Shown here: positions 1 to 64,000 of the stretch, in pieces | Layout of the letters: the number at the start of each line of letters is the position of its first letter | Position numbering within the stretch: position 1 is the first letter of the stretch | Assembly (NCBI RefSeq): GCF_003815975.1 | Contig: NZ_CP033932.1 | Span: 1,550,001-1,614,000 of the forward strand | DNA from: Chryseobacterium bernardetii | Lineage (GTDB): Bacteria; Bacteroidota; Bacteroidia; Flavobacteriales; Weeksellaceae | Reading direction: 5' to 3' | Length of the DNA: 64,000 nt | Position numbers and translations under genes: made by a program | The notes under the pieces: model-generated | The model's input: only the letters and a program-made list of their open reading frames with translations | The model's database searches: none | Told to the model about the DNA's origin: nothing

Positions 1-1328
1 TAAGTTTGCAGATAATCTGAAGAAACTCCGAGGAGATCCCGTTCTTTCTTATTAAAAGCATTCCGTACATCATTCAGATGGAAATCCATAATGGATGAGA
101 ATTCTACGTTTTTGCGGCTGAGGAATGACGTTGGCTTTATTTGCTGATATAGCTTTAAACCGAACTGTGCAATGATATTTTTATAGCTGAAATGTTTCTT
201 TAATTTATTTTCAACAGTATAGAAATGATAGCCGCCAAACAGTTCATCTCCTACATCCCCGGATAATACTACCGTAAGATTTTTTCTGGCTGCTCTGCAG
301 ATCTCATAATGAGGGATAAATGACGCATCTGCAAAAGGTTCATCAAAAAAGGGCGATATTTTTAGTAAAGAACTGACAAGGTCAGATTTCTTTTCATGAA
401 CTTCAATGTGATTGGTTTTGTATTTATCTGCAATTTCCTTTGCATATTTAAGTTCATTGTCTTTGTGATCGTATCCGAAGCTGATGGTAGTCTGATGAGG
501 TAAAAATTCATCTACTAAAGCTACTACTGATGAGGAATCCAGCCCTCCGCTCAGGAAACTTCCTACTTCTACATCCGCAATAAGCTGTTTCTTTATTGCA
601 TTTTTCAACAGATATAGAAACTCTTCCCTGGCGTCGGAAATGCTTATAACTCTGTCTTTCGCAGGTAAGCTATAATAACGGGAAACTGTAAATTTTCCGT
701 CTTTCCAGATCAGCTGGTGTGCGGGAGGAAGTGTATGAATATTGCTGTAAATACTCTGATGAGAACTTACATATCCATATTGAAGATAGTGGGAGAGTGC
801 CTGGGAACTTACTTGAGGCTGGATAAGCCCGGAAGCCAGAATAGCTTTGATTTCTGATGCAAAAATGAACTCATTGTTTTTTCCTATGGCATAATAAAAA
901 GGTTTTTCCCCAAAACGGTCTCTTGCACAGAATAACTGTTGCTTATGCTCATCCCAAATGGCAAATGCAAACATTCCCGGAAGATCATGGATGAGATTTT
1001 CCTGTTTTCTCTGATACATGGCAAGAATAACCTCCGTATCAGAACCTCCGTGATAAGGATATTCTGCGTATTGTCTTTTGATCTCCAGATAACCGTAGAT
1101 CTCTCCGTTGAGTACAATACATTCATTCTTAGTATTGGAGAACATTGGCTGTTTCCCATTATCAGATAAGTCTATAATGGAAAGGCGGCGGTGGCCCAGC
1201 GCGGCATTTTCATAAAATTCATAATGAGAAGAATCCGGACCACGATGAACCAATGCATCTGTCATCTTTTGGATTTCTTCCTGGTAATTCCTTGCATTAC
1301 TGCCTATAATCCCCGCTATTCCGCACAT
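1..1328 (-). CDS. asnB: Asparagine synthetase (glutamine-hydrolysing), 3' end outside window
   Basis: The reverse strand translates from ATG at 1328 as MCGIAGIIG and stays open to base 1, giving 442 codons. Cys2 directly after Met is the class II glutamine-amidotransferase nucleophile. The next stretch reads LVHRGPDSS and LGHRRLSIIDLS, typical of the glutaminase domain. An ATP-pyrophosphatase loop, LSGGLDSS, lies near residues 257-264. Family members transfer glutamine-derived ammonia to a carboxylate (aspartate in true AsnB). In polysaccharide loci such copies may amidate a sugar acid or act in capsule assembly. AsnB-type proteins usually run to about 550-630 residues, so roughly a quarter to a third is missing beyond the window. 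It lies 47 bp downstream of a glycosyltransferase and is probably the distal gene of the same operon. The enzyme class is secure; the physiological substrate is not. Confidence 0.93.
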   Translation of the reverse strand, partial: MCGIAGIIGSNARNYQEEIQKMTDALVHRGPDSSHYEFYENAALGHRRLSIIDLSDNGKQPMFSNTKNECIVLNGEIYGYLEIKRQYAEYPYHGGSDTEVILAMYQRKQENLIHDLPGMFAFAIWDEHKQQLFCARDRFGEKPFYYAIGKNNEFIFASEIKAILASGLIQPQVSSQALSHYLQYGYVSSHQSIYSNIHTLPPAHQLIWKDGKFTVSRYYSLPAKDRVISISDAREEFLYLLKNAIKKQLIADVEVGSFLSGGLDSSSVVALVDEFLPHQTTISFGYDHKDNELKYAKEIADKYKTNHIEVHEKKSDLVSSLLKISPFFDEPFADASFIPHYEICRAARKNLTVVLSGDVGDELFGGYHFYTVENKLKKHFSYKNIIAQFGLKLYQQIKPTSFLSRKNVEFSSIMDFHLNDVRNAFNKKERDLLGVSSDYLQT

Positions 1329-1375
1329 AATATATTATTTTTCATCATTAATTTTAAAAATTTTGTATAGCTAAT

Positions 1376-2299
1376 TTACGACAGATTCAGAAAACTAGGG
1401 CCTGATTGAATCAATTGATTTCGTAAACTGCTTAATTTTTCGCTGTCTCCGGCAATTTTTTTATATTTCAGAGAAAGCTCCTTATACCGGGTGAAATTTC
1501 CTGTTATTAGATTCTTCAGCATACTTTGCTTTAATGCTTTTTTTTCCTGTCTTAAAGCATCCGGAAGACTTGGATTCAGTATATTGATTTCTATACGGAG
1601 ATCTTCATATTTGGTGAAATCTATTTTATGGAGAAGCTGTACCCCGTCATGAACTACCTTACTGCCCGGAACCAGCAGAACTTTTTTCTGATGGAAATGA
1701 ACCCGGTTAACGTATTCGTCATCTTCTCCATAATGGAAAAAATAAGGATTAAATCCTCCTATGGTCTCTATTGTTTTTTTGGGTAACAGCCAATGCGCAG
1801 CATTTACAAAGTGAATTTCGTAATAAGGTTTTAAAGTCTGAAAATACAGATCAGAGATCATTCTGGTTTTTTCATAATTCTTGGCAATATACTGATCCAG
1901 AAAGATATCAAGATACTTTTCAGAACCATCAATATGAATAGGGCTTATAATACCAATTTCATCCTTATTGGGGTGACTGTTATATACTTCAAGCATCCTT
2001 TCCATGCTGTTTTCATAGAGCCAGGCATCCTGATTCATAAGATAGAAGAAATCAGCACCATTTTTATAAGCTTTTTCAATACCTATATTATTGGCCTTTC
2101 CAAATCCGAGATTAGATTCAGACTGGGTAAAGTTTACTTCCGGAAAATGTGTTTTTATGTATTCCTGGGTTCCATCTGTAGATCCGTTGTCAATTACAAA
2201 GCATTTTACAGGAACAGATGATTTCCTTAAACTGGTAAAGCAGCGTTCTGCCCATTTCATGGCATTGTAGGTAACAATAATAATATGGATTTGAGACAT
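1376..2299 (-). CDS. Family 2 glycosyltransferase
   Basis: This 307-residue protein opens with the GT-A fold strand IIIVTYNA (6-13), followed by DNGSTDGT (37-44), the nucleotide-sugar binding loop. It has an NQDAW element (89-93) in the place of the DxD motif and an acidic GEDDEY (191-196) that probably carries the catalytic base. There is no membrane segment, so it should act at the cytoplasmic face on a lipid-linked acceptor. The layout resembles rhamnosyltransferase-type GT2 enzymes, but the sugar cannot be told from sequence. It is a close paralogue of the gene at 6459-7409, sharing the stretch TYNAMKWAERCFTSLR and most later motifs. It sits between asnB and two tandem membrane proteins in the polysaccharide operon. 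Confidence 0.9.
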   Translation of the reverse strand: MSQIHIIIVTYNAMKWAERCFTSLRKSSVPVKCFVIDNGSTDGTQEYIKTHFPEVNFTQSESNLGFGKANNIGIEKAYKNGADFFYLMNQDAWLYENSMERMLEVYNSHPNKDEIGIISPIHIDGSEKYLDIFLDQYIAKNYEKTRMISDLYFQTLKPYYEIHFVNAAHWLLPKKTIETIGGFNPYFFHYGEDDEYVNRVHFHQKKVLLVPGSKVVHDGVQLLHKIDFTKYEDLRIEINILNPSLPDALRQEKKALKQSMLKNLITGNFTRYKELSLKYKKIAGDSEKLSSLRNQLIQSGPSFLNLS

Positions 2300-2346
2300 T
2301 TTTTATTTAATGTTTTGGGGTTCTGAATGGGCAACCTATGATATTA

Positions 2347-3477
2347 TTACAAATTAGTGATTCTAAAATACAAAAAATAGTAGATCTGTTTAAGCAACTT
2401 GTCAAACTGGGGGAAAGTTAAGAATCCCTGTGTAATCAGCATCATTCTCCATGAAAGATTAAACAAAATTAATGCAACAGCAATAATTTCCTGTTTTCTG
2501 CTGAGAACAGCTCTGGGTTCTGTAGCAATGAAAATTGTTAAAAGGGAGAAGAAAATATTGATCCATCTTCCCCAGTCCACTGCCAGATAGAACAATGGAA
2601 TTAAAAATAGGAGCTGTATTATCAGGAATAAACCATTTATTTTGACTTTATTGAATTTACAATAAGTATAAACCGTTAATGCACCCAGCAATATACTTAT
2701 TCCATAAGTTTGATAATCATAAAAATGAGATTTATAAAAGCCAATGACATCATAGCTAGGATCATAATCAAAAATTCCCATTTCTTTAAGTATCAAGCCA
2801 TGAGCTTTAAAAAATTCCACGGTATTTTCTGTCCTTAAGCTGATCCCAAACTTATAGAGAAGTACCATTATAATCGTTGCGGGTAAAAGCTGATAGAATG
2901 TTATTTTTTTCAGCTTATCAAATGATGAACCTCCATTTTTCTTGAAATAGGCTAATCCAACAAACGGCAAATAAAAGAATGCAGCTTCATGTGTCAGAAT
3001 AGCAATACTGATAAAGGAAGTAATGGTAATATCTTTGATAACAACCTTTGAGCGCAGGCATAAGATGTATACAAGATACAGGAAAAAGAACAGCATTTCT
3101 TTTCTTGTAGCAATATTAGGATCTTTTATCATCATCCCGAAGCCTACCGGAAGCAAAAGTAAGGCTATGACAAGAAGGTTATTCTTTTCATTCCAAAAGA
3201 GTTTAATTAAAAGGTAGAAAATGGCGGTGTACAGTAAAGATACAAATGCAAATGCAATATATTCAAGCTTAATATGAGTAAGTTCATTGATAGCTATAAA
3301 TAAAGTTCCAAAAAGCCCTCTTCGTTTGAATCCTCCATCCTGATAATTGATAATCCAGTCACCAAAACACCACCCCCCTTTTTCTACTATGATAAGCGTA
3401 TAAGAGGTTGTAATACTGACGTAGTAGTATATGATAAATAGTAAACCAATGAGGTAATTAATTATTTTTGTTTTCAT
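2347..3477 (-). CDS. Polytopic membrane protein of polysaccharide locus, copy A
   Basis: This 376-residue protein is dominated by hydrophobic segments, about nine or ten by eye. I do not recognise a named family. Visible landmarks are NYQDGGFKRRGLFGTLF near residues 44-60, KDPNIATRKEMLFF near 118-131, a HEAAFFYLPF segment near 163-172, and DWGRWINIFF near the C-terminus. The conserved charged residues in short loops between membrane helices resemble GT-C glycosyltransferases or O-antigen polymerase-like proteins. That is inference from topology and location, not a family match. It follows a near-duplicate (3509-4633) by 31 bp and lies among glycosyltransferases. The repeated length and motifs show tandem duplication. 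Confidence 0.8.
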   Translation of the reverse strand: MKTKIINYLIGLLFIIYYYVSITTSYTLIIVEKGGWCFGDWIINYQDGGFKRRGLFGTLFIAINELTHIKLEYIAFAFVSLLYTAIFYLLIKLFWNEKNNLLVIALLLLPVGFGMMIKDPNIATRKEMLFFFLYLVYILCLRSKVVIKDITITSFISIAILTHEAAFFYLPFVGLAYFKKNGGSSFDKLKKITFYQLLPATIIMVLLYKFGISLRTENTVEFFKAHGLILKEMGIFDYDPSYDVIGFYKSHFYDYQTYGISILLGALTVYTYCKFNKVKINGLFLIIQLLFLIPLFYLAVDWGRWINIFFSLLTIFIATEPRAVLSRKQEIIAVALILFNLSWRMMLITQGFLTFPQFDKLLKQIYYFLYFRITNL

Positions 3478-3508
3478 ATTTATTTTCTCAATAGGGATGT
3501 GTTTTACT

Positions 3509-4633
3509 TTAAAAAAATTTAAAGTAGATAAAGTAATATACTTTTTTTATAATAGAATCAAGCGCTGGAAAAGTAAGGAAGCCTGCTGTGAAAAGCAGCA
3601 TTTTCCATAACGAATTGACCGCAATTACTATAACAGCTGTAATATCTTTTTTCAGGGTACTGACCAATTGTTGTTCACCGATAATAAAGATTGTTAACAA
3701 CGTGAAGAAAATATTGATCCATCTTCCCCAATCATAGGCAATATAAAATAAGGGAATTAAGAAAATTATCTGTACAGCAATAAATTTTTTATTGATGCTG
3801 ATTTTGTTTAATGTACAATAGATGTAAAAGGTAACTGATGCAAACAATAAGCTGATGAGGTAAGTAAGATAGCCATATGAATGAGCTGTGTAAAAGTTCA
3901 GAACATTATAGTTTGGATCATACCCGTAAATGCCTTTAAGGATGAGCATAAGTCCATGTTTCTGCAGGAACTGAATAGAGTTGGGGGTACTAATACTGTA
4001 TCCGAACTGATAAAGTAATACCATAACAACACTGGCAGGTGCTAAGTGATAGAGTATTATATTTTTAAATTTGCTGAAAGATGGTTCACTACTTTTGATA
4101 AAGTAGGTAAAACTTATAAATGGGATGTAAAAAAATGCGGCTTCATGATTCAGAATTGCGATAATAATGAATAAACTTACAGCAATGCTTTTTATAGACT
4201 TCCGGGCCTCAAGTCTTACGAAATAAACCAGATAGGGCAGAAAAATCATGATTTCTTTTTTTGCAATAATGGTTGGATCTTTCAATAGCATTCCCATGCC
4301 TGCCGGAAGTAATATAATACTAATAGTGAGCAGGGTATTTTTCTTCTGCATAAAGAGTTGGATGAGCATTGTAAAAAAGATTGCATACAATATAGATACA
4401 AATGCAAATACAATAAATTCCAGCTTGATATGGGTGAGCTCGTTGAGAAAAATAAAAAGACTTCCGAAAAGGCCTCTGCGTTTGAATCCTCCATCCTGAT
4501 AATTAATCAGCCACTCGCCAAGATACCATCCGTTTTTATAAAATACAAGCTGAAGATAGCTATTGTAAATACAGATACAATAGTAAATGAGAAATATCAA
4601 ACCTATTATATAATTGGCTATTTTCGTTTTCAT
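3509..4633 (-). CDS. Polytopic membrane protein of polysaccharide locus, copy B
   Basis: This 374-residue integral membrane protein is a paralogue of the adjacent gene at 2347-3477. Both begin MKTKI-NY-IGL, carry NYQDGGFKRRGLFG, then KDP-I-A-KE, a HEAAFFY segment, DWGRWINIFF, and end with a FLTFP-D segment and an aromatic-rich tail. These shared blocks extend through the whole length, so this is gene duplication and not a shared domain. A role as a polymerase, flippase-like protein or GT-C transferase of the polysaccharide is possible but unproven. It lies downstream of a GT-B glycosyltransferase on the same strand, about 50 bp away, and is presumably co-transcribed with it. Confidence 0.8.
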   Translation of the reverse strand: MKTKIANYIIGLIFLIYYCICIYNSYLQLVFYKNGWYLGEWLINYQDGGFKRRGLFGSLFIFLNELTHIKLEFIVFAFVSILYAIFFTMLIQLFMQKKNTLLTISIILLPAGMGMLLKDPTIIAKKEIMIFLPYLVYFVRLEARKSIKSIAVSLFIIIAILNHEAAFFYIPFISFTYFIKSSEPSFSKFKNIILYHLAPASVVMVLLYQFGYSISTPNSIQFLQKHGLMLILKGIYGYDPNYNVLNFYTAHSYGYLTYLISLLFASVTFYIYCTLNKISINKKFIAVQIIFLIPLFYIAYDWGRWINIFFTLLTIFIIGEQQLVSTLKKDITAVIVIAVNSLWKMLLFTAGFLTFPALDSIIKKVYYFIYFKFF

Positions 4634-4686
4634 TAGTAGTTATTATCAGATTTTAAAGAAAGGATATGTTTTCTGTTGTTGCAGTT

Positions 4687-5649
4687 TCAATCAATAAAAA
4701 CTTTCTTAAAAGTATCCATCACAGGATGAGGGAGAAATTTTTCATAAAGTTCTTTGGCTGATAAAGTGAGGTCTGCATCCAGAATAATGTTCTGCAGGTC
4801 TTTACTGTCATTATAATAATAAGCCTGGTTCTGTAGATGGGTAATGTGTGCCTTTTCCGGAGGGTTGGCAAAAGCAATTACCGGTTTTCCCATAATAGCA
4901 AATTCAGCCACGGTAATTCCGAATGTTTCTCCTCTTTCCCGTGCATGAAGCAAAGCATTACAGGTATTGATGAACTTTTGTTTCATCATAATATCCGAGC
5001 TTGGCGGTAGAAAGATAATATTAGAAGGAACAGACTTCCACCATTTCTTTTTGATAAAAGGATTTACTCCCATAAAAATGAAATAGATATCTTTATATTT
5101 TGATGCAATTTTTTCAATGGTTTTTTGGGCAAAAAGAATATTAAAGCTGATATGGCCACCATAATAACCAAAAACCTTGGCATTTTTGGGAATATTAAGC
5201 TCTGTTCTCAAATCTTCATTGGTTTGAGAATCAAAATTAACCATGTGGGGAACATAAGGATATTTTGAACCTGTCATTTCCTGGCTCAGCCATTCAGAAA
5301 CATAGGCATATACGTCCCCATGGGGTTCAAAATGTTTAAAAACACTGTGTATTACAGATTTACACTCCTTAGTATCTATCCCATCAATATTACCGTTTTT
5401 AATCGCATAAAAAAGGTCTATATTATCTTTACGGATAAGCTGATCTACCTCACTGAAGTCTGAATAACCATGTACACGGAATCTTTTTTCAAATTTTTCA
5501 ATACCTAGCGGATGATTGGTCTTTGAATTTTTATTATATACAATTATAGATTCATTACCCAGATATTTCTCATTGAAATCTGCATAATCGTATACTGCTA
5601 TGGAAGTTCCTCTGTAATTGAGTTCATCCTCATGGAAAAGAATTTTCAT
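4687..5649 (-). CDS. GT-B type glycosyltransferase (GT4-like)
   Basis: This 320-residue protein has the layout of a short GT-B glycosyltransferase. The N-terminal half starts MKILFHEDELNYRGTS, with the glycine-containing loop of an acceptor domain. The C-terminal half contains FGYYGGH, a strand ending YFIFMGVNPF, and the donor-site block ARERGETFGITVAEFAIMGKPVIAF near residues 236-260, which is the E-x7-E-like region of GT4 enzymes. It has no membrane helix. The donor sugar cannot be predicted. It is encoded 8 bp after the stop of the gene at 5658-6452 in transcription order, which supports operon membership. Confidence 0.82.
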   Translation of the reverse strand: MKILFHEDELNYRGTSIAVYDYADFNEKYLGNESIIVYNKNSKTNHPLGIEKFEKRFRVHGYSDFSEVDQLIRKDNIDLFYAIKNGNIDGIDTKECKSVIHSVFKHFEPHGDVYAYVSEWLSQEMTGSKYPYVPHMVNFDSQTNEDLRTELNIPKNAKVFGYYGGHISFNILFAQKTIEKIASKYKDIYFIFMGVNPFIKKKWWKSVPSNIIFLPPSSDIMMKQKFINTCNALLHARERGETFGITVAEFAIMGKPVIAFANPPEKAHITHLQNQAYYYNDSKDLQNIILDADLTLSAKELYEKFLPHPVMDTFKKVFID

Positions 5650-5657
5650 CTAGTGTG

Positions 5658-6452
5658 CTATTTAAATATTTTTTTCAGTCTTCCCACTATTTTCTGAACA
5701 ATGGTTTTCTTCGGATATTTGGTAAGGTCGTTATGTTTAAAAAGTCCTTCTCCCTGCGCAATCCTGAAATTCTGTTTTACCCACCAAGCTGCAATATTTC
5801 TTTCCAGAGAAGCTGTTTCTCCGGAAAAAGGAATAATGGTCTCAAGCAAGAAACTTTTTCTCACAAGATACGGATTATTAGTCCAGTTGGCCCAACGTGA
5901 GGTGGTAATGAAATACTCACCTTGCTTTTGAATTTTATCAGGAAACTCTACTGCAGGATCCAGCCAATGTAAAGATTCCAGAAGATGGGGAGAGGTGCAC
6001 TCGTGCCAGTCATCATAATAATCCAGTTCATTTCCTTTATGCCTGATGGAAATAAGAGGATAGCCGGGGGTGTTCCTGCTTCGGTAGCGAACTACATCGA
6101 AACCATTGTCAAGCATTTTCAATCCGCTTTTGAGGCGGGAGAATACGGTTTTCTGATCTTCAACAAGTTCAAAGTCATGTTCCAGAAAAAGAATGTTTTC
6201 ACAAACTGCATTTTCTGCCAGTGTTTTCATCCCTTTTCCGATACCGATATTGTCCTTTAGCCCTATGTACCTGATGTTGTACTGATCTGCCAGTTTTTTG
6301 TCAGATTCACTTACTTCCTGAAAAAGAATTACAATATCATCAATCATGTTCAGAAGACCATACTTCTGATAGGATTTCAATGTGTTTCTCAATGTTTTTC
6401 CTGTTTTCCAGGAAAGAATGCAGATGCTTATGGGTAGTTTCTCCATATTCAT
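5658..6452 (-). CDS. Divergent family 2 glycosyltransferase
   Basis: This 264-residue protein begins MNMEKLPISICILSWKTGKT. The ISICILSWK strand is the first beta strand of a GT-A domain. ILFLEHDFELV (near 92-102) sits where the DxD-like metal site is expected. The usual DDGSTDGT loop is replaced by a looser ILFQEVSES stretch, so it is a divergent member and could use another substrate class. Its middle part, with several Trp residues near HWLDPAVEF and RWANWTNNPYLVRK, resembles acceptor-binding loops. A second Met two codons in is an alternative start. It sits 6 bp from its upstream neighbour and 8 bp from its downstream neighbour in a tight glycosyltransferase run. Confidence 0.78.
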   Translation of the reverse strand: MNMEKLPISICILSWKTGKTLRNTLKSYQKYGLLNMIDDIVILFQEVSESDKKLADQYNIRYIGLKDNIGIGKGMKTLAENAVCENILFLEHDFELVEDQKTVFSRLKSGLKMLDNGFDVVRYRSRNTPGYPLISIRHKGNELDYYDDWHECTSPHLLESLHWLDPAVEFPDKIQKQGEYFITTSRWANWTNNPYLVRKSFLLETIIPFSGETASLERNIAAWWVKQNFRIAQGEGLFKHNDLTKYPKKTIVQKIVGRLKKIFK

Positions 6453-6458
6453 TCTTAT

Positions 6459-7409
6459 TTAAATATTCAGGAACGGATGTTGGGCTGTTATGGCCGTTTT
6501 TCTGGCGATTTCAATTTCATTGAACTTTCCGGAGAAATATTTATACTGTTCCATATAAAATTTATACTCACTGATATTTCTCTTAGCTGCCATTTTCAGA
6601 GCGAAAGAAAAGAGTGCTTTTTTCTCTCTTCTGCTGTCATAATGGTAATTGGGATCAAGATATTTTGTTTCCCGCTGCATAATCATAGAGAGTCTTTTAT
6701 TTTTTAGCAGCTCCTCTTTATCTTTAGGTTCTTGTTTATAAAATGACTGAACGGTGTCATGCACCACTTTACTTTTGGAACATACCACTATTTTAAGTCC
6801 GAAATAAGTTATCCGGTTTACATATTCATAATCTTCAGCACCATGAAAGAAATAAGGATTAAACCCCCCTACTTTTTCAATAATACTTCTGGGAATACAC
6901 CAGTGCGCAGCATTTACAAAACCAATTTCGTAGTATGCTTTCATTCCATCAAAATAGATATCTGAAAGCATTCTGTTATTTCTCAGATCTTTGGCCAGGT
7001 AGTTTTCAAAATGGAGATCAAGTTTTTTTCCGCTTCCATCCAGATGCATCGGGCTTAATATCCCAATCTGTTTCTTATCCGGGTATTGCTGATAAACATC
7101 TAAAATCTGTTGAAAACTTTCCGGATAGATCCAGGCATCCTGATTCATCAGATAAAAGAAATCAGCACCTTGTTTATGGGCTTTCTCAATTCCTAAATTG
7201 TTGGCTCTTCCGAATCCAAGGTTCTCGGAAGACTGTATAAAATCCACTTCAGGAAAATTGGTGCTTATATATTCCTGTGTTCCATCTGTAGAGCCATTAT
7301 CTATCGTTATGCATTTCACGGGGACAGAAGAGTGCCTTAAGCTTGTAAAACACCTTTCTGCCCATTTCATGGCATTGTACGTAACAATAATAACATAAAT
7401 ACTAGCCAT
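6459..7409 (-). CDS. Family 2 glycosyltransferase, paralogue of 1376-2299
   Basis: This 316-residue GT-A protein has IIVTYNA (7-13), DNGSTDGT (37-44), NQDAW (89-93) and an acidic AEDYEYVNR block near residue 191, matching position by position the paralogue at 1376-2299. The nucleotide sequences are also alike. On the plus strand, 2250-2280 and 7350-7380 both carry ctgcccatttcatggcattg. Recent duplication or gene conversion is therefore likely, perhaps giving two transferases that add similar sugars to different acceptors. It is separated from the SDR gene by a single base and from the next glycosyltransferase by 6 bp. It is presumably cytoplasmic, acting on a lipid-linked oligosaccharide. Confidence 0.9.
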   Translation of the reverse strand: MASIYVIIVTYNAMKWAERCFTSLRHSSVPVKCITIDNGSTDGTQEYISTNFPEVDFIQSSENLGFGRANNLGIEKAHKQGADFFYLMNQDAWIYPESFQQILDVYQQYPDKKQIGILSPMHLDGSGKKLDLHFENYLAKDLRNNRMLSDIYFDGMKAYYEIGFVNAAHWCIPRSIIEKVGGFNPYFFHGAEDYEYVNRITYFGLKIVVCSKSKVVHDTVQSFYKQEPKDKEELLKNKRLSMIMQRETKYLDPNYHYDSRREKKALFSFALKMAAKRNISEYKFYMEQYKYFSGKFNEIEIARKTAITAQHPFLNI

Positions 7410-7410
7410 C

Positions 7411-8079
7411 TTAAATATACTTTCGGGTTAAGGTTTCTAAATATTCTTCAGGGCTTGTTCCTGAAAAGAAAGTCATGATATTTTCATCAAAATCTACTTT
7501 GTAAAAATCACCTTCATGGGTTTCATGATAAAGCCCCTTTTTATCGGTTTCTTTTTCAATAGCATTAATGATCTCCTTTAAATCATAATAATAGGGAAAG
7601 GAAAAATTGACTGCCTTATTATGAGCCTGCAAACCCTGAGATTCTATAAATTTGCAGATATCATCAATGTCTAAAAGAAGTCTTCTGGCTTTAAGGTGCA
7701 GTGTGAATTCATTATTGCTGGTAATCTGTGTTTTAAGAAAATTGAACAGAGTATTGGGATTTCCGCCTTTTCCTACAATATTCCCAATTCTCAGGATGAG
7801 ATAATTACCAATATTATTTTCTATATAATGTTCAATTTGTTTTTTATGAATGACATAGGGGCTGTTTTGTTTGGATTGATCGTGAATGCTTAGGGTAGAA
7901 AAATAGATCAGTTTCTTTTCTCTGTTATTTTCGTAGACTGTTTTTAAAAGAGAAAATTCTCTTTCAAACTCCGATACCCTTGTTTCCAGAGAGTTCGAGA
8001 CTCCTGAAGCAAAAAAAATGATGTCTTCTCTGTCATAAGATCTTACAGCGTTTGCTATAATACCGTTGCCAATAATCAT
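7411..8079 (-). CDS. Short NAD-dependent epimerase/dehydratase-like protein
   Basis: This 222-residue protein resembles an extended SDR. The N-terminal MIIGNGIIANAV is a degenerate nucleotide-binding loop, IYFSTLSIHD provides the serine strand, and SPYVIHKKQIE contains the Tyr-x3-Lys catalytic pair (near 96-100). LRIGNIVGKGG follows, as in NDP-sugar epimerases and reductases. It is shorter than the usual 300 or more residues because the N-terminal dinucleotide-binding region is abbreviated. No upstream in-frame extension was obvious. It may therefore bind cofactor poorly or not at all. It is the first gene after a 278-bp non-coding gap and probably heads a sub-operon reading toward asnB. Confidence 0.75.
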   Translation of the reverse strand: MIIGNGIIANAVRSYDREDIIFFASGVSNSLETRVSEFEREFSLLKTVYENNREKKLIYFSTLSIHDQSKQNSPYVIHKKQIEHYIENNIGNYLILRIGNIVGKGGNPNTLFNFLKTQITSNNEFTLHLKARRLLLDIDDICKFIESQGLQAHNKAVNFSFPYYYDLKEIINAIEKETDKKGLYHETHEGDFYKVDFDENIMTFFSGTSPEEYLETLTRKYI

Positions 8080-8357
8080 ATGTTACTTGTTTCATTAATT
8101 GTGTTATAGAGGGAACATTGTTTCATTTTGAAAAATGTGAGTTATTTATTTCAGGTAATCAAATATATGAAAATAGTATTTCATTTTGAGCCTAGCTGTT
8201 ATCTGTTCAAAAAAGTAATTTGCATACAGCTTAGTGTAGTTTAGAATTTATCGGATATATAAATAACTTTTTTTGAAAAAGCTTATATTGTATTCTTTAG
8301 ATTCAGATACCTGATTGTTATTCTTATTAAATTCAGATGTTAATTGTATAAATTTAT
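8080..8357. other. AT-rich non-coding gap inside polysaccharide locus
   Basis: There are 278 bases between two minus-strand genes in a locus where neighbours otherwise overlap or sit within a few bases. The sequence is strongly A+T-rich with no usable reading frame and no strong terminator hairpin. A minus-strand TATATTTG box lies at 8160-8167. The gap separates a set of more conventional genes (1-8079) from a more A+T-rich glycosyltransferase set (8358-12344). It may be a recombination junction between modules as well as a promoter region. Confidence 0.55.
8160..8167 (-). promoter_or_regulatory. Candidate -7 promoter element upstream of SDR gene
   Basis: The minus strand reads TATATTTG, matching the Bacteroidetes TAnnTTTG box, about 80 bases upstream of the start at 8079. 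No TTG -33 element is visible at the expected 19-23 base spacing, so the support is weak. It would give the downstream block of the locus its own transcript. Confidence 0.33.
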
Positions 8358-9239
8358 TTAATTATTCACTTTTGTTAAACTTATTTTTTTATTGATATTT
8401 TTGGAATGTCTTATATAGCTAAAATATTTTTTCATTATTTCCAAATGATGTTTAAATTTAAGTTTTCTAGGATAAAATTTCAGGGTAAACAGAATGTTTT
8501 TTCGGTTAATCAAGTAATATGTAAAATACCGATAAAGAAAGTCATTAAACACGTTTTTTTCAACTTCAGAATCTGTATGCGTGTTGAAATTTGATCCTAG
8601 TTTTAATTTAATAGCAACGTTTGTATCAAACCATGTTTTGCTCAGATTTCCTCCGGAAAAGTGCTGAATAAGAATGTCATCAATCACATAATTTTGAAAT
8701 TTTTGCGAAATCCTCAGGCTAAAATCTAAATCATAGCCGTGAAATCCTTTTAGGTTTTCATCAAATTTAATCTGAATATATTTCTCTTTTTTTATCGCTA
8801 AAAAAACACCATCTACTGCCAGTACCTTCATTGTATTTTCAGTTATAGTGTGAAGGTGCACATAGTTTGTGTCTTTTTTGTTTCCTTGTAAAATATTTAT
8901 ATAATTATATTTTTTTGCCACAGTCCAGCTTGAAGGAGCGGAAGGAACGTATGAGGAACCTGCAATGCCAACAATCCCTGTTTTCTTTTGGTTGAGGTAA
9001 TTTATGAGTTTGCCGCCCCAATTCCTGGTATGAAAAATAACATCTTCATGAAGGAACAAAAGGTTTTCGTACTGAGCTTTTTCAGCTCCTAAATTGTATG
9101 CTTTTGTAATACTCATTAAATCAGGATTCCATATTTGAATAATTTCATAGAGAAAATTATCGCCGATAGTCTCGTTAATATTTTTAACAAGTTGGTCATA
9201 ATATTTTTGCTGATATGATGAAACTATGATGGAGAGCAT
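8358..9239 (-). CDS. Glycosyltransferase-like protein with HEDV motif
   Basis: This 293-residue protein begins MLSIIVSSYQQKYYDQLV. LLFLHEDVIFH (60-70) supplies the metal-binding motif seen in a branch of GT2-like proteins that carry a HEDV or HQDV sequence. FHGYDLDFSLRI further on is the likely catalytic acidic block. The canonical DDGS loop is absent, which is normal for this branch. Lysine and asparagine are very frequent and codons are A/T-rich, more so than in the flanking dTDP-sugar genes. The start overlaps the stop of the gene at 9239-10054, indicating translational coupling. The transferred sugar is unknown. Confidence 0.8.
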   Translation of the reverse strand: MLSIIVSSYQQKYYDQLVKNINETIGDNFLYEIIQIWNPDLMSITKAYNLGAEKAQYENLLFLHEDVIFHTRNWGGKLINYLNQKKTGIVGIAGSSYVPSAPSSWTVAKKYNYINILQGNKKDTNYVHLHTITENTMKVLAVDGVFLAIKKEKYIQIKFDENLKGFHGYDLDFSLRISQKFQNYVIDDILIQHFSGGNLSKTWFDTNVAIKLKLGSNFNTHTDSEVEKNVFNDFLYRYFTYYLINRKNILFTLKFYPRKLKFKHHLEIMKKYFSYIRHSKNINKKISLTKVNN

Positions 9240-10054
9240 TATTTAATAAATTTTCTTGCTATTTTTTTTAAAATAGGTTCATTAACAACTTCAGTTAATT
9301 TTTTATTGTCGGATAATAACTTTTTGTTTTGACGTACGATATCAAAATATGTTCCGTATATTTTAAAGTATTCATCTTGGTGTTTGTTGAATATATACCT
9401 AAAAGCCTCTTCTTTTTGAGATAAATTTTTGTTTATGTTTACATCCCTTGATACATCTTTTCTTCTATAATAGAATCCTAAATAATTCATACGTATAACT
9501 TTCTTACTAGAATTTTTCAAGAGTTCAATCCAAAAATCCCAGTCTTCAAATCCGTGAATAAGATTGGTATCATATCCCCTTGTTTTTTCCCAAGCAGCTT
9601 TCTTAAAAAATCCGGAACAAAAAATAAGATTATTCAAAAGTATAAGATCATAGGAAAAATTATCTAAAATAAATTCCTCATTAGTTTTTCCAAAGAAGGA
9701 TGCCTTACAATAAATAATATCAGGATTTTTGTAGAATTCATTAGTGGCAAATTCTAAGTATTGAGATGCAATTTTATCATCACCATCTAATGGTAATATC
9801 CATTCTGCATTAGCTTTTTCTATTCCAAAATTTCTAGCTGAAGATACTCCTCCGTTTATCTTTTTAAAATATTTGAATCTTGAGTCCTTATTTAACCATT
9901 TTCTAACGACTTTCTCTGTATTATCTGTAGAACCGTCATCAATTATAATGCACTCCCAATCCAAATAAGTTTGATCTAAGACAGATTGCAGACATTCATC
10001 AAGATAATTTTCTTGATTATAGCATGGGACTATGATGGAGATTGTAGGCGCCAT
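9239..10054 (-). CDS. Family 2 glycosyltransferase
   Basis: This 271-residue protein is a textbook GT2 domain. It has ISIIVPCYNQENYL (5-18), IIDDGSTDNTEKV (37-49), GGVSSARNFGIEKA (68-81), LDGDD (89-93) as the DxD site, and GFEDWDFWIEL (168-178) with the probable base. A short basic C-terminal tail follows. It has no membrane segment, so action on a lipid-linked glycan at the inner face of the inner membrane is expected. Its 5' end overlaps the 3' end of the gene at 10030-10962 by 25 bp, which indicates a shared transcript. Confidence 0.93.
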   Translation of the reverse strand: MAPTISIIVPCYNQENYLDECLQSVLDQTYLDWECIIIDDGSTDNTEKVVRKWLNKDSRFKYFKKINGGVSSARNFGIEKANAEWILPLDGDDKIASQYLEFATNEFYKNPDIIYCKASFFGKTNEEFILDNFSYDLILLNNLIFCSGFFKKAAWEKTRGYDTNLIHGFEDWDFWIELLKNSSKKVIRMNYLGFYYRRKDVSRDVNINKNLSQKEEAFRYIFNKHQDEYFKIYGTYFDIVRQNKKLLSDNKKLTEVVNEPILKKIARKFIK

Positions 10055-10962
10055 TTTCTTTTGATATAATAAATTTTTTTAAGAGCTTTTAAAAAAGCTT
10101 TAATTTTGAAATGTTTAAGATAAAATAATATTACTGAATAATGAGCATTATATGTTTTATAATAACTGGAAGTTAAATATTCTTCTACCACTTTGGATAT
10201 AAATTGGTAATCAAATATTGATGCATATTTGGTGACCAGAATTTCTCTTAATTCAAAATAAGCCTTCTGCTTTTGATCGTCCAAGTGATCTGATCCTGAA
10301 ATGCTGGACTCCGAAATTCTTACCTTTACTTTGCTGTTCTTGATGTAAAGAATGTTATTTCCTTGAGAAAATAACAAGATAGCCAAATCATCACTTCCCC
10401 AAGCTAACGTTATTTTTTGAAATTTAATTCTTTGATAGCTATCAAGCTTAAAGATATTTTCAGAGAGACTGCTCCGTATTTCATGAGTGTATTTTTTGAT
10501 GAAAAATTCTGAAGGTTTTAGCTCTGAGAAATTATAATCAAAATTTTCTATTACTTGATTTTTTTCATCAATCCACTGATGTGAGAACTTAATGACAGAG
10601 ATTTCTTTGTCCTCAACCAAAGGTAAATTTTTATAAAATTCTTCTGTGAAATTTTCAGAAATCATATCATCATCACCTAATATCTGGAACCATTCTTCCT
10701 GAACATTTTCTAATATCCGCTCCCATTGAAGAGCTAGATTTTGCCCACCAATATTTTTTTTATAATCAAAATAGTGATAATCATTTGATTTAAAATATTT
10801 TTGAATGATTGGCAGAGGATCATTTGGGCTTGCATCATTACCTATATATAAAGTAAAGTTCTTGTTGCTCTGTTTTGCAACAGATTTTATAGTTTCCTCA
10901 AAAAAATCTATTTTATAGTAGGGGATTATTATTGCAAGTTTATGTTGAATATCCTGTAACAT
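10030..10962 (-). CDS. Family 2 glycosyltransferase
   Basis: This 310-residue GT-A protein has LAIIIPYYKIDFFEETIKSV near the N-terminus, YIGNDASPND (39-48) as the nucleotide loop (IGNDAS replacing the common IDDGS), NIGGQNLALQWE (70-81) and QILGDDDM (93-100) as the metal-binding site. A later WGSDDLAILLF holds a second acidic pair in the position of the catalytic base. The rest is Lys/Asn/Ile-rich. It is followed in transcription order by an overlapping GT2 gene and preceded by the acetyltransferase-GT2 fusion 50 bp away. Specificity is not predictable. Confidence 0.9.
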   Translation of the reverse strand: MLQDIQHKLAIIIPYYKIDFFEETIKSVAKQSNKNFTLYIGNDASPNDPLPIIQKYFKSNDYHYFDYKKNIGGQNLALQWERILENVQEEWFQILGDDDMISENFTEEFYKNLPLVEDKEISVIKFSHQWIDEKNQVIENFDYNFSELKPSEFFIKKYTHEIRSSLSENIFKLDSYQRIKFQKITLAWGSDDLAILLFSQGNNILYIKNSKVKVRISESSISGSDHLDDQKQKAYFELREILVTKYASIFDYQFISKVVEEYLTSSYYKTYNAHYSVILFYLKHFKIKAFLKALKKIYYIKRKWRLQSPS

Positions 10963-11012
10963 TACCGTTTCTTTTTATGTAAAATATAGGCTTATTAGGT
11001 TGGGTGAGGATT

Positions 11013-12344
11013 TTACTTTTTCAAAAATTTGTATATCTTTTCAACTAATTTATGCCTTCTTGAATTGATAATTCTATCGTTTTTCTGGAATTCTTCATCT
11101 ATCAATGAAAGTGCATACTGAAGATGTTTATAAAAAAACTCTTTTATGACAGGGTCTTTTTCATAGGAGTATAGATTGGTAAATAATAATATATTGGCCC
11201 TGATATGTTTAATCTTATTTAAAGAACTAAATATACCAACCCCATATCTGTACACAGCCATAGAATCCTCCAGATAGCCTATTTTACCATACTTTGTCAA
11301 AATCATATAAAGGAAATAATCCCCGATAGGTGAGTTTTTAAACTCTATGCTATCTATTTCGTTTTGTATTACATTCCTGAAAAGTACTGATGGAGTATGT
11401 ATATAATTTAGTTTTATTGCTAATGTTTCTCTAAGTTCGAAGTTTTCAGGAACCTTAGTTATGAAATCATCTACGAGTTCACCGGTTGGTTTTAATATTT
11501 TTACTTTGTGAAAACAGAGAATAAAATCTTTATTCTCTTCTAAGAAATCTACTTGTTTTTGAAGTTTTAATGGATCTGTCCAGTAATCATCGCCTTCACA
11601 AATAGCTATATATGTACCCGTGCAGTTTTTAAATGTTTCATATTGATTCTTCATAGCACCAATATTTTGATTATGGAGCAGAAGTTTAAACTTTCCGGGA
11701 TATAATTTTTGATAATTAAGAAGAATTTCTCTGGAGTTATCCTTTGAGCAATCTTCACCTACGACGATGTCATAATTGAAGTCAGTCTTTTGGTTTAATA
11801 TATTGTCAATACATTCTTTCAAATATTCAGCATGATTATATACCATGATGAAAACACTTAGGGTAGTATTGGGAAGGTCAGATAATGATAATGACATTTT
11901 CAGGTGTTCATGATCCCGTTCTGTAATGGTGAAATTGTTATTTTGATAAGATTTTATGGCAGCTATGTTTTCAGGCCTTACAAAAAGGTAAACCTCACTA
12001 AGCTTTAAAACCTCTTTAGCATAATATAATATTTGATAAGTGGCCAATTGAGAGATCCCTTTTCCCCAAAACTCTTTTTTCCCGATGAAGATATGAAACT
12101 CTGCGGAATCATTGTTGATATTGGTAAGCTGTACATTCCCAATGTATTCTCCATCACATAAAATAGCGAATCTTTTGCTGCTGTCGTCTTTAAGCACCTT
12201 TTCAATCCATTCAGATTCTACCTCCTGAGTTACGGTTATGTTGGGTCTGGATCCTGTAAACTTCCATATTTCAGAATCATTCCTCCATTGATATGATGTC
12301 AATGCATCTTCTTTAACAAGAGGTCTTATTAATACATTATACAT
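11013..12344 (-). CDS. GNAT acetyltransferase fused to family 2 glycosyltransferase
   Basis: This 443-residue protein has two domains. Residues 1-150 look like a RimJ/RimL-type GNAT N-acetyltransferase: IRPLVKEDA at the start, IGNVQLTNI in the middle strand, FWGKGISQLATY (92-103) as the acetyl-CoA binding turn, and RPENIAAIKSYQNNNF near 123-138. Residues from 161 are a GT2 domain, with LSVFIMVYNHAEYL, IVVGEDCSKDNS (193-204), NQNIGAMKN and CEGDDYWTDP (249-258) as the metal site. The frame is continuous with no stop between. A plausible role is N-acetylating a 4-amino-dideoxy sugar nucleotide and then transferring it, since a VioA-like aminotransferase lies three genes upstream; this is inference. 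The start overlaps the preceding gene by 16 bp. Confidence 0.87.
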   Translation of the reverse strand: MYNVLIRPLVKEDALTSYQWRNDSEIWKFTGSRPNITVTQEVESEWIEKVLKDDSSKRFAILCDGEYIGNVQLTNINNDSAEFHIFIGKKEFWGKGISQLATYQILYYAKEVLKLSEVYLFVRPENIAAIKSYQNNNFTITERDHEHLKMSLSLSDLPNTTLSVFIMVYNHAEYLKECIDNILNQKTDFNYDIVVGEDCSKDNSREILLNYQKLYPGKFKLLLHNQNIGAMKNQYETFKNCTGTYIAICEGDDYWTDPLKLQKQVDFLEENKDFILCFHKVKILKPTGELVDDFITKVPENFELRETLAIKLNYIHTPSVLFRNVIQNEIDSIEFKNSPIGDYFLYMILTKYGKIGYLEDSMAVYRYGVGIFSSLNKIKHIRANILLFTNLYSYEKDPVIKEFFYKHLQYALSLIDEEFQKNDRIINSRRHKLVEKIYKFLKK

Positions 12345-13291
12345 TCCAATATTTTTTTCATGTCATTAATTGAATATCTCTGATCTATTGGTAGAGCTAT
12401 GATTTCTTTTGCTATAATATAAGAATTCTTATCCGCATCACACCAATTAAAGACATTGGGCCAATAAGTTGCACAGTAAATTCTTTCATTGATAAGTTTT
12501 TGTCTAAGATTCTCGTCATGTGTTCTGAAAGGATACACCATGGGAATCGAATCATCAGATAATTCAATTGAAAGAAGGTTTTTCTTCTTAAGTGTCTCGT
12601 GTAGGAACAGGAAATTCTCTTTTCTTTGTTTCTTTATGTTCTGATAATCAATGCCTGATAATATTCTCTCCGTAAGGTTAGACATTCTTTTGATAGGTTG
12701 ATTTTCTAAGGATTTATCATTTTCACTGAAATCAGTATAGCCTTGCTCAGCAGATAAGTCTATTCTCTTTAATAGATGACTCATTCTTTGATAGCTTACA
12801 TCTTTTTCAAATTCCTGATCTAATTTTTTATCTGTATATAAAAAACCGCCATCAGCAACGCCAACAAATTTTCTGGGGGAATAGAACTGACTAATACTCG
12901 TTACTACAGGAGAAAAAAGAGCCTGGGCATTATCAATAATGATATTCTCTGGAATTCTTTGAATCAATGTATTGATGAAGCTGTCTTTGATACCAAAATA
13001 ATTAGTATATAAGAAGAATTCATCTTGCTTTATATTTGAATAGTCAAATAAAGGTTCCAGGTTAAAATCCACATCATAGAACTCATAATCAAGATTTAAT
13101 TTTTCAATAGGTTCTAAAATGACATCACAGGTATAATAAGGAAGATAGATTTTTGATCCTTTTTTAGCACGAAGAATATATTCAAGGCAATTCCTTGCAG
13201 AATTGAGAGCAATGAAATTATCACTCTCATAGCTTGACTTTTTACAAGGTATTTCAAGCTCAAAATATCCTCCTATTGCTTTATTGTTCAT
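12329..13291 (-). CDS. Divergent DegT/StrS-like PLP-dependent protein
   Basis: This 320-residue protein is shorter than the usual 360-400 for sugar aminotransferases. NSARNCLEYIL (30-40) resembles the substrate and phosphate loop, KIYLPYYTCDVILEPIE (47-63) is the conserved turn after it, and IIDNAQALFS (118-127) contains the Asp that contacts the pyridine nitrogen. YSPRKFVGVADGGF (137-150) holds a Lys at 141 in the position of the PLP-binding Lys. The domain is therefore probably competent despite its divergence. The C-terminal small domain looks shortened. It overlaps both its upstream neighbour (4 bp, ATGA) and its downstream neighbour (16 bp). The substrate is unknown and could be a second amino sugar or an amino-acid-like decoration. 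Confidence 0.7.
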   Translation of the reverse strand: MNNKAIGGYFELEIPCKKSSYESDNFIALNSARNCLEYILRAKKGSKIYLPYYTCDVILEPIEKLNLDYEFYDVDFNLEPLFDYSNIKQDEFFLYTNYFGIKDSFINTLIQRIPENIIIDNAQALFSPVVTSISQFYSPRKFVGVADGGFLYTDKKLDQEFEKDVSYQRMSHLLKRIDLSAEQGYTDFSENDKSLENQPIKRMSNLTERILSGIDYQNIKKQRKENFLFLHETLKKKNLLSIELSDDSIPMVYPFRTHDENLRQKLINERIYCATYWPNVFNWCDADKNSYIIAKEIIALPIDQRYSINDMKKILECIMY

Positions 13292-14001
13292 TTAATCAGT
13301 TCAAATTGGTCCAACATATTATTGATTTCTTCGGGAGAATTATACATCATCACATCAATGATGGACAAGCCATATTCGAAAGGCTGTCTTTGCTGATCAT
13401 AATGTACGGGAATCATTTTTTGAAATGATATCTCAATATTGTTATTGGTATATTTTCCTGTATCAAAAAATTCAAGTCCGCCTATTGGATTGATATAGTG
13501 AATATCACCCTCCAGCTTTTTACATATATTCAGAGCCCATTCATCAGGATCATTGGGTGTTTCTATTTCCATACCCATTTGAGAGAATATGGGCAATTCT
13601 TTTGGGAATCCAAGATATGTACATACTTTCTCAAGACAGGTCTTGTTTAAAGAGGTGATGGTGTCATACTCACCTTCAAATATTTCATTGACTAATTGAA
13701 CGGTCTTGTAATAATAGGGTGCTTTTTTTTTGTAGATCTGTAATTGAGACAAAATTTTGTTTTTCCAGTCCTTTGAATTGTCTATCAGACAATCCTGAAT
13801 CAGAGTGTCTCTTCCGCTTTTTAATAATGGAACCTGTATATATAACCATCCCTCATTCTGCTTAAGAATCCGGTTTCTTTCTATCCATCCATGCCGGATA
13901 AACTGTACCGGATCGAATAATATAAACACATCAGAATGCTTTATAAGGCTTATGTAGCCAATATAAGGCATGAAATAAGGCTGCATTATGGCTACTTTCA
14001 T
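13288..14001 (-). CDS. WbqC-family protein
   Basis: This 237-residue protein starts MKVAIMQPYFMPYIGYI, the hallmark of the WbqC family, and continues with HSDVFILFDPVQFIRHGW, RNRIL and WLYIQVPL. WbqC-like proteins are found in many O-antigen and capsule loci next to DegT aminotransferases. Their biochemical role is not firmly settled, and an acyl or aminoacyl transfer onto amino sugars has been suggested. Here it lies 1 bp from the VioA-like aminotransferase and overlaps the second DegT-like gene by 4 bp, so the three form a coupled cassette. It is cytoplasmic, with no signal peptide. Confidence 0.88.
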   Translation of the reverse strand: MKVAIMQPYFMPYIGYISLIKHSDVFILFDPVQFIRHGWIERNRILKQNEGWLYIQVPLLKSGRDTLIQDCLIDNSKDWKNKILSQLQIYKKKAPYYYKTVQLVNEIFEGEYDTITSLNKTCLEKVCTYLGFPKELPIFSQMGMEIETPNDPDEWALNICKKLEGDIHYINPIGGLEFFDTGKYTNNNIEISFQKMIPVHYDQQRQPFEYGLSIIDVMMYNSPEEINNMLDQFELIK

Positions 14002-14002
14002 A

Positions 14003-15085
14003 CTAATTATTTTGGATTCTTAACATAAGTCTGGCAATGAACTCAACTTCTTCAAAAGTTAAATCATAATAGAATGGAAGACATAGGGATCTTTTGGAAA
14101 TGTCCTCAGTAACTGGAAGCTCCAATTTAGGTAAATACGGCAAGGCAGAAGCCAGGCTTGGATAAAAATACCTTCGGGTAAATATTTCTTGGCTGTCCAT
14201 TTCCTTTTTCAATTTTAAAAGAAGTTCCTCACTTTCCAGAATGATAGGATAGTAAGCATAGTTTTCTTTGGAATTGGAATGCCAAAGGGGTTTGAATGCC
14301 TTTAGGGTTTTAAGCTTTTCATCATACAGCTCTGCCAAAGCTTTTCTTTTATTGTGTATCTTAGAAATATATTTCAGATTGGCAAGTCCCATGGCAGCAT
14401 GAAACTCGGAGTTCTTTCCATTGATCCCAAGTTCTGAAAAGGAATCATATCCCGAAATACCAAAATTTCGGATATATGCTAGTTTCTTCAGGAGCTCAGG
14501 CTCCTTGGTAATCAATAAACCACCTTCAACTGAATGGTAGAGCTTTGTAGCATGTAATGAACATGTGGAAATATCTCCATACTCAAAAATAGATTTTCCA
14601 TTGACCTCCACTCCAAAAGAATGAGCTGCATCGTAAATTACCTTCAAATTATGTTTCTTGGCAATGATTTCTATAGCTTCTACATCGCACGGATTACCAT
14701 AAACATGAGTGGCGAGGATCGCTGTTGTTTTTTCTGTAATGGCATCTTCAATCTTGGTGGCATCTATGCATAAGCTCTTAGGATCTATATCTACAAAAAC
14801 AGGAGTACAAGCTTCCCAAACTATACAACTTGTGGTTGCAATGAATGAGAATGGGGTCGTAATGACCTCTCCTGTAATGTTTAATGCTTTAATCGCCATT
14901 TGTATAGCTACCGTACCATTTGTGACGAATAAAAGATGTTGTATTTTTAGATGTTCCTTTAGTTCCATCTCCAATTGGCTGGCCAATGGTCCCATATTGG
15001 TAAGCCAGTTTCTTTTCCAAATACCGTCTAAATACTTTTCATATTCTTCCTTGGGCGGGAGGAAAGGTTGTGTTACAGGAATCAT
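14003..15085 (-). CDS. DegT/DnrJ/EryC1/StrS sugar aminotransferase, VioA-like
   Basis: This 360-residue PLP enzyme begins VTQPFLPPKEEYEKYLDGIW and WLTNMGPL, as in aminotransferases that make dTDP-4-amino-4,6-dideoxyhexoses (VioA type). Other marks are NGTVAIQMAIKAL (56-68), TPFSFIATTSC (77-87), YDAAHSFGV with Asp152 for the pyridine ring, and SLHATKLYHSVEGG (176-189) with Lys181 forming the internal aldimine. With RfbA and RfbB encoded nearby, the expected product is dTDP-4-amino-4,6-dideoxyglucose (Qui4N) or its galacto epimer; the choice is inference. It is encoded 2 bp after the FkbM gene and 1 bp before the WbqC gene in transcription order. Confidence 0.86.
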   Translation of the reverse strand: MIPVTQPFLPPKEEYEKYLDGIWKRNWLTNMGPLASQLEMELKEHLKIQHLLFVTNGTVAIQMAIKALNITGEVITTPFSFIATTSCIVWEACTPVFVDIDPKSLCIDATKIEDAITEKTTAILATHVYGNPCDVEAIEIIAKKHNLKVIYDAAHSFGVEVNGKSIFEYGDISTCSLHATKLYHSVEGGLLITKEPELLKKLAYIRNFGISGYDSFSELGINGKNSEFHAAMGLANLKYISKIHNKRKALAELYDEKLKTLKAFKPLWHSNSKENYAYYPIILESEELLLKLKKEMDSQEIFTRRYFYPSLASALPYLPKLELPVTEDISKRSLCLPFYYDLTFEEVEFIARLMLRIQNN

Positions 15086-15087
15086 GA

Positions 15088-15864
15088 CTATAGATTTATA
15101 GGAAATTGAGTGAGTTTACCTCCTTTTTTTACAAAGACAAGTTCTACAAGCCATAAAACAGGAATGTCAAGCGGTCTGTTCAAATCTGTAATGTCATATA
15201 GTTCATATCCTACTTCGTCCATTTTATTGACTAATCTCAGTAAAGTGTTTTTGTAAACCTTAACCTGAACGCCTGCCTCTACCATAAACACTTCTGTTTT
15301 TCCAAATAAATCGGAGGCACCATCAATCACCTCCAGATCTAAGCCTTCAGCGTCAATTTTTACAATATCAGGATAATCAAAATTATTTTCCTTGATAATT
15401 GAACTCAGAGTTTTTATGGGAACTTCAATTTGCTCATATCCCATTCTGGCAGCTTCCTCTTCTGAATAAATAAAAGAGCAGCTGTCGTCTCTATCAACTA
15501 TTGTGAATTTTAAGATATCATTTTTATTTCCAACCCCCACAGGTAAATATTTTATTTTAGGATTTTGCAGCAAGTCGTGGAAATTGGCTGAAAGCTTTTC
15601 CTGTGGTTCTATAAGAAGATAAGAAGAGTCTGGGAATTGTTTTAATGCTTCTCTTGTCCATGTTCCGGTATTAGCCCCAATATCAACAATAAAATTAGGT
15701 TGAAAGTTTAAGGCTTTCAATGTTGCATAAAACTTATTTAGCAGGTCGTTTTTTTCATTTATAACTGTTGCTTTTTTACTTTTTTGGACCATATTATCAT
15801 AAGTGTCTTTCTTAATGATTGTATATCCTACTTTGTTGGCTATTTTTTGTAATAAATCTTTCAT
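15088..15864 (-). CDS. FkbM-family methyltransferase
   Basis: This 258-residue protein has the S-adenosylmethionine fold: FIVDIGANTGTWTRE (58-72) is motif I, LLIEPQEKL the acidic strand, and DIVKIDAEGLDLEVIDGA the FkbM signature near residues 170-187. FkbM proteins O-methylate sugars or small molecules. Next to a Wzt with a C-terminal recognition domain, a terminal O-methyl group that stops chain growth and marks the glycan for export is a reasonable idea, known from other ABC-dependent O-antigens but only inferred here. It lies 10 bp after the wzt-like gene in transcription order. The N-terminal 40 residues are Lys-rich with no membrane helix. Confidence 0.88.
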   Translation of the reverse strand: MKDLLQKIANKVGYTIIKKDTYDNMVQKSKKATVINEKNDLLNKFYATLKALNFQPNFIVDIGANTGTWTREALKQFPDSSYLLIEPQEKLSANFHDLLQNPKIKYLPVGVGNKNDILKFTIVDRDDSCSFIYSEEEAARMGYEQIEVPIKTLSSIIKENNFDYPDIVKIDAEGLDLEVIDGASDLFGKTEVFMVEAGVQVKVYKNTLLRLVNKMDEVGYELYDITDLNRPLDIPVLWLVELVFVKKGGKLTQFPINL

Positions 15865-15874
15865 CTTTTTAATT

Positions 15875-17125
15875 TTAATCTAAGGTCCAGTTGAAGGTTG
15901 GGCGGATATATCCGGGTTCACGTCCCATCCAGTCGCCTAATTCCCTTGGAGTATCTTCAACTATAAATGTAAATATATCAGATTCAATAAAATCTGCTCT
16001 CAAACTATCTTCAATAATGTATAAACTCAAATAATAATTACCAGATTGGAAATATTTTGCTGGGAAAGTACATTTTATTTTGTTATGTCCAGGTTTTAAT
16101 CCAAATTGTTCAAAATGAGAAAGAGAAAAAAGAGGTTCTCCTTGTTCATTATTCAAAACATAGGTCAGATGATATCTTTCTGGCGTATTTGAAAGAACAT
16201 TGATATCTGTTATTAATTCTATTGCTTGATTTTCATATAGATTCTTAAAATCATCTGAGTCAGAATTTTTCACAGTAACTCGTTGGATTCTAACGTTCTC
16301 ACTTCCAATGTCAAAGGTTTTTATATATTCATTTTCTTTGGAATTTCCGAGATAATAGCTTACACATTTATCTATATTTCCTGAATATTTCACCATTCCT
16401 TTTTCCAATAGAATACCATTGTTGCAAAGTGTTTTTATAGCAGCCATATTATGACTTACAAACAAAATAGTTCGGCCTTCTCCTTTGGTAACATCTCCCA
16501 TTTTTCCCAAACATTTCTTCTGAAACTCTGCATCTCCTACCGCTAAAACTTCATCTACAACTAATATTTCGGATTCCAGGTGAGCGGCAACAGCAAAAGC
16601 AAGACGTACATACATTCCTGAAGAATATCTTTTTACAGGGGTATCTATATATCTTTCAACCCCTGAAAAATCAACAATCTCATCAAATTTACGTTTAATT
16701 TCTTTTTTTGTCATTCCTAGAATGGCTCCATTTAAGAATACATTCTCACGACCAGTCATTTCTGGATGGAATCCTGTTCCCACTTCTAGTAAAGAAGCGA
16801 TTCTTCCGTTGGTGTAAATTTTTCCGGTAGTAGGTTTGGTTACTTTACTTAAAAGTTTAAGAAGAGTAGATTTTCCTGCACCATTTCTACCTATAATCCC
16901 AACAGCATCTCCTTGGTTAATCTCAAAATTAACATCACGAAGAGACCATACATAATCAGAATCGCCTTTTGTTGTTCTGTCATTGGCTTCACCAATCTTT
17001 AAGTAAGGATCTTCCTTTCCCCTTAGCTTATGCCAAAATCTGTTAAGATCATGGGAAAGAGTTCCGGTTCCCACTTCACCCAAACGATATTGTTTTGATA
17101 TATTTTCCGCTTTTAAAGCTAACAT
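15875..17125 (-). CDS. wzt: Polysaccharide ABC exporter ATP-binding protein with C-terminal Wzt domain
   Basis: This 416-residue ATPase has a Walker A GRNGAGKST (79-87), an ABC signature YSSGMYVRLAFAVAA, Walker B ILVVDEVLAVGD and the switch FVSHNMAAIK. The first 55 residues carry the extra loop usual in KpsT/Wzt/TagH proteins. After about residue 250 comes a beta-rich domain of roughly 160 residues (from KTFDIGSENVRIQRV onward) that corresponds to the Wzt C-terminal carbohydrate-binding domain. In studied systems this domain recognises a modified non-reducing end of the glycan. It partners the permease gene 42 bp upstream. The presence of this tail argues for an O-antigen-like chain exported complete. 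Confidence 0.93.
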   Translation of the reverse strand: MLALKAENISKQYRLGEVGTGTLSHDLNRFWHKLRGKEDPYLKIGEANDRTTKGDSDYVWSLRDVNFEINQGDAVGIIGRNGAGKSTLLKLLSKVTKPTTGKIYTNGRIASLLEVGTGFHPEMTGRENVFLNGAILGMTKKEIKRKFDEIVDFSGVERYIDTPVKRYSSGMYVRLAFAVAAHLESEILVVDEVLAVGDAEFQKKCLGKMGDVTKGEGRTILFVSHNMAAIKTLCNNGILLEKGMVKYSGNIDKCVSYYLGNSKENEYIKTFDIGSENVRIQRVTVKNSDSDDFKNLYENQAIELITDINVLSNTPERYHLTYVLNNEQGEPLFSLSHFEQFGLKPGHNKIKCTFPAKYFQSGNYYLSLYIIEDSLRADFIESDIFTFIVEDTPRELGDWMGREPGYIRPTFNWTLD

Positions 17126-17167
17126 GTTTTCGTGTTTTAAATTTTTAATCTAGTGTTTTGTCTTCAA

Positions 17168-18016
17168 TTATACTGTATCCATGAAGGTCTTCTCCACTTT
17201 ATTGAAGGTAATAACACCTACTGCCAGAAGAACCAGTATGATAACAGTACTGGCAACCAGCATTACCGGAGAAAAGTCTCCCACACCTAGCCAGCCATAC
17301 TTAAAGCATTCAAAAATACCCGTTAATGGGTTGAATTTTGCAAGCTTTTTAAAATATCCGGGAAGCATAGATACAGGATAGATGACCGGTGTAGCATACA
17401 TATATAAGCTTACCCCAAATGCTAAAAGCATACTTAAATCCTTATATTTTGTAGTAAGTGCTGAAAATATCATTCCAACCCCCAATGCAAAAAGGGCCAT
17501 AAGGATTAGTAAAAAAGGAGTTGCTAAAACCCACCAGTTGGGTGAAATTTCATTGTTGATGAGGTAATATCCCCAAACAATCAGAAAGAGAAGGAATTGA
17601 ACACTTAAACGCATCAGGTTTGAAATGACAATTGAGATGGGAGTTACCAGTCTTGGAAAATACACCTTGCCAAAGATACTGGCATTCCCTGTAAACGTTG
17701 CAGTAGTGCCTAGCAGTGCCCCGGAAAAATAGTTCCATAAAGTGACTCCTGAAAGATAAAATATGATGCCGGGAGCTCCGTCTGTGGGAAGCTTAGCGAA
17801 TCTTCCGAAAATAATCAGATAAGTAATTGTAGTGAAGATAGGATTGATAAAAAACCAAATTGGTCCCAAAATGGTTTGCTTGAAACTGGATATAAAGTCT
17901 CTCTTTACAAACATGTAAATAAGATCTTTATATCGCCATACTTCCTTGAGTTTTAAATCAAATAAGGAATGATTTGCTTCAATGGTTTCTGTCCACTTTT
18001 GCTGTGGTTCATTCAT
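17168..18016 (-). CDS. wzm: Polysaccharide ABC exporter permease
   Basis: This 282-residue membrane protein of the ABC-2 type has about six hydrophobic segments after a charged N-terminus. It carries the family signatures LKEVWRYKDLIYMFVKRDF (22-40) and LGPIWFFINP, and ends with FNKVEKTFMDTV. Wzm-type permeases form the inner-membrane channel for lipid-linked polysaccharide. It is the first gene after the terminator at 18138-18165, so it probably heads a separate transcript running toward asnB. The ATPase partner follows directly. Confidence 0.93.
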   Translation of the reverse strand: MNEPQQKWTETIEANHSLFDLKLKEVWRYKDLIYMFVKRDFISSFKQTILGPIWFFINPIFTTITYLIIFGRFAKLPTDGAPGIIFYLSGVTLWNYFSGALLGTTATFTGNASIFGKVYFPRLVTPISIVISNLMRLSVQFLLFLIVWGYYLINNEISPNWWVLATPFLLILMALFALGVGMIFSALTTKYKDLSMLLAFGVSLYMYATPVIYPVSMLPGYFKKLAKFNPLTGIFECFKYGWLGVGDFSPVMLVASTVIILVLLAVGVITFNKVEKTFMDTV

Positions 18017-18031
18017 CTGTGTAAGTTTTTA

Positions 18032-18039
18032 CAAATTTA
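18032..18039 (-). promoter_or_regulatory. Candidate -7 promoter element for wzm operon
   Basis: The minus strand reads TAAATTTG, fitting the TAnnTTTG box, 15 bases before the wzm start and just after the rfbA terminator. No clear TTG -33 element is visible. The position between a terminator and a new operon head is the main support. Confidence 0.38.
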
Positions 18040-18137
18040 TAATAATTATTCTTACCGGATTTCTTAGTTTGTAATTTATTGGTTACATAAACTAAAAAAT
18101 AACAACTAATATATTGATATTTGTTATTATGAGCAAA

Positions 18138-18165
18138 AAACTATTGGCTATAAAGCCAATAGTTT
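18138..18165 (-). terminator. Rho-independent terminator after rfbA
   Basis: A perfect 12-bp stem AAACTATTGGCT/AGCCAATAGTTT closes a 4-base loop. On the minus strand it runs straight into TTTTTT, giving a strong intrinsic terminator about 20 bases after the rfbA stop. It splits the polysaccharide locus into at least two transcripts: ugd-rfbB-x-rfbA and wzm onward. Confidence 0.87.
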
Positions 18166-18186
18166 GTAAGATTATAAATGATAGGA

Positions 18187-19050
18187 TTATTGACCAACAA
18201 GTTGTTTCAAATACTGGCCGTAGCCACTTTTACCGTATTTAGCCGCTGTTTCCAGTAATTTTTCTTCGTTGATGAATTTATTTCTGAAAGCAATTTCCTC
18301 AATACATCCAATCTTGAAACCTTGTCTTTTTTCAATAACACTTACGAATTCTGAAGCATCATGAAGGGAATCAAAAGTCCCTGTGTCCAGCCATGCTGTA
18401 CCTCTGTCCAGAACACCCACTTCAAGTTTTTCATTTTTCAGATAAACATTGTTGATATCGGTAATTTCCAGTTCTCCTCTTTCAGATGGCTTTATATTTT
18501 TAGCGATTTCCACTACATTGTTGTCGTAAAAGTATAATCCTGGCACGGCATAGTTAGATTTCGGCTGTAAAGGTTTTTCTTCAATAGAAACAGCTTTGAA
18601 GTTGTCATCAAACTCTACAACGCCATATCTTTCCGGATCGGCAACGTGGTAAGCGAAAACAACACCTCCATCCGGATTGGTTTTGTTTTTCAATAAAGTC
18701 CCCATTTCAGAGCCATAAAAGATATTGTCTCCTAAAACAAGTGCGGCCGGATCATTACCAATAAATTTATCGCCCAGAATAAAGGCTTGTGCCAGTCCAT
18801 CCGGACTAGGCTGTACTACATATTCTATATTGCAGCCAATCTGTGAGCCATCACCTAGCAATTTAATAAATCCAGCCTGGTCATGAGGGGTAGTGATAAT
18901 CAGGATATCCTTAATTCCAGCTAACAGTAAGGTGGATAACGGATAGTAAATCATCGGTTTATCATAAACAGGCATCAATTGCTTACTTACAGCAATGGTT
19001 AGAGGGTAGAGTCTTGTTCCGGATCCTCCGGCTAATATTATTCCTTTCAT
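18187..19050 (-). CDS. rfbA: Glucose-1-phosphate thymidylyltransferase
   Basis: This 287-residue enzyme begins [18 protein letters not shown], the nucleotidyltransferase signature, followed by [29 protein letters not shown] contains the metal-binding Asp, and EEKPLQPKS and GTAWLDTGT complete the RmlA family pattern. Length and motifs are those of a full RmlA/RfbA that makes dTDP-glucose from dTTP and glucose-1-phosphate. It feeds RfbB (19508-20587) in the same transcript. No rmlC or rmlD is seen in the window, so dTDP-rhamnose is not the evident end product here. A strong terminator follows. Confidence 0.96.
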
Positions 19051-19058
19051 CGTTCTTA

Positions 19059-19508
19059 TTATTTGATATTCTCTATTGCATAGTCCATCTGATTTTTAAT
19101 ATTTAAATCAATAGCAGGAGTTATCAAAAATACCGAATTGTTTTTTGATAACCGGCCGCCAATACTTTTATGCAGCCTGATCAGCGCATTTAAATTTTCC
19201 TCTGATATCAATGAGAATGAACTATATAATGAAATTTTAAAATCATCAAAATTGAAATTTTTGACGATTGTATAAATCTGTTCTTTGGTTAAATTTTGTT
19301 TAGGAGGTTCTACACTGTAGTCGAACATTTTTAACTCTAGGTATTCCTTGGCATAATTGATCAATGCCTCTTTGTAATGAGATGCTTCTATAAATTCGTC
19401 TATCAACCTTTGCTTAGATAAATCAGCCATAGCTGGCGGAGAGGGAAGCTCCTGAGCAGTAGCAAAAGAAGAAAATATGACAAAAAGAAAAGAAACAATA
19501 TACCTCAT
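19059..19508 (-). CDS. Small secreted protein between rfbA and rfbB
   Basis: This 149-residue protein begins with [19 protein letters not shown], a clear signal peptide with cleavage expected after the Ala-Thr-Ala stretch. The mature part is mainly helical by appearance, charged, without cysteines or an obvious catalytic motif. I do not recognise a family; a DUF2059-like fold is possible but not shown. It is placed within the nucleotide-sugar operon, touching rfbB by one base and ending 8 bp before rfbA. Its position suggests co-expression with envelope glycan synthesis, but a periplasmic protein cannot take part in dTDP-sugar synthesis itself. Confidence 0.82.
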
Positions 19509-20587
19509 TAGTTATACTGTTTTTCGTAATACTTTTGATAATCTCCACTGGTTACGTTCTCCAGCCATTCCTTATTTTCAAGATACCAGTCGATCGTTTT
19601 ACCTAATCCTTCTTCAAATGTTACGGATGGTTTCCAGCCTAAATCCTTGTTTAATTTATTGGCATCAATAGCATAACGTTTATCATGACCTGGTCTGTCT
19701 TTTACAAAAGTGATCAGTTTTTCAGAATACCCTTCAGGTCTTCCTAATTTAGCATCCATTTGCTTAATCAGTTCTTTTACCAGGTCAATATTCTGCCACT
19801 CATTGAATCCGCCGATGTTATAGGTTTCTCCGGTTTTGGCTTCATTGAATATTTGGTGAATTGCTCTTGCATGGTCAATTACAAATAACCAGTCTCTTGT
19901 GTATTTTCCATCACCATAAATAGGTAAAGGTTTCTCATTAATGATGTTAGAAATACAAAGCGGAATTAATTTTTCCGGAAAGTGATTCGGTCCGTAATTA
20001 TTTGAACAGTTTGAAACAATAAACGGCATGCCGTATGTATTGCCATAGGCTCTTACCAAATGATCTGAAGCTGCTTTTGATGCAGAGTATGGAGATTGCG
20101 GATCATAAGAAGTGGTTTCAAGGAAAAATCCTGTTTCTCCTAAACTTCCATATACTTCGTCGGTGGAAACATGGTAAAAAAGGTTGGTTCTTTTTTCATC
20201 CGGGAATCTTCCATGCGTGTGGTCCGGATTTAACGTCCAGAATTCTTTGCAAAGGTTAAGTAGATTTGCCGTTCCGTTTACATTAGTATTGATGAAAGCC
20301 ATCGGATCTGTAATGCTTCTGTCAACGTGGCTTTCTGCAGCTAAATGAACAACTGCATCCGGGTTATATTTTTCAAAAACTTTTCTTAATTCTTCAGGTT
20401 TTGTTATGTCTGCTTTTTCGAAAACATAATTAGGTTCATTTTCAATGTCCTTCAGGTTTTCAAGATTTCCGGCATAGGTTAATGCATCAAGGTTGATGAT
20501 CTTGCTTTCCGGATTGTTTTTTACAAATTCTCTCACAACATGGGATCCGATGAATCCCGCTCCTCCCGTAATAATGATATTTTTCAT
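19508..20587 (-). CDS. rfbB: dTDP-glucose 4,6-dehydratase
   Basis: This 359-residue extended SDR has the NAD loop GGAGFIGS (8-15), HLAAESHVDRSI, STDEVYGSLG with the dehydratase Asp-Glu pair, and SPYSASKAASDHL with the Tyr-x3-Lys pair. RYAIDANKLNKDLGWKP near the C-terminus is also typical. It converts dTDP-glucose to dTDP-4-keto-6-deoxyglucose, the branch point for rhamnose, Qui4N, Fuc3N and similar sugars. The neighbouring VioA-like transaminase would use this keto sugar. It lies 9 bp after ugd in transcription order. Confidence 0.96.
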   Translation of the reverse strand: MKNIIITGGAGFIGSHVVREFVKNNPESKIINLDALTYAGNLENLKDIENEPNYVFEKADITKPEELRKVFEKYNPDAVVHLAAESHVDRSITDPMAFINTNVNGTANLLNLCKEFWTLNPDHTHGRFPDEKRTNLFYHVSTDEVYGSLGETGFFLETTSYDPQSPYSASKAASDHLVRAYGNTYGMPFIVSNCSNNYGPNHFPEKLIPLCISNIINEKPLPIYGDGKYTRDWLFVIDHARAIHQIFNEAKTGETYNIGGFNEWQNIDLVKELIKQMDAKLGRPEGYSEKLITFVKDRPGHDKRYAIDANKLNKDLGWKPSVTFEEGLGKTIDWYLENKEWLENVTSGDYQKYYEKQYN

Positions 20588-20596
20588 TTCTTTTCT

Positions 20597-21910
20597 TTAT
20601 TTTGTAATTGTTTTTCTGCCTATACTTTTGTAATAGAATCCGTTTTGTTCAGGAATTTCTAAAGGATACATATTCCTTCCGTCAAAAATTACCTTATTTT
20701 TCATCTTTTTAGCCATAAGCTCAAAATTGGGGTTTTTGAATTCAGGCCATTCTGTAGCAATAAATAAGGCATCTACATTGTCCAATGCATCATACATTCC
20801 TTTAGCATATTGAATTTTGTCTCCCAGAACTTTTTGAACATTAGTTTCAGCAACAGCATCATAGGCTACAATTATTGCGCCCTTTTTCAATAAAAGAGCA
20901 ATATTATCTAAAGAAGAAGCTTCTCTGATATCATCTGTGTTGGCTTTGAAGGCAAGTCCCCACATTGCGATCTTTTTTCCTTCAATATTTCCACCAAAGT
21001 ATTTTTCAATTTCAGAGACAAGAATTACTTTTTGTGAAGTATTTACACTTTCTGTAGCTTCCAGGATCTGGAAGTTGAAATCTTCCTGTTTTCCTGATTT
21101 TATAAGGGCTTTTACATCTTTAGGAAAGCAGCTTCCGCCATATCCTATTCCCGGAAATAAGAATCTGTGGCCAATTCTGTCATCACTGCCCATTCCCAGT
21201 CTTACCTTATCTACATCAGCCCCTACTTTTTCACAGTAGTTGGCAATTTCATTCATAAAAGTAATCTTTACTGCTAAGAATGAGTTGGCAGCATATTTTG
21301 TGAGCTCAGAAGATTTCTCATCCATGAAAATAATGGGAATCCCTGTATTGGTAAATGGCTGATAGATTTTAGCCATAATATCTTTAGCCTTATCAGAGCT
21401 GGCTCCAACCACTACTCTTGAAGGATTCATAGAATCTTCAACAGCAAAACCTTCTCTTAAAAATTCAGGATTGGAAACAACATCAAAAGGAATCTTTGTT
21501 TTAGAAGATATTGTTTCTCTTACTCTGTCTGCAGTACCTACAGGAACTGTGCTTTTATTAACGATAACCTTATATTCGGTCATCAGTTCTCCAATATCGT
21601 TTGCTACCTTTAGTACATATGACAGATCTGCAGAACCATCCTCTCCGGGAGGGGTTGGCAATGCGAGATAAATTACTTCACTTTTGTCTAAAGCTTCCTT
21701 TAAATTGGTAGTGAAAAACAATCTTTCAGACTGAATGTTTCTAAGAAACATTTCTTCAAGGTTCGGCTCATAGATGGGAACAATGCCGTTTTTCATACCT
21801 TCTACTTTTTTTTCATCAATATCAACACAGTATACTGAATTGCCAAGCTCTGCCAGAGTAGTTCCTGTAACTAATCCCACATAACCTGTTCCTACAATCG
21901 TTATATTCAA
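20597..21910 (-). CDS. ugd: UDP-glucose 6-dehydrogenase family protein
   Basis: This 437-residue protein has an N-terminal Rossmann domain, VGTGYVGLVTG (6-16), LALPTPPGEDGSADLSYV (82-99), VNKSTVPVGT (118-126) and NPEFLREG (148-154). The catalytic thiol is in GGSCFPKDVKAL, with Cys261. LAFKANTDDIREA begins the C-terminal NAD-domain half. This family oxidises a UDP-sugar C6 alcohol to the acid. UDP-glucose to UDP-glucuronate is the most likely reaction, though UDP-ManNAc or UDP-GalNAc dehydrogenases are relatives. It is the first gene of the minus-strand transcript, divergent from rimP. Confidence 0.92.
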   Translation of the reverse strand: MNITIVGTGYVGLVTGTTLAELGNSVYCVDIDEKKVEGMKNGIVPIYEPNLEEMFLRNIQSERLFFTTNLKEALDKSEVIYLALPTPPGEDGSADLSYVLKVANDIGELMTEYKVIVNKSTVPVGTADRVRETISSKTKIPFDVVSNPEFLREGFAVEDSMNPSRVVVGASSDKAKDIMAKIYQPFTNTGIPIIFMDEKSSELTKYAANSFLAVKITFMNEIANYCEKVGADVDKVRLGMGSDDRIGHRFLFPGIGYGGSCFPKDVKALIKSGKQEDFNFQILEATESVNTSQKVILVSEIEKYFGGNIEGKKIAMWGLAFKANTDDIREASSLDNIALLLKKGAIIVAYDAVAETNVQKVLGDKIQYAKGMYDALDNVDALFIATEWPEFKNPNFELMAKKMKNKVIFDGRNMYPLEIPEQNGFYYKSIGRKTITK

Positions 21911-21935
21911 AATGTTTGTTTTTTAAATTCAAAGA

Positions 21936-21943
21936 CAAAAATA
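21936..21943 (-). promoter_or_regulatory. Candidate -7 promoter element for ugd operon
   Basis: The minus strand reads TATTTTTG, a TAnnTTTG match, 26 bases before the ugd start. There is no TTG at the expected -33 position. It is nonetheless the only good box in the short divergent region that faces ugd. Confidence 0.42.
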
Positions 21944-22018
21944 ATAAAAATACCTTCATCTGCTTCTTTAATTTAATGTAAATGAATTCTGTTCTATTTG
22001 CTTGATAATAAGATAATT

Positions 22019-22048
22019 TTGCATTTTTGGAAAAAAAGCGTATATTTG
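22019..22048 (+). promoter_or_regulatory. Promoter of rimP-nusA-infB operon
   Basis: TTG at 22019-22021 is followed after 19 bases by TATATTTG at 22041-22048, matching the Bacteroidetes TTG-N19-23-TAnnTTTG pattern. The predicted start of transcription, around 22054, coincides with the base of the leader hairpin. Confidence 0.62.
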
Positions 22049-22053
22049 CAATG

Positions 22054-22110
22054 GATTTACGGAAAAAATGGGAAGGCTTCGCAAGAAAGCCTTTTTTCGT
22101 ACTGTAAATC
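22054..22110 (+). ncRNA. Structured leader RNA upstream of rimP
   Basis: An outer stem pairs GATTTAC (22054-22060) with GTAAATC (22104-22110). Inside it AAGGCTT (22073-22079) pairs with AAGCCTT (22087-22093) around a 7-base loop, and the flanking A-run and T-run can extend this stem. The inner hairpin ends in TTTTTT, so it resembles an intrinsic terminator within the leader. It could act as an attenuator or protein-binding site controlling the translation-factor operon. The pairing is seen directly; the function is inference. Confidence 0.5.
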
Positions 22111-22125
22111 AAGATAAAAGAATGT

Positions 22126-22593
22126 ATGGAGTTTAAAAAAAGAATTGAAGAATTATTAAATGAATTCCTTGAGACCAGAAAAGATCTTTTTCTTATTGAG
22201 CTTAAGATCTCTGCAGGGGATGATATTACAGTGATTTTAGATGGTGATAATGGAGTTTCTTTGCAGGACTGCCTTGATGCAAGCCGTGCTATAGAATTCA
22301 ATATGGATCGGGAAGAACATGATTTCAGCCTTCAGGTGATGTCTGCAGGATTAAGCGAACCATTAGTAACACCAAGACAGTTCAATAAAAACATAGGAAG
22401 AGAGATTGAGGTGATGCTGGAGGATTCTTCTAAAATTGAAGGGGAATTGTCAAAAGTAGATGAAGAGAAGATCACTCTTATTTTACGTTACCGTAAACCG
22501 AAAGATATCGGTAAAGGGAAGGTGGATGTGGAAGAGGAAAAAGAAATTCCTTACACTGAGATCAAAAAGGCATTAGTAGTAATTAAATTTTAA
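22126..22593 (+). CDS. rimP: Ribosome maturation factor RimP
   Basis: This 155-residue protein has the two-domain RimP layout. An N-terminal alpha/beta domain has IELKISAGDDITVILDGDNGVSLQDC and ASRAIE near residues 24-57. It is followed by FSLQVMSAGLSEPLVTPRQF, which matches the RimP pattern VSSPGLDRPL with variations, and a C-terminal Sm-like barrel. RimP assists maturation of the 30S subunit. Gene order rimP-nusA-infB is widely conserved and supports the call strongly. It begins 15 bases after the structured leader and ends 17 bp before nusA. Confidence 0.95.
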   Translation: MEFKKRIEELLNEFLETRKDLFLIELKISAGDDITVILDGDNGVSLQDCLDASRAIEFNMDREEHDFSLQVMSAGLSEPLVTPRQFNKNIGREIEVMLEDSSKIEGELSKVDEEKITLILRYRKPKDIGKGKVDVEEEKEIPYTEIKKALVVIKF

Positions 22594-22610
22594 AAAAGAA
22601 AAAAGAATAG

Positions 22611-23846
22611 ATGGATAATATAGCGTTGATTGAATCCTTTGGTGATTTTAAAGACGAAAAAGGGATCAGTAAGATTGATCTTATGGCAATTATTGAAGAT
22701 TCTCTGAAGACTCTTTTGAGAAAGAGATTCGATTCAGATGACCACTTTGATGTGATTGTAAACCCGGATAAAGGAGATTTTCAGATATTTTTAAATAAAA
22801 CAATTGTAGAGGACGAAATGTCTGAAGACGATGATCTGGAAATTGAAATTTCTGAAGCAAAGAAGATTGATCCTACCTTCGAAGTAGGTGAAGACTTTAC
22901 AATGGAAATTCCAGTTGCTCAGCTAGGAAGAAGAAATATTCTTACCTTAAAGCAGATCCTGGCTACAAAACTTCAGGAGCATAATAATGCGATGCTGTAT
23001 GAGCAGTTTAGAGATAAAATTGGTGAAATCGTTGTAGGAGAAATCCACCACATCCGTCACAAACATGTAATCCTGTTAGATGACGAAGGAAACGAATTCA
23101 TTTTACCAAAAGAAAACCAGATCCCATCCGATTTCTTTAAAAAGGGTGAGAATATCAGAGCTATTGTTGAGACAGTAGATTTTAAAGGTTCAAAACCGCA
23201 GATTATTATTTCCAGAACTGCACCTAAATTCCTTGAGAAATTATTAGAGCTGGAAATTCCTGAAATCCAGGATGGAACTATTATTTTGAAAAAAGTAGTG
23301 AGAATCCCGGGAGAAAAGGCGAAGATCGCAGTAGATGCTTATGATGACAGAATTGATCCTGTAGGAGCTTGTGTGGGTGTTAAAGGATCCAGAATTCATG
23401 GGGTAGTAAGAGAATTGAGAAATGAAAACATCGATGTTATTCAGTGGTCTAAAAACCCTGAGATCTTGGTGAAGAGAGCTTTAGGTAATGTTACTATCAA
23501 CAAAATTGAAATCAACGAGGAGACTAATTATGCATTAGTGTATACTCCGGTTGAAGAGATTTCTAAAGTGATCGGAAAGCAAGGTCAGAATATCAGACTG
23601 GCTTCTTGGTTGACAGGATATGAGATTGATGTTTACAGAGAGTCCAGCGAGGATGACGATGTTGAATTGAAAGAATTCAATGACGATATTGAGCAGTGGA
23701 TTTTGGATGAATTTAAGAAAGTAGGACTTACAACTGCAAAATCAGTATTGGATAAAGAAACTGAGAGTCTTTTAAATATGGTTGACCTTGAAGAGGAAAC
23801 AATTGAAGAGGTTAAGCGTATTCTGAGAGAAGAATTTGAAGATTAA
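22611..23846 (+). CDS. nusA: Transcription termination/antitermination factor NusA
   Basis: This 411-residue protein has an N-terminal RNA-polymerase-binding domain (1-130), then an S1 domain (GEIVVGEIHHIRHKHVILL to IIISRT). Two KH domains follow, with PVGACVGVKGSRIHGVVREL and VIGKQGQNIRLASWLTGYEI as the GxxG-containing sequences. It lacks the long acidic C-terminal repeats of E. coli NusA, as is usual outside gammaproteobacteria. It acts with RNA polymerase in pausing, termination and antitermination. It sits between rimP and infB in the conserved operon. Confidence 0.97.
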   Translation: MDNIALIESFGDFKDEKGISKIDLMAIIEDSLKTLLRKRFDSDDHFDVIVNPDKGDFQIFLNKTIVEDEMSEDDDLEIEISEAKKIDPTFEVGEDFTMEIPVAQLGRRNILTLKQILATKLQEHNNAMLYEQFRDKIGEIVVGEIHHIRHKHVILLDDEGNEFILPKENQIPSDFFKKGENIRAIVETVDFKGSKPQIIISRTAPKFLEKLLELEIPEIQDGTIILKKVVRIPGEKAKIAVDAYDDRIDPVGACVGVKGSRIHGVVRELRNENIDVIQWSKNPEILVKRALGNVTINKIEINEETNYALVYTPVEEISKVIGKQGQNIRLASWLTGYEIDVYRESSEDDDVELKEFNDDIEQWILDEFKKVGLTTAKSVLDKETESLLNMVDLEEETIEEVKRILREEFED

Positions 23847-23923
23847 GATGTAAATAAATCTTAATAAAACAGTAAAAAGGAAATACTTTAATTTTAAAAA
23901 TTAAAAAACAGTAAATAATATAG

Positions 23924-26872
23924 ATGCCAAAAATTAGATTAAATAAAGCGGTTAAGGAATTCAACATTTCGATGTCCAGATTAGTAGAGTTTTTACAGTC
24001 AAAGGGTTTCGAGGTTGAAAGCAATCCTAACGCTCAATTGGAAGAATCGGCATATTCTGCATTGGAAGCTGAGTTTGCTAAAGATGGCGAACAAAGAAAG
24101 GCTTCCCATGAGGTGGTTATCACTAAAGTTCCGGAAGAAAAACTGGAAATTGAAGAGAAGAAAACCCCTGAAGTGATAAGAGCTAAAGCAAATAAACCAG
24201 AAACTAAGATTTTAGGTAAGATAGATTTGGAACCTGCTAAACCTGAAGTTGAAGAAACCCCTGCTGCTCCTGTAGCGACACCGGTGGAAGAAAAGAAAGA
24301 AGAAATTGTGAAAGAAGAGCCGGAAGTAAAAGCAGCTCCTGAAAAGCAGGAATTTAAAGTTTTGGATAAAATTGATTTGTCTCAGATAGAATCTAGAAAT
24401 AGACCTGTGAAAAAAGACAAACCAAAAATGGAGGAGAAAAAAGAAGAAGAGAAACCGGTTGAACCTGTAAAAGAAACTCCAAAACCAGTGGTAGAAGAGA
24501 AAAAAATAGAAGCTCCAAAAGTGGAAGCCGAACCTGAGAATCAGGAACCTCAAAAAATTGAAACTGTTTATCAGAAACTGGACGGTCCTAAGATCGTAGG
24601 TGAAAAAATTGACTTAACTCAATTTGCACCAAAACCAGGTGCTGGTGCTAAAAAGAAAAGAAAGAGGATTGAAAAACCGGGTGGAGGTCAGAACAACCAA
24701 GGCCAAGGCGGAAACAATCAGAACTCTGGAAATAATCAGGGCGGCCAAGGCGGAAACCGTCAACACAATAATGGTGGTGGCCAAGGTGGAAACCGCCAGG
24801 GACAGGGTGGACAAGGTAACCGTCCACAGGGTCAAGGTGGCCAGGGAGGAAACCGTTTTGGAAATAACCAGGGAGGAAACCGTCCAGGTGGCCAAGGTGG
24901 CGGATTTAAGAAAGGGGGTCAAAACAACAGACCTGGTCAAAGAGTTATGCCAGTTGAATTAACTGACGAACAAGTTAAAAACCAGATCAAGGAAACCTTA
25001 GAAAAACTTACCAATAAAGGAGGAAAATCTAAATCTGCAAAACATAGAAAAGATAAGAGAACTTTCCGTAGAGAACAGGACGAACGTCAGCAGGAGCTTG
25101 AAGCGCAAGACAGAACGCTTAAGGTAACAGAATTTATTACAGTGGGAGAATTAGCGAGCTTAATGAACGTGTCTCCAACAGAAGTAATTTCTGCTTGTTT
25201 CTCACTTGGGGTAATGGTTACCATGAACCAAAGGCTGGAAGCTGATACCTTATTATTAGTAGCAGATGAATTCGGTTATAAAATTGAATTCTCTGATGCA
25301 GATCTTGAAGATACAGATGCAGAAGATGAAATCGATACTGAAGAAAGCTTAGTGTCAAGAGCACCGGTAGTTACTGTAATGGGGCACGTTGACCACGGTA
25401 AAACTTCATTGCTGGATTACATTAGAAAAACAAACGTAATTGCTGGTGAGTCAGGAGGTATTACCCAGCACATCGGAGCTTATAATGTGAAGCTGGAAAA
25501 TGGTCAGAGAATTACGTTCTTAGATACACCAGGTCACGAAGCTTTTACAGCGATGAGAGCAAGAGGTGCTCAAATCACGGATATAGCAATTATCGTAATT
25601 GCTGCCGATGATGATGTAATGCCACAAACAAAAGAGGCGATTGCTCACGCTCAGGCTGCTGGAGTACCAATGATTATCGCAATCAACAAAGTAGATAAGC
25701 CAAATGCAAACCCTGATAATATCCGTCAGCAACTTTCCGGACTAAATCCACCGGTTTTGGTTGAAGAATGGGGAGGAAATGTTCAGGCTCAGGAAATTTC
25801 TGCTAAATTCGGTAATAATGTAGATGTGTTATTGGAGAAAGTTTTATTACAGGCAGAAATGCTTGAGTTGAAAGCTAACCCAGATCGTTCAGCAAACGGA
25901 GTTGTGATTGAAGCCTCTCTTGATAAAGGAAGAGGATATGTAGCAACAATGTTGGTGCAAACCGGAACTTTAAGAGTAGGTGACTATGTAGTAGCTGGTA
26001 AAAACCATGGTAAAGTAAAAGCTTTGCTTGATGAAAGAGGGAAAAATCTTGCGGAAGCAGGACCTTCAATTCCAGCAACAATCTTAGGTTTAGACGGTGC
26101 ACCTACAGCAGGTGATAAATTCCGCGTTTATACTGACGAAAGTGAAGGTAAAGCTATTGCGAATAAGAGAGAGCAGCTTCAGAGAGAACTTTCTATCAGA
26201 ACGAAAAAACATACAACACTTGAAGAATTGGGTAGACGTATTGCCTTAGGAGAATTCAAAGAATTGAATATTATCCTTAAAGGTGACGTGGATGGTTCAG
26301 TAGAAGCACTTTCTGATCAGTTACAAAGATTGTCAACAGAAGAGATCAGTGTGAAAATTCTTCATTCAGGTGTAGGACAGATCACAGAATCTGATATCAA
26401 CTTAGCTGCAGCATCAGATGCAATCATCATTGGATTCAATGTGAGAGCTGGAGCTAACGCAAAAGAGCTTGCGGACCGTGAGGAGATTGAAATCAGAACT
26501 TATTCTGTAATCTATAAAGCGATCGACGAAGTAAAAGAAGCAATGGAAGGAATGCTTTCTCCTGAAATTCAGGAGCAGGTAATTGGTAACGTAGAGATCC
26601 GTGAAGTATTCAAGATTTCTAAAGTTGGTTCAATTGCAGGTTGTATGGTCCTTACCGGAAAAGTTACAAGACAGTCTAAGGTGCGTTTGTTAAGAGATGG
26701 TATTGTTAAATTTGACGGAGAGCTGGAAAGCTTGAAGCGTTTCAAAGATGACGTAAAAGAAGTAACAAAAGGTTACGAATGTGGATTGAACTTGAAAGGA
26801 TACAATGATATTGAAATCGGAGATATTCTTGAAGTTTATGAAGAAGTAGCTGTTAAGAAAAAGCTGAAGTAA
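23924..26872 (+). CDS. infB: Translation initiation factor IF-2
   Basis: This 982-residue GTPase loads initiator tRNA on the 30S subunit. An N-terminal IF2N helix motif (1-60) is followed by a long low-complexity Pro/Glu/Lys region (65-240), then a Gly/Asn/Gln/Arg-rich stretch (about 250-340) built from short GGQGGNR-like units. A second IF2N-like region ([18 protein letters not shown]) precedes the G domain: [11 protein letters not shown] (G1, about 487), DTPGHEAF (G3) and NKVDK (G4). The C-terminal beta-barrel and IF2-C domains are complete. A hairpin terminator lies just after the stop, closing the operon. Confidence 0.98.
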
Positions 26873-26891
26873 TATTCAGATAAATATAAAT

Positions 26892-26928
26892 AATAAGCCG
26901 TCTCATTGGGACGGCTTATTTTGTTTGT
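26892..26928 (+). terminator. Rho-independent terminator after infB
   Basis: AATAAGCCGTC (26892-26902) pairs perfectly with GACGGCTTATT (26910-26920) around a 7-base loop, followed by TTTGTTTG. It lies 20 bases after the infB stop codon and marks the operon end. Confidence 0.92.
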
Positions 26929-27344
26929 ATGCATTTTTAAATCTTTTCTGTTGTAGATCTAAGGATGAAAATTAATATGATGATATGTTAAAATAATTCT
27001 TTTTTGGAAATAGATCTCCTTTTTATGTAAAGAGCTGTCAGATAGTGCTTTTGGATAAAAATGAGAAGCAGTTAGATGTTATATAAAAATTTGTGTTTTG
27101 CTAAAATAGGTTAATATTTTTTTGCTTTTGAATGTGTATTTAGCTGAAAACTAGCATCATTATAATTTAGATTAATTATAAATAATTTTTTTTGTATCGA
27201 ATAATTAATTGTTAAACGCCTTTTTAAAACTGTTATTTTTTATTTTTAATAATTAATTTGAGTAAATATTATGGATCTTTCTGTTTTGAAGGGGGTGTTT
27301 TTGTTGTATTATGAATGGAATTGAGCTATTTATGTATCTAAAAT
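26929..27344. other. Long AT-rich intergenic region before first SusC gene
   Basis: About 415 bases without a plausible reading frame on either strand, strongly A+T-rich, with several homopolymer runs. I see no tRNA-like or riboswitch-like fold. It separates the infB terminator from the promoter region of the SusC/SusD pair and may contain upstream regulator sites that I cannot define. Confidence 0.5.
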
Positions 27345-27375
27345 TTGCTAGTGTTAATATTTATTAACATATTTG
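27345..27375 (+). promoter_or_regulatory. Candidate promoter and operator of first SusCD operon
   Basis: TTG at 27345-27347 is followed after 20 bases by CATATTTG (27368-27375), one mismatch from TAnnTTTG. Between the two lies the 16-base palindrome GTTAATATTTATTAAC (27353-27368), whose last base abuts the -7 box. Such a placement would suit a repressor or activator operator. The start codon is 28 bases further on. Confidence 0.42.
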
Positions 27376-27403
27376 CCACTAAAATATATTAAAATTTGTT
27401 AAT

Positions 27404-30343
27404 ATGAATGTTAAACTACGTGTACTAAGTGCAGGGGCATTGTTCTTTTTGGGACAGGCTTCTTTTGCACAAAAAGCAAAAGATACAGCCACTACTAAAA
27501 TCGATGAGGTTGTTGTTGTAGCTTTTGGTAAGCAAAAAAGAGAGGCTCTTGTAGGGTCTGTTTCCGTTGTTGATAAAAAAGTACTTGAAACTCAACAGCT
27601 GACATCTGTTACTTCAGCTATCCAAGGAAGTGTACCTGGGGTTCAGTTGATTAGTTCTGGCGGCCAGCCTGGAGAGAATCCACTGATTAAAATTAGAGGT
27701 ACAGCATCTATCAACGCTTCTACTAACCCTTTAATTATTCTTGATGGAGTTCCATTTAATGGAAACATTAACTCTATTAGCCAAGATCAAGTAGAATCTA
27801 TCAACGTGCTTAAAGATGCTTCTTCAACTTCATTATATGGTTCTAGAGGGGCAAACGGAGTTATTCTAATTAATACAAAAAAAGGTAGAAAGAATCAAGC
27901 TCCTCGTCTAGAGTTTTCAGCTCAAACAGGATTTTCTTCTCCTGCTGTAAACATGTATAAATTTGTTGATGCAGGAAATTATCTTGAATTGTATTGGGAA
28001 GCTTTAAGAAATTCTAGAATTAAAGTCGGTGATGCGCCTAATGTAGCTGCTACCTATGCTACAAATAACCTAATTCCAACTCTAGGATATAACCCTTATG
28101 GTACTGGGAATCCTGTTGGACTTGATGGAAAAATTGTACCTGGATCTCAATTGTTATGGAATACAGATTGGGAAAAAGAAATTTTGAACAGGTCATCTGT
28201 GAGAAATGATTACAAATTAACATTACAAGGAGGTAGTGAGAACACAACTTATTTCTTTTCTACAGATTATCTAGATCAAGAAGGCTCGGTTGTAAGTTCA
28301 TATTTTAAAAGATTTACAACAAGACTTAACTTAGAGTCTCAAGTGATGAGTTGGTTGAAAGCAGGTGTTAATACATCTTTTGCTGTATCTTCACAAAATT
28401 ATCCTACACAGTCAGGTAATTCATTTACATCAGCTATCCAATGGATTTATAACGTAGCTCCGATTTATCCTGTCTATAGAAGAGATCAGACCGGACATTT
28501 AATGCTTGATAGCAATGGTGCGCCTATATATGATTATGGAGCAAATGGAAATGGGCTGAATGAAAATAGGCCTGTTTTCAATAATGAAAATGTACCAGGT
28601 GTATTTTTCAATAATAAAATTAATAATAAGAGATATGATCTGAACCTATCAGGGTATCTTGAAGCTGAAATCTTTAAAGGATTAAAAAATAAATTATTGG
28701 TTGGATATCAAATGTATACATTTGATGGTTATCAATATAATAACAGTTTGTATGGAGCTGCTGCTAATGTAAGCGGTAGGGTAAGTACAAATAGAGATAT
28801 TACACAGACAATTAACGTTTCGAATATCTTAAATTATCAGAAATCATTTGGAGATCATAATTTCAATGTAGATGGTATTTTTGAAGCTTATCAGCTTGAC
28901 TATTCTCCAATTGGTACACAATCCACAGGATTTTTACCAAACGTATTTTATCATTCCGGCTCAACAAAACCAGAAAGTGTTTCAGGAAACTTATCCAAAG
29001 ATAGAATTGTTTCTGTTTTAGGAAGATTTGCTTATAACTATCAAAATAAATATTTCTTAGAAGCATCATATAGAAAAGATGGTTCTTCAAGGTTCTCCGC
29101 AGATACAAGATGGGGTGATTATTATTCAATTGGAGGTTCTTGGGTTGTATCAAAAGAAAATTTCTTTAAGAATGATATTGTTAGTTATTTAAAATTCAGA
29201 GGTTCTTATGGTGAGTTAGGAAATAATGGTACGCTAAACGCCCAAAATGCCGCCAACTCTGAGGGTACGATTTCTTCTGAATACTTTCCTTATGTAAATG
29301 GATATAACACAGGATATTCTAACCTGGATCAGGCGGGAATATATATGGTAAATACTAGATATCCGAGACTAACATGGGAGACGACGTCTTCATTAAATAT
29401 TGGAACTGATTTTGAACTGTTTAAAAGAGTAAATGTAACAATTGATTATTATAAAAAGCAATCAATTGATTTGTTATATCCTAAACCACTTTCACCATCA
29501 ACAGGATTTTCATCTATTCTCCTTAACACTGGGAAAATTGAAAACTATGGTTGGGAATTTGGAATTAATTCAACAAACATTCGAAATGAAAACTTTACCT
29601 GGACCACTAATCTTAACTTTTCATTTGATAAAAATAAAATCAAAGAATTGGAAGGAGGAAATTTCGTAAGTGGAACAAAGAGATGGGAAGTGGGAAGAAG
29701 CTTATATGATTTTTGGATTCAGGACTATGCAGGTGTTGACCCTAATGATGGATATATGATGTGGTATAAAGATGTTAAGGATACTAATGGAAATATAACA
29801 GGAAAAACAACAACTAAAGTATACGGAGAGGCAACAAGATACTTCAGTGAAAAAAGTGCATTACCAGATATTCAAGGAGGTTTCTCAAACTATTTTAAAT
29901 ATAAATCATTTGATTTGAATTTCTTATTTAATTTTAGTTTTGGATCATATATCTTAGATACTCAATACGCTAATTTACTTGTTGCAGATAGCCCAGGAAG
30001 ACAAATATCAGCAGATATTGATGGGAGGTGGAAAAACCCAGGTGATATTACTGATATTCCTGTTCTTACTTCTACACAAAATGATTTTAGTAGTACCTCA
30101 AGTAGATGGTTATTTAAAAATGATTATATAAGATTAAAGGCTCTTACGATAGGATATAATTTCCCTCGTAAACATGTGGAACAGTTAGGAATAAGTGATT
30201 TTAGATTATATGTTCAAGCAGATAATCTTTGGACATGGCAGTCTCATAAAGGGATTGATCCAGAACAGTCTTTTGCTGGTACTGTGAATAATAGATCATA
30301 TAACCTTAGAACTATTTCTTTCGGATTTAAACTTGGGTTCTAA
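27404..30343 (+). CDS. SusC/RagA-family TonB-linked outer membrane transporter
   Basis: This 979-residue protein has a signal peptide (1-22, ending ASFAQ) and a TonB-box-like IDEVVVVAFG (33-42) almost at the mature N-terminus. The plug follows, with TSVTSAIQGSVPGVQLI, GQPGENPLIKIRGTASINAS and PLIILDGVPFNGNI, then SINVLKDASSTSLYGSRGANG. A beta-barrel runs to the C-terminal FGFKLGF. The carboxypeptidase-like N-terminal extension found in many SusC proteins is absent. With the SusD partner 21 bp downstream it should form an energised importer for an oligomeric nutrient. The substrate is not evident, as no catabolic enzyme lies beside it. Confidence 0.94.
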   Translation: MNVKLRVLSAGALFFLGQASFAQKAKDTATTKIDEVVVVAFGKQKREALVGSVSVVDKKVLETQQLTSVTSAIQGSVPGVQLISSGGQPGENPLIKIRGTASINASTNPLIILDGVPFNGNINSISQDQVESINVLKDASSTSLYGSRGANGVILINTKKGRKNQAPRLEFSAQTGFSSPAVNMYKFVDAGNYLELYWEALRNSRIKVGDAPNVAATYATNNLIPTLGYNPYGTGNPVGLDGKIVPGSQLLWNTDWEKEILNRSSVRNDYKLTLQGGSENTTYFFSTDYLDQEGSVVSSYFKRFTTRLNLESQVMSWLKAGVNTSFAVSSQNYPTQSGNSFTSAIQWIYNVAPIYPVYRRDQTGHLMLDSNGAPIYDYGANGNGLNENRPVFNNENVPGVFFNNKINNKRYDLNLSGYLEAEIFKGLKNKLLVGYQMYTFDGYQYNNSLYGAAANVSGRVSTNRDITQTINVSNILNYQKSFGDHNFNVDGIFEAYQLDYSPIGTQSTGFLPNVFYHSGSTKPESVSGNLSKDRIVSVLGRFAYNYQNKYFLEASYRKDGSSRFSADTRWGDYYSIGGSWVVSKENFFKNDIVSYLKFRGSYGELGNNGTLNAQNAANSEGTISSEYFPYVNGYNTGYSNLDQAGIYMVNTRYPRLTWETTSSLNIGTDFELFKRVNVTIDYYKKQSIDLLYPKPLSPSTGFSSILLNTGKIENYGWEFGINSTNIRNENFTWTTNLNFSFDKNKIKELEGGNFVSGTKRWEVGRSLYDFWIQDYAGVDPNDGYMMWYKDVKDTNGNITGKTTTKVYGEATRYFSEKSALPDIQGGFSNYFKYKSFDLNFLFNFSFGSYILDTQYANLLVADSPGRQISADIDGRWKNPGDITDIPVLTSTQNDFSSTSSRWLFKNDYIRLKALTIGYNFPRKHVEQLGISDFRLYVQADNLWTWQSHKGIDPEQSFAGTVNNRSYNLRTISFGFKLGF

Positions 30344-30364
30344 TTTTTCTAAATTTAATTAACA

Positions 30365-31780
30365 ATGAAAAAAATAATATTAATAATAGGTGTTGTAGCT
30401 TCTTCTTTGGGAATGACAGGTTGTTCAAATGACTTTTTGGATAATCCAACAGCTACAGATCTGGTTAGTGAGCAGGTGGCATTTGGTTCTAAGGAAGGTA
30501 TTACCGCTGTTATGGCAGGTATTATCAGACAGTCAAGAGGTCAATATACAAGTGTAGATACGGCAAACTTAGGATCAATTTTCTTTACAAGAAGTTTAAA
30601 AGGTAATGATCTTATTCAATCTAATAATTGGTTTGGAAGTGATTATGAGCAGACTAACAGAGAACCAACTTATAGACGAACTTTATTTAGCTGGCAGTTT
30701 CCTTATGAATTAGCAAGTAGATTTACTCTATTTATTGAAGGAGTAAAGAATAGTAAAGCTGATATGACAGAGGATGAAAGGAATGCATTCTTAGCACAAG
30801 GTTATGCCTATAGAGCATTTCTGTATTTTCAACTAAGTTTAGAATTTCAACAAACTTATACGTTTGATCCTAACTTACCTGCACCTCCAATATATAGAGA
30901 AGGTGGTTCTCTAGAAGGTAGACCAATGTCTACAATGAAAGAGATGTATGAGTTCATTTTATCTGATTTAGATAAAGCTGTAGCTTTAGGTTCTTATGAT
31001 AGAATAGATAAATCTTACATGAATAAAGAAGTAGCTTATGCTCTTCAAGCACAAGTATATCAGGTGATGGGTAATTGGGTAAAGGCTGAGCAAGCTGCTC
31101 ATAATGCCTATGGAGGTAATCCGGCAGCTGTTCTTAATGCTTCTCAGTATGGAAATGGATTCAATGAAATGAATAATACTGATTGGCTTTTTGCATCCCC
31201 ACAAAGTGATGATCAGTCTGCATATTATTATACTGCTATTTTCCCTTTCACAGACTTTACAACAACTGGTTATAGAACAACCTATGTAAATAGTAATTTT
31301 GTTAACTTATTCTCTAATACAGACGTTAGAAAATTGTTTACAAAAATGCCTCAAAATGACTGGAGATCATATACTACAACTAAATTTAAATTTAATTTTG
31401 GTTCTGATGTGCCAATCATTAGATATCCTGAAATGATTTTAATCGAAGCAGAAGCTTTATATAATCAAGGAAAAACTACGGCTGCGCATGATTTATTATT
31501 TACATTGCAAAAGAACCGTGATGCAGCAGCTGTAAAATCAACTAATACGGGATCTGCTTTACTAGAAGAAATTCTTATTGAGAGAAGAAAAGAAATGTAT
31601 GGAGAGAATGGTGTTGAATGGTTTGATGCTAAGCGATTAAGAAGAGGAATTACAAGATCTTCAAATCATAGAATTGTTGTAAATCTTGCACCGGACGATA
31701 AAAGATTTGTATTGAAAGTGCCTCAAGCAGAAATTGATGCTAATCCAAATATTGACGAATCTGTAAATAATGGTAAATAA
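30365..31780 (+). CDS. SusD/RagB-family outer membrane lipoprotein
   Basis: This 471-residue protein has a lipoprotein signal ending MTGC, with Cys20 as the lipidation site. NDFLDNPTATD follows, as in SusD proteins. The helical TPR-like core includes AYRAFLYFQLSLEF (about 149-162), and the C-terminal end carries ILIERRKEMYGENGVEWFDAKR, the conserved SusD block. SusD acts as the surface lid on the SusC barrel and captures the ligand. It is encoded directly after the SusC gene and followed by a strong terminator, so the two make a closed operon. Confidence 0.93.
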   Translation: MKKIILIIGVVASSLGMTGCSNDFLDNPTATDLVSEQVAFGSKEGITAVMAGIIRQSRGQYTSVDTANLGSIFFTRSLKGNDLIQSNNWFGSDYEQTNREPTYRRTLFSWQFPYELASRFTLFIEGVKNSKADMTEDERNAFLAQGYAYRAFLYFQLSLEFQQTYTFDPNLPAPPIYREGGSLEGRPMSTMKEMYEFILSDLDKAVALGSYDRIDKSYMNKEVAYALQAQVYQVMGNWVKAEQAAHNAYGGNPAAVLNASQYGNGFNEMNNTDWLFASPQSDDQSAYYYTAIFPFTDFTTTGYRTTYVNSNFVNLFSNTDVRKLFTKMPQNDWRSYTTTKFKFNFGSDVPIIRYPEMILIEAEALYNQGKTTAAHDLLFTLQKNRDAAAVKSTNTGSALLEEILIERRKEMYGENGVEWFDAKRLRRGITRSSNHRIVVNLAPDDKRFVLKVPQAEIDANPNIDESVNNGK

Positions 31781-31841
31781 AGAGAATAGTTATTGTAAAT
31801 ACTACTAAAAAAATAACTGTTTTTTATTGCTTAAATAATTT

Positions 31842-31878
31842 AAATCAGAATAGGAAAGTTCCTATTCTGATTTTTTTA
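31842..31878 (+). terminator. Rho-independent terminator after first SusD
   Basis: AAATCAGAATAGGAA pairs with TTCCTATTCTGATTT (31859-31873), a near-continuous stem with a minimal loop, followed by a T run to 31877. It lies about 60 bases after the susD stop codon. Confidence 0.88.
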
Positions 31879-32113
31879 TAAGAATTTGAATTTTTGTTAC
31901 TATTCCTTAATTAAGATAAATGTTCTACAATTTTAATATGATTTGAATATTAAAATTTCAATTTTAAAGCTTCATAAAAAATATAGTATTCAGCCTATAG
32001 TTTTTTCTAATAATTAAAAGAAGTAGATCATATACAGTTTTAATTGTTTTTTAGAACAAAATATTATTATCCTTGCTATTTAAGGACCATCTCTTTTATT
32101 TACTATTATTTCT

Positions 32114-32121
32114 TATTTTTG
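32114..32121 (+). promoter_or_regulatory. Candidate -7 promoter element for porin gene
   Basis: TATTTTTG matches TAnnTTTG and lies 17 bases upstream of the ATG at 32139. No TTG at standard spacing is visible. The preceding 235 bases after the susD terminator are AT-rich and appear non-coding. Confidence 0.45.
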
Positions 32122-32138
32122 CTGAACAATAATGAATA

Positions 32139-34076
32139 ATGAAGTATATCCTTTTCATAATCACTTTCTTTGGCTTCGCTGCCAGTGCACAGGTTGTTAA
32201 AACAGAAGATGCCAAAACATCTAAGAAACCGGAAGATACTCTGGTCATAGACTCCGGCAAGAAAGATTCCCTGAAAATTTTTAAACCTACCATCAATGAT
32301 TATCAATATCAAACCCAGTTTTCAGAAAAGAAAGTTTTTGATACGGTAATGACTTTTGATAAAACTTATATTTTTTCACAATATAACAACAATGATAATT
32401 TCGGGAGAGTGCAGCCTGCCAATATAGGAGCAGGGTTTAACCCTCTTGTATTTGAAATGAATACAGAGCAGAATTTATCCTTATTACCTTCTAATAAATC
32501 TTATATGATTCTGGGAGCAAATGATGTGAAATATTATGATGTAAAAACACCTACTGCAACCTTTATCTATCATAATGCAATGAGAAATGGTGCCGCATTA
32601 AGGTCTACCTATACTCAAAATATAGGTAAAAGATTCAATTTTGCGATTGAATATATGGGACTTCGTTCACAAGGGCTTTACAGAAATTCACTGGCGGCGA
32701 ATAACAATACCATATTTTCAGGGCATTATGTTTCTAAAAACGGAAACTATGAATTATTTGCACATTACCTTCATCAGAATGTTAACAATCAGGAAAGTGG
32801 CGGGATTACCGAAGACAACCTGTTTCAAAGTGGCGACAGCAATTATAAGAACAGACAGAATGCTCAGGTTAATCTGGCATCAACAAGTTCACAATTTGCT
32901 TACAGAAGGTATTATCTGAGCCACCAGTTTACTCCTTTCAATGCTGAAAAATTTCCATTCCGTATCAGGCATACCATTTTTCATCAGGGAAATAAATATT
33001 ATTATAATCAAGGTGCCCTGGAACAATACTGGTATAAAACTACTGCAGATTTAGTAAATGGATTTCCTTTGACAACAAAAAAATACTCCAGCAATCTGAG
33101 TAATACTTTAAGCTTGGTTTTTGATAATGAGAAATTCAAGTTAGATGCCGGTGTCCGTTATCAGATGATTAAATTTGGAATTAATGATATTGTGGCAGTC
33201 AATGGTGTTCCTTTTCCTAATGAACTTAAAGAAAACAGAATTGGAGCTGTGGGAAATCTTCAGGTGAAACTTTGGGATAAAATTCAATTAAACTCGTTCC
33301 TTGAGTTTTCAAACGGAAGCCAGTTTAAGAGCTATTTAAAAACTACCAATAATTTGAAGTTTGAACCAATAAAAGATTATTTTGTAAATGCAAAGGTGAA
33401 TTTCCAGAGTGCTTATCCTTCTTTTAATTACTTACTCAACACCTCTATTTATAATAACTTCAATTATTATCTTGAAAATGCGAAGAACCAATCTGTGATG
33501 GAACTTGGAGGAAGTATCAACCTGAAATGGTTTAAAACAGAACTTTTCGCCAATTACTTCAGAATTGATAATTATACCTATTTTGACAGTAATGCAGCGC
33601 CTAAGCAAAGTGAAAACTCTTTGAATATTTCTCAGATCGGAGGCGATGCTACTTTCAGCTATGGAAAATTCCATTTGAATACAAGACTACATTTTCAGAA
33701 TGCCCTAACAAACAAAAATCTGCTGCCAATGCCTAGTTTTATTGGAAGAGCCAACTTCTTTTATCAGACCCAGGCTTTTAAAAAGGCCGCAGAAATACAA
33801 GCGGGACTTAAAGTATATTATTTCTCTAAATTTAATTCAAGAGAATATTTCCCGGTTCTTAATGAATATATTCTTCCAGGCGCTAATTCATTCTCAATTG
33901 GAGGACAGCCTATTGCTGACGTATACATTAATATGAAAGTGAAAAAAATGTTCTTTTTCATAGAAGGGCAGCAGATAGGAACCGTGATTTCTAATAACAA
34001 AGCTTATGCATTTCCACACTATCCGGTTTATGATTTCAGATTGAATATCGGAATTGTGTGGTATTTGTTCAACTAA
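32139..34076 (+). CDS. Putative outer membrane porin (Porin_10-like)
   Basis: This 645-residue protein has a signal peptide, MKYILFIITFFGFAASAQ. The mature protein has many alternating aromatic beta strands, an N-terminal block DTVMTFDKTYIFSQYNNNDNFGRVQPANIG that is characteristic of the Bacteroidetes putative-porin family, and ends DFRLNIGIVWYLFN with an aromatic C-terminal strand. It should form a barrel in the outer membrane; what passes is unknown. The downstream bshC gene starts 12 bp after the stop and may be co-transcribed, an association that does not by itself imply a shared function. Confidence 0.88.
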   Translation: MKYILFIITFFGFAASAQVVKTEDAKTSKKPEDTLVIDSGKKDSLKIFKPTINDYQYQTQFSEKKVFDTVMTFDKTYIFSQYNNNDNFGRVQPANIGAGFNPLVFEMNTEQNLSLLPSNKSYMILGANDVKYYDVKTPTATFIYHNAMRNGAALRSTYTQNIGKRFNFAIEYMGLRSQGLYRNSLAANNNTIFSGHYVSKNGNYELFAHYLHQNVNNQESGGITEDNLFQSGDSNYKNRQNAQVNLASTSSQFAYRRYYLSHQFTPFNAEKFPFRIRHTIFHQGNKYYYNQGALEQYWYKTTADLVNGFPLTTKKYSSNLSNTLSLVFDNEKFKLDAGVRYQMIKFGINDIVAVNGVPFPNELKENRIGAVGNLQVKLWDKIQLNSFLEFSNGSQFKSYLKTTNNLKFEPIKDYFVNAKVNFQSAYPSFNYLLNTSIYNNFNYYLENAKNQSVMELGGSINLKWFKTELFANYFRIDNYTYFDSNAAPKQSENSLNISQIGGDATFSYGKFHLNTRLHFQNALTNKNLLPMPSFIGRANFFYQTQAFKKAAEIQAGLKVYYFSKFNSREYFPVLNEYILPGANSFSIGGQPIADVYINMKVKKMFFFIEGQQIGTVISNNKAYAFPHYPVYDFRLNIGIVWYLFN

Positions 34077-34088
34077 AAATTATACAGG

Positions 34089-35675
34089 TTGAAAACAATT
34101 AATAAAATATCATTTAATGATATAGAAAGTATACCTCAATTAGTAAAAGACTTTTTGAATCAGAATATTGAGGGTTTTGAAGATAAAATATTTTCTGTGG
34201 AGCATTTTAGACAGCAGATCCATCTGAAAAAGGATTCCTTTTCTGCAGAGCAGAGGGATATATTATCTGATGTGTTTACAAAACAGTTGTCTGGCCTTAC
34301 ACTTTCCTCAAAGCAGCAAGAGAATATTGAAAATCTAAGACTGGCAAATACCTTCACAATTACAACAGGACATCAGTTAAACTTATTTTCAGGGCCTGTT
34401 TTCTTTGTTTATAAAATTTTACAGACCATAAAAACCTGTACCTATCTTAAAGAATATTTTCCGGATTTTAATTTTGTTCCTGTATACTGGATGGCTTCCG
34501 AAGATCACGATTTTGCAGAGATCAATCACTTTAAAACGGAGAATAACTATTATGAAATTAATGAAAAGTCCGGAGGTCCTGTAGGTAGAATTAAGATTAA
34601 TGATACTTATTTTATTTCTGAATTTGAAGAAGAATTCAAAGATTCTGTTTTCGGAACCGAATTGATCTTAATGTTGAAAGAAGCCTATAAAATTGGAAAT
34701 ACTTTAACACAGGCTATTCAGATTTTGGTGAACCGTCTTTTTTCAGAATTCGGATTATTGATGCTGGACGGAGATTCAAAAGAGCTGAAAGAGCAGATTA
34801 AAAATGTTTTTAAAGATGAACTGCTTCATTTCAGTTTACAAAAAACGTCAAAGAATAAAGTAGATTTCCTGACTGAAAAATATGGGAAAGTTCAGGTGAA
34901 CCCTAGGGAGATTAATCTTTTTTATCTTTCCGAAACCAGAGACAGAATTGATTTTAACGGGCAAAAATATACTGTTGTAGATACAAATATCCGGTTTACA
35001 GAAGAGGAAATTATTGCTGAACTCAATCATCATCCGGAAAAATTTAGTCCCAATGCTTTGATGCGTCCCGTTTATCAGGAAAAAGTGCTTCCAAACCTTG
35101 CCTATATAGGAGGAAATGCTGAAATAATGTATTGGCTGGAACTTAAAGATTATTTCTCAAAATTAAATATTCCGTTCCCTATCCTGATACCAAGGAACTC
35201 CATGCTTTTCCTGAAAGAGAAAACCTTGGGGAAAATTGAAAAATTGGATCTTAAAATAGAAGATTTTTTCCAGAATTTTACAGGGATTACCAATCGTAAG
35301 ATTTTAAAGGATAATCCTATTTTAAAATTACTCGATACAAAAGAAGAAATTTTGGTTAACAACTTTGCAGAATTAAAAGTATCTGCAGAAACTACCGAAA
35401 AATCCTTTGGAAATATGGTGAAAGCAGAAGAAGTAAGACAACTGAAATCATTTAAAAGAATGAAAAAACGTCTTCTTCATGCAGAAAAAATAAAGCAGAA
35501 CGAATTATTGGAAAGGCTTGAAAATCTGTTTTTAGATGTACATCCTTCCAAAACGTGGCAGGAAAGAGTTTTCAACTTTAGCGTATTCTTTTCGGATGAA
35601 GGCTATCCATGGCTTGAAAATTGTTTGGAAGAGATGGTGGTTCAAGATTCCAAATTAATAATTGTTGCCATTTAA
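34089..35675 (+). CDS. bshC: Bacillithiol biosynthesis cysteine-adding enzyme BshC
   Basis: This 528-residue protein has the BshC signature TTGHQLNLFSGPVFFVYKI near residues 94-112 and YWMASEDHDFAEI near 138-150. A long coiled-coil-like C-terminal segment includes QLKSFKRMKKRLLHAEKIKQ. BshC adds cysteine to glucosaminyl-malate in the last step of bacillithiol synthesis. The start is TTG at 34089, which translates as MKTINKISFN; no ATG lies close upstream in frame. Bacteroidetes commonly make bacillithiol, so the presence is expected. No bshA or bshB is seen nearby. Confidence 0.94.
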   Translation: MKTINKISFNDIESIPQLVKDFLNQNIEGFEDKIFSVEHFRQQIHLKKDSFSAEQRDILSDVFTKQLSGLTLSSKQQENIENLRLANTFTITTGHQLNLFSGPVFFVYKILQTIKTCTYLKEYFPDFNFVPVYWMASEDHDFAEINHFKTENNYYEINEKSGGPVGRIKINDTYFISEFEEEFKDSVFGTELILMLKEAYKIGNTLTQAIQILVNRLFSEFGLLMLDGDSKELKEQIKNVFKDELLHFSLQKTSKNKVDFLTEKYGKVQVNPREINLFYLSETRDRIDFNGQKYTVVDTNIRFTEEEIIAELNHHPEKFSPNALMRPVYQEKVLPNLAYIGGNAEIMYWLELKDYFSKLNIPFPILIPRNSMLFLKEKTLGKIEKLDLKIEDFFQNFTGITNRKILKDNPILKLLDTKEEILVNNFAELKVSAETTEKSFGNMVKAEEVRQLKSFKRMKKRLLHAEKIKQNELLERLENLFLDVHPSKTWQERVFNFSVFFSDEGYPWLENCLEEMVVQDSKLIIVAI

Positions 35676-35694
35676 TTTTAAAGAAGTATTTTTG
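35665..35694 (+). promoter_or_regulatory. Promoter of LysM/periplasmic-binding-fold gene
   Basis: TTG at 35665-35667 (inside the end of bshC), a 19-base spacer and TATTTTTG at 35687-35694 fit the Bacteroidetes housekeeping promoter pattern well. Transcription should start near 35701, a few bases before the ATG at 35714. Confidence 0.65.
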
Positions 35695-35713
35695 TAAATT
35701 ATAATTATCGAAT

Positions 35714-37654
35714 ATGATAAAGAGGTTTTTTATTCTATCCAGTTTATGTATGGTTTTGGGAGTTTCAGCCCAGAAATCGCATACCGTTGTACAAGGTGAT
35801 AACCCCTACAACATTGCAAAGAAGTATGGAATGACTGTAGATGAATTGCTGAAACTAAACCCTAAGCATAAAGATGGCAAGCTGGCTATCGGTGATGTTT
35901 TAACCATAAAAACAGAAAAAACAGTAACTGCTCCGGCTGCTCCTAAAACAGCTGTACCTGAAAAAGTAGGTACCATTGCGGGAACTCCGGTGGGTAAAAT
36001 TATTTTGCAGCCTAAGCAGACTATCTATGGTATTACAAAACAATACAGAATCTCTGAAACAGACCTGAGAAAGCTGAATCCTGAACTGGATTCTCACATG
36101 AAGATTGGGGATGAGATCACATTACCTCTTACCAGTATCAAAAAATATGGCGGAGATCAGCCTACAGTAACTGCTACTTCTGTTAAAACTGTAGAAACTC
36201 CTGTTGAAAAACCAGTAACATCTACACCCGCTCTAGAAGGCGAGTCTTATGTGATTCAGCCTAAAGATAATTATTATAGAATTACAAAACAGTTTGGAAT
36301 CAGTCAACAGGATCTTTATACCTTAAATCCAGGATTGGAAGAAAAAGGGTTAAAACCTGGTGAAACCATTAAAATAAAAAAGGTTAATACAGATCCCGTA
36401 GCTGAAACTACCAGCTCAAAAGCTAAAGTGGATTCGGAGAATGAGAATTCTTCAACAGTTTCCAATAATATTGCAGTTGGTGATGACTATGTTACCTATA
36501 CTGTTCAGCAGGGAGATACAGTATTCTCTATTGTAAATAAGTTTGGAGTAAGTATTGATGAATTAATCGCCCTTAACCCTGAGCTTTCAAAAGGATTAAA
36601 ATCCGGAATGGTTTTGAAAATCAAAAAACAGGACCCTGCTTATGTTAAGAAAAACGGTGATGCCTTAAGTGTAGTATTGATGCTTCCTTTCGGATACAGT
36701 ACCAATGAAACCCAATACAGAGGAATGGCTCTTGATTTCTTAACAGGTGCTAAGCTTGCCATTGAAAGAAATGCAAGAGGAGGGCAGAAGCTGGATGTGA
36801 AAATTGTGGATTCAGGGAATGAAGCTTCTTTCAAAAACTCTCTTACACAGATCAATCCTGAAAATACAGATCTTATCATTGGACCATTCTTTAAGTCTAA
36901 TGTAATTGATGTATTGGATTTTACAAAAAATCAAAAAATTCCTGTAGTAGCACCATTTGCCAACACACCGGAATTATATAATTATAGCAATTTGATTATT
37001 GTTGAAACAAATAATCAAACCTATGCAGATAAACTTGTAGAAGAAGTTAAAGCAGTATATTCAGATCAAAAAATATATGTAGTAGCAGATGCCAAAAAAG
37101 AAAATGCGAACTACATTAAAGCAGGGCTTGAAAAAGCAGTGAAAAATCCTAATATTGTTATTGTCAATTCTCCTGCTGATATTCAGCTGGATCAAAATAT
37201 GATGACAGGGCAATCTGCTCCGGTTATTGCTGTTTTAGCTAATGACGATATGGGAGAAGCCTTTGCTAATAAAGTAATTGCTCTTTCTAAAGAAGTGCAG
37301 GGAGTAAAAGCTTTCAGTATGTTCTATTCTCCGGCCTTTGAAAAGAAAGTAGATGATTTGAGCCAGGCAAGTCTGGTATATCTTATGGACAGAAAGATCA
37401 ATACAGATGGCGGTTTTGAAAAAGAAATTCTGGCAGCTTATAAAAGTAAATACTGTAAGACTCCACCCAAATATGCTATCGTAGGTTTTGATGTTGTTAA
37501 TGATATGCTGACAAGAGAAAACAGAAAAGGAGAAATCTTCAAACAGATGAATAAAGTGCAGACTCAGCTTGCGACCAAATTCGAGTTTGTAAAATCTAAG
37601 GCAAACGGTGCTTATGTAAATACAGGGTACAGAGTAATCAGGTTGGTACCTTAG
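35714..37654 (+). CDS. LysM-repeat protein with type 1 periplasmic-binding fold
   Basis: This 646-residue exported protein has a signal peptide (ending VSAQ) followed by four LysM-like modules at about 22-68, 93-140, 177-222 and 258-304. Each has a version of a YTV-x-QGDT-x-SI-x-KFG-x-S-x-DEL-x-LNP pattern. The first and fourth are clearest; the second and third have lost part of the motif. From about 315 the chain resembles a leucine-binding-protein-like domain: VVLMLPFGYS, ALDFLTGAKLAIERNARGG, IIGPFFKSNVIDV. LysM should anchor it to peptidoglycan while the C-terminal domain binds a ligand or a partner. The ligand is unknown. It probably forms a single-gene transcript. Confidence 0.87.
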   Translation: MIKRFFILSSLCMVLGVSAQKSHTVVQGDNPYNIAKKYGMTVDELLKLNPKHKDGKLAIGDVLTIKTEKTVTAPAAPKTAVPEKVGTIAGTPVGKIILQPKQTIYGITKQYRISETDLRKLNPELDSHMKIGDEITLPLTSIKKYGGDQPTVTATSVKTVETPVEKPVTSTPALEGESYVIQPKDNYYRITKQFGISQQDLYTLNPGLEEKGLKPGETIKIKKVNTDPVAETTSSKAKVDSENENSSTVSNNIAVGDDYVTYTVQQGDTVFSIVNKFGVSIDELIALNPELSKGLKSGMVLKIKKQDPAYVKKNGDALSVVLMLPFGYSTNETQYRGMALDFLTGAKLAIERNARGGQKLDVKIVDSGNEASFKNSLTQINPENTDLIIGPFFKSNVIDVLDFTKNQKIPVVAPFANTPELYNYSNLIIVETNNQTYADKLVEEVKAVYSDQKIYVVADAKKENANYIKAGLEKAVKNPNIVIVNSPADIQLDQNMMTGQSAPVIAVLANDDMGEAFANKVIALSKEVQGVKAFSMFYSPAFEKKVDDLSQASLVYLMDRKINTDGGFEKEILAAYKSKYCKTPPKYAIVGFDVVNDMLTRENRKGEIFKQMNKVQTQLATKFEFVKSKANGAYVNTGYRVIRLVP

Positions 37655-37696
37655 ATGATTTATCTTGGTTTAAAAGGATATTGTTAACATTATAGT

Positions 37697-37704
37697 TATA
37701 TTTG
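37697..37704 (+). promoter_or_regulatory. Candidate -7 promoter element for fabD
   Basis: TATATTTG fits TAnnTTTG exactly and lies 20 bases before the fabD ATG. A TTG at 37681-37683 is only 13 bases upstream, too close for the usual spacing, so the -33 element is uncertain. Confidence 0.5.
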
Positions 37705-37724
37705 CATAATATTTAATTCAATAC

Positions 37725-38600
37725 ATGAAAGCACTTGTATTTCCAGGGCAGGGTTCTCAGTTCGTAGGAATGGGAAAAGAATTGTATGATTCTCGAAAAG
37801 ATATTAAAGATCTGATGGAATCTGCCAATGAAATTTTAGGTTTCGACATTCTTTCCATTATGTTTAACGGAACAGATGCAGATCTTAAGAAAACAGAGGT
37901 TACCCAGCCTTCAATTTTTATACATTCAGTAGCAGCTTTAAAAGCTGTAAATGGTCTTGGAGCTGAAATGGTGGCAGGACATTCTTTAGGAGAATTCTCA
38001 GCATTGGTTGCTAATGGGGTTCTATCTTTTGATGATGGTTTGAAATTAGTTTCTGAAAGAGCTAAAGCGATGCAGGAAGCTTGTGATGCCAATCCAAGTT
38101 CAATGGCAGCTATTTTAGGTCTTGAAGATGCCAAAGTTGAAGAAATCTGTGCACAGATCAGTGGAATCGTGGTTCCGGCAAACTACAATTGTCCGGGGCA
38201 ATTGGTGATTTCAGGAGAAACACCTGCAGTAGAAGAAGCTTGTGTGAAGCTAAAAGAAGCAGGAGCAAAAAGAGCTTTACTATTACCGGTAAACGGGGCT
38301 TTCCATTCACCATTGATGCAGCCGGCTCAGGAAAGACTGGCAGCTGCTATCGAAAATACAAAATTCAGAAAAGCTACTATTCCTGTATATCAGAATATCA
38401 CCACTACAGCTGTTACTAATCCTGATGAGATCAAACAAAATCTTATCGATCAGCTTACAGGCCCTGTAAAATGGACTCAGTCTGTACAGAACATGATTAA
38501 AGACGGTGCCTCTAACTTTGTGGAGGTTGGACCAGGAAAAACCCTTCAGGGATTAATCAAAAAAATTGATGCATCTGTAGAATCTACTTCTGCTATCTAA
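37725..38600 (+). CDS. fabD: Malonyl CoA-acyl carrier protein transacylase
   Basis: This 291-residue enzyme begins MKALVFPGQGSQFVGMGKEL. The active-site serine is in GHSLGEFSAL (Ser87) and the catalytic histidine in GAFHSPLM (His194). The C-terminal EVGPGKTLQGLIKKI is typical. FabD moves malonyl from CoA to ACP for fatty-acid elongation. It is followed after 10 bp by the GYDIA kinase gene. No other fab genes lie within the window. Confidence 0.97.
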   Translation: MKALVFPGQGSQFVGMGKELYDSRKDIKDLMESANEILGFDILSIMFNGTDADLKKTEVTQPSIFIHSVAALKAVNGLGAEMVAGHSLGEFSALVANGVLSFDDGLKLVSERAKAMQEACDANPSSMAAILGLEDAKVEEICAQISGIVVPANYNCPGQLVISGETPAVEEACVKLKEAGAKRALLLPVNGAFHSPLMQPAQERLAAAIENTKFRKATIPVYQNITTTAVTNPDEIKQNLIDQLTGPVKWTQSVQNMIKDGASNFVEVGPGKTLQGLIKKIDASVESTSAI

Positions 38601-38610
38601 TAAAAAAAAT

Positions 38611-39516
38611 ATGAACGCGATATTTTCACCGGGCAAGCTTATGCTTACTTCAGAATATTTCGCAATTGATGGAGCTCTTGTCCTAGCGGTACCTACCAGG
38701 CTGGGACAAGAGTTTTTCTTTGAAGAAAAAGATGATCACCAGTCTTTGATTTTCTGGGAAGCATTCCATCAGAACAAACCCTGGTTAAAAGCTGTCATTG
38801 ATTATCAGAACTGGCAGATCCTGGAAACCAATATTCCATCAAGCGCTGAATTCATTTTAAAAACATTAAAGAATGTTCAGCAGCTTTCCATTACAAAATT
38901 CAAAAACAACTTTACTTATCATTTAAAGACAAACCTTCAGTTTCCTGCTGATTTTGGCCTTGGAAGCAGTTCAACATTAATGAACAATCTTTCAGAATGG
39001 GCTGAAATTGATCCGTTCTATCTAAATAGGATAAGTTTGGGTGGGAGCGGATATGATATTGCTGTTGCAAAAGAAAAATCTGCGGTCCTTTTTCAGAGTA
39101 AACCGGAGATCAGATATGAGAAGGTAGATTTTAATCCTGCCTTTAAAAATGAGTTGATCTTTATTCATTTAAATCAGAAACAGGATAGCAGGGAAGGAAT
39201 CAGTCTTTATAAATCAAAAAAGAAGTCTCAGGAATTGGTAAATGAATTTTCAGATATCACAAAGAAAATTTTATTATGCAACGAATTGGAAACCTTTTCA
39301 GGACTAATGATGATTCATGAGCGTAAAATTTCCGATTTTATTGAAATTCCTACAGTTAAGGACAGGATATTTTCAGACTGCCCCGTATTTGTAAAAAGTC
39401 TAGGGGCTTGGGGCGGAGATTTCGTGATGAGTGCCAAATTTGGGGGCTTTAAAGACTATTTTTGGGAGAAAGGATTTACTACCGTTTTTGAATGGTCAGA
39501 TTTAATTGACTTATAA
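38611..39516 (+). CDS. GYDIA-family GHMP kinase
   Basis: This 301-residue protein has the GHMP kinase N-terminal fold (FSPGKLMLTSEYFAIDGALVLAVP), a glycine/serine nucleotide loop FGLGSSSTLMNNL (115-127), and the GGSGYDIAVAK sequence (144-154) that gives the family its name. A C-terminal GAWGGDFVMSAKFGG block is conserved in GHMP kinases. This Bacteroidetes family is believed to belong to the mevalonate-kinase group, and a role in isoprenoid synthesis is likely but not certain. It is probably co-transcribed with fabD. Confidence 0.92.
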   Translation: MNAIFSPGKLMLTSEYFAIDGALVLAVPTRLGQEFFFEEKDDHQSLIFWEAFHQNKPWLKAVIDYQNWQILETNIPSSAEFILKTLKNVQQLSITKFKNNFTYHLKTNLQFPADFGLGSSSTLMNNLSEWAEIDPFYLNRISLGGSGYDIAVAKEKSAVLFQSKPEIRYEKVDFNPAFKNELIFIHLNQKQDSREGISLYKSKKKSQELVNEFSDITKKILLCNELETFSGLMMIHERKISDFIEIPTVKDRIFSDCPVFVKSLGAWGGDFVMSAKFGGFKDYFWEKGFTTVFEWSDLIDL

Positions 39517-39600
39517 TCAGTGTTTTACAAGGTTGTTTTTTTATTTGCCATTCTGACTTATATCAGTATATTTAAACCACCTTTAACAAATAATTAATAT

Positions 39601-39608
39601 TATTTTTG
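39601..39608 (+). promoter_or_regulatory. Candidate -7 promoter element for pckA
   Basis: TATTTTTG fits TAnnTTTG and lies 35 bases before the pckA ATG. No TTG appears at standard spacing. Confidence 0.45.
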
Positions 39609-39643
39609 TTGAGGACAATAAAGAAATAGAAAATATAAGTAAA

Positions 39644-41260
39644 ATGAAAAACACTAAAATCATCCAGGATTTAGAGAAATTAGGGATTAAAGGAAACTAT
39701 GAAGTAGTGTATAATCCTTCTTATGAAGAATTGTATCAGGCTGAAGTTTCTCCTGAAAATCAGGGGTTTGAGAAAGCGGAACTTACGGAATCGGGCGCGG
39801 TATCGGTAAAAACAGGAATTTTCACAGGTCGTTCACCTAAAGACAGATATATTGTTCAGGATGATGTTACAAGAGACACAATTTTCTGGGATGGTAAAGT
39901 AAACTTGCCTACAACGCCGGAAATTTTCGGGTCTTGTAAAGAGCTAGTGCTGAACCAGCTTGCTGGATCTAAAAAGATTTATGTAGTAGATACATTCTGC
40001 GGAACGAATGCAGATACTAGACTTAAAGTAAGATTTATCGTTGAAGTAGCTTGGCAGGCACATTTTGTTACTAATATGTTCATTCGTCCTTCTCACTATG
40101 AGCTTGAAAACTTTGGAGAACCAGATTTCACAGTAATCAACGGTTCTAAAACAACAAATCCTAACTGGGAAGCTCAAGGATTGAATTCTGAGAACTTCAT
40201 CATGTTTAACCTTACTGAAAAACTACAGATCATTGGTGGTACCTGGTACGGAGGTGAAATGAAGAAAGGTATGTTTGCGATGATGAACTATTATCTTCCA
40301 TTAAAAGGAATGGCTTCTATGCACTGTTCAGCTAACGTAGGCGAAAAAGGTGATGTAGCTTTATTCTTTGGTCTTTCAGGAACTGGAAAAACTACTTTGT
40401 CTGCAGATCCGAAAAGATATCTTATTGGTGATGATGAGCACGGTTGGGATAACAATGGAGTATTTAATTACGAAGGTGGATGTTATGCTAAAGTAATTGA
40501 CCTGTCAGAAGAAAAAGAACCGGATATTTTTGCTGCAATCAAGAGAGATGCACTTCTTGAAAATGTTGTGATCAAGAATGGAGTAGCAGATTATACTGAT
40601 GGATCTATCACAGAAAATACAAGGGTTTCTTATCCAATTTATCATATTAACAAAATTGTATTGCCATCTAAGGCTGGTCATGCTAAGAAGATCGTTTATC
40701 TTTCAGCGGATGCATTCGGAGTACTACCTCCGGTTTCTATCCTGAATGAAGACCAGGCTCAATACCACTTCCTTTGCGGATATACCTCTAAATTAGCAGG
40801 AACTGAAAGAGGAATTACTGAACCTCAGCCATCTTTCTCTCCGGCATTTGGTGAAGCATTCCTTACATTACACCCAACAATGTATTCTAAAACATTAATT
40901 GGTAAAATGAAAGAACACGGCGCTAAAGCATATTTGGTAAACACTGGATGGAATGGTACTGGTAAGAGAATTTCTTTAAAGGATACAAGAGCTATTATTG
41001 ATGCTATTATTGATGGTTCTATCGATAATGCCCCTAAAACTCAGGTTCCAATCATGAACCTTGAAATTCCTACTGAATTGCCAAACGTTTCTGCAGGCAT
41101 TTTAGATCCTAGAGATACATATGCTAACGCTTCAGAATGGGAAGAAAAAGCAAAAGATCTTGCGTCAAGATATATTAAAAACTTTGAGCAGTATTGTAAT
41201 ACTGAAGAAGGTAAGAGATTAATTGCGGCAGGACCTCAATTACAGGGACAAGCTATTTAA
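39644..41260 (+). CDS. pckA: Phosphoenolpyruvate carboxykinase (ATP)
   Basis: This 538-residue enzyme has the kinase-1a P-loop GLSGTGKTT (243-251) and the adjoining metal site IGDDEHGWD (261-269). It also has [11 protein letters not shown] (61-71) for oxaloacetate/PEP and HTGWNGT-like [11 protein letters not shown] near the C-terminal third. The ATP-dependent enzyme converts oxaloacetate to PEP and CO2 for gluconeogenesis. Its length fits the family. It stands alone between its own promoter region and a strong terminator. Confidence 0.98.
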
Positions 41261-41280
41261 TCATAGATATATACAAATAG

Positions 41281-41311
41281 AAAGCCTCATCATTGATGAG
41301 GCTTTTTTATT
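41281..41311 (+). terminator. Rho-independent terminator after pckA
   Basis: AAAGCCTCATC (41281-41291) pairs perfectly with GATGAGGCTTT (41295-41305) around a 3-base loop, followed by a T-rich tail. It lies 20 bases after the pckA stop. Confidence 0.93.
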
Positions 41312-41316
41312 TTTAT

Positions 41317-41406
41317 CTCTCGCGGATCAGGCAGATTTCGCAGATGGTCGCGGGGTAAATACAAACTAATACAATTAAAATCTGCCTAATCTGCTAAACC
41401 TGCGAG
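41317..41406. repeat. Imperfect inverted repeat of GCAGATT units
   Basis: The left arm (41317-41345) reads ctctcgcggatcaggcagat and on to ttcgcagat. The right arm (41377-41406), read on the other strand, begins ctcgcaggtttagcagatta. Both arms are made of ctcgca and gcagatt words, so the whole could fold back on itself. It lies in the convergent gap between pckA and aroQ. It looks like a dispersed intergenic repeat, but copies elsewhere cannot be checked here. Confidence 0.5.
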
Positions 41407-41449
41407 CTAAATATTATATCCAGTATAAATCAGCTGATTTATCATTTCT

Positions 41450-41857
41450 TTACTTTAAACTAAGGATAGCCAATCGGTATCCATCCATTCCGAATCCTGA
41501 TAAAACAGCATCGGTATTGGCTGCAGTAACAGATTTTTGTCTGAATTCTTCTCTTTTGTAAATATTACTGATGTGAACTTCTATTTTAGGTTTTCTGATA
41601 TTCTTCAGGCAGTCAGCGATAGCATAGGAGTAATGGGTAAAAGCTCCCGGATTAATTACCACTGCATCAAAATCATCTTGCTGAAGCCTGTTGATAAGCT
41701 CTCCTTCAATATTGGACTGGTAATAGCTTAATTCATGAGTTTGAAACTCAGATTTTAAGTTCTCCAGATAAGTTTCCATGGAAACGGTTCCATAGATCTC
41801 AGGTTCGCGGGTACCTAAAAGGTTCAGATTTGGCCCATTTATAATCAAAACTTTCAT
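41450..41857 (-). CDS. aroQ: 3-dehydroquinate dehydratase, type II
   Basis: This 135-residue enzyme begins MKVLIINGPNLNLLGTREPEIYG, in which Tyr22 is the active-site residue and the flexible lid contains Arg17. NPGAFTHYSYAI (69-80) and VHISNIYKREEFR (94-106) hold the substrate phosphate-like contacts and the general acid histidine of the HISN motif. It performs the third step of the shikimate pathway. Length is typical or slightly short of 140-150. It is alone on the minus strand, convergent with pckA and divergent from the SAM riboswitch. Confidence 0.96.
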   Translation of the reverse strand: MKVLIINGPNLNLLGTREPEIYGTVSMETYLENLKSEFQTHELSYYQSNIEGELINRLQQDDFDAVVINPGAFTHYSYAIADCLKNIRKPKIEVHISNIYKREEFRQKSVTAANTDAVLSGFGMDGYRLAILSLK

Positions 41858-42054
41858 TGTATAAAATTAAAAAGTTTTTTGGATTTAAAGTCAAAAAGTT
41901 CTGCCAAATAAGAGTTTTTATTCATTGAATTATTAATAATGATATTTGTCATGTTTGAGAAAATGATAATCTCTGTAACTTCTTTTTATAAAGGTTTTTA
42001 GTAAAAATATATGCTAATTTTTGAAAAATTATTATAAAATATCAATAAGTCTAC

Positions 42055-42085
42055 TTGTTTTATAGACTAAAAGTTTATAGCTTTG
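42055..42085 (+). promoter_or_regulatory. Promoter of SAM-riboswitch SusCD operon
   Basis: TTG at 42055-42057, a 20-base spacer and TAGCTTTG at 42078-42085 match the Bacteroidetes promoter pattern. The predicted transcription start, near 42091, is 12 bases before the first stem of the riboswitch, as expected for a riboswitch leader. Confidence 0.65.
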
Positions 42086-42102
42086 CATCCATATTTCGAT
42101 CG

Positions 42103-42197
42103 GCTTATAAAGAAAGATGGAGGGAACTGACCCAATGATATCTTGACAACCTGCATTACGTAAGGTGTTACATTCAGCCTTTAAAGGAAAAATAAGC
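42103..42197 (+). ncRNA. SAM-I (S-box) riboswitch aptamer
   Basis: The 95-base segment aligns by eye with the S-box consensus. P1 pairs GCTTAT (42103-42108) with ATAAGC (42192-42197). The next segment reads aaagaaagatggagggaact, with GGAGGGA and later GACCC forming the upper P2 with the kink-turn GGA/TGA pairs, and AGAT/ATCT forming the lower P2. GACAACC corresponds to the GCAACC strand, and GGTGTTACATTCAGC to the GGUGCUAAUUCCAGC strand. CCTTTAAAGG forms P4. Substitutions at a few consensus positions exist, but the order, spacing and paired stems all fit. It should bind S-adenosylmethionine and turn expression of the downstream SusC/SusD pair off when SAM is plentiful. Confidence 0.86.
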
Positions 42198-42222
42198 ATT
42201 TGGTTTATCGTATTTATCGATG

Positions 42223-42248
42223 CCCTTTGCTGACTTTTCAGTAAAGGG
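42223..42248 (+). promoter_or_regulatory. Riboswitch expression-platform hairpin
   Basis: CCCTTTGCTGA (42223-42233) pairs with TCAGTAAAGGG (42238-42248) around CTTT, with one G-T pair. It lies between the aptamer and the start codon. The CCTTT of its 5' arm (42224-42228) can instead pair with AAAGG of P4 (42183-42187), giving a mutually exclusive fold. The tail after it is only moderately T-rich, so either termination or translational control is possible. Confidence 0.58.
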
Positions 42249-42281
42249 TAAAATTTTAGTATATGGTAAACAAAATTGATT

Positions 42282-45218
42282 ATGATTAGTAAAAATCTAT
42301 TTAGTTCTAAAGTCTGGATTCCACCAGTTGCAGTGTTTTTCCTGGGAATTGTAAGTGTAAACGCACAGAATTCCAAACCGAAAAAAGATACCCTTAAAGA
42401 AAAGGAGATTGATGAAGTAGTTGTGGTAGCCTATGGAAAGGCAAAAAGAAACAGCTATATCGGTTCAGTGGCAACCATTTCCAGCGATAAAATTAATAAT
42501 AGACCTGTAACCAATGTAACAAAAGCATTGGAAGGACAGGTGCCCGGGATTCAGGTTACCGGGGCTTCAGGACAGCCTGGAGCAACTTCTACAATCAGAA
42601 TCAGAGGAGTAGGATCGGTAAGTGCTTCCAGTGAGCCTTTATATGTTGTGGACGGAATTCCTTTTGATGGGAATATCAATGCGATAAGTCCTAACGATAT
42701 AGAATCTATCAGTGTCTTAAAAGATGCTACAGCAAGTGCTCTTTATGGTTCAAGAGGAGCAAACGGAATTATAATTGTTACTACAAAATCCGGTAAAAAA
42801 GGAGAAGCCAGAGTGAATCTGAATATCAGCCAGGGGTTCTCTGGAAGAGCGGTAAAAGATTACGAGCAGGTGAATACGGATCAGTATTTCCAATTGTACT
42901 GGGAAGCAATGAGGAATGGTTACCAGTCCGGCCAGATCAATGCCCAGCAGGCAGCCCAGATGGCAACAGATAATATTATTTCCAACTTAGGAATTAATCC
43001 TTATGGTGTTAATTACCCAAAACCTGTAGGAACAGACGGCAAACTATTACCAGGAGCAAAGGCTTTATGGAATGATGACTGGAGAGATATTTTGCAGAGG
43101 GTTGCTTCCAGAAACCAGGTAGATCTTGATATCAGCGGAGGAAGTGAAAAAAGCAATTATTTCTTCTCATTAGGATATCTGGATGATAAAGGAATGGCTA
43201 TTGAATCAGGCTTTAAAAGATACAATACCAGATTAAAGATCAATTCTGAGGTTAAAAGCTGGCTGAATGTCGGAGCAAATTTAAGTTATACCAACAGTAT
43301 CCAGCAGGCTCCTACTTCTTCGGATTCTAAATCCAGTAATATTATTCAGGCTGCAAGAGCAATTCCTTCTTTCTATCCTTATTATGAAAGAAATCCTGAT
43401 GGTTCTTATGTATTGGATGCTGAAGGAAACAAGGTTTATGATTTTGGAAAATACAGACCTACTGCAGCGCTTCAGAACCAGAATCAGGCAGCCAGTCTAC
43501 CTTTGGATAAAAATGAAAATAAGATCGATAATTTTTCAGGAAAAGGTTTTATGGAATTTACGTTCATTCCTGAATTGAAGTTCAGGTCAAGCTTTTCTAT
43601 TGATGTGGTTAGCTATAATGAACATTATTATACAAATCCACTTCTTGGGCAAGGAAAAGAAACGGGAGGTTCTGTCTCCAAATCCAACAGCAGAACACTT
43701 TCTTATACAACCAGTAATATTTTAACTTACGACAAAAGATTTGGGAAACACCATATTAATGTATTGGGAGGTCAGGAATTTTATAAATATGATTATCAGA
43801 TCATTTCCGGCAGCAGACAAGGCTTTTCACTACCTAACTATTATGAGCCTGATGCAGCATCCCTGTTAGTAAGTTTTGGCGGTAAAAGTGATAAACTGAG
43901 TCTATTAAGTTTCCTTGGAAAAGTTGAATATGATTTTGACAATAAATATTTCTTATCTGCTTCAACAAGAGCAGACAGTTCTTCAAGATTTGCAAAAGAA
44001 AACAGATGGGGTACATTCTGGTCTGTAGGAGGATCCTGGAAGCTTTCAAGTGAAGAGTTTATCAGAAATCTGGATTTTTTCAATCTTTTAACATTGCGTG
44101 CTAGTTACGGAGGTCAGGGGAATGATAAGTTACAGAAGCCAAATGGTTCAGCGCTGTATTATGCTTATCAGGAATTATATAAGGATTTCCCTCTTGCCGG
44201 TGAACCTGGGAAGACATTGGAAAAAGTAGGCACTCCTAATCTGATATGGGAAACTAATCTTAACCTGAATGTAGGGTTAGAGTTTGCAATCCTTAATAAC
44301 AGGATTAAGGGAAATGTTGAGTATTTTGAAAGAAAAAGTAAAGATCTTCTGTTTAATGTACCGGTTGCTCCGTCTTTAGGAATAAGCGACTATCCGGCGA
44401 ACGTTGGAACAATCAAGAATACAGGTTTTGAATTCTCATTATTCACCACCCCTGTAAAAACCAGTGATTTCCAGTGGAATGTTGACATTAACCTGAGTAC
44501 TTTAAATAATAAAATTACAAAACTACCTGGAGGACCGCTTGTGGTAGGAACAACTAAACAGCTGAACCTGGGAGGTTCTGTATACGATTTCTACCTTCAG
44601 GAATGGGCCGGGGTAGACCCAAGTAACGGAAAACCATTATGGAAAACCATTACTAAGGATGCTAACGGAAATATGGTGGAAGGAACCACTTCAGAATATG
44701 CTAAAGCTACAAAGATTTTACAAGGTTCTGCCTTGCCTAAATTAACTGGAGGAGTGAGTACAAGCATCAATTATAAAAACTTTGATTTTTCAGCGTTACT
44801 GACATTTAAAATTGGTGGAAAGATCCTGGATACAGATTATGCTTCCATCCTTCACAGCGGAAACTTAGGCGGACGTGCATGGGGGACAGAAATGCTGAAC
44901 AGATGGACCCCGGAAAATCCTTATACAGATGTTCCTGCTTTAAGCACAAAAACGAATAACTGGACTTCACAGTCTACAAGATTCCTTTATTCAGGAACGT
45001 ATGCAAGACTTAAAAATGTGAGTTTAGGATATACGTTACCTTCTGATTACTTTGAAACGATCGGATTAAAGAAATTCAGAATTTATGTGCAGGCAGAGAA
45101 TCTTCTGACCTTCTATAAACATAAAGGAATGGATCCTGAACAGGCGCTGGACGGAACAACGTACTACAGATATCCGGCAATGAGAACAATCACTTTTGGT
45201 CTTCAGGCAACGTTTTAA
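42282..45218 (+). CDS. SusC/RagA-family TonB-linked transporter, SAM-riboswitch controlled
   Basis: This 978-residue protein starts from ATG at 42282 as MISKNLFSSK; a TTG two codons earlier is open but less likely. The signal peptide ends near SVNAQ and is followed by the TonB-box-like IDEVVVVAYG (43-52). The plug has NVTKALEGQVPGIQVTGASG, STIRIRGVGSVSAS, PLYVVDGIPFDGNI and SISVLKDATASALYGSRGANG. The barrel ends in ITFGLQATF. As in the first copy, the carboxypeptidase-like extension is missing. Control by a SAM-I riboswitch suggests import of methionine, methionine peptides or another sulfur nutrient; this is inference. Confidence 0.93.
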   Translation: MISKNLFSSKVWIPPVAVFFLGIVSVNAQNSKPKKDTLKEKEIDEVVVVAYGKAKRNSYIGSVATISSDKINNRPVTNVTKALEGQVPGIQVTGASGQPGATSTIRIRGVGSVSASSEPLYVVDGIPFDGNINAISPNDIESISVLKDATASALYGSRGANGIIIVTTKSGKKGEARVNLNISQGFSGRAVKDYEQVNTDQYFQLYWEAMRNGYQSGQINAQQAAQMATDNIISNLGINPYGVNYPKPVGTDGKLLPGAKALWNDDWRDILQRVASRNQVDLDISGGSEKSNYFFSLGYLDDKGMAIESGFKRYNTRLKINSEVKSWLNVGANLSYTNSIQQAPTSSDSKSSNIIQAARAIPSFYPYYERNPDGSYVLDAEGNKVYDFGKYRPTAALQNQNQAASLPLDKNENKIDNFSGKGFMEFTFIPELKFRSSFSIDVVSYNEHYYTNPLLGQGKETGGSVSKSNSRTLSYTTSNILTYDKRFGKHHINVLGGQEFYKYDYQIISGSRQGFSLPNYYEPDAASLLVSFGGKSDKLSLLSFLGKVEYDFDNKYFLSASTRADSSSRFAKENRWGTFWSVGGSWKLSSEEFIRNLDFFNLLTLRASYGGQGNDKLQKPNGSALYYAYQELYKDFPLAGEPGKTLEKVGTPNLIWETNLNLNVGLEFAILNNRIKGNVEYFERKSKDLLFNVPVAPSLGISDYPANVGTIKNTGFEFSLFTTPVKTSDFQWNVDINLSTLNNKITKLPGGPLVVGTTKQLNLGGSVYDFYLQEWAGVDPSNGKPLWKTITKDANGNMVEGTTSEYAKATKILQGSALPKLTGGVSTSINYKNFDFSALLTFKIGGKILDTDYASILHSGNLGGRAWGTEMLNRWTPENPYTDVPALSTKTNNWTSQSTRFLYSGTYARLKNVSLGYTLPSDYFETIGLKKFRIYVQAENLLTFYKHKGMDPEQALDGTTYYRYPAMRTITFGLQATF

Positions 45219-45237
45219 CCCTTAACAATTTGAAACA

Positions 45238-46731
45238 ATGAAAAATTTAAAATATTTATCTTTTGCTTTACTAGGATTATGGTCACTCACAAGTTGTGAA
45301 AGTGAGATGGATACTGCTCCTACAGATCAGGCAAACAGTGTTGAGGTTTTCAAAACCGCGGAAAGTGCAGAAACGGTTATTAATGGAACCTGGGCAAAAT
45401 TCAATAATGATGGAACTACATATGCTAATATCGGATATTCAACTGTTTTAAGGGCAAGTGATGCGATGGGAAGCGATGTGGCTGTATTAACCAATAAATA
45501 TGGTTTCTCATCTACTTATGATTTCACGGAAATGGTGAATAACACAGTCGGTCGTCCGTTATTTATCTGGACAATGCTGTATTCCACCATCAATAATATG
45601 AATAATGTTATTGCAAAAATTGATGCTTCGGAAGGTAGCCAGGCAAAAAAGGACCAGGTAAAGGGGCAGGCAAAGGCATTACGTGCTTTCTGTTATCTGA
45701 ATATTGCCAGCTTTTATCAGTTTAGCTATCTTAAAGATAAATCTGCATTAGTTGCGCCAATTTATACGGAACCTTCAACAACAGGCTCTGCTACAAAGAA
45801 AAAATCCAGTCTGGAGGATGTTTATACTTTAATTAAAAGTGATCTTGCAGATGCGGATAATTTGTTAAAGAACTATACAAGAAATAACAAAGATAAAATC
45901 AACCGCAACGTAGTGAACGGTATTTTAGCAAGAGTATATCTGAATACAGGGGAGTGGAGTAAAGCTGCAACAGCTGCAAAAACAGCAAGAGAAGGTTTTG
46001 CATTGATGACTCCGGAAAAGTATAAAGAAGGATTCAATGACATTAATAACGGTGAATGGATCTGGGGACATGCACAGACCCAGGAAATGTCAGATGCAAG
46101 TTATGCTTTCCATTATCTGGATGTATCTTCATCAGGAAGTTATTACTACAGCTTTATGGCTGATCCTTATTTTAAAAAGCTGTTTGATTCCAATGATATC
46201 AGATCTCAATTATTCTCATGGGATGGCCTTCCGGGAAGAGAAGGATTGTTGAGATATGCTAAGTTCAAATTTAAGTCTACTCTTATTGCAGATATTGTGT
46301 ATATGAGAGCGGCTGAAATGTACCTGATTGAGGCAGAATCAGAAGCAAGAAATGGAAATGTAACCCAGGCGGTAACTGTTTTGAATCAATTGAGAGCTGC
46401 CAGAAATGCAGATGCTTATACAGGATCATTAGCACAGAATGATGTGGTAAAGGAAATCTTAATTGAAAGAAGAAAAGAATTGTTTGGAGAAGGATTCTCG
46501 CTTTCAGATATTATTAGAACGCAGGGAACAGTAGAAAGAAAACCGTTTACAGATGCGGAAGGAAAGCCAATCAAAGTTCAGATAACAACCCCTAACGGAA
46601 CTGTAAAAACCGTTGATGGGAAAGGTCACACCGTGTTTGATTTTCCGAACAAGACTCCGTTTGTACCGAATAGCCCCTATTATTTATTCAGTATTCCACT
46701 GAAAGAGATTGAAAATAATCCCAATTTATAA
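45238..46731 (+). CDS. SusD/RagB-family outer membrane lipoprotein
   Basis: This 497-residue protein has a lipoprotein signal, MKNLKYLSFALLGLWSLTSC, with Cys20. TAPTDQANSVEVFKTAESAE is the usual SusD N-terminus. TPR-like helices include KGQAKALRAFCYLNIASFYQ, and the C-terminal block has ILIERRKELFGEGFSLSDIIR. It pairs with the SusC gene 19 bp upstream and shares the SAM-riboswitch leader. It would serve as the ligand-binding surface subunit. The operon ends at the terminator 46761-46786. Confidence 0.93.
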   Translation: MKNLKYLSFALLGLWSLTSCESEMDTAPTDQANSVEVFKTAESAETVINGTWAKFNNDGTTYANIGYSTVLRASDAMGSDVAVLTNKYGFSSTYDFTEMVNNTVGRPLFIWTMLYSTINNMNNVIAKIDASEGSQAKKDQVKGQAKALRAFCYLNIASFYQFSYLKDKSALVAPIYTEPSTTGSATKKKSSLEDVYTLIKSDLADADNLLKNYTRNNKDKINRNVVNGILARVYLNTGEWSKAATAAKTAREGFALMTPEKYKEGFNDINNGEWIWGHAQTQEMSDASYAFHYLDVSSSGSYYYSFMADPYFKKLFDSNDIRSQLFSWDGLPGREGLLRYAKFKFKSTLIADIVYMRAAEMYLIEAESEARNGNVTQAVTVLNQLRAARNADAYTGSLAQNDVVKEILIERRKELFGEGFSLSDIIRTQGTVERKPFTDAEGKPIKVQITTPNGTVKTVDGKGHTVFDFPNKTPFVPNSPYYLFSIPLKEIENNPNL

Positions 46732-46760
46732 TACATAGTCCATATTAGATTTGATTTTTT

Positions 46761-46786
46761 AGCCACCGCTTTTGCGGTGGTTTTTT
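46761..46786 (+). terminator. Rho-independent terminator after second SusD
   Basis: CCACCGC (46763-46769) pairs with GCGGTGG (46774-46780) around TTTT, and weaker A-T/G-T pairs extend the base. A run of six T follows. It lies 30 bases after the susD stop. Confidence 0.88.
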
Positions 46787-46791
46787 ATATA

Positions 46792-46823
46792 AAATGGCTG
46801 CCTTATTTTTAAGGCAGCCATTT
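46792..46823. terminator. Second hairpin in convergent region
   Basis: AAATGGCTGCCTT (46792-46804) pairs perfectly with AAGGCAGCCATTT (46811-46823) around a 6-base loop. On the minus strand the stem is followed by TTTATATAAAA, so it may terminate minus-strand transcripts coming from the accessory island, or back up the plus-strand terminator next to it. Confidence 0.55.
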
Positions 46824-46982
46824 ATCATTGTGTTAATAAAAATATTCTATTTGTATTAAACCTTTTATGCGCTTTGAGAGAATCCTGTTCTCCGACATCT
46901 CCCGACTTTGGAGAATGTTTACAAAATTACTTTTGTTTATTGGCGCAAAGTCTCCAGACTTTGCGTAGCGGGCAATAGTACA
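46824..46982. repeat. Intergenic segment with perfect CGCAAAGTCT palindrome
   Basis: CGCAAAGTCT (46944-46953) and AGACTTTGCG (46956-46965) form a 10-bp perfect inverted repeat with a 2-base centre. A related word group with ctcc and gactttggag lies upstream at about 46893-46917. No reading frame is apparent. This resembles a dispersed palindromic intergenic repeat rather than a terminator, since no T run follows. Confidence 0.45.
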
Positions 46983-47153
46983 TCAGCTATTAACTTTTAA
47001 TACAATATCTTTTTCAAGAGTATAGATTTTAAATGATAATTCTTTATTATAAATTGCTATCTCTAAAAAAGGAGATGCATCTTCGTTACAGAAAACTTCT
47101 AAGTAAAAGATATTCTGAATTAATATCTCCGACTTCTTCTGCTCTAATGTCAT
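46983..47153 (-). CDS. Small protein (56 aa) coupled to CPCC-family gene
   Basis: Starting at ATG 47153 the minus strand reads MTLEQKKSEILIQNIFYLEV and continues to TGA at 46983, giving 56 residues. Its ATG overlaps the stop of the CPCC-family gene as ATGA, the usual form of translational coupling. That is the best reason to think it is or was a real gene. The protein is acidic with alternating hydrophobic residues and has no signal peptide. I do not recognise a family. It could be a second component of an immunity-like cassette, but nothing in the sequence proves it. Confidence 0.55.
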   Translation of the reverse strand: MTLEQKKSEILIQNIFYLEVFCNEDASPFLEIAIYNKELSFKIYTLEKDIVLKVNS

Positions 47154-47414
47154 TTTTTTTCATCTTGCAGAGGAGGTCGAACCAATTCTATAAATTGCCT
47201 TTCTATTACTCCGTATTTTTCAAAATTAATTTTTGCTTCTCTTAAACTTACAGTATTTGCTCCGCAATCATAATCAATATCATGAAATTGAATACCGTCA
47301 TCTTCCCAATAACACACAGGACATATTTGAAATGTATTATCAGCCTTATATTTAAGAGTAAGTATAATATCCGCAACAAGGGCACGGGAATTTTCCATAT
47401 TTGTTAGTGTCCAT
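47150..47414 (-). pseudogene. CPCC-type cysteine-rich protein, frameshifted
   Basis: From ATG 47414 the minus strand reads MDTNKYGKFPCPCCGYYTYS and then meets TAA at 47354-47352. Skipping one base there puts the reading into the frame that continues KYKADNTFQICPVCYWEDDG and ends with VSLREAKINFEKYGVIERQF and a short tail. Together these make a normal Cys_rich_CPCC family protein with two Cys pairs, CPCC and CPVC, at the usual spacing. The single extra T therefore breaks an otherwise intact gene of about 87 residues. A long open frame over the 3' part exists, but its first 40 residues are not the family sequence. The family has no assigned activity. Either a real mutation or a sequencing indel is possible. 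Confidence 0.72.
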
Positions 47415-47514
47415 ATAATTGTACTTGTTTTAAATCTCATTGATTTATCTCGATCACAAGAATAAATTATAAAAATAACAGGAATAAAAAATAATAATAA
47501 ATTCTTTTCATCAT
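47415..47514 (-). pseudogene. Remnant of small lipoprotein gene
   Basis: ATG at 47514 gives MMKRIYYYFLFLLFL and then a stop. If one T is added in the T-run, the frame continues FFIPVIFIIYSCDRDKS, a signal peptide with a lipobox ending in Cys. The downstream part is missing, as the frame runs into the CPCC gene region. This looks like the start of a lipoprotein gene that lost its body. Evidence is only from hydrophobicity and the lipobox. Confidence 0.4.
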
Positions 47515-47518
47515 TTTT

Positions 47519-47623
47519 CTATTTTAAAACTCCATTGTATCTTATGGTAAATGGAGTTCCTCCCGCATACTTACAGTAGGAATCATTAATATACCTTTTG
47601 GGGCAATGTATATGTTTATCCAT
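47519..47623 (-). pseudogene. Short reading frame (34 aa), probably a gene fragment
   Basis: ATG at 47623 overlaps the preceding frame's stop region and reads MDKHIHCPKRYINDSYCKYA, ending GGTPFTIRYNGVLK before TAG at 47519. The composition (two Cys, aromatic, no low-complexity) looks like protein, not noise. It is too short to name and may be the tail of a larger lost gene. Confidence 0.35.
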
Positions 47624-47833
47624 TTAGTATTTTTCCTCCGAATGTTGCAACATTTCTTTTGAATCCCTCTACGCTACCCCATTCATTATTCTTCATTTCA
47701 AAATCATATCTTCCACATCTGTATCCGGTTTCTCCATCTACTGCCAACTTATAATAGCTAGCTTTATCCGGAACGGGTTAAAATAAAATCGTAGAGAAGA
47801 AAAAATATTTATTCTCAAGAGTGGTTTCTTCAT
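47616..47833 (-). pseudogene. Small gene broken by frameshift
   Basis: ATG at 47833 reads MKKPLLRINIFSSLRFYFNP. One base is missing in the C-run at 47775-47777. In the shifted frame the text continues PDKASYYKLAVDGETGYRCG, then RYDFEMKNNEWGSVEGFKRN and on to TAA at 47616. The combined product is about 70 residues. The second part has the look of real coding sequence. I do not recognise the family. It lies behind the RHS gene and its overlapping partner, where cassette-like immunity genes are commonly found. Confidence 0.45.
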
Positions 47834-47887
47834 TGGTTTATCTCACTACTTCTATATAAAAAATAAATGAGCTGCAAGTTTATAAAC

Positions 47888-47920
47888 AGACCTGCCTAAT
47901 AATGTAAATTGAGCAGGTCT
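47888..47920 (-). terminator. Candidate terminator after 186-aa secreted protein gene
   Basis: AGACCTGC (47888-47895) pairs with GCAGGTCT (47913-47920) around a 17-base loop, 17 bases after the stop of the gene at 47937-48497 on the minus strand. The T tail is poor, so efficiency is uncertain. Confidence 0.5.
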
Positions 47921-47936
47921 TCTTTTAAATTTTAAT

Positions 47937-48497
47937 CTACTGTAAAACTATTTTAATGTAATTGGATTTAATAGAATGAGGGTATAGTGAAATACTATTT
48001 TTAAAGTTTATAATACCCTCATTTATAAATTGAGCATTATAAGTTACTCTGAATTGTGCGACTTTTCCCTTATATTTATTATCAACTAAATAATAATTCT
48101 GATTTTTGTCATAAGTAGATTTATCCTTTTCTAAAAAAATAAGCAAAGGAAAAGTAAAGCTATAAGACTCATTTGGGTTTAGAATAATAAAATTACTTTT
48201 TACTTTTTCATAATCAATAGGATAATTATGATTTTGTTCCACAGTAATATTTTTGATTTTGTACATTTTTTGCTTCAATAAGGTAATGTTTTCAATATCG
48301 TAAACATTATTAAAAGTTGTATTTGTAGTTTCATCATATTGGTATAATAAAACTTTTTCTTTGCATCTACTTGTAAATTTTAAATATATATTGTCGGTTT
48401 TATCCTTATTAATAGTTAGGTAAACACAATTTGACTGTGAGAAAATAACAGCAAACTGAAAAAACAATAGTAATAATAATAATTTTTTAGTATCCAT
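47937..48497 (-). CDS. Secreted protein overlapping RHS gene, candidate immunity protein
   Basis: This 186-residue protein has a signal peptide of the form MDTKKLLLLLLFFQFAVIFS. The mature part contains mostly beta-like segments, such as YLKFTSRCKEKVLLYQYD and NESYSFTFPLLIFLEK. Three cysteines are seen, one soon after the cleavage site. I do not recognise a family. The start codon lies within the last codons of the RHS gene (11-bp overlap), so translation is coupled to it. That position is the classic one for an immunity gene of a polymorphic toxin, and a periplasmic immunity protein would make sense if the toxin acts in the envelope. The role is inference from position only. Confidence 0.75.
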   Translation of the reverse strand: MDTKKLLLLLLFFQFAVIFSQSNCVYLTINKDKTDNIYLKFTSRCKEKVLLYQYDETTNTTFNNVYDIENITLLKQKMYKIKNITVEQNHNYPIDYEKVKSNFIILNPNESYSFTFPLLIFLEKDKSTYDKNQNYYLVDNKYKGKVAQFRVTYNAQFINEGIINFKNSISLYPHSIKSNYIKIVLQ

Positions 48498-51400
48498 TTC
48501 TTTTAAGCCAATCTTGATATTGTTGTTGTTGAATTATATCCCCGGCCCTATATCCACTTTCATATGCTCTTTTTTCCATTAGACGGGTTGTTTCGCGCTT
48601 ACCAAATTTTGTAAGATTTCTCTTAAAATAGCCACTCATATAATCAATAGCATGGGTGAATTCGTGAACAAAAGTTCCTGCCAGATTAAGATATGACGTA
48701 AAAGCTTCCTTAAATATGGTAATTTGAGTTACTGTTGTTTTAACTTCTGTTTTGATAAGCTTCCCTGCTTGTATAAATTTAGTTTTATCTGTTTTATATG
48801 CGATTTGGGCTTTAGTTTCATCACCAGAACTACCACCATCCTTAATAGGAATATTTCCTGTCTTTTTTGCTAAATTATTAATTGTTCTTAACTTTTTCAT
48901 TGTTGCTACTTCAGCATCAAAATTAGAATAATCGGGAACAGCATTAGGATTTAATCCAATTTTTTCCATGTCATCCACTAAATTATCTGTAGTTGGAGAT
49001 TTATGAGCAAGATAATTAAAAGCAGTAACCATCAACCCTTGTCCAGCACCCATCCAGAAGTTTCCACCTCCAAGTACAGACCCTATGCCACCGCTTACGG
49101 CTCCATTAAACAATGCAAAGCCATCACTTCTTAATATATTATTGGCCCCTAAGTTATCTGTAGCCATACCTAACAAATCACCCGAAATACTGGCAAAAGC
49201 TCCACTTAGTGCTCCTCCCCAAAAGTTCCCTCCTTGCACAGTGGAAAAAATACCTTGCGTAAGGGCATGTGCTCCTGCTCTGGCTACAATGGTTCCCCAT
49301 TTGCCAAGGGTTTCTGCTACAGAAGCTATTTTAAATACATCCCCTATTGCTCCTGCTATTCCGGCACTTGCATATGACATGGCAAGACCTCCTACAAAAC
49401 GTGCTCCGTTAAACGGAGTCTGTGTATAATACATAGTAAAAAACTCTGAGACTACAGCTGCTATGATAGGGACAAACCAGACAAACTCTCCATTCGGATC
49501 ATTATACATCAATGGATTGTTAAATACATACCCATATTTATTGTAGTTCTGGGTATTGAATATGTCCTGAATATTCTCATCTGCATTTAAGAATCTTCTT
49601 AATAGCGGATCGTATAATCTACCGTTCATATGAATAATCCCCACTTCTGCAAAATATTCATGACTGGTATACCCACGATCTATTAATAAAGAAGAGTTAT
49701 TAATGATATTCTTATCCGTAATAATAGCTCCATTCCCTATCTGTAAATGCGTGAAGTTACCCCATGCATCAAAATGTCTCTGTTCTAATTTATTTCCGAC
49801 TTCATCACTGATGGCTAAGATACTTCCTATATAATCTTTATGCAAGAATTTATAAGAACCGCTGTTCTCTGTAAAGTCCTTTAAATATACAATATTTGAT
49901 TCATATGGTATTCCACCTATATAAATGATATGTTTTTCTTTTCCGGTAGTATTGTCTTTTACGATTTCATAGCTTCCGTCTTCACTATAATATTTGGTAA
50001 ACTTTCCTTCTCCGTCTGTACTGAAAATACCTCCATAGGTAACTCTTTGTCTCATGCTGGTCAAGCCATACTGGAAGGCTACATCTCCTTTTTCTCCATC
50101 GATGAATACAGGATCGTTGTTTTCATTGTAAGCAATGCTTTGAATTAGATCATTGTTATAATTTTGTGTTCCGGCAGCATTTAATGTCATACCCGTTGGT
50201 TGGTAGATTTTGGTGGAATTCTCATACTTCATTGTTCCCACTTGGTCATTCTCCATAATCCTGCCTTTAACATCATAGACGTTTCGGTTTGCAGAAGGTT
50301 TAATACCTGTTACAGGATTCGTCCAGTTAACAAGTCTATTATTATCATCATAATCAAATGATTCTGCAATATTGAAATCACCTCCGGTTGTTCTGCTTTT
50401 TAGTTCATTTTTAATCCCATCAAATGAATATAAAAGTTGCAGAATACCTGGCTTAGTAGCTGATGAATGGTTGACACTCATTAAGAAACCACTCGTATCA
50501 TAAGTGTTATTTATATCTGCTGCTCCTAATTTGGCTTTCAATGCCTGACCTCTGGCATTGGTCTCTTTTAGCTCCCACAGAACTTTCCCTGAATTTTTAT
50601 CCTTCACCTGGCTGAGTTCACCATTCCAGACATTGTACACATTTTCTATTTGTACTTTAGTTAAAGTACCGGAAGAATACAGTTGTTTTTCATAGGATAT
50701 TACCCTTGCTTTATCATCATAAGTTATCCCTTTCTGTATAAAATACTTACCATTGCTACTTTCAGATGCAGATAGTAGTCTTCCTTGTGGATCATAGAAA
50801 ACATTATTACTATATGCCTGTCCTTTAGAAGTTCCTGACTTGGTAATAACCCTCCCTTTATCATCATAAGTAAAAGAAATCGTCTTATTGGTTGCCTGCC
50901 CACCGTCGGTAGTGGAAAGTTCTTTTTGAGAGATCAGCTGTCCCAGATTATTATAAGTGTATTCCTTCGTTCCTTTCGGACTGATGATCTTCTTAGGCTG
51001 TCCAAAACCATCATATTCATATTTATAAATACCATTGGAAGGATCATTAAATTCTGATTTTCTTCCCCATGAATTATATTGGGTGGTAACAATATTTTCG
51101 GCATATTGTGCTTTGATTTGTTCTCCGGCAGCATTATAGGAAAACTGGATTGTTCCTCCCTTATCTATAGTTGATACTATGTTTCCTAATGCATCTGCTA
51201 TTTTAGAAGTTGTCCTTTGATAGCCGTTAAGTTCCTTAATGGTTGTTATTAAGCCGGTAACGGTAGTTTCTATTTTTTTACCTAGAAAGGAATGTATTGT
51301 CCCACCCAAGTCAAACGAGTTAACAAGTGATATAGATGTTATTTTAGCAGGGAATACCGTATCATCATATCTCAATGCATTCCACAGGCTTGGATATTGA

Positions 51401-54400
51401 CCATCAAAATAAGGTTCACTTTCGAATGTTTTTCTACCTAATATATCATACCAAGTATCCCGAGAAACAAACTGGCCTTGCCCAAACGCTTTGGTAGATG
51501 TTCTATATTCCTGCTCAAACCTGTTGGTGAATCTCTTGGAAATATCACCATCTGGATCGTACTGGGTAACAATAATGTTGGAGCCATTATCCCTTTCGTA
51601 CTGGTAGGTGGTTGTCCCTGCCAGATTGGTCTTAGAAGTGAGGAGTTTACCCCAATGATCATAAGTATTGCTAAGAGTATTTCCCAAAGGATCTGTCTGC
51701 TTCTCAATCTGGCCCTGATCATTATAGCTAATATTAGTTTCCAGTCCTAAATTATCCGTTTTCTTGACTGCAAACCTTCCTTTTGGATCATATTCTGTTT
51801 TTAAGGTCTGTGTTTGGGAATCTACACTATTGCTGGTTACTTTTTGGGTGATATTTCCAAAACCATCATATTCGTAGGTTTCCTGTAAATAGCCTGTATT
51901 ATCTCTGTTCCATGTTTTTAACGTTTTTAAAAGATTATTTTCATAAGTGTATTCTTCCTTGGCTGATTTGGTATCCCCATAGGCCTGTACAATATCGGTT
52001 TTGATTTTCGGTTTTCCAATGCTGTAGTTATTTCCGGGAGTAATATTAGGTGGATAGTATTCTAGCTCTGATCTAATAATAGAAAAGCCATCGTTAATGT
52101 TTGTTACAGACTTTTTAGGAAGATATAAATTGTCATATTCTTCAACAATATGGACTGTCTTTACACTTTTCAGAAAGTCTTTGGATATAGTAACATAAGG
52201 GTTGACTGCAAGAACAATTTTAGGTTTATCAGCATCTGTAACTGTTGTCACTACATTCCCGTTGAGAAGCTTGTCTATTTTGTATTGATATTGTTTAAAT
52301 GACAATAACTGCGTATTGTCTAAAGAAATATCATTCGGAAATATTTTCGTTTCGTCCGTAGTTCTTATAGACCAATTTTTATAGGGTAATCCTTCGTTAA
52401 TAGGGTTTATTTCGGAGCCACTCCAGATTTTTGTATTCTCAAAACCACTGGCATAGAATGTTGATCTGGCTGTTTGTCTGAATCCTATAATTCCCTTTCC
52501 ATGTAAATTCCCTATCAAATCTCTGTACCTAAACTCCTGTCTTCTTTGATCTTGAATTAATTTCGAAACTACATAATGATTAACATTTTCTTTAATACTA
52601 ACATAAGGGTAACTTACAGTATTAATATCTAAATAAGATTTATAAATATTCCCTTCATTAACCAAAGATGAATATTCTATATCTGTTTTTACACCTCCTT
52701 GTGTTATAGATTTAATCCTTGCCATCTTATCTAACTTATTTCCTAAGTCCCATGTGATAAGCTTGGTTTTATGAATAATAGCAAAATCAGTGTTAAGTTG
52801 AGGTAGTCGGAAGTTCCCTATGAGTGGTAAAAAATGTTCACCATAATTAGAATAGTTAATGTCTTCCCCATTTTGATCTCCCCATGCCGTTTCTTCTTTT
52901 GAGGCCAGATCATAAGCGACTGTAAATATAGGCTTACCTGTAGTGTCAACACCATCATTTCTGAAATAAACAAATCCATAACTAGAGTCCTTATTGTTAA
53001 TTGCCCATTCTCTAAACCATACTTCAGATTGGAATTGAAGAAAATCACTTTTCCCATCTTTATTAAAATCAGGAGCAAAGTAATTTTTTATTGTATTTCT
53101 TCGTTTAGTAGGTTTTCCGTCATGCTTTGGTTTATAAAGTGATAAATTTGAATAATAATATTCTACAATACCTTTACCTGTTGAAATAAACATTTTCCAA
53201 TCTGATGAGTCTTCTGCTACTGGAGACATTACATCAGTTTTTCCATCACCGTTAAAATCTCCTAGTAATGCTACTCCTTTAACAGAGATCTGAGCAGGTG
53301 ATTGTGCTTTTAAATCAAATTCCTTTGTGACAGGATTTAGAGAGTAGATTTTAGTCCCGTCTTTCAATCCAAATAAATCTGTTTTTCCATCACCATCAAA
53401 ATCACCTAACGGTATTGGTTTATAGTAAAAAGACGAAATAAATGTATACTGCCCCATATTAGTAGTATAATCCGTTAGTGGATTGTCTCTCTTTTTTAGT
53501 GTTCCTTGTAATGGGTCAAGATAAAATTCAAACACTTCACTTCCAAGATTTGCAGTTCCTTGTAATTCGGGATAGCCGTTCCAGTCCTGTCCCCAAATTT
53601 CTTCATATACGTCTTTTAATGTAGTAATAATAAATTCAGAAATACCATCTCCATTGAAATCTCCTTCAAGAAACTTTAAATCACTAAGCATATAGCCTAT
53701 TGGCCCATGTTGAGTTCCTTGATAGCCTGTTAGATCTGAAAACCCAAATGAAGAAAAATCAAATTGCTTTAACATGATTTCGTCAACTCCGGATCCATTA
53801 AAATTATAGGCTCTAAGATTTAATTTATAGGTTGGTCCAAAAACCCATTCATAAGTAAAGAATGTATCGTTCGACGGCATTACTCCATTACTTTTAGGAT
53901 AATTGCCACGAGTTACAACCGTTCCTGTATAATTAATATTTACAAAATTTCCTGAACCATCAAGCCTGCCTAGCATTAATGTATTTCCTTTAATAAAATC
54001 TAATTTTCCATCACCATTAAAATCTCCTGAGACAACATTGTCTCCATATATTTCGTCAAACCTGGAATTTTGATTGAAAGTATTTGATGATTGAGGAGAT
54101 GATTCATTTTCAAAGACTATAGGATTAGCAGCTTCATTATTAGCATTATATTCTGTTACCTTATTAACAAATTTATATTTTGTATCATTATTAACATAGT
54201 CAATTATATATCTTTTAAACTGACTTCCATTTGAGTTTACTTTAATTTCCGATAAAATTTTACTTTGTGTATGTTTCAATCCCTGAACATAGGATTCTTC
54301 TATTAACCCTCTATCATTATAGATGAACTCAATTAAGTTAAAATGAGGTTTATTTAATATTTCATTTCCTCCCCATTCTATTTTTGATATTCGTATGACA

Positions 54401-55257
54401 CGACTTGGACTTCTGAACCCATATCCCCCTGTATCAGGATCAGATTCATAATTATAGCTAATGTAATTTCCTTGCGCGTCTTTCCATTTTACAATATTGT
54501 ATTCTAAAGGGGTTGTTACTATAATACTTCCTCTAAATCCACCTTCGTTTTTACCATACCAGGCTTGTGATCCATCTTCAAAAGTTACTTCAAAATGTGC
54601 AGGACCAGCATCTTGCCCGTTGATGTTGTAGGTTCCTACGGATTTTATTCTAATATTAGAGTACTTTTCTATAACATATTCTGCTCCATCTTTCCCATAT
54701 TCGCCAGATTTAAGAATTAATCTTTGGCCATTGAAGCTATAATAATCAGAATAGTCCAATTGTATTCCTTTTACCTCTCCATCTTTTTCAATGTTCTTGC
54801 CAACCCTTGAGATTGTCGTAACCCCGGAAAGATTCCAAGAATATCCTGCAATCCCATTAGAAGAACCGCTGGTATACACTAAATTAACCTGAGGCGCTAC
54901 ACTTTTAACTCCCGGCGGTAAAGCAATAGGCAAAGTAAACTGCAATTGTCCTGCTCCATTTACTTCTATATTCCCTTTAGTATCATGGAAACTTTTTCCA
55001 ACCGGAGCTGTTGTTCCTGATGGGTTAGTTGCCCCTGCTCCTGAATCCACAGGTCCGCCTCCCGGATTCTCCGTAGCCGGACCAATCTTTGCCAAAAACG
55101 AATTGGAAGCATCCGATTTAGCATGAAATCCTTGTGACATAATCACCGTCTGTGGATCCTGAACGGTACGGGATGTGGTTTCGGGCTGATACAGTATGGT
55201 CTGTGAAAAGCCCAATACCGAACACAAGGATAATATCAATGATGAAAATAATTTCAT
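48487..55257 (-). CDS. SpvB/RHS-repeat protein with C-terminal HExxH domain
   Basis: This 2256-residue secreted protein has a signal peptide MKLFSSLILSLCSVLGFSQ. Residues about 95-185 match the SpvB/TcaC-like N-terminal region: FTLPIALPPGVKSVAPQVNL and SGSSNGIAGYSWNLSG. Between about 410 and 740 are five FG-GAP/VCBS units such as GDFNGDGKLDF and GDFDGDGKTDLFG. From about 1100 to 1850 come YD/RHS repeats with many YDxxG elements. The RHS core ends GRLYDPLLRRFLNADENIQ (near 1875) and NPLMYNDPNGE. A Gly/Ala-rich hydrophobic segment (about 1925-2080) precedes a distinct C-terminal domain with VHEFTHAIDY, His2198 and His2202 being the likely zinc ligands, and a further EKRAYESGY that may give the third. 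The layout fits a polymorphic toxin delivered as a cocoon-like RHS shell with a metallopeptidase tip. Confidence 0.92.
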   Translation of the reverse strand: MKLFSSLILSLCSVLGFSQTILYQPETTSRTVQDPQTVIMSQGFHAKSDASNSFLAKIGPATENPGGGPVDSGAGATNPSGTTAPVGKSFHDTKGNIEVNGAGQLQFTLPIALPPGVKSVAPQVNLVYTSGSSNGIAGYSWNLSGVTTISRVGKNIEKDGEVKGIQLDYSDYYSFNGQRLILKSGEYGKDGAEYVIEKYSNIRIKSVGTYNINGQDAGPAHFEVTFEDGSQAWYGKNEGGFRGSIIVTTPLEYNIVKWKDAQGNYISYNYESDPDTGGYGFRSPSRVIRISKIEWGGNEILNKPHFNLIEFIYNDRGLIEESYVQGLKHTQSKILSEIKVNSNGSQFKRYIIDYVNNDTKYKFVNKVTEYNANNEAANPIVFENESSPQSSNTFNQNSRFDEIYGDNVVSGDFNGDGKLDFIKGNTLMLGRLDGSGNFVNINYTGTVVTRGNYPKSNGVMPSNDTFFTYEWVFGPTYKLNLRAYNFNGSGVDEIMLKQFDFSSFGFSDLTGYQGTQHGPIGYMLSDLKFLEGDFNGDGISEFIITTLKDVYEEIWGQDWNGYPELQGTANLGSEVFEFYLDPLQGTLKKRDNPLTDYTTNMGQYTFISSFYYKPIPLGDFDGDGKTDLFGLKDGTKIYSLNPVTKEFDLKAQSPAQISVKGVALLGDFNGDGKTDVMSPVAEDSSDWKMFISTGKGIVEYYYSNLSLYKPKHDGKPTKRRNTIKNYFAPDFNKDGKSDFLQFQSEVWFREWAINNKDSSYGFVYFRNDGVDTTGKPIFTVAYDLASKEETAWGDQNGEDINYSNYGEHFLPLIGNFRLPQLNTDFAIIHKTKLITWDLGNKLDKMARIKSITQGGVKTDIEYSSLVNEGNIYKSYLDINTVSYPYVSIKENVNHYVVSKLIQDQRRQEFRYRDLIGNLHGKGIIGFRQTARSTFYASGFENTKIWSGSEINPINEGLPYKNWSIRTTDETKIFPNDISLDNTQLLSFKQYQYKIDKLLNGNVVTTVTDADKPKIVLAVNPYVTISKDFLKSVKTVHIVEEYDNLYLPKKSVTNINDGFSIIRSELEYYPPNITPGNNYSIGKPKIKTDIVQAYGDTKSAKEEYTYENNLLKTLKTWNRDNTGYLQETYEYDGFGNITQKVTSNSVDSQTQTLKTEYDPKGRFAVKKTDNLGLETNISYNDQGQIEKQTDPLGNTLSNTYDHWGKLLTSKTNLAGTTTYQYERDNGSNIIVTQYDPDGDISKRFTNRFEQEYRTSTKAFGQGQFVSRDTWYDILGRKTFESEPYFDGQYPSLWNALRYDDTVFPAKITSISLVNSFDLGGTIHSFLGKKIETTVTGLITTIKELNGYQRTTSKIADALGNIVSTIDKGGTIQFSYNAAGEQIKAQYAENIVTTQYNSWGRKSEFNDPSNGIYKYEYDGFGQPKKIISPKGTKEYTYNNLGQLISQKELSTTDGGQATNKTISFTYDDKGRVITKSGTSKGQAYSNNVFYDPQGRLLSASESSNGKYFIQKGITYDDKARVISYEKQLYSSGTLTKVQIENVYNVWNGELSQVKDKNSGKVLWELKETNARGQALKAKLGAADINNTYDTSGFLMSVNHSSATKPGILQLLYSFDGIKNELKSRTTGGDFNIAESFDYDDNNRLVNWTNPVTGIKPSANRNVYDVKGRIMENDQVGTMKYENSTKIYQPTGMTLNAAGTQNYNNDLIQSIAYNENNDPVFIDGEKGDVAFQYGLTSMRQRVTYGGIFSTDGEGKFTKYYSEDGSYEIVKDNTTGKEKHIIYIGGIPYESNIVYLKDFTENSGSYKFLHKDYIGSILAISDEVGNKLEQRHFDAWGNFTHLQIGNGAIITDKNIINNSSLLIDRGYTSHEYFAEVGIIHMNGRLYDPLLRRFLNADENIQDIFNTQNYNKYGYVFNNPLMYNDPNGEFVWFVPIIAAVVSEFFTMYYTQTPFNGARFVGGLAMSYASAGIAGAIGDVFKIASVAETLGKWGTIVARAGAHALTQGIFSTVQGGNFWGGALSGAFASISGDLLGMATDNLGANNILRSDGFALFNGAVSGGIGSVLGGGNFWMGAGQGLMVTAFNYLAHKSPTTDNLVDDMEKIGLNPNAVPDYSNFDAEVATMKKLRTINNLAKKTGNIPIKDGGSSGDETKAQIAYKTDKTKFIQAGKLIKTEVKTTVTQITIFKEAFTSYLNLAGTFVHEFTHAIDYMSGYFKRNLTKFGKRETTRLMEKRAYESGYRAGDIIQQQQYQDWLKRNGY

Positions 55258-55319
55258 TGTTGTTTAGTTATTTTATAAATGATAATGATTAATGATGATT
55301 GACTGGAAATAATTCAATT

Positions 55320-55348
55320 AAGATTGAAGATTTTCCTTTTTCAATCTT
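55320..55348 (-). terminator. Weak hairpin at end of T9SS sorting-domain gene
   Basis: AAGATTGAA (55320-55328) pairs with TTCAATCTT (55340-55348), overlapping the stop codon of the gene at 55347-55823. On the minus strand the following bases are AATTGAATTATTT, not a strong T run. It may cause partial termination between the small gene and the RHS gene. Confidence 0.35.
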
Positions 55349-55823
55349 ATCTTTTAGTCACATTTCTACTAAAGACTCTACCATCTTTAAGCGTAAAGCG
55401 TAGTATGTAAACTCCCCAGTCATAACCTGCCATATTGATTTTTACCTGACGGTTTAGATCAGGAGTGTTTTGCTGTTGAAATTTCCAGTGAGTAGTACTA
55501 TGCTGATACAATGAAACAGATTCGATAAGACCATCTACTTCTTCAGTCCAGTCTATAGTAAGAAAATCGTTAACAGGAACCGGATACAGTCTGATGTTCT
55601 TCAAAAAAGTTTTTTCATCCATTTGTGGTTCCTGTTTTGCAATAATAGTTTCTATTGTCTTAGCTTCTTGCTTTACTATTTCTTCTGGGGCTTTTTTAGC
55701 GGCAGCATTTGTCCCTCTGTATCTTTGGTTTCCGGCTTCATCATATTTAAAATAGACTTCTGTCTGAGAATATCCCAGAAAACCAATCAATAGAGAAAAC
55801 GCAGAAAATAATTTTCTTTTCAT
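55347..55823 (-). CDS. Short protein with YD stub and T9SS type A sorting domain
   Basis: This 158-residue protein has a signal peptide (MKRKLFSAFSLLIGFLGYSQ). Immediately after is TEVYFKYDEAGNQRYRG, which looks like a single YD-repeat unit. A charged Lys/Glu linker follows. From about residue 78 comes IRLYPVPVNDFLTIDWTEE and, at the end, YDWGVYILRFTLKDGRVFSR with basic NVTKR. This has the pattern of a type A C-terminal sorting domain of the Bacteroidetes type IX secretion system. The cargo between signal and sorting domain is minimal, so it might work as a carrier or be the leftover of an older RHS protein. It precedes the RHS gene by 89 bp. Confidence 0.8.
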   Translation of the reverse strand: MKRKLFSAFSLLIGFLGYSQTEVYFKYDEAGNQRYRGTNAAAKKAPEEIVKQEAKTIETIIAKQEPQMDEKTFLKNIRLYPVPVNDFLTIDWTEEVDGLIESVSLYQHSTTHWKFQQQNTPDLNRQVKINMAGYDWGVYILRFTLKDGRVFSRNVTKR

Positions 55824-55825
55824 AT

Positions 55826-56653
55826 TTATTTTTTTGTCATTAGCTGTTGTACTTGCCTTTTAAGTTCTTTGATTTCTTCTGATTGGGATTTTAATTGCTT
55901 GTTTTGTTCAATTGAATAAAGGGTTAGTTCTTCTATTTTTTGCAAAAGTTTAATTTGAAATTCCCCTATATTTACTCCGTTTTTCTCCATTTCTTTTGCA
56001 GAAGCAATCTCTGGAAGATGTTTTTTTTCTTTTATTTGTTTCTCTATATCTTCTAGTTTTGGCAAATTATAATTTTCTTCAAAAACAAAATCTGCCGTTG
56101 GAGTTATGGTCACCTTTACTTCTTTTGCTTCAATTTTTGCATCAACTTTCATATTATCACTAAAAGAAGATTTACCTGCCACATCAAGTTTGTATTGAGG
56201 ATTATGTACACCTATTCCAATATTTCCATTTGATCTTATATTGAAGAAACCTTCATATTTTGTAGGGCTAGTGAATCCAGAAACTGTCATTACACTAGGA
56301 TTATTGGGTTGATATTTTGAATATCTAAGAAATATAAGATCATTTCCATTTCCAACATTTTCAGCCTCACTTCCAACATAGAATATATCACTATTCTCAT
56401 TAGATATTATTTGAGCCCTCCCATATACTTTGAAGGCAATATCTGGATGTATTGCTCCTCCTATTGCAATTTTTCCAGCCGAATTTATTCTTACCCTTTC
56501 AGTATTATTTGTTTTAATAATAAAATCTTGGTTATCTATAGTCCCTAAGAAATTAGTATTTGAATTGATTCCTGAGTTTCCATTTAAATTCCATGACTGT
56601 CCATAAATAGTTAATGATAATAAAAAACTTGCAGTCATTAAACTTTTTCTCAT
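55826..56653 (-). CDS. Secreted tail-fibre-like protein with C-terminal coiled coil
   Basis: This 275-residue protein has a signal peptide (MRKSLMTASFLLSLTIYGQ). The middle consists of repeated glycine-bearing beta units (GKIAIGG, GNIGIGVHNPQYKLDVAGKS), as in phage tail-fibre and similar Bacteroidetes proteins. The end is a long coiled coil (KLLQKIEELTLYSIEQNKQL). NYNLPKLEDIEKQIKEKKHL and the nearby GVNIGEFQIKLL are common in this Bacteroidetes group. It should form a trimeric fibre or stalk at the surface. It ends 2 bp before the T9SS-domain gene and follows the FkbM gene by 11 bp, so it belongs to the same transcript. Confidence 0.82.
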   Translation of the reverse strand: MRKSLMTASFLLSLTIYGQSWNLNGNSGINSNTNFLGTIDNQDFIIKTNNTERVRINSAGKIAIGGAIHPDIAFKVYGRAQIISNENSDIFYVGSEAENVGNGNDLIFLRYSKYQPNNPSVMTVSGFTSPTKYEGFFNIRSNGNIGIGVHNPQYKLDVAGKSSFSDNMKVDAKIEAKEVKVTITPTADFVFEENYNLPKLEDIEKQIKEKKHLPEIASAKEMEKNGVNIGEFQIKLLQKIEELTLYSIEQNKQLKSQSEEIKELKRQVQQLMTKK

Positions 56654-56664
56654 AATTATATATT

Positions 56665-57489
56665 TTAAATATTATTTTTTGTTGCATAAATCATTTTTTG
56701 TCCTTTAAAAGAATCAGGAGCAAAGACTTTAAATTTAAAAGGTAGTAAATCGTTTCTTAGCTGATCTATAGTATAGGGATCATGTAGTTCTATAATAATA
56801 TTATCCACATTTTTAAGCCATGTATTATTATTCTTTAAAAGAAGTTGTTCCAAACCTTCAATATCTATTTTTAACAGATCAATATGATCTATTCCAAGTC
56901 CATTCATGTAAGTCTGCATACTGTATGCTTTTACCGAATTGCTGTTTTCTTCTATTTGATCTGAAATTTTAAAGTTATATGATAAATCAGGGGAGGAAAG
57001 AAATACAACTCCATCTTTAGTGTCAATAGCAGCGTGTTCAGAAATGATATTATTGGAAAATGAAACATTTTTTTTAAGACTTTCATAATTTTCTGCTTCT
57101 GCTTCTAAAGCATATATTTTTGCTTTTGGATATTGTAATGCAAAGAATACAGATGTTAAGCCTACATTGGCCCCTAAGTCCATTATAATTTGAGGATCAG
57201 ATAAAAAAAGACCTGCTGGTATATTGTATGTTTTTTTCCAAAAGACTTCATAAAATATATCAAAATCACCTGAATAAGTCCTTATGTGAACAGGAACGTT
57301 TTTTTGTGATAAAATAAAATTATACGTTACAATATCATTGTTTTCTTTTCCTAAAAAAATATTTTTTTTAAATTTTGATGAGTATTTTTTAGAGTTTTTT
57401 ATGAAAAGAAAAGTTTGAGAAAAAGAAGAGTTAATCTTAAAACAAAAGATAAGTTTAGAAATGATTGTACCTAGTCTATTGATAAGCAT
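56665..57489 (-). CDS. FkbM-family methyltransferase
   Basis: This 274-residue protein has motif I as IIMDLGANVGLTSVFFALQY (near 101-120), the acidic strand IYALEAEAENYESL, and the FkbM signature LLKIDIEGLEQLLLK near 205-219. The N-terminal 60 residues are basic and hydrophobic in part. FkbM enzymes transfer methyl groups to hydroxyls. In front of surface-protein genes it may modify a glycan attached to them, but no sugar-transfer gene is adjacent. It is the first gene of the minus-strand island transcript, with a TACCTTTG box about 200 bases upstream. Confidence 0.87.
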   Translation of the reverse strand: MLINRLGTIISKLIFCFKINSSFSQTFLFIKNSKKYSSKFKKNIFLGKENNDIVTYNFILSQKNVPVHIRTYSGDFDIFYEVFWKKTYNIPAGLFLSDPQIIMDLGANVGLTSVFFALQYPKAKIYALEAEAENYESLKKNVSFSNNIISEHAAIDTKDGVVFLSSPDLSYNFKISDQIEENSNSVKAYSMQTYMNGLGIDHIDLLKIDIEGLEQLLLKNNNTWLKNVDNIIIELHDPYTIDQLRNDLLPFKFKVFAPDSFKGQKMIYATKNNI

Positions 57490-57686
57490 AATTTAGATGT
57501 TAATGGTTCAGATTGATAATAAAAGTTAAGTTTTGCGCAAAAATTTTGAATGTAGTAGTGCTGCAAACTAGCAGTGTTCGTTTCATATATTAGTGAATAA
57601 AGTGATTTTTTGAATTTGAAAAAGGAAATATTTCTGAGAAGGTGTGAATTGTTTTTTCACTTTAATAATAGTTATTTAATTTTTTG

Positions 57687-57694
57687 CAAAGGTA
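57687..57694 (-). promoter_or_regulatory. Candidate -7 promoter element for RHS-island operon
   Basis: The minus strand reads TACCTTTG, an exact TAnnTTTG match followed by CAAA as in strong Flavobacteriia promoters. It would leave a leader of about 190 bases before the FkbM start. No TTG at standard spacing is found. Confidence 0.48.
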
Positions 57695-57919
57695 GTAAAT
57701 CCCAATTGGAAAATATGATTAACTATTTATAAATCGGTATTTTAGGTTGATTTATTGTTTTGTTGATTATACCAATGAATACAATAAAAAGTATGGCATT
57801 TTTTTTGGAAATAAATAACAGTAGAGTGATAAATATGATTTTGGGAAAAATTCTAAGTATGAAAAGAACTTGATTTTTGTCACCTATTTTGAAACCTTAC
57901 CCATTTTAGAAAAAAACTT

Positions 57920-57927
57920 TACCTTTG
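57920..57927 (+). promoter_or_regulatory. Candidate -7 promoter element for metal-efflux operon
   Basis: TACCTTTG is an exact TAnnTTTG match, only 4 bases before the ATG at 57932. If used, transcription would start at or just before the first codon, leaving almost no leader. The nearest TTG (57889-57891) is 28 bases upstream, longer than normal. Confidence 0.48.
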
Positions 57928-57931
57928 TAAC

Positions 57932-58255
57932 ATGAACCTGTTAAGATGGATATTGGCAATTTATTTCATGGCGTTATCATTGATGCCCTGTGAAGATGTG
58001 TCTCATCCATTAAATTCAGGAAACAAAAGAATTTCTTTAAGTATTTCTGAGAATCATTCTGCTGATAAAGGAGATATTTGCTCACCATTGTGCGCTTGCA
58101 GCTGTTGTCAGATGACGGTTTCGGCCTTTAAAATGGATGCTTTATTAGAAACCCCAGAGCAGATTCCTGCTTATTTTTCAAAGAAAATCCTATTTCATAA
58201 AAACGACTTTGCCTATCAGGTATACGATCCTATATGGCAACCTCCTAAGATTTAA
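57932..58255 (+). CDS. Small DUF6660-like exported protein of metal-efflux operon
   Basis: This 107-residue protein starts MNLLRWILAIYFMALSLMPCEDV, a signal peptide. It has a cysteine cluster CSPLCACSCCQM (near residues 51-62), and a C-terminal aromatic tail ending in PIWQPPKI. Small proteins of this shape precede CusA/CzcA genes in many Flavobacteriia (DUF6660-like). The cluster of Cys plus His in the middle may bind soft metals in the periplasm. The gene stands 135 bp before the pump gene with a small hairpin between them (58269-58287). Confidence 0.8.
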   Translation: MNLLRWILAIYFMALSLMPCEDVSHPLNSGNKRISLSISENHSADKGDICSPLCACSCCQMTVSAFKMDALLETPEQIPAYFSKKILFHKNDFAYQVYDPIWQPPKI

Positions 58256-58268
58256 TTTTATTGATTAT

Positions 58269-58287
58269 CAGAAAGTTGTGCTTTCTG
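58269..58287 (+). promoter_or_regulatory. Hairpin between DUF6660-like gene and pump gene
   Basis: CAGAAAG (58269-58275) pairs perfectly with CTTTCTG (58281-58287) around TTGTG. No T run follows, so it is not a standard terminator. It may stabilise the upstream message or modulate read-through. Confidence 0.35.
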
Positions 58288-58390
58288 GTCCTACTTGAAA
58301 CTTTGCAATACCATTGCAGAGGTTTTCAGGATATTTTTGCTGCAGTATTCTATACTGTACGCCTGTTTTCAATAAAATTAAATAAAAATC

Positions 58391-61300
58391 GTGCTAGATA
58401 AAATCATAAAATTCAGTATCAAGAACAAGGTTGTTATTGGTATTATGACGCTGTTATTGGTCATTTGGGGAACATGGAGTGCTACCAGATTACCCATAGA
58501 TGCCGTACCGGATATTACTAACAATCAGGTCCAGATCATTACGGCTTGTCCTACCTTGGCAGGCCAGGAGGTAGAGCAGTTGGTCACTTTTCCCATTGAG
58601 CAGAGTATTGCCAATGTTCCGGATATTCAGGAAACAAGAAGTATTTCAAGATTCGGGCTTTCTGTTATTACAGTAGTTTTCAAAGAGAATGTTGATGTTT
58701 ACTTTGCCAGACAGCTTATCAATGAACAGTTAAAAAATGCTGTTGAAGAAATTCCCAAAGGTGTTGGAACTCCTGAATTGGCTCCGGTAAGTACAGGACT
58801 TGGAGAAGTATATCAATATATTCTTCACCCTAAAAAAGGAAGTGAGAAAAAGTATAATGCCAAGGAACTAAGAACAATGCAGGACTGGATTGTTCGAAGA
58901 CAGCTCAACGGAACTCCGGGAGTAGCTGAGATCAACAGTTTTGGAGGTGAGTTAAAACAATACGAAGTGGCCATTGATCCTAACCGGTTAAAGGCAATGG
59001 GAACCAGTATTACAGAAATCTTTACAGCCCTTGAAAAAAATAATCAAAATACAGGAGGCGCTTATATTGATAAAAAGCCTAACGCTTATTTCATCCGTGG
59101 AATCGGACTGGTAACTTCACTCGAAGATATTAAAAATATTGCCGTTAAAAATGAGACAGGAAGTGTTCCGATCTTCATCAAAGATGTTGCTGATGTTCGT
59201 TTAGGAAGTGCTGTTCGTTATGGAGCACTAACTTATGACGGAAAAGTAGACGCGGTAGGTGGAGTAGTGATGATGCTTAAAGGAGCAAACAGTAATGAAG
59301 TTGTCAACAATATTAAAGCAAAAATTCCCACCATTCAGAAATCTTTACCGGATGATGTGGTGATAGAGCCTTTCCTGGATAGGACAGATTTAGTAGGAAG
59401 AGCCATTAGTACCGTTGAAAAGAACCTGATAGAAGGTGCTTTGATTGTTATTTTCGTTCTTGTAGTCTTCCTTGGGAACCTTAGAGCCGGACTTATTGTA
59501 GCCTCTGCCATTCCGCTTTCTCTGCTGTTTGCTCTGGGAATGATGAATGTCTTTGGAGTAAGCGCCAACCTGATGAGCCTCGGGGCAATAGACTTCGGAT
59601 TAATTGTGGATGGTGCTGTGATTATTGTAGAAGCAACGCTGCATCATCTAGGCGTAAGGAAATCAATGCGGACATTAACACAATCTGAAATGGATGAAGA
59701 AGTATTTCTTTCTGCATCAAAGATCAGAAGCAGTGCCGCGTTTGGTGAAATCATTATCCTGATTGTCTATATTCCGATTCTTACGTTGGCAGGAGTAGAA
59801 GGGAAAATGTTTACACCAATGGCGAAAACAGTAGGTTTTGCTATTCTCGGAGCTTTGATTTTATCTTTGACCTACATTCCGATGATGAGTGCGCTGTTTT
59901 TGTCGAAAAAAGTATCACACAAAGAAACATTCTCAGATAAAATGATGAATCGGCTGCAGAAGATTTACCAGCCATTATTACAGAAGGCCATAAAAGTAAA
60001 ATATATTGTTGTTTCAGCAACGGTAGCTGTCTTTCTGATGGCAGCTTTCGTCTTTAAAAATATGGGTGGCGAATTTATTCCTCAGTTGCAGGAAGGAGAT
60101 TTTGCATTCCACTGTATACTGCCACAGGGAAGTTCTCTCAGCCAGAGTATAGAAACTTCCATGCAGGCCTCCAGGATCATCAAGCAGTTTGATGAGGTTA
60201 AAATGGTAGTTGGAAAGACCGGATCAGCTGAAGTTCCTACAGACCCGATGCCGCCGGAAGCTACAGATATGATTGTGGTGTTAAAGCCGCAAAGCGAATG
60301 GAAAACCAAAAAATCTTATAATGAGCTGGCTGATGAGATCAGTGAAAAGCTGGAAGCCATTCCGGGAGTATTTTTCGAGAAGAACCAGCCCATCCAGATG
60401 CGTTTCAATGAATTGATGACCGGGATCAGGCAGGATGTTGCTGTGAAGATCTTTGGTGAAAACCTGGATTCATTGGCTGTGTATGCTGATAAAGTGGGTA
60501 AGATCATTCAAACCGTTGATGGTGCTACTGCTCCTCAGATTGAAAGGGTTAGTGGACTTCCACAAATCAACGTACAGTATGACAGAACAAGAATTGCCAA
60601 TTACGGATTAAATATAGAAGATGTTAACAATGCGGTGAGTACCGCCTTTGCAGGAAAAGCTGCAGGGCAGGTTTTTGAAAATGAAAGACGGTTTGACCTG
60701 GTTGTTCGTTTAGACAGTCTTCACAGAACCGATATTTCAGATGTGAATAATCTGATGATAACTTCAGCTACAGGAGCTCAGATCCCATTGTCACAGGTTG
60801 CGAATGTAAGTTATAAACTGGGCCCGGCACAGATCAGCCGTGAACAGGGTAAACGTAGAATTGTAATAGGTTTTAACGTTAAAGGACGGGATGTGGAAAG
60901 TGTGGTAAAAGACATTCAGACCAAACTGGATAAAGTGAAATTACCGTCCGGATATTACTTCACTTACGGCGGACAGTTTGAAAACCTCCAGGAGGCCAGT
61001 AAACGTCTGATGATTGCAGTTCCAGTATCATTACTGCTCATTTTTATGCTGCTGTATTTTACTTTTAAATCATTTAAACAGGCGGCTTTAATCTTTACGG
61101 CCATTCCAATGAGTGCTATTGGAGGTGTTTTCGCCCTTCTGGTAAGAGATATGCCGTTCAGTATCAGTGCCGGAATCGGCTTTATTGCACTGTTTGGGGT
61201 CGCAGTACTTAACGGGATTGTACTGATAGGAACTTTTAATCAGCTTGAAAAAGAAGGGGAAACCGATATTTTAAAACGTGTTTTCGAAGGAACCAAAACC

Positions 61301-62752
61301 AGATTAAGGCCTGTTCTGATGACGGCAACAGTAGCTTCATTAGGATTTTTACCAATGGCCATTTCTACAGGAGCTGGGGCAGAAGTACAGAAGCCTTTGG
61401 CAACCGTAGTTATCGGAGGTTTGGTAACCGCTACATTCCTTACACTATTTGTGCTGCCAATGCTGTATATCATTTTTAATACAAAAATTTTGAAAAGAAA
61501 GAATAACAATATGCAGTCATTTACCATCGTTCTGATCTTTGGATTAATGATGTTTAGCCAAACCTTTAAAGCTCAGTCCAAACCAATATCTGTGGAAGAA
61601 GCAGTACAAATGGCGATGGATAATAATTTAACCCTACAGTCAAAGGATTTGAGCATTAAATCAGCGGAAGCTTTGAGACCAACAGCTAAAGAACTACCTA
61701 AATTAAGTTTTGATGCTCAGTTAGGACAATACAACAGTCCGAAGTTTGACCAGTCATTTGCTATTTCTCAGAGTATTCCTTTTCCAACCTTATTTAAAGC
61801 AAGAAAAGAACTCATTAATGAAACGATCAAGAGTAAGCAGATTGATAAAGAAATTACAATCAATGAACTGGTAAAAGATGTCCGGACTTATTATTATCAG
61901 ATTGAATATCTTCAGTATAATAAGGAAAAACTGACCAGCCTTGCCGGTTTTTATGATGAATTTATCAGGATTGCAACCGTAAGGTTTAAAGCAGGAGATA
62001 TCAAAAAAATTGAGATCAATACTGCGGAAACTCAGAAAGGAGAAATTGATCTGTTGCTGAGACAGAATGAAGTGTACTTAAATAATGCCTATAAAAATTT
62101 AAAAACACTTTTAAATACCTCAGAAAATCTGGAAGTGCTGTTCAACACCAATTATCAACCTTTGAAAGTAGAGAATGTTTTGGATAGCAGTGTTGTAGCC
62201 AATAACCCTACCGTTAAGGCCTTTTATCATGAAATGGAAATTGCAGAAAAGAATAAAAAGGTTGAAAAAGCTACAGGATTACCGGATTTTAGCCTAGGAT
62301 ATACCAATCAGTCTCTGATAGGTTTTCATACGATCAATGGTCAGGAAAATTTTTATGATTCCGGGAAACGTTTTCAGTCAGCAACCGTTGGAGTGTCCAT
62401 TCCACTGACATTTGGAGCTACTAAAGCAAGAATGCAGGCGTTGGAATATGATAAGCAAGTAGCAGAAACCAATGCAAGAATGCAGAAAAAGCAGCTTACA
62501 ACACAGCTGGAAAACGCTTTTAGTCAATATCAGCAGGATATACAGCAGTATGATTATTATTCCAATCAGGCACTGCCCAATGCGGAGAAAATTGTAAAAG
62601 CAGCTCAGTTAGGATATAAAACAGGTGAAATTTCCTATGTGGAATATCTTTTTGCCCTACAAACGGCAACCAATATTCAGTTGAAATACCTGGAATCCAT
62701 CCAGCAGGTGAATCAGGCTGTAGTAACTATAAACTCAATCATTAATAAATAA
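58391..62752 (+). CDS. CusA/CzcA heavy-metal RND pump fused to TolC-like outer membrane factor
   Basis: This 1453-residue protein starts at GTG 58391. Residues 1-1035 form a full heavy-metal RND pump: a first helix, then PIDAVPDITNNQVQI, SISRFGLSVITVVF, and paired sets of hydrophobic segments near 340-540 and 875-1030. GAIDFGLIVDGAVIIVEA holds the acidic residues of the proton relay helix. Met1041 is followed by MQSFTIVLIFGLMMFSQTF, which looks like a signal peptide, then a TolC/CzcC-like helical domain (ISVEEAVQMAMDNNLTLQSK to the end). The link reads straight through with no stop. Such pumps export Cu, Ag, Co, Zn or Cd; which metal is unclear. It overlaps closely with the adaptor gene. Confidence 0.94.
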   Translation: MLDKIIKFSIKNKVVIGIMTLLLVIWGTWSATRLPIDAVPDITNNQVQIITACPTLAGQEVEQLVTFPIEQSIANVPDIQETRSISRFGLSVITVVFKENVDVYFARQLINEQLKNAVEEIPKGVGTPELAPVSTGLGEVYQYILHPKKGSEKKYNAKELRTMQDWIVRRQLNGTPGVAEINSFGGELKQYEVAIDPNRLKAMGTSITEIFTALEKNNQNTGGAYIDKKPNAYFIRGIGLVTSLEDIKNIAVKNETGSVPIFIKDVADVRLGSAVRYGALTYDGKVDAVGGVVMMLKGANSNEVVNNIKAKIPTIQKSLPDDVVIEPFLDRTDLVGRAISTVEKNLIEGALIVIFVLVVFLGNLRAGLIVASAIPLSLLFALGMMNVFGVSANLMSLGAIDFGLIVDGAVIIVEATLHHLGVRKSMRTLTQSEMDEEVFLSASKIRSSAAFGEIIILIVYIPILTLAGVEGKMFTPMAKTVGFAILGALILSLTYIPMMSALFLSKKVSHKETFSDKMMNRLQKIYQPLLQKAIKVKYIVVSATVAVFLMAAFVFKNMGGEFIPQLQEGDFAFHCILPQGSSLSQSIETSMQASRIIKQFDEVKMVVGKTGSAEVPTDPMPPEATDMIVVLKPQSEWKTKKSYNELADEISEKLEAIPGVFFEKNQPIQMRFNELMTGIRQDVAVKIFGENLDSLAVYADKVGKIIQTVDGATAPQIERVSGLPQINVQYDRTRIANYGLNIEDVNNAVSTAFAGKAAGQVFENERRFDLVVRLDSLHRTDISDVNNLMITSATGAQIPLSQVANVSYKLGPAQISREQGKRRIVIGFNVKGRDVESVVKDIQTKLDKVKLPSGYYFTYGGQFENLQEASKRLMIAVPVSLLLIFMLLYFTFKSFKQAALIFTAIPMSAIGGVFALLVRDMPFSISAGIGFIALFGVAVLNGIVLIGTFNQLEKEGETDILKRVFEGTKTRLRPVLMTATVASLGFLPMAISTGAGAEVQKPLATVVIGGLVTATFLTLFVLPMLYIIFNTKILKRKNNNMQSFTIVLIFGLMMFSQTFKAQSKPISVEEAVQMAMDNNLTLQSKDLSIKSAEALRPTAKELPKLSFDAQLGQYNSPKFDQSFAISQSIPFPTLFKARKELINETIKSKQIDKEITINELVKDVRTYYYQIEYLQYNKEKLTSLAGFYDEFIRIATVRFKAGDIKKIEINTAETQKGEIDLLLRQNEVYLNNAYKNLKTLLNTSENLEVLFNTNYQPLKVENVLDSSVVANNPTVKAFYHEMEIAEKNKKVEKATGLPDFSLGYTNQSLIGFHTINGQENFYDSGKRFQSATVGVSIPLTFGATKARMQALEYDKQVAETNARMQKKQLTTQLENAFSQYQQDIQQYDYYSNQALPNAEKIVKAAQLGYKTGEISYVEYLFALQTATNIQLKYLESIQQVNQAVVTINSIINK

Positions 62753-62798
62753 TATGAAGTCGATTGTAAAAGACCTTAGTATAGATAAAAATTCAAAT

Positions 62799-64000
62799 AT
62801 GAAATTCAGATATAATATCATAGCCCTTGTATTCGTCTCCCTGTTTGCCGTAAGCTGTGGAAAAAAAGAAGCTGCAACAGAAGAAAAAGCTCCGGAAAAG
62901 ACAGAACAGAAAGAACATACACATGAAGAAGGACCACAAACTATTGCCTCTTTAACCGAAGAGCAAATGAAATCTGTAGGAGTAACTCTGGGAACTGTAG
63001 AAATGAAAGAGCTTACATCTACCATCAAAGCCAATGGGCTATTGAGTGTGCCAAACAGCAATAAAGCAACCATCACGTCTTTGTACGGAGGGATTATCAA
63101 AACAATCAACATCCAGGTTGGGAGCATTGTGAAAAAAGGGCAGGTAATTGCTACCATTGCCAATCCTGAGTATATCCAGCTGCAGGAAGATTATTTGACG
63201 ACCAACAGTAGGATTACTTATGCAGAACAGGAGTTCAGAAGACAGAGAGAGCTTTTTGATAACGATGCCGGAGCTAAGAAGAACCTTCAAAGCGCTGATG
63301 CAGAGCTGAAAACATTAAGAACCAAAAGAGCTTCTCTTTTAAAACAGCTTCAGATGATGGGCATCAATCCCGGAAATGTAAACAACGGAAATATGAGGTC
63401 AGGTTTGGTGATCACCGCTCCCATCAGTGGAACCATCAGCAGTATTACCGCTCAGATAGGAAGCTATGTAGATATTTCGTCTCCTGTAGCTACGGTGATT
63501 GATAACGGCTCTATCCATTTAGATCTTCAGGTATTTGAAAAAGATCTTCCGAAAATGAGAGTAGGACAGATTGTTCACTTCAAGTTAACCAATAATCCGG
63601 AAACAGAATACGATGCGAAGATTTACAGCATAGGATCTTCCTTTGAAAATGAGAGTAAAACCATTTCAATGCATTGCGAAGTAATTGGAAATAAAGCGGG
63701 ATTAATTGACGGAATGAATATTACGGGGATTGTAAGTCTTGATAAAAGCGTTACTCCTGCTGTCCCTAATGAAGCCATTGTGGAAGCAGACGGAAAGTTC
63801 TATGTTTTCATTCAGACGGATAAAAAAGCAGAGGAAGAGCCTGATGAAAAAGGAAAACTTCACCCTAAGACTTTAAATTTTGAAAAAGTAGAAGTGGTGA
63901 AAGGGACCTCGGATATGGGGTATACGGCTATTACCCCTGTGGGGAATATTCCGGATAATGCTAAAATTGTAGTAAAATCTGCCTTTTTTGTGAATGCCAA
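62799..64000 (+). CDS. RND efflux periplasmic adaptor lipoprotein, 3' end outside window
   Basis: From ATG 62799 the text reads MKFRYNIIALVFVSLFAVSC, a lipoprotein signal with Cys20. An upstream in-frame ATG at 62754, one base after the pump stop, would add 15 polar residues and is less fitting. After the Cys comes a charged linker with KEHTHEEG that might hold metal. Then follow the membrane-fusion-protein barrel-sandwich halves (SLYGGIIKTINIQVGSIVKK and GLVITAPISGTISSI), a coiled-coil hairpin between them, and a beta-barrel domain starting IHLDLQVFEKDLPKM. The frame stays open to base 64000, so the C-terminus is missing. It couples the pump to the outer membrane channel of the neighbouring fusion gene. 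Confidence 0.9.
   Translation, partial: MKFRYNIIALVFVSLFAVSCGKKEAATEEKAPEKTEQKEHTHEEGPQTIASLTEEQMKSVGVTLGTVEMKELTSTIKANGLLSVPNSNKATITSLYGGIIKTINIQVGSIVKKGQVIATIANPEYIQLQEDYLTTNSRITYAEQEFRRQRELFDNDAGAKKNLQSADAELKTLRTKRASLLKQLQMMGINPGNVNNGNMRSGLVITAPISGTISSITAQIGSYVDISSPVATVIDNGSIHLDLQVFEKDLPKMRVGQIVHFKLTNNPETEYDAKIYSIGSSFENESKTISMHCEVIGNKAGLIDGMNITGIVSLDKSVTPAVPNEAIVEADGKFYVFIQTDKKAEEEPDEKGKLHPKTLNFEKVEVVKGTSDMGYTAITPVGNIPDNAKIVVKSAFFVNA

Follow-up and report, generated by a model that had tools for sequence, protein, structure and literature searches.

SusC/SusD pairs with no enzyme genes beside them offer no clue to what they import, and a ligand-sensing RNA upstream of such a pair supplies a substrate class that can be tested. 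One such pair lies in a 64,000-nt stretch (the window) of the Chryseobacterium bernardetii genome, a single contig of 5.32 Mb, where a reading made from the letters alone (the sequence-only reading) had seen a promoter, an S-box aptamer and a SusC/SusD pair in this order, and had taken the pair for an importer of methionine, methionine peptides or a sulfur compound. We asked whether the leader has the anatomy of a SAM-dependent switch, how far it is conserved along with the pair, and what it says about the cargo.

The susCD pair and its SAM-I leader

The first gene of the pair, susC (42282-45218, + strand), encodes a TonB-linked outer-membrane channel of 978 aa that matches TIGR04056 (773 bits), TIGR04057 and the plug domain PF07715. 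The TTG at 42276 given by the ORF finder is an unlikely start, and the start was placed at the ATG at 42282 instead. After a spacing of 19 nt follows susD (45238-46731, + strand), which encodes the 497-aa outer-membrane lipoprotein partner, matches PF07980 and PF14322 and is 99% identical to SusD of Chryseobacterium contaminans. With a SusC/RagA match that includes the plug domain and susD next in order, both proteins are placed by family and domain matches in the SusC/SusD family, as the sequence-only reading had it. An AlphaFold model of SusD built on 8 sequences had a mean pLDDT of 53.7, too low for use.

The sequence-only reading had seen no neighbouring catabolic genes, and no dedicated catabolic genes were found after susD among 80 named loci. 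In 57 of them no ORF of at least 100 codons starts within about 650 nt, and the idea of naming the cargo by the gene after susD was dropped; among the remaining 23, 9 share one protein type after susD and 8 share a second N-terminus. Two observations stand apart from this: one relative carries a second, partial susD copy after its S-box susCD (L038:7585-7818, 93.6% over residues 420-497), and the window itself holds at 48487-55257 (- strand) a large surface or secreted protein of 2256 aa with RHS repeats, FG-GAP repeats and an SpvB-type N-terminal domain.

A covariance search of the leader with RF00162, which the sequence-only reading had proposed as a check, gave a SAM-I match at 42102-42198 (+ strand) in the 64-kb window, with 64.5 bits against a gathering score of 44.4, an E value of 1e-12 and the full model (1-108) covered. 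Helices P1 to P4 and the pseudoknot between the P2 loop and J3-4 were all found; in the aptamer alignment P1 joins 42103-42108 to 42192-42197, and the pseudoknot joins 42127-42130 (CUGA) to 42174-42177 (UCAG). Among 32 aligned leaders, 96.4% of the cells in P1 to P4 are paired and the pseudoknot is paired in all 32. The helices have few variable positions and their covariation is not above that of shuffles, so the alignment speaks for conservation and not for covariation. The pseudoknot letters differ among the three S-boxes of the source genome (CUGA/UCAG, UAGA/UCUA and UUGG/CCAA).

Ahead of the aptamer lies a promoter (42055-42085, + strand) composed of TTG at -33 (42055-42057) and TAGCTTTG at -7 (42078-42085), 23 nt from start to start, which fits the -33/-7 promoter type of Bacteroidota. 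TTG and TANNTTTG are retained in 27 of 27 leaders of the genus, in agreement with the promoter seen earlier. That reading had also stated that the window's other SusCD pair (27404-31780) lacks such a leader, and a permissive Rfam search (E <= 1, 22000-47500) indeed placed no riboswitch there. To these features we add two that the earlier reading had not named. The first is an exact inverted repeat, AGTCTA-N9-TAGACT (42048-42068, + strand), a candidate operator that lies over the -33 element with exact arms in 27 of 27 Chryseobacterium SusCD leaders. The second is an attenuator (42195-42258) behind the aptamer.

The predicted attenuator consists of two overlapping structures. In the antiterminator (42195-42231, + strand), AGCA (42195-42198), which overlaps the 3' strand of P1, pairs with UGCU (42228-42231); further inside, GGU (42202-42204) pairs with GCC (42222-42224) and AUCG (42207-42210) with CGAU (42218-42221). 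The terminator hairpin (42223-42258, + strand) is formed by CCCUUUGCUGA and UCAGUAAAGGG and is followed by UAAAAUUUUA. Thus the antiterminator is predicted to share AGCA with P1 and UGCU with the terminator, as in the expression platforms of the SAM-I class, and the anatomy is predicted to be of the SAM-OFF type. Across 27 sequences, 98.3% of the antiterminator cells are paired, with two-sided changes in 5 cells, all at one pair; none of 500 shuffles reached 5 cells, and 331 of 500 matched the count of covarying pairs. For the terminator, 83.2% of cells are paired in 32 sequences, with two-sided changes in 4 cells (reached by 12 of 500 shuffles) and a covarying-pair count matched by 64 of 500. 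Between 27 and 32 of the 32 leaders form each of its eight basal pairs, and the loop-proximal pairs are variable.

Folding with RNAfold gave the antiterminator as the best structure before the 3' arm of the terminator exists, both in the window (-9.6 kcal/mol) and in two other leaders, L122 (Elizabethkingia-type) and L126. When the 5' strand of P1 was omitted from L122, the antiterminator was best at every length; for the whole L122 leader P1 and the terminator were best together, with the inner aptamer then non-canonical. A fourth leader, L041, had its ends misplaced and was set aside. At full length the terminator rod wins in the window and L126 even without P1, so the choice there would be kinetic and made during transcription. 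The U-tract after the terminator is weak in the window (UAAAAUUUUA), and a run of 7 U comes after it in all 5 leaders of the Elizabethkingia type.

From this anatomy we infer SAM binding and the direction of control. With SAM plentiful, P1 would close, its 3' strand would be unavailable to UGCU, the terminator would form and susCD would be off; with SAM and methionine short, the antiterminator would form and susCD would be made. The switch might instead act on translation by hiding the susC start, considering that in the window and L126 the terminator hairpin can be extended to a long rod ending near the start codon. The predicted L122 fold has no such rod and consists of P1 and the core terminator with 7 U after it, and the overlap of antiterminator and terminator is conserved, which makes control at the start codon improbable next to control by termination.

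Conservation of the leader among relatives

The SusD of this pair is encoded (E <= 1e-60) in 27 of the 36 genus genomes searched, the source genome included, and in none of 23 genomes from other families of the order. The sequence-only reading had suggested looking for the same leader before orthologous susC genes, and it is there throughout: all 27 SusD-bearing genus genomes have an S-box in front of susC, and in 56 of 56 further SusD-bearing genomes the leader motif precedes susD by 3085-3195 nt on its strand. The search of these 56 allowed 3 mismatches, and SusC itself was read in five Elizabethkingia only. In the family sample SusD was found in 75 of 246 genomes, with one copy cut to 393 residues and one split in two pieces. 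Together, the 27 genomes with the S-box seen before susC and the 56 with the motif placed relative to susD make 83 of 83 distinct SusD-bearing family genomes (Chryseobacterium and five Elizabethkingia) in which the leader is present.

A scan of named genomes, partly overlapping these 83, gave a similar picture. Among the best 80 of 120 relatives, 77 loci (75 Chryseobacterium, 2 Elizabethkingia) have both the motif (up to 4 edits) and the upstream palindrome (one substitution), and the motif is absent at up to 4 edits from all 3 Sphingobacterium loci. RF00162 was over its cut-off in 7 of 7 Chryseobacterium and Elizabethkingia loci tested, with scores of 62.1-67, and in none of the 3 Sphingobacterium SusCD relatives (58-59% identity). 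The palindrome core occurs in the promoter region of 2 of these 3 Sphingobacterium loci, so palindrome and S-box are separable. The palindrome core is present in 4 of 5 leaders of the Elizabethkingia type.

This conservation bears on whether the aptamer could be a functionless relic, as its score might suggest, the 64.5 bits being lower than the 80.7 and 85 of the other two S-boxes in the source genome. The score is lowered because P3 and P4 are shorter in the model alignment. Retention of the leader in every SusD-bearing genome of the family, with helices and pseudoknot paired across the 32 aligned leaders, makes a relic very improbable.

The palindrome and the other S-boxes

The exact palindrome occurs four times in the source genome, where about 0.6 copies are expected from the base composition of the window. 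Besides the copy at the SusC promoter, one separates a 1-Cys peroxiredoxin gene from an MscS-type gene, one is upstream of a second TonB receptor, and one stands 597 nt away from another SusCD, with an ADGF-type deaminase gene on its other side. A version with one mismatch covers the promoter of an S-box-led TonB receptor and APC permease, and another lies 79 nt from a NIL-domain gene whose NIL match falls exactly at the Pfam cut-off. In the 36 genus genomes the exact palindrome was counted 98 times, with matches in 33 genomes, against 22 for the reversed pattern. Our first candidate reading of the palindrome was an Rrf2-type cysteine box. A strict pattern, RRTCTAYYNNNNNRRTAGAYY, gave 0 sites in the source genome and was discounted, as it forces purines in the spacer and so misses the Chryseobacterium sites.

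Twenty further sites were fetched from those listed, with the SusC and peroxiredoxin sites omitted and a few repeats among them. Half (10 of 20) precede orthologues of the second TonB receptor and 2 precede the other SusC at 582-598 nt; 3 precede a NIL-domain gene (identified by a domain scan in two cases and by likeness in the other), 1 precedes metN-metI, 3 lie inside an aminotransferase/cupin divergent pair and 1 lies before an EamA transporter. The NIL domain is found at the C-terminus of MetN, and among the palindrome genes it is those with a NIL domain and metNI that point most strongly to methionine; methionine does not explain the sites at the aminotransferase/cupin, EamA, MscS and deaminase genes.

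The metNI site comes from one Chryseobacterium genome (G011), which lacks the SusD of the S-box-led pair and whose MetN is under the NCBIfam cut-off (448.9 vs 499.7) with MetI over it. With 230 nt between it and metN but 97 nt between it and a divergent gene, the site may serve the latter. MetNI resembles the SusCD pair in having the palindrome in its upstream region, but it is an inner-membrane system, no S-box core stands between palindrome and gene, and the divergent gene is closer to the site.

Several palindrome loci deserve mention in their own right. Orphan NIL-domain proteins of about 100 aa lie some 80-90 nt behind the palindrome at L346:1620-1919 (-), L358:1666-1974 (-), L360:1647-1955 (-), where the domain was assigned by likeness, and L080:1113-1421 (-) in the source genome, where the palindrome has one mismatch; such a free-standing NIL domain might sense methionine. 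In Chryseobacterium the 1-Cys peroxiredoxin (L129:4710-5345, -) and the MscS-type channel (L129:5443-6330, +) diverge around one exact palindrome. At L128:2402-9216 the exact palindrome is flanked by an adenosine-deaminase-growth-factor-like enzyme and a second SusCD, a locus that could serve the scavenging of nucleoside thioethers such as methylthioadenosine.

The second S-box of the source genome leads a same-strand run of metX-like, homoserine dehydrogenase-like, O-acylhomoserine sulfhydrylase, metH and metF genes, several of which score under NCBIfam cut-offs; within this run metH is split in two, a desaturase/hydroxylase-like gene separating the pieces (L004:8696-13540, +). Behind the third (L005) come genes for an 822-aa TonB receptor and an APC amino-acid permease, and this S-box-led pair of genes also occurs in 4 fetched loci from two other genera of the family. 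It shares with the SusCD locus the RNA class and, in the source genome, the palindrome with one mismatch; it differs in that its receptor has no SusD and comes with its own inner-membrane permease.

We then set these leaders beside a sample of 79 S-box loci, 60 from the phylum and 19 from the family (one filler region dropped), the 60 having been picked from the best-scoring listed matches. The SusCD S-boxes of the Chryseobacterium/Elizabethkingia family score lower than these, and the sample gives no ground for calling S-box-led SusC absent elsewhere. Most of the 79 lead methionine synthesis genes. The SusCD leader has the four helices, the pseudoknot and the overlap of antiterminator and terminator with P1 that mark the SAM-I class, but it precedes an importer and has a palindrome over its promoter. 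The core TCTA-N9-TAGA, sought within the first 215 nt and located before or at the start of the aptamer, occurs in 6 of 9 S-boxes on transporter, peroxiredoxin or desulfurase-like genes and in 0 of 70 others, which are mostly on methionine synthesis; Fisher's test gives 3e-7, a guide only, given the relatedness of the species, their differences in base composition and a grouping that was made with some sites already in view. The core is missing at three of the nine: at a peroxiredoxin, where the full palindrome is matched with two mismatches, at one of the receptor-permease pairs and at a receptor of the Elizabethkingia type. In Chryseobacterium, none of the 21 scorable metX S-boxes has a palindrome match at fewer than 4 mismatches (the 22nd was not scorable), and all 4 scorable receptor S-boxes have one with a single mismatch, with an exact site at a fifth (L112).

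Of 395 phylum genomes, 10 contain the combination of palindrome core, 34-64 nt and S-box core, two of these loci being already among the 79, and none contains its reversed form. These loci lead SusC in 6 cases, a 1-Cys peroxiredoxin in 2 and a cysteine-desulfurase-like gene in 2. Half of the SusC cases are the SusCD of the Chryseobacterium/Elizabethkingia family, and the other three lie in two other families (G596 in one, G415 and G358 in the other). The SusCs of these three are 25-31% identical to the window SusC over 58-90% of their own length (39-44% in the plug part for G415 and G358), no closer than the SusC paralogues of the source genome, which are 36-40% identical. Their partners diverge as well: the SusD of G596 is 27% identical, that of G358 gave no BLAST match and that of G415 is a PF12771 protein. 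The 1-Cys peroxiredoxins share 68-69% identity with the palindrome-flanked protein of Chryseobacterium, and the class-V aminotransferases resemble cysteine desulfurase, the one scanned being under the NifS cut-off. All seven S-boxes outside the Chryseobacterium/Elizabethkingia family pass the Rfam cut-off.

Two further features were seen at such loci. At one of the two desulfurase-like loci, L342:369-6385 (+), from a genome of the same class as Chryseobacterium, desulfurase-like, SusC-like and susD-looking genes stand in a row behind S-box and palindrome. In other families, the interval from S-box to SusC contains short ORFs (L337, L338 and L329) of about 30 codons that end in FRMCMPVNI, IRMCMELCCSS or FRMRYS; they are possible leader peptides.

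The probable cargo and a proposed methionine-uptake regulon

The control anatomy, comprising the aptamer, the attenuator, their linkage to susCD and the shared palindrome, is well supported by sequence comparison. Considering that an S-box of the SAM-sensing class and a palindrome common to methionine-linked uptake genes meet at its leader, the SusCD of Chryseobacterium and Elizabethkingia probably imports methionine or a related sulfur compound. Four lines support this reading, which the locus had been given from its sequence: the leader in 83 of 83 SusD-bearing family genomes; the other S-boxes, on methionine synthesis genes and a receptor-permease pair; the palindrome, which is shared with TonB receptors and NIL-domain genes and in one genome lies between metNI and a divergent gene; and S-box plus palindrome on other kinds of SusC in two other families. 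We infer that a factor binds the palindrome and that the likeliest cargo is methionine, a methionine-rich peptide or a sulfur compound close to it.

Protein likeness leaves the cargo unsettled. By sequence, the nearest solved relatives of SusC are RagA (382.6 bits) and the SusC homologue 5t3r (380.0 bits), and those of SusD are 3snx and 3lew (402 and 387 bits). RagAB imports peptides; 5t3r is a levan importer. A pair that matches the SusC/RagA and SusD families, with RagA as its closest solved SusC and no dedicated catabolic genes after susD, might be a RagAB-like importer of oligopeptides in general that is turned on by methionine shortage, methionine being the reason for uptake and not the specific cargo. 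RagA and 5t3r are nearly equal in score, and RagB reaches just 34 bits against SusD, far below 3snx and 3lew; we regard such a general peptide importer as possible but doubtful. Within the SusC/SusD family the S-box-led pair is set apart by an RNA of the SAM-sensing class ahead of it and by having no catabolic genes alongside.

The pair might also meet another need that arises under SAM shortage, by importing a sulfonate, glutathione, a methylthio-compound or a corrinoid for MetH. Palindrome and S-box together also stand on the cysteine-desulfurase-like gene and the 1-Cys peroxiredoxin, a range broader than methionine, and MetH is encoded in the metX-led run. Pointing to methionine instead are the palindrome at NIL-domain genes and, in one genome, at metNI, and the S-box on a receptor with an amino-acid permease. 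For a corrinoid in particular, RF00162 was the sole Rfam match at gathering score in the whole 64-kb window, with no cobalamin riboswitch listed. An alternative cargo of this kind is a possible but doubtful reading beside methionine or a close sulfur compound.

We therefore favour, at a rough probability of three in four, a functional SAM-I attenuator on a two-gene importer with the palindrome as a second input, the SusCD pair forming the outer-membrane arm of a methionine-uptake regulon. A candidate transcription factor on AGTCTA-N9-TAGACT over the -33 element would tie susCD to the other methionine-uptake genes. We lean slightly towards a wider form of this, a methionine-scavenging regulon of Bacteroidota with two inputs, in which a candidate factor would read xxTCTA-N9-TAGAxx at the promoter and the SAM-I riboswitch would read the transcript. 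Both would act on the uptake and protection arm, the riboswitch alone on biosynthesis, and SusCDs of several lineages would have been recruited. The doubly controlled set would comprise varied SusCD pairs, the TonB receptor with its permease, 1-Cys peroxiredoxin and cysteine desulfurase.

The palindrome has been brought to light by this analysis, and its factor can now be sought; leader and palindrome together provide a handle for finding more such SusCD pairs in other genomes. These findings suggest that the SusCD machines of Bacteroidota, beyond glycans or general peptides, may serve the uptake of an amino acid or sulfur compound too.
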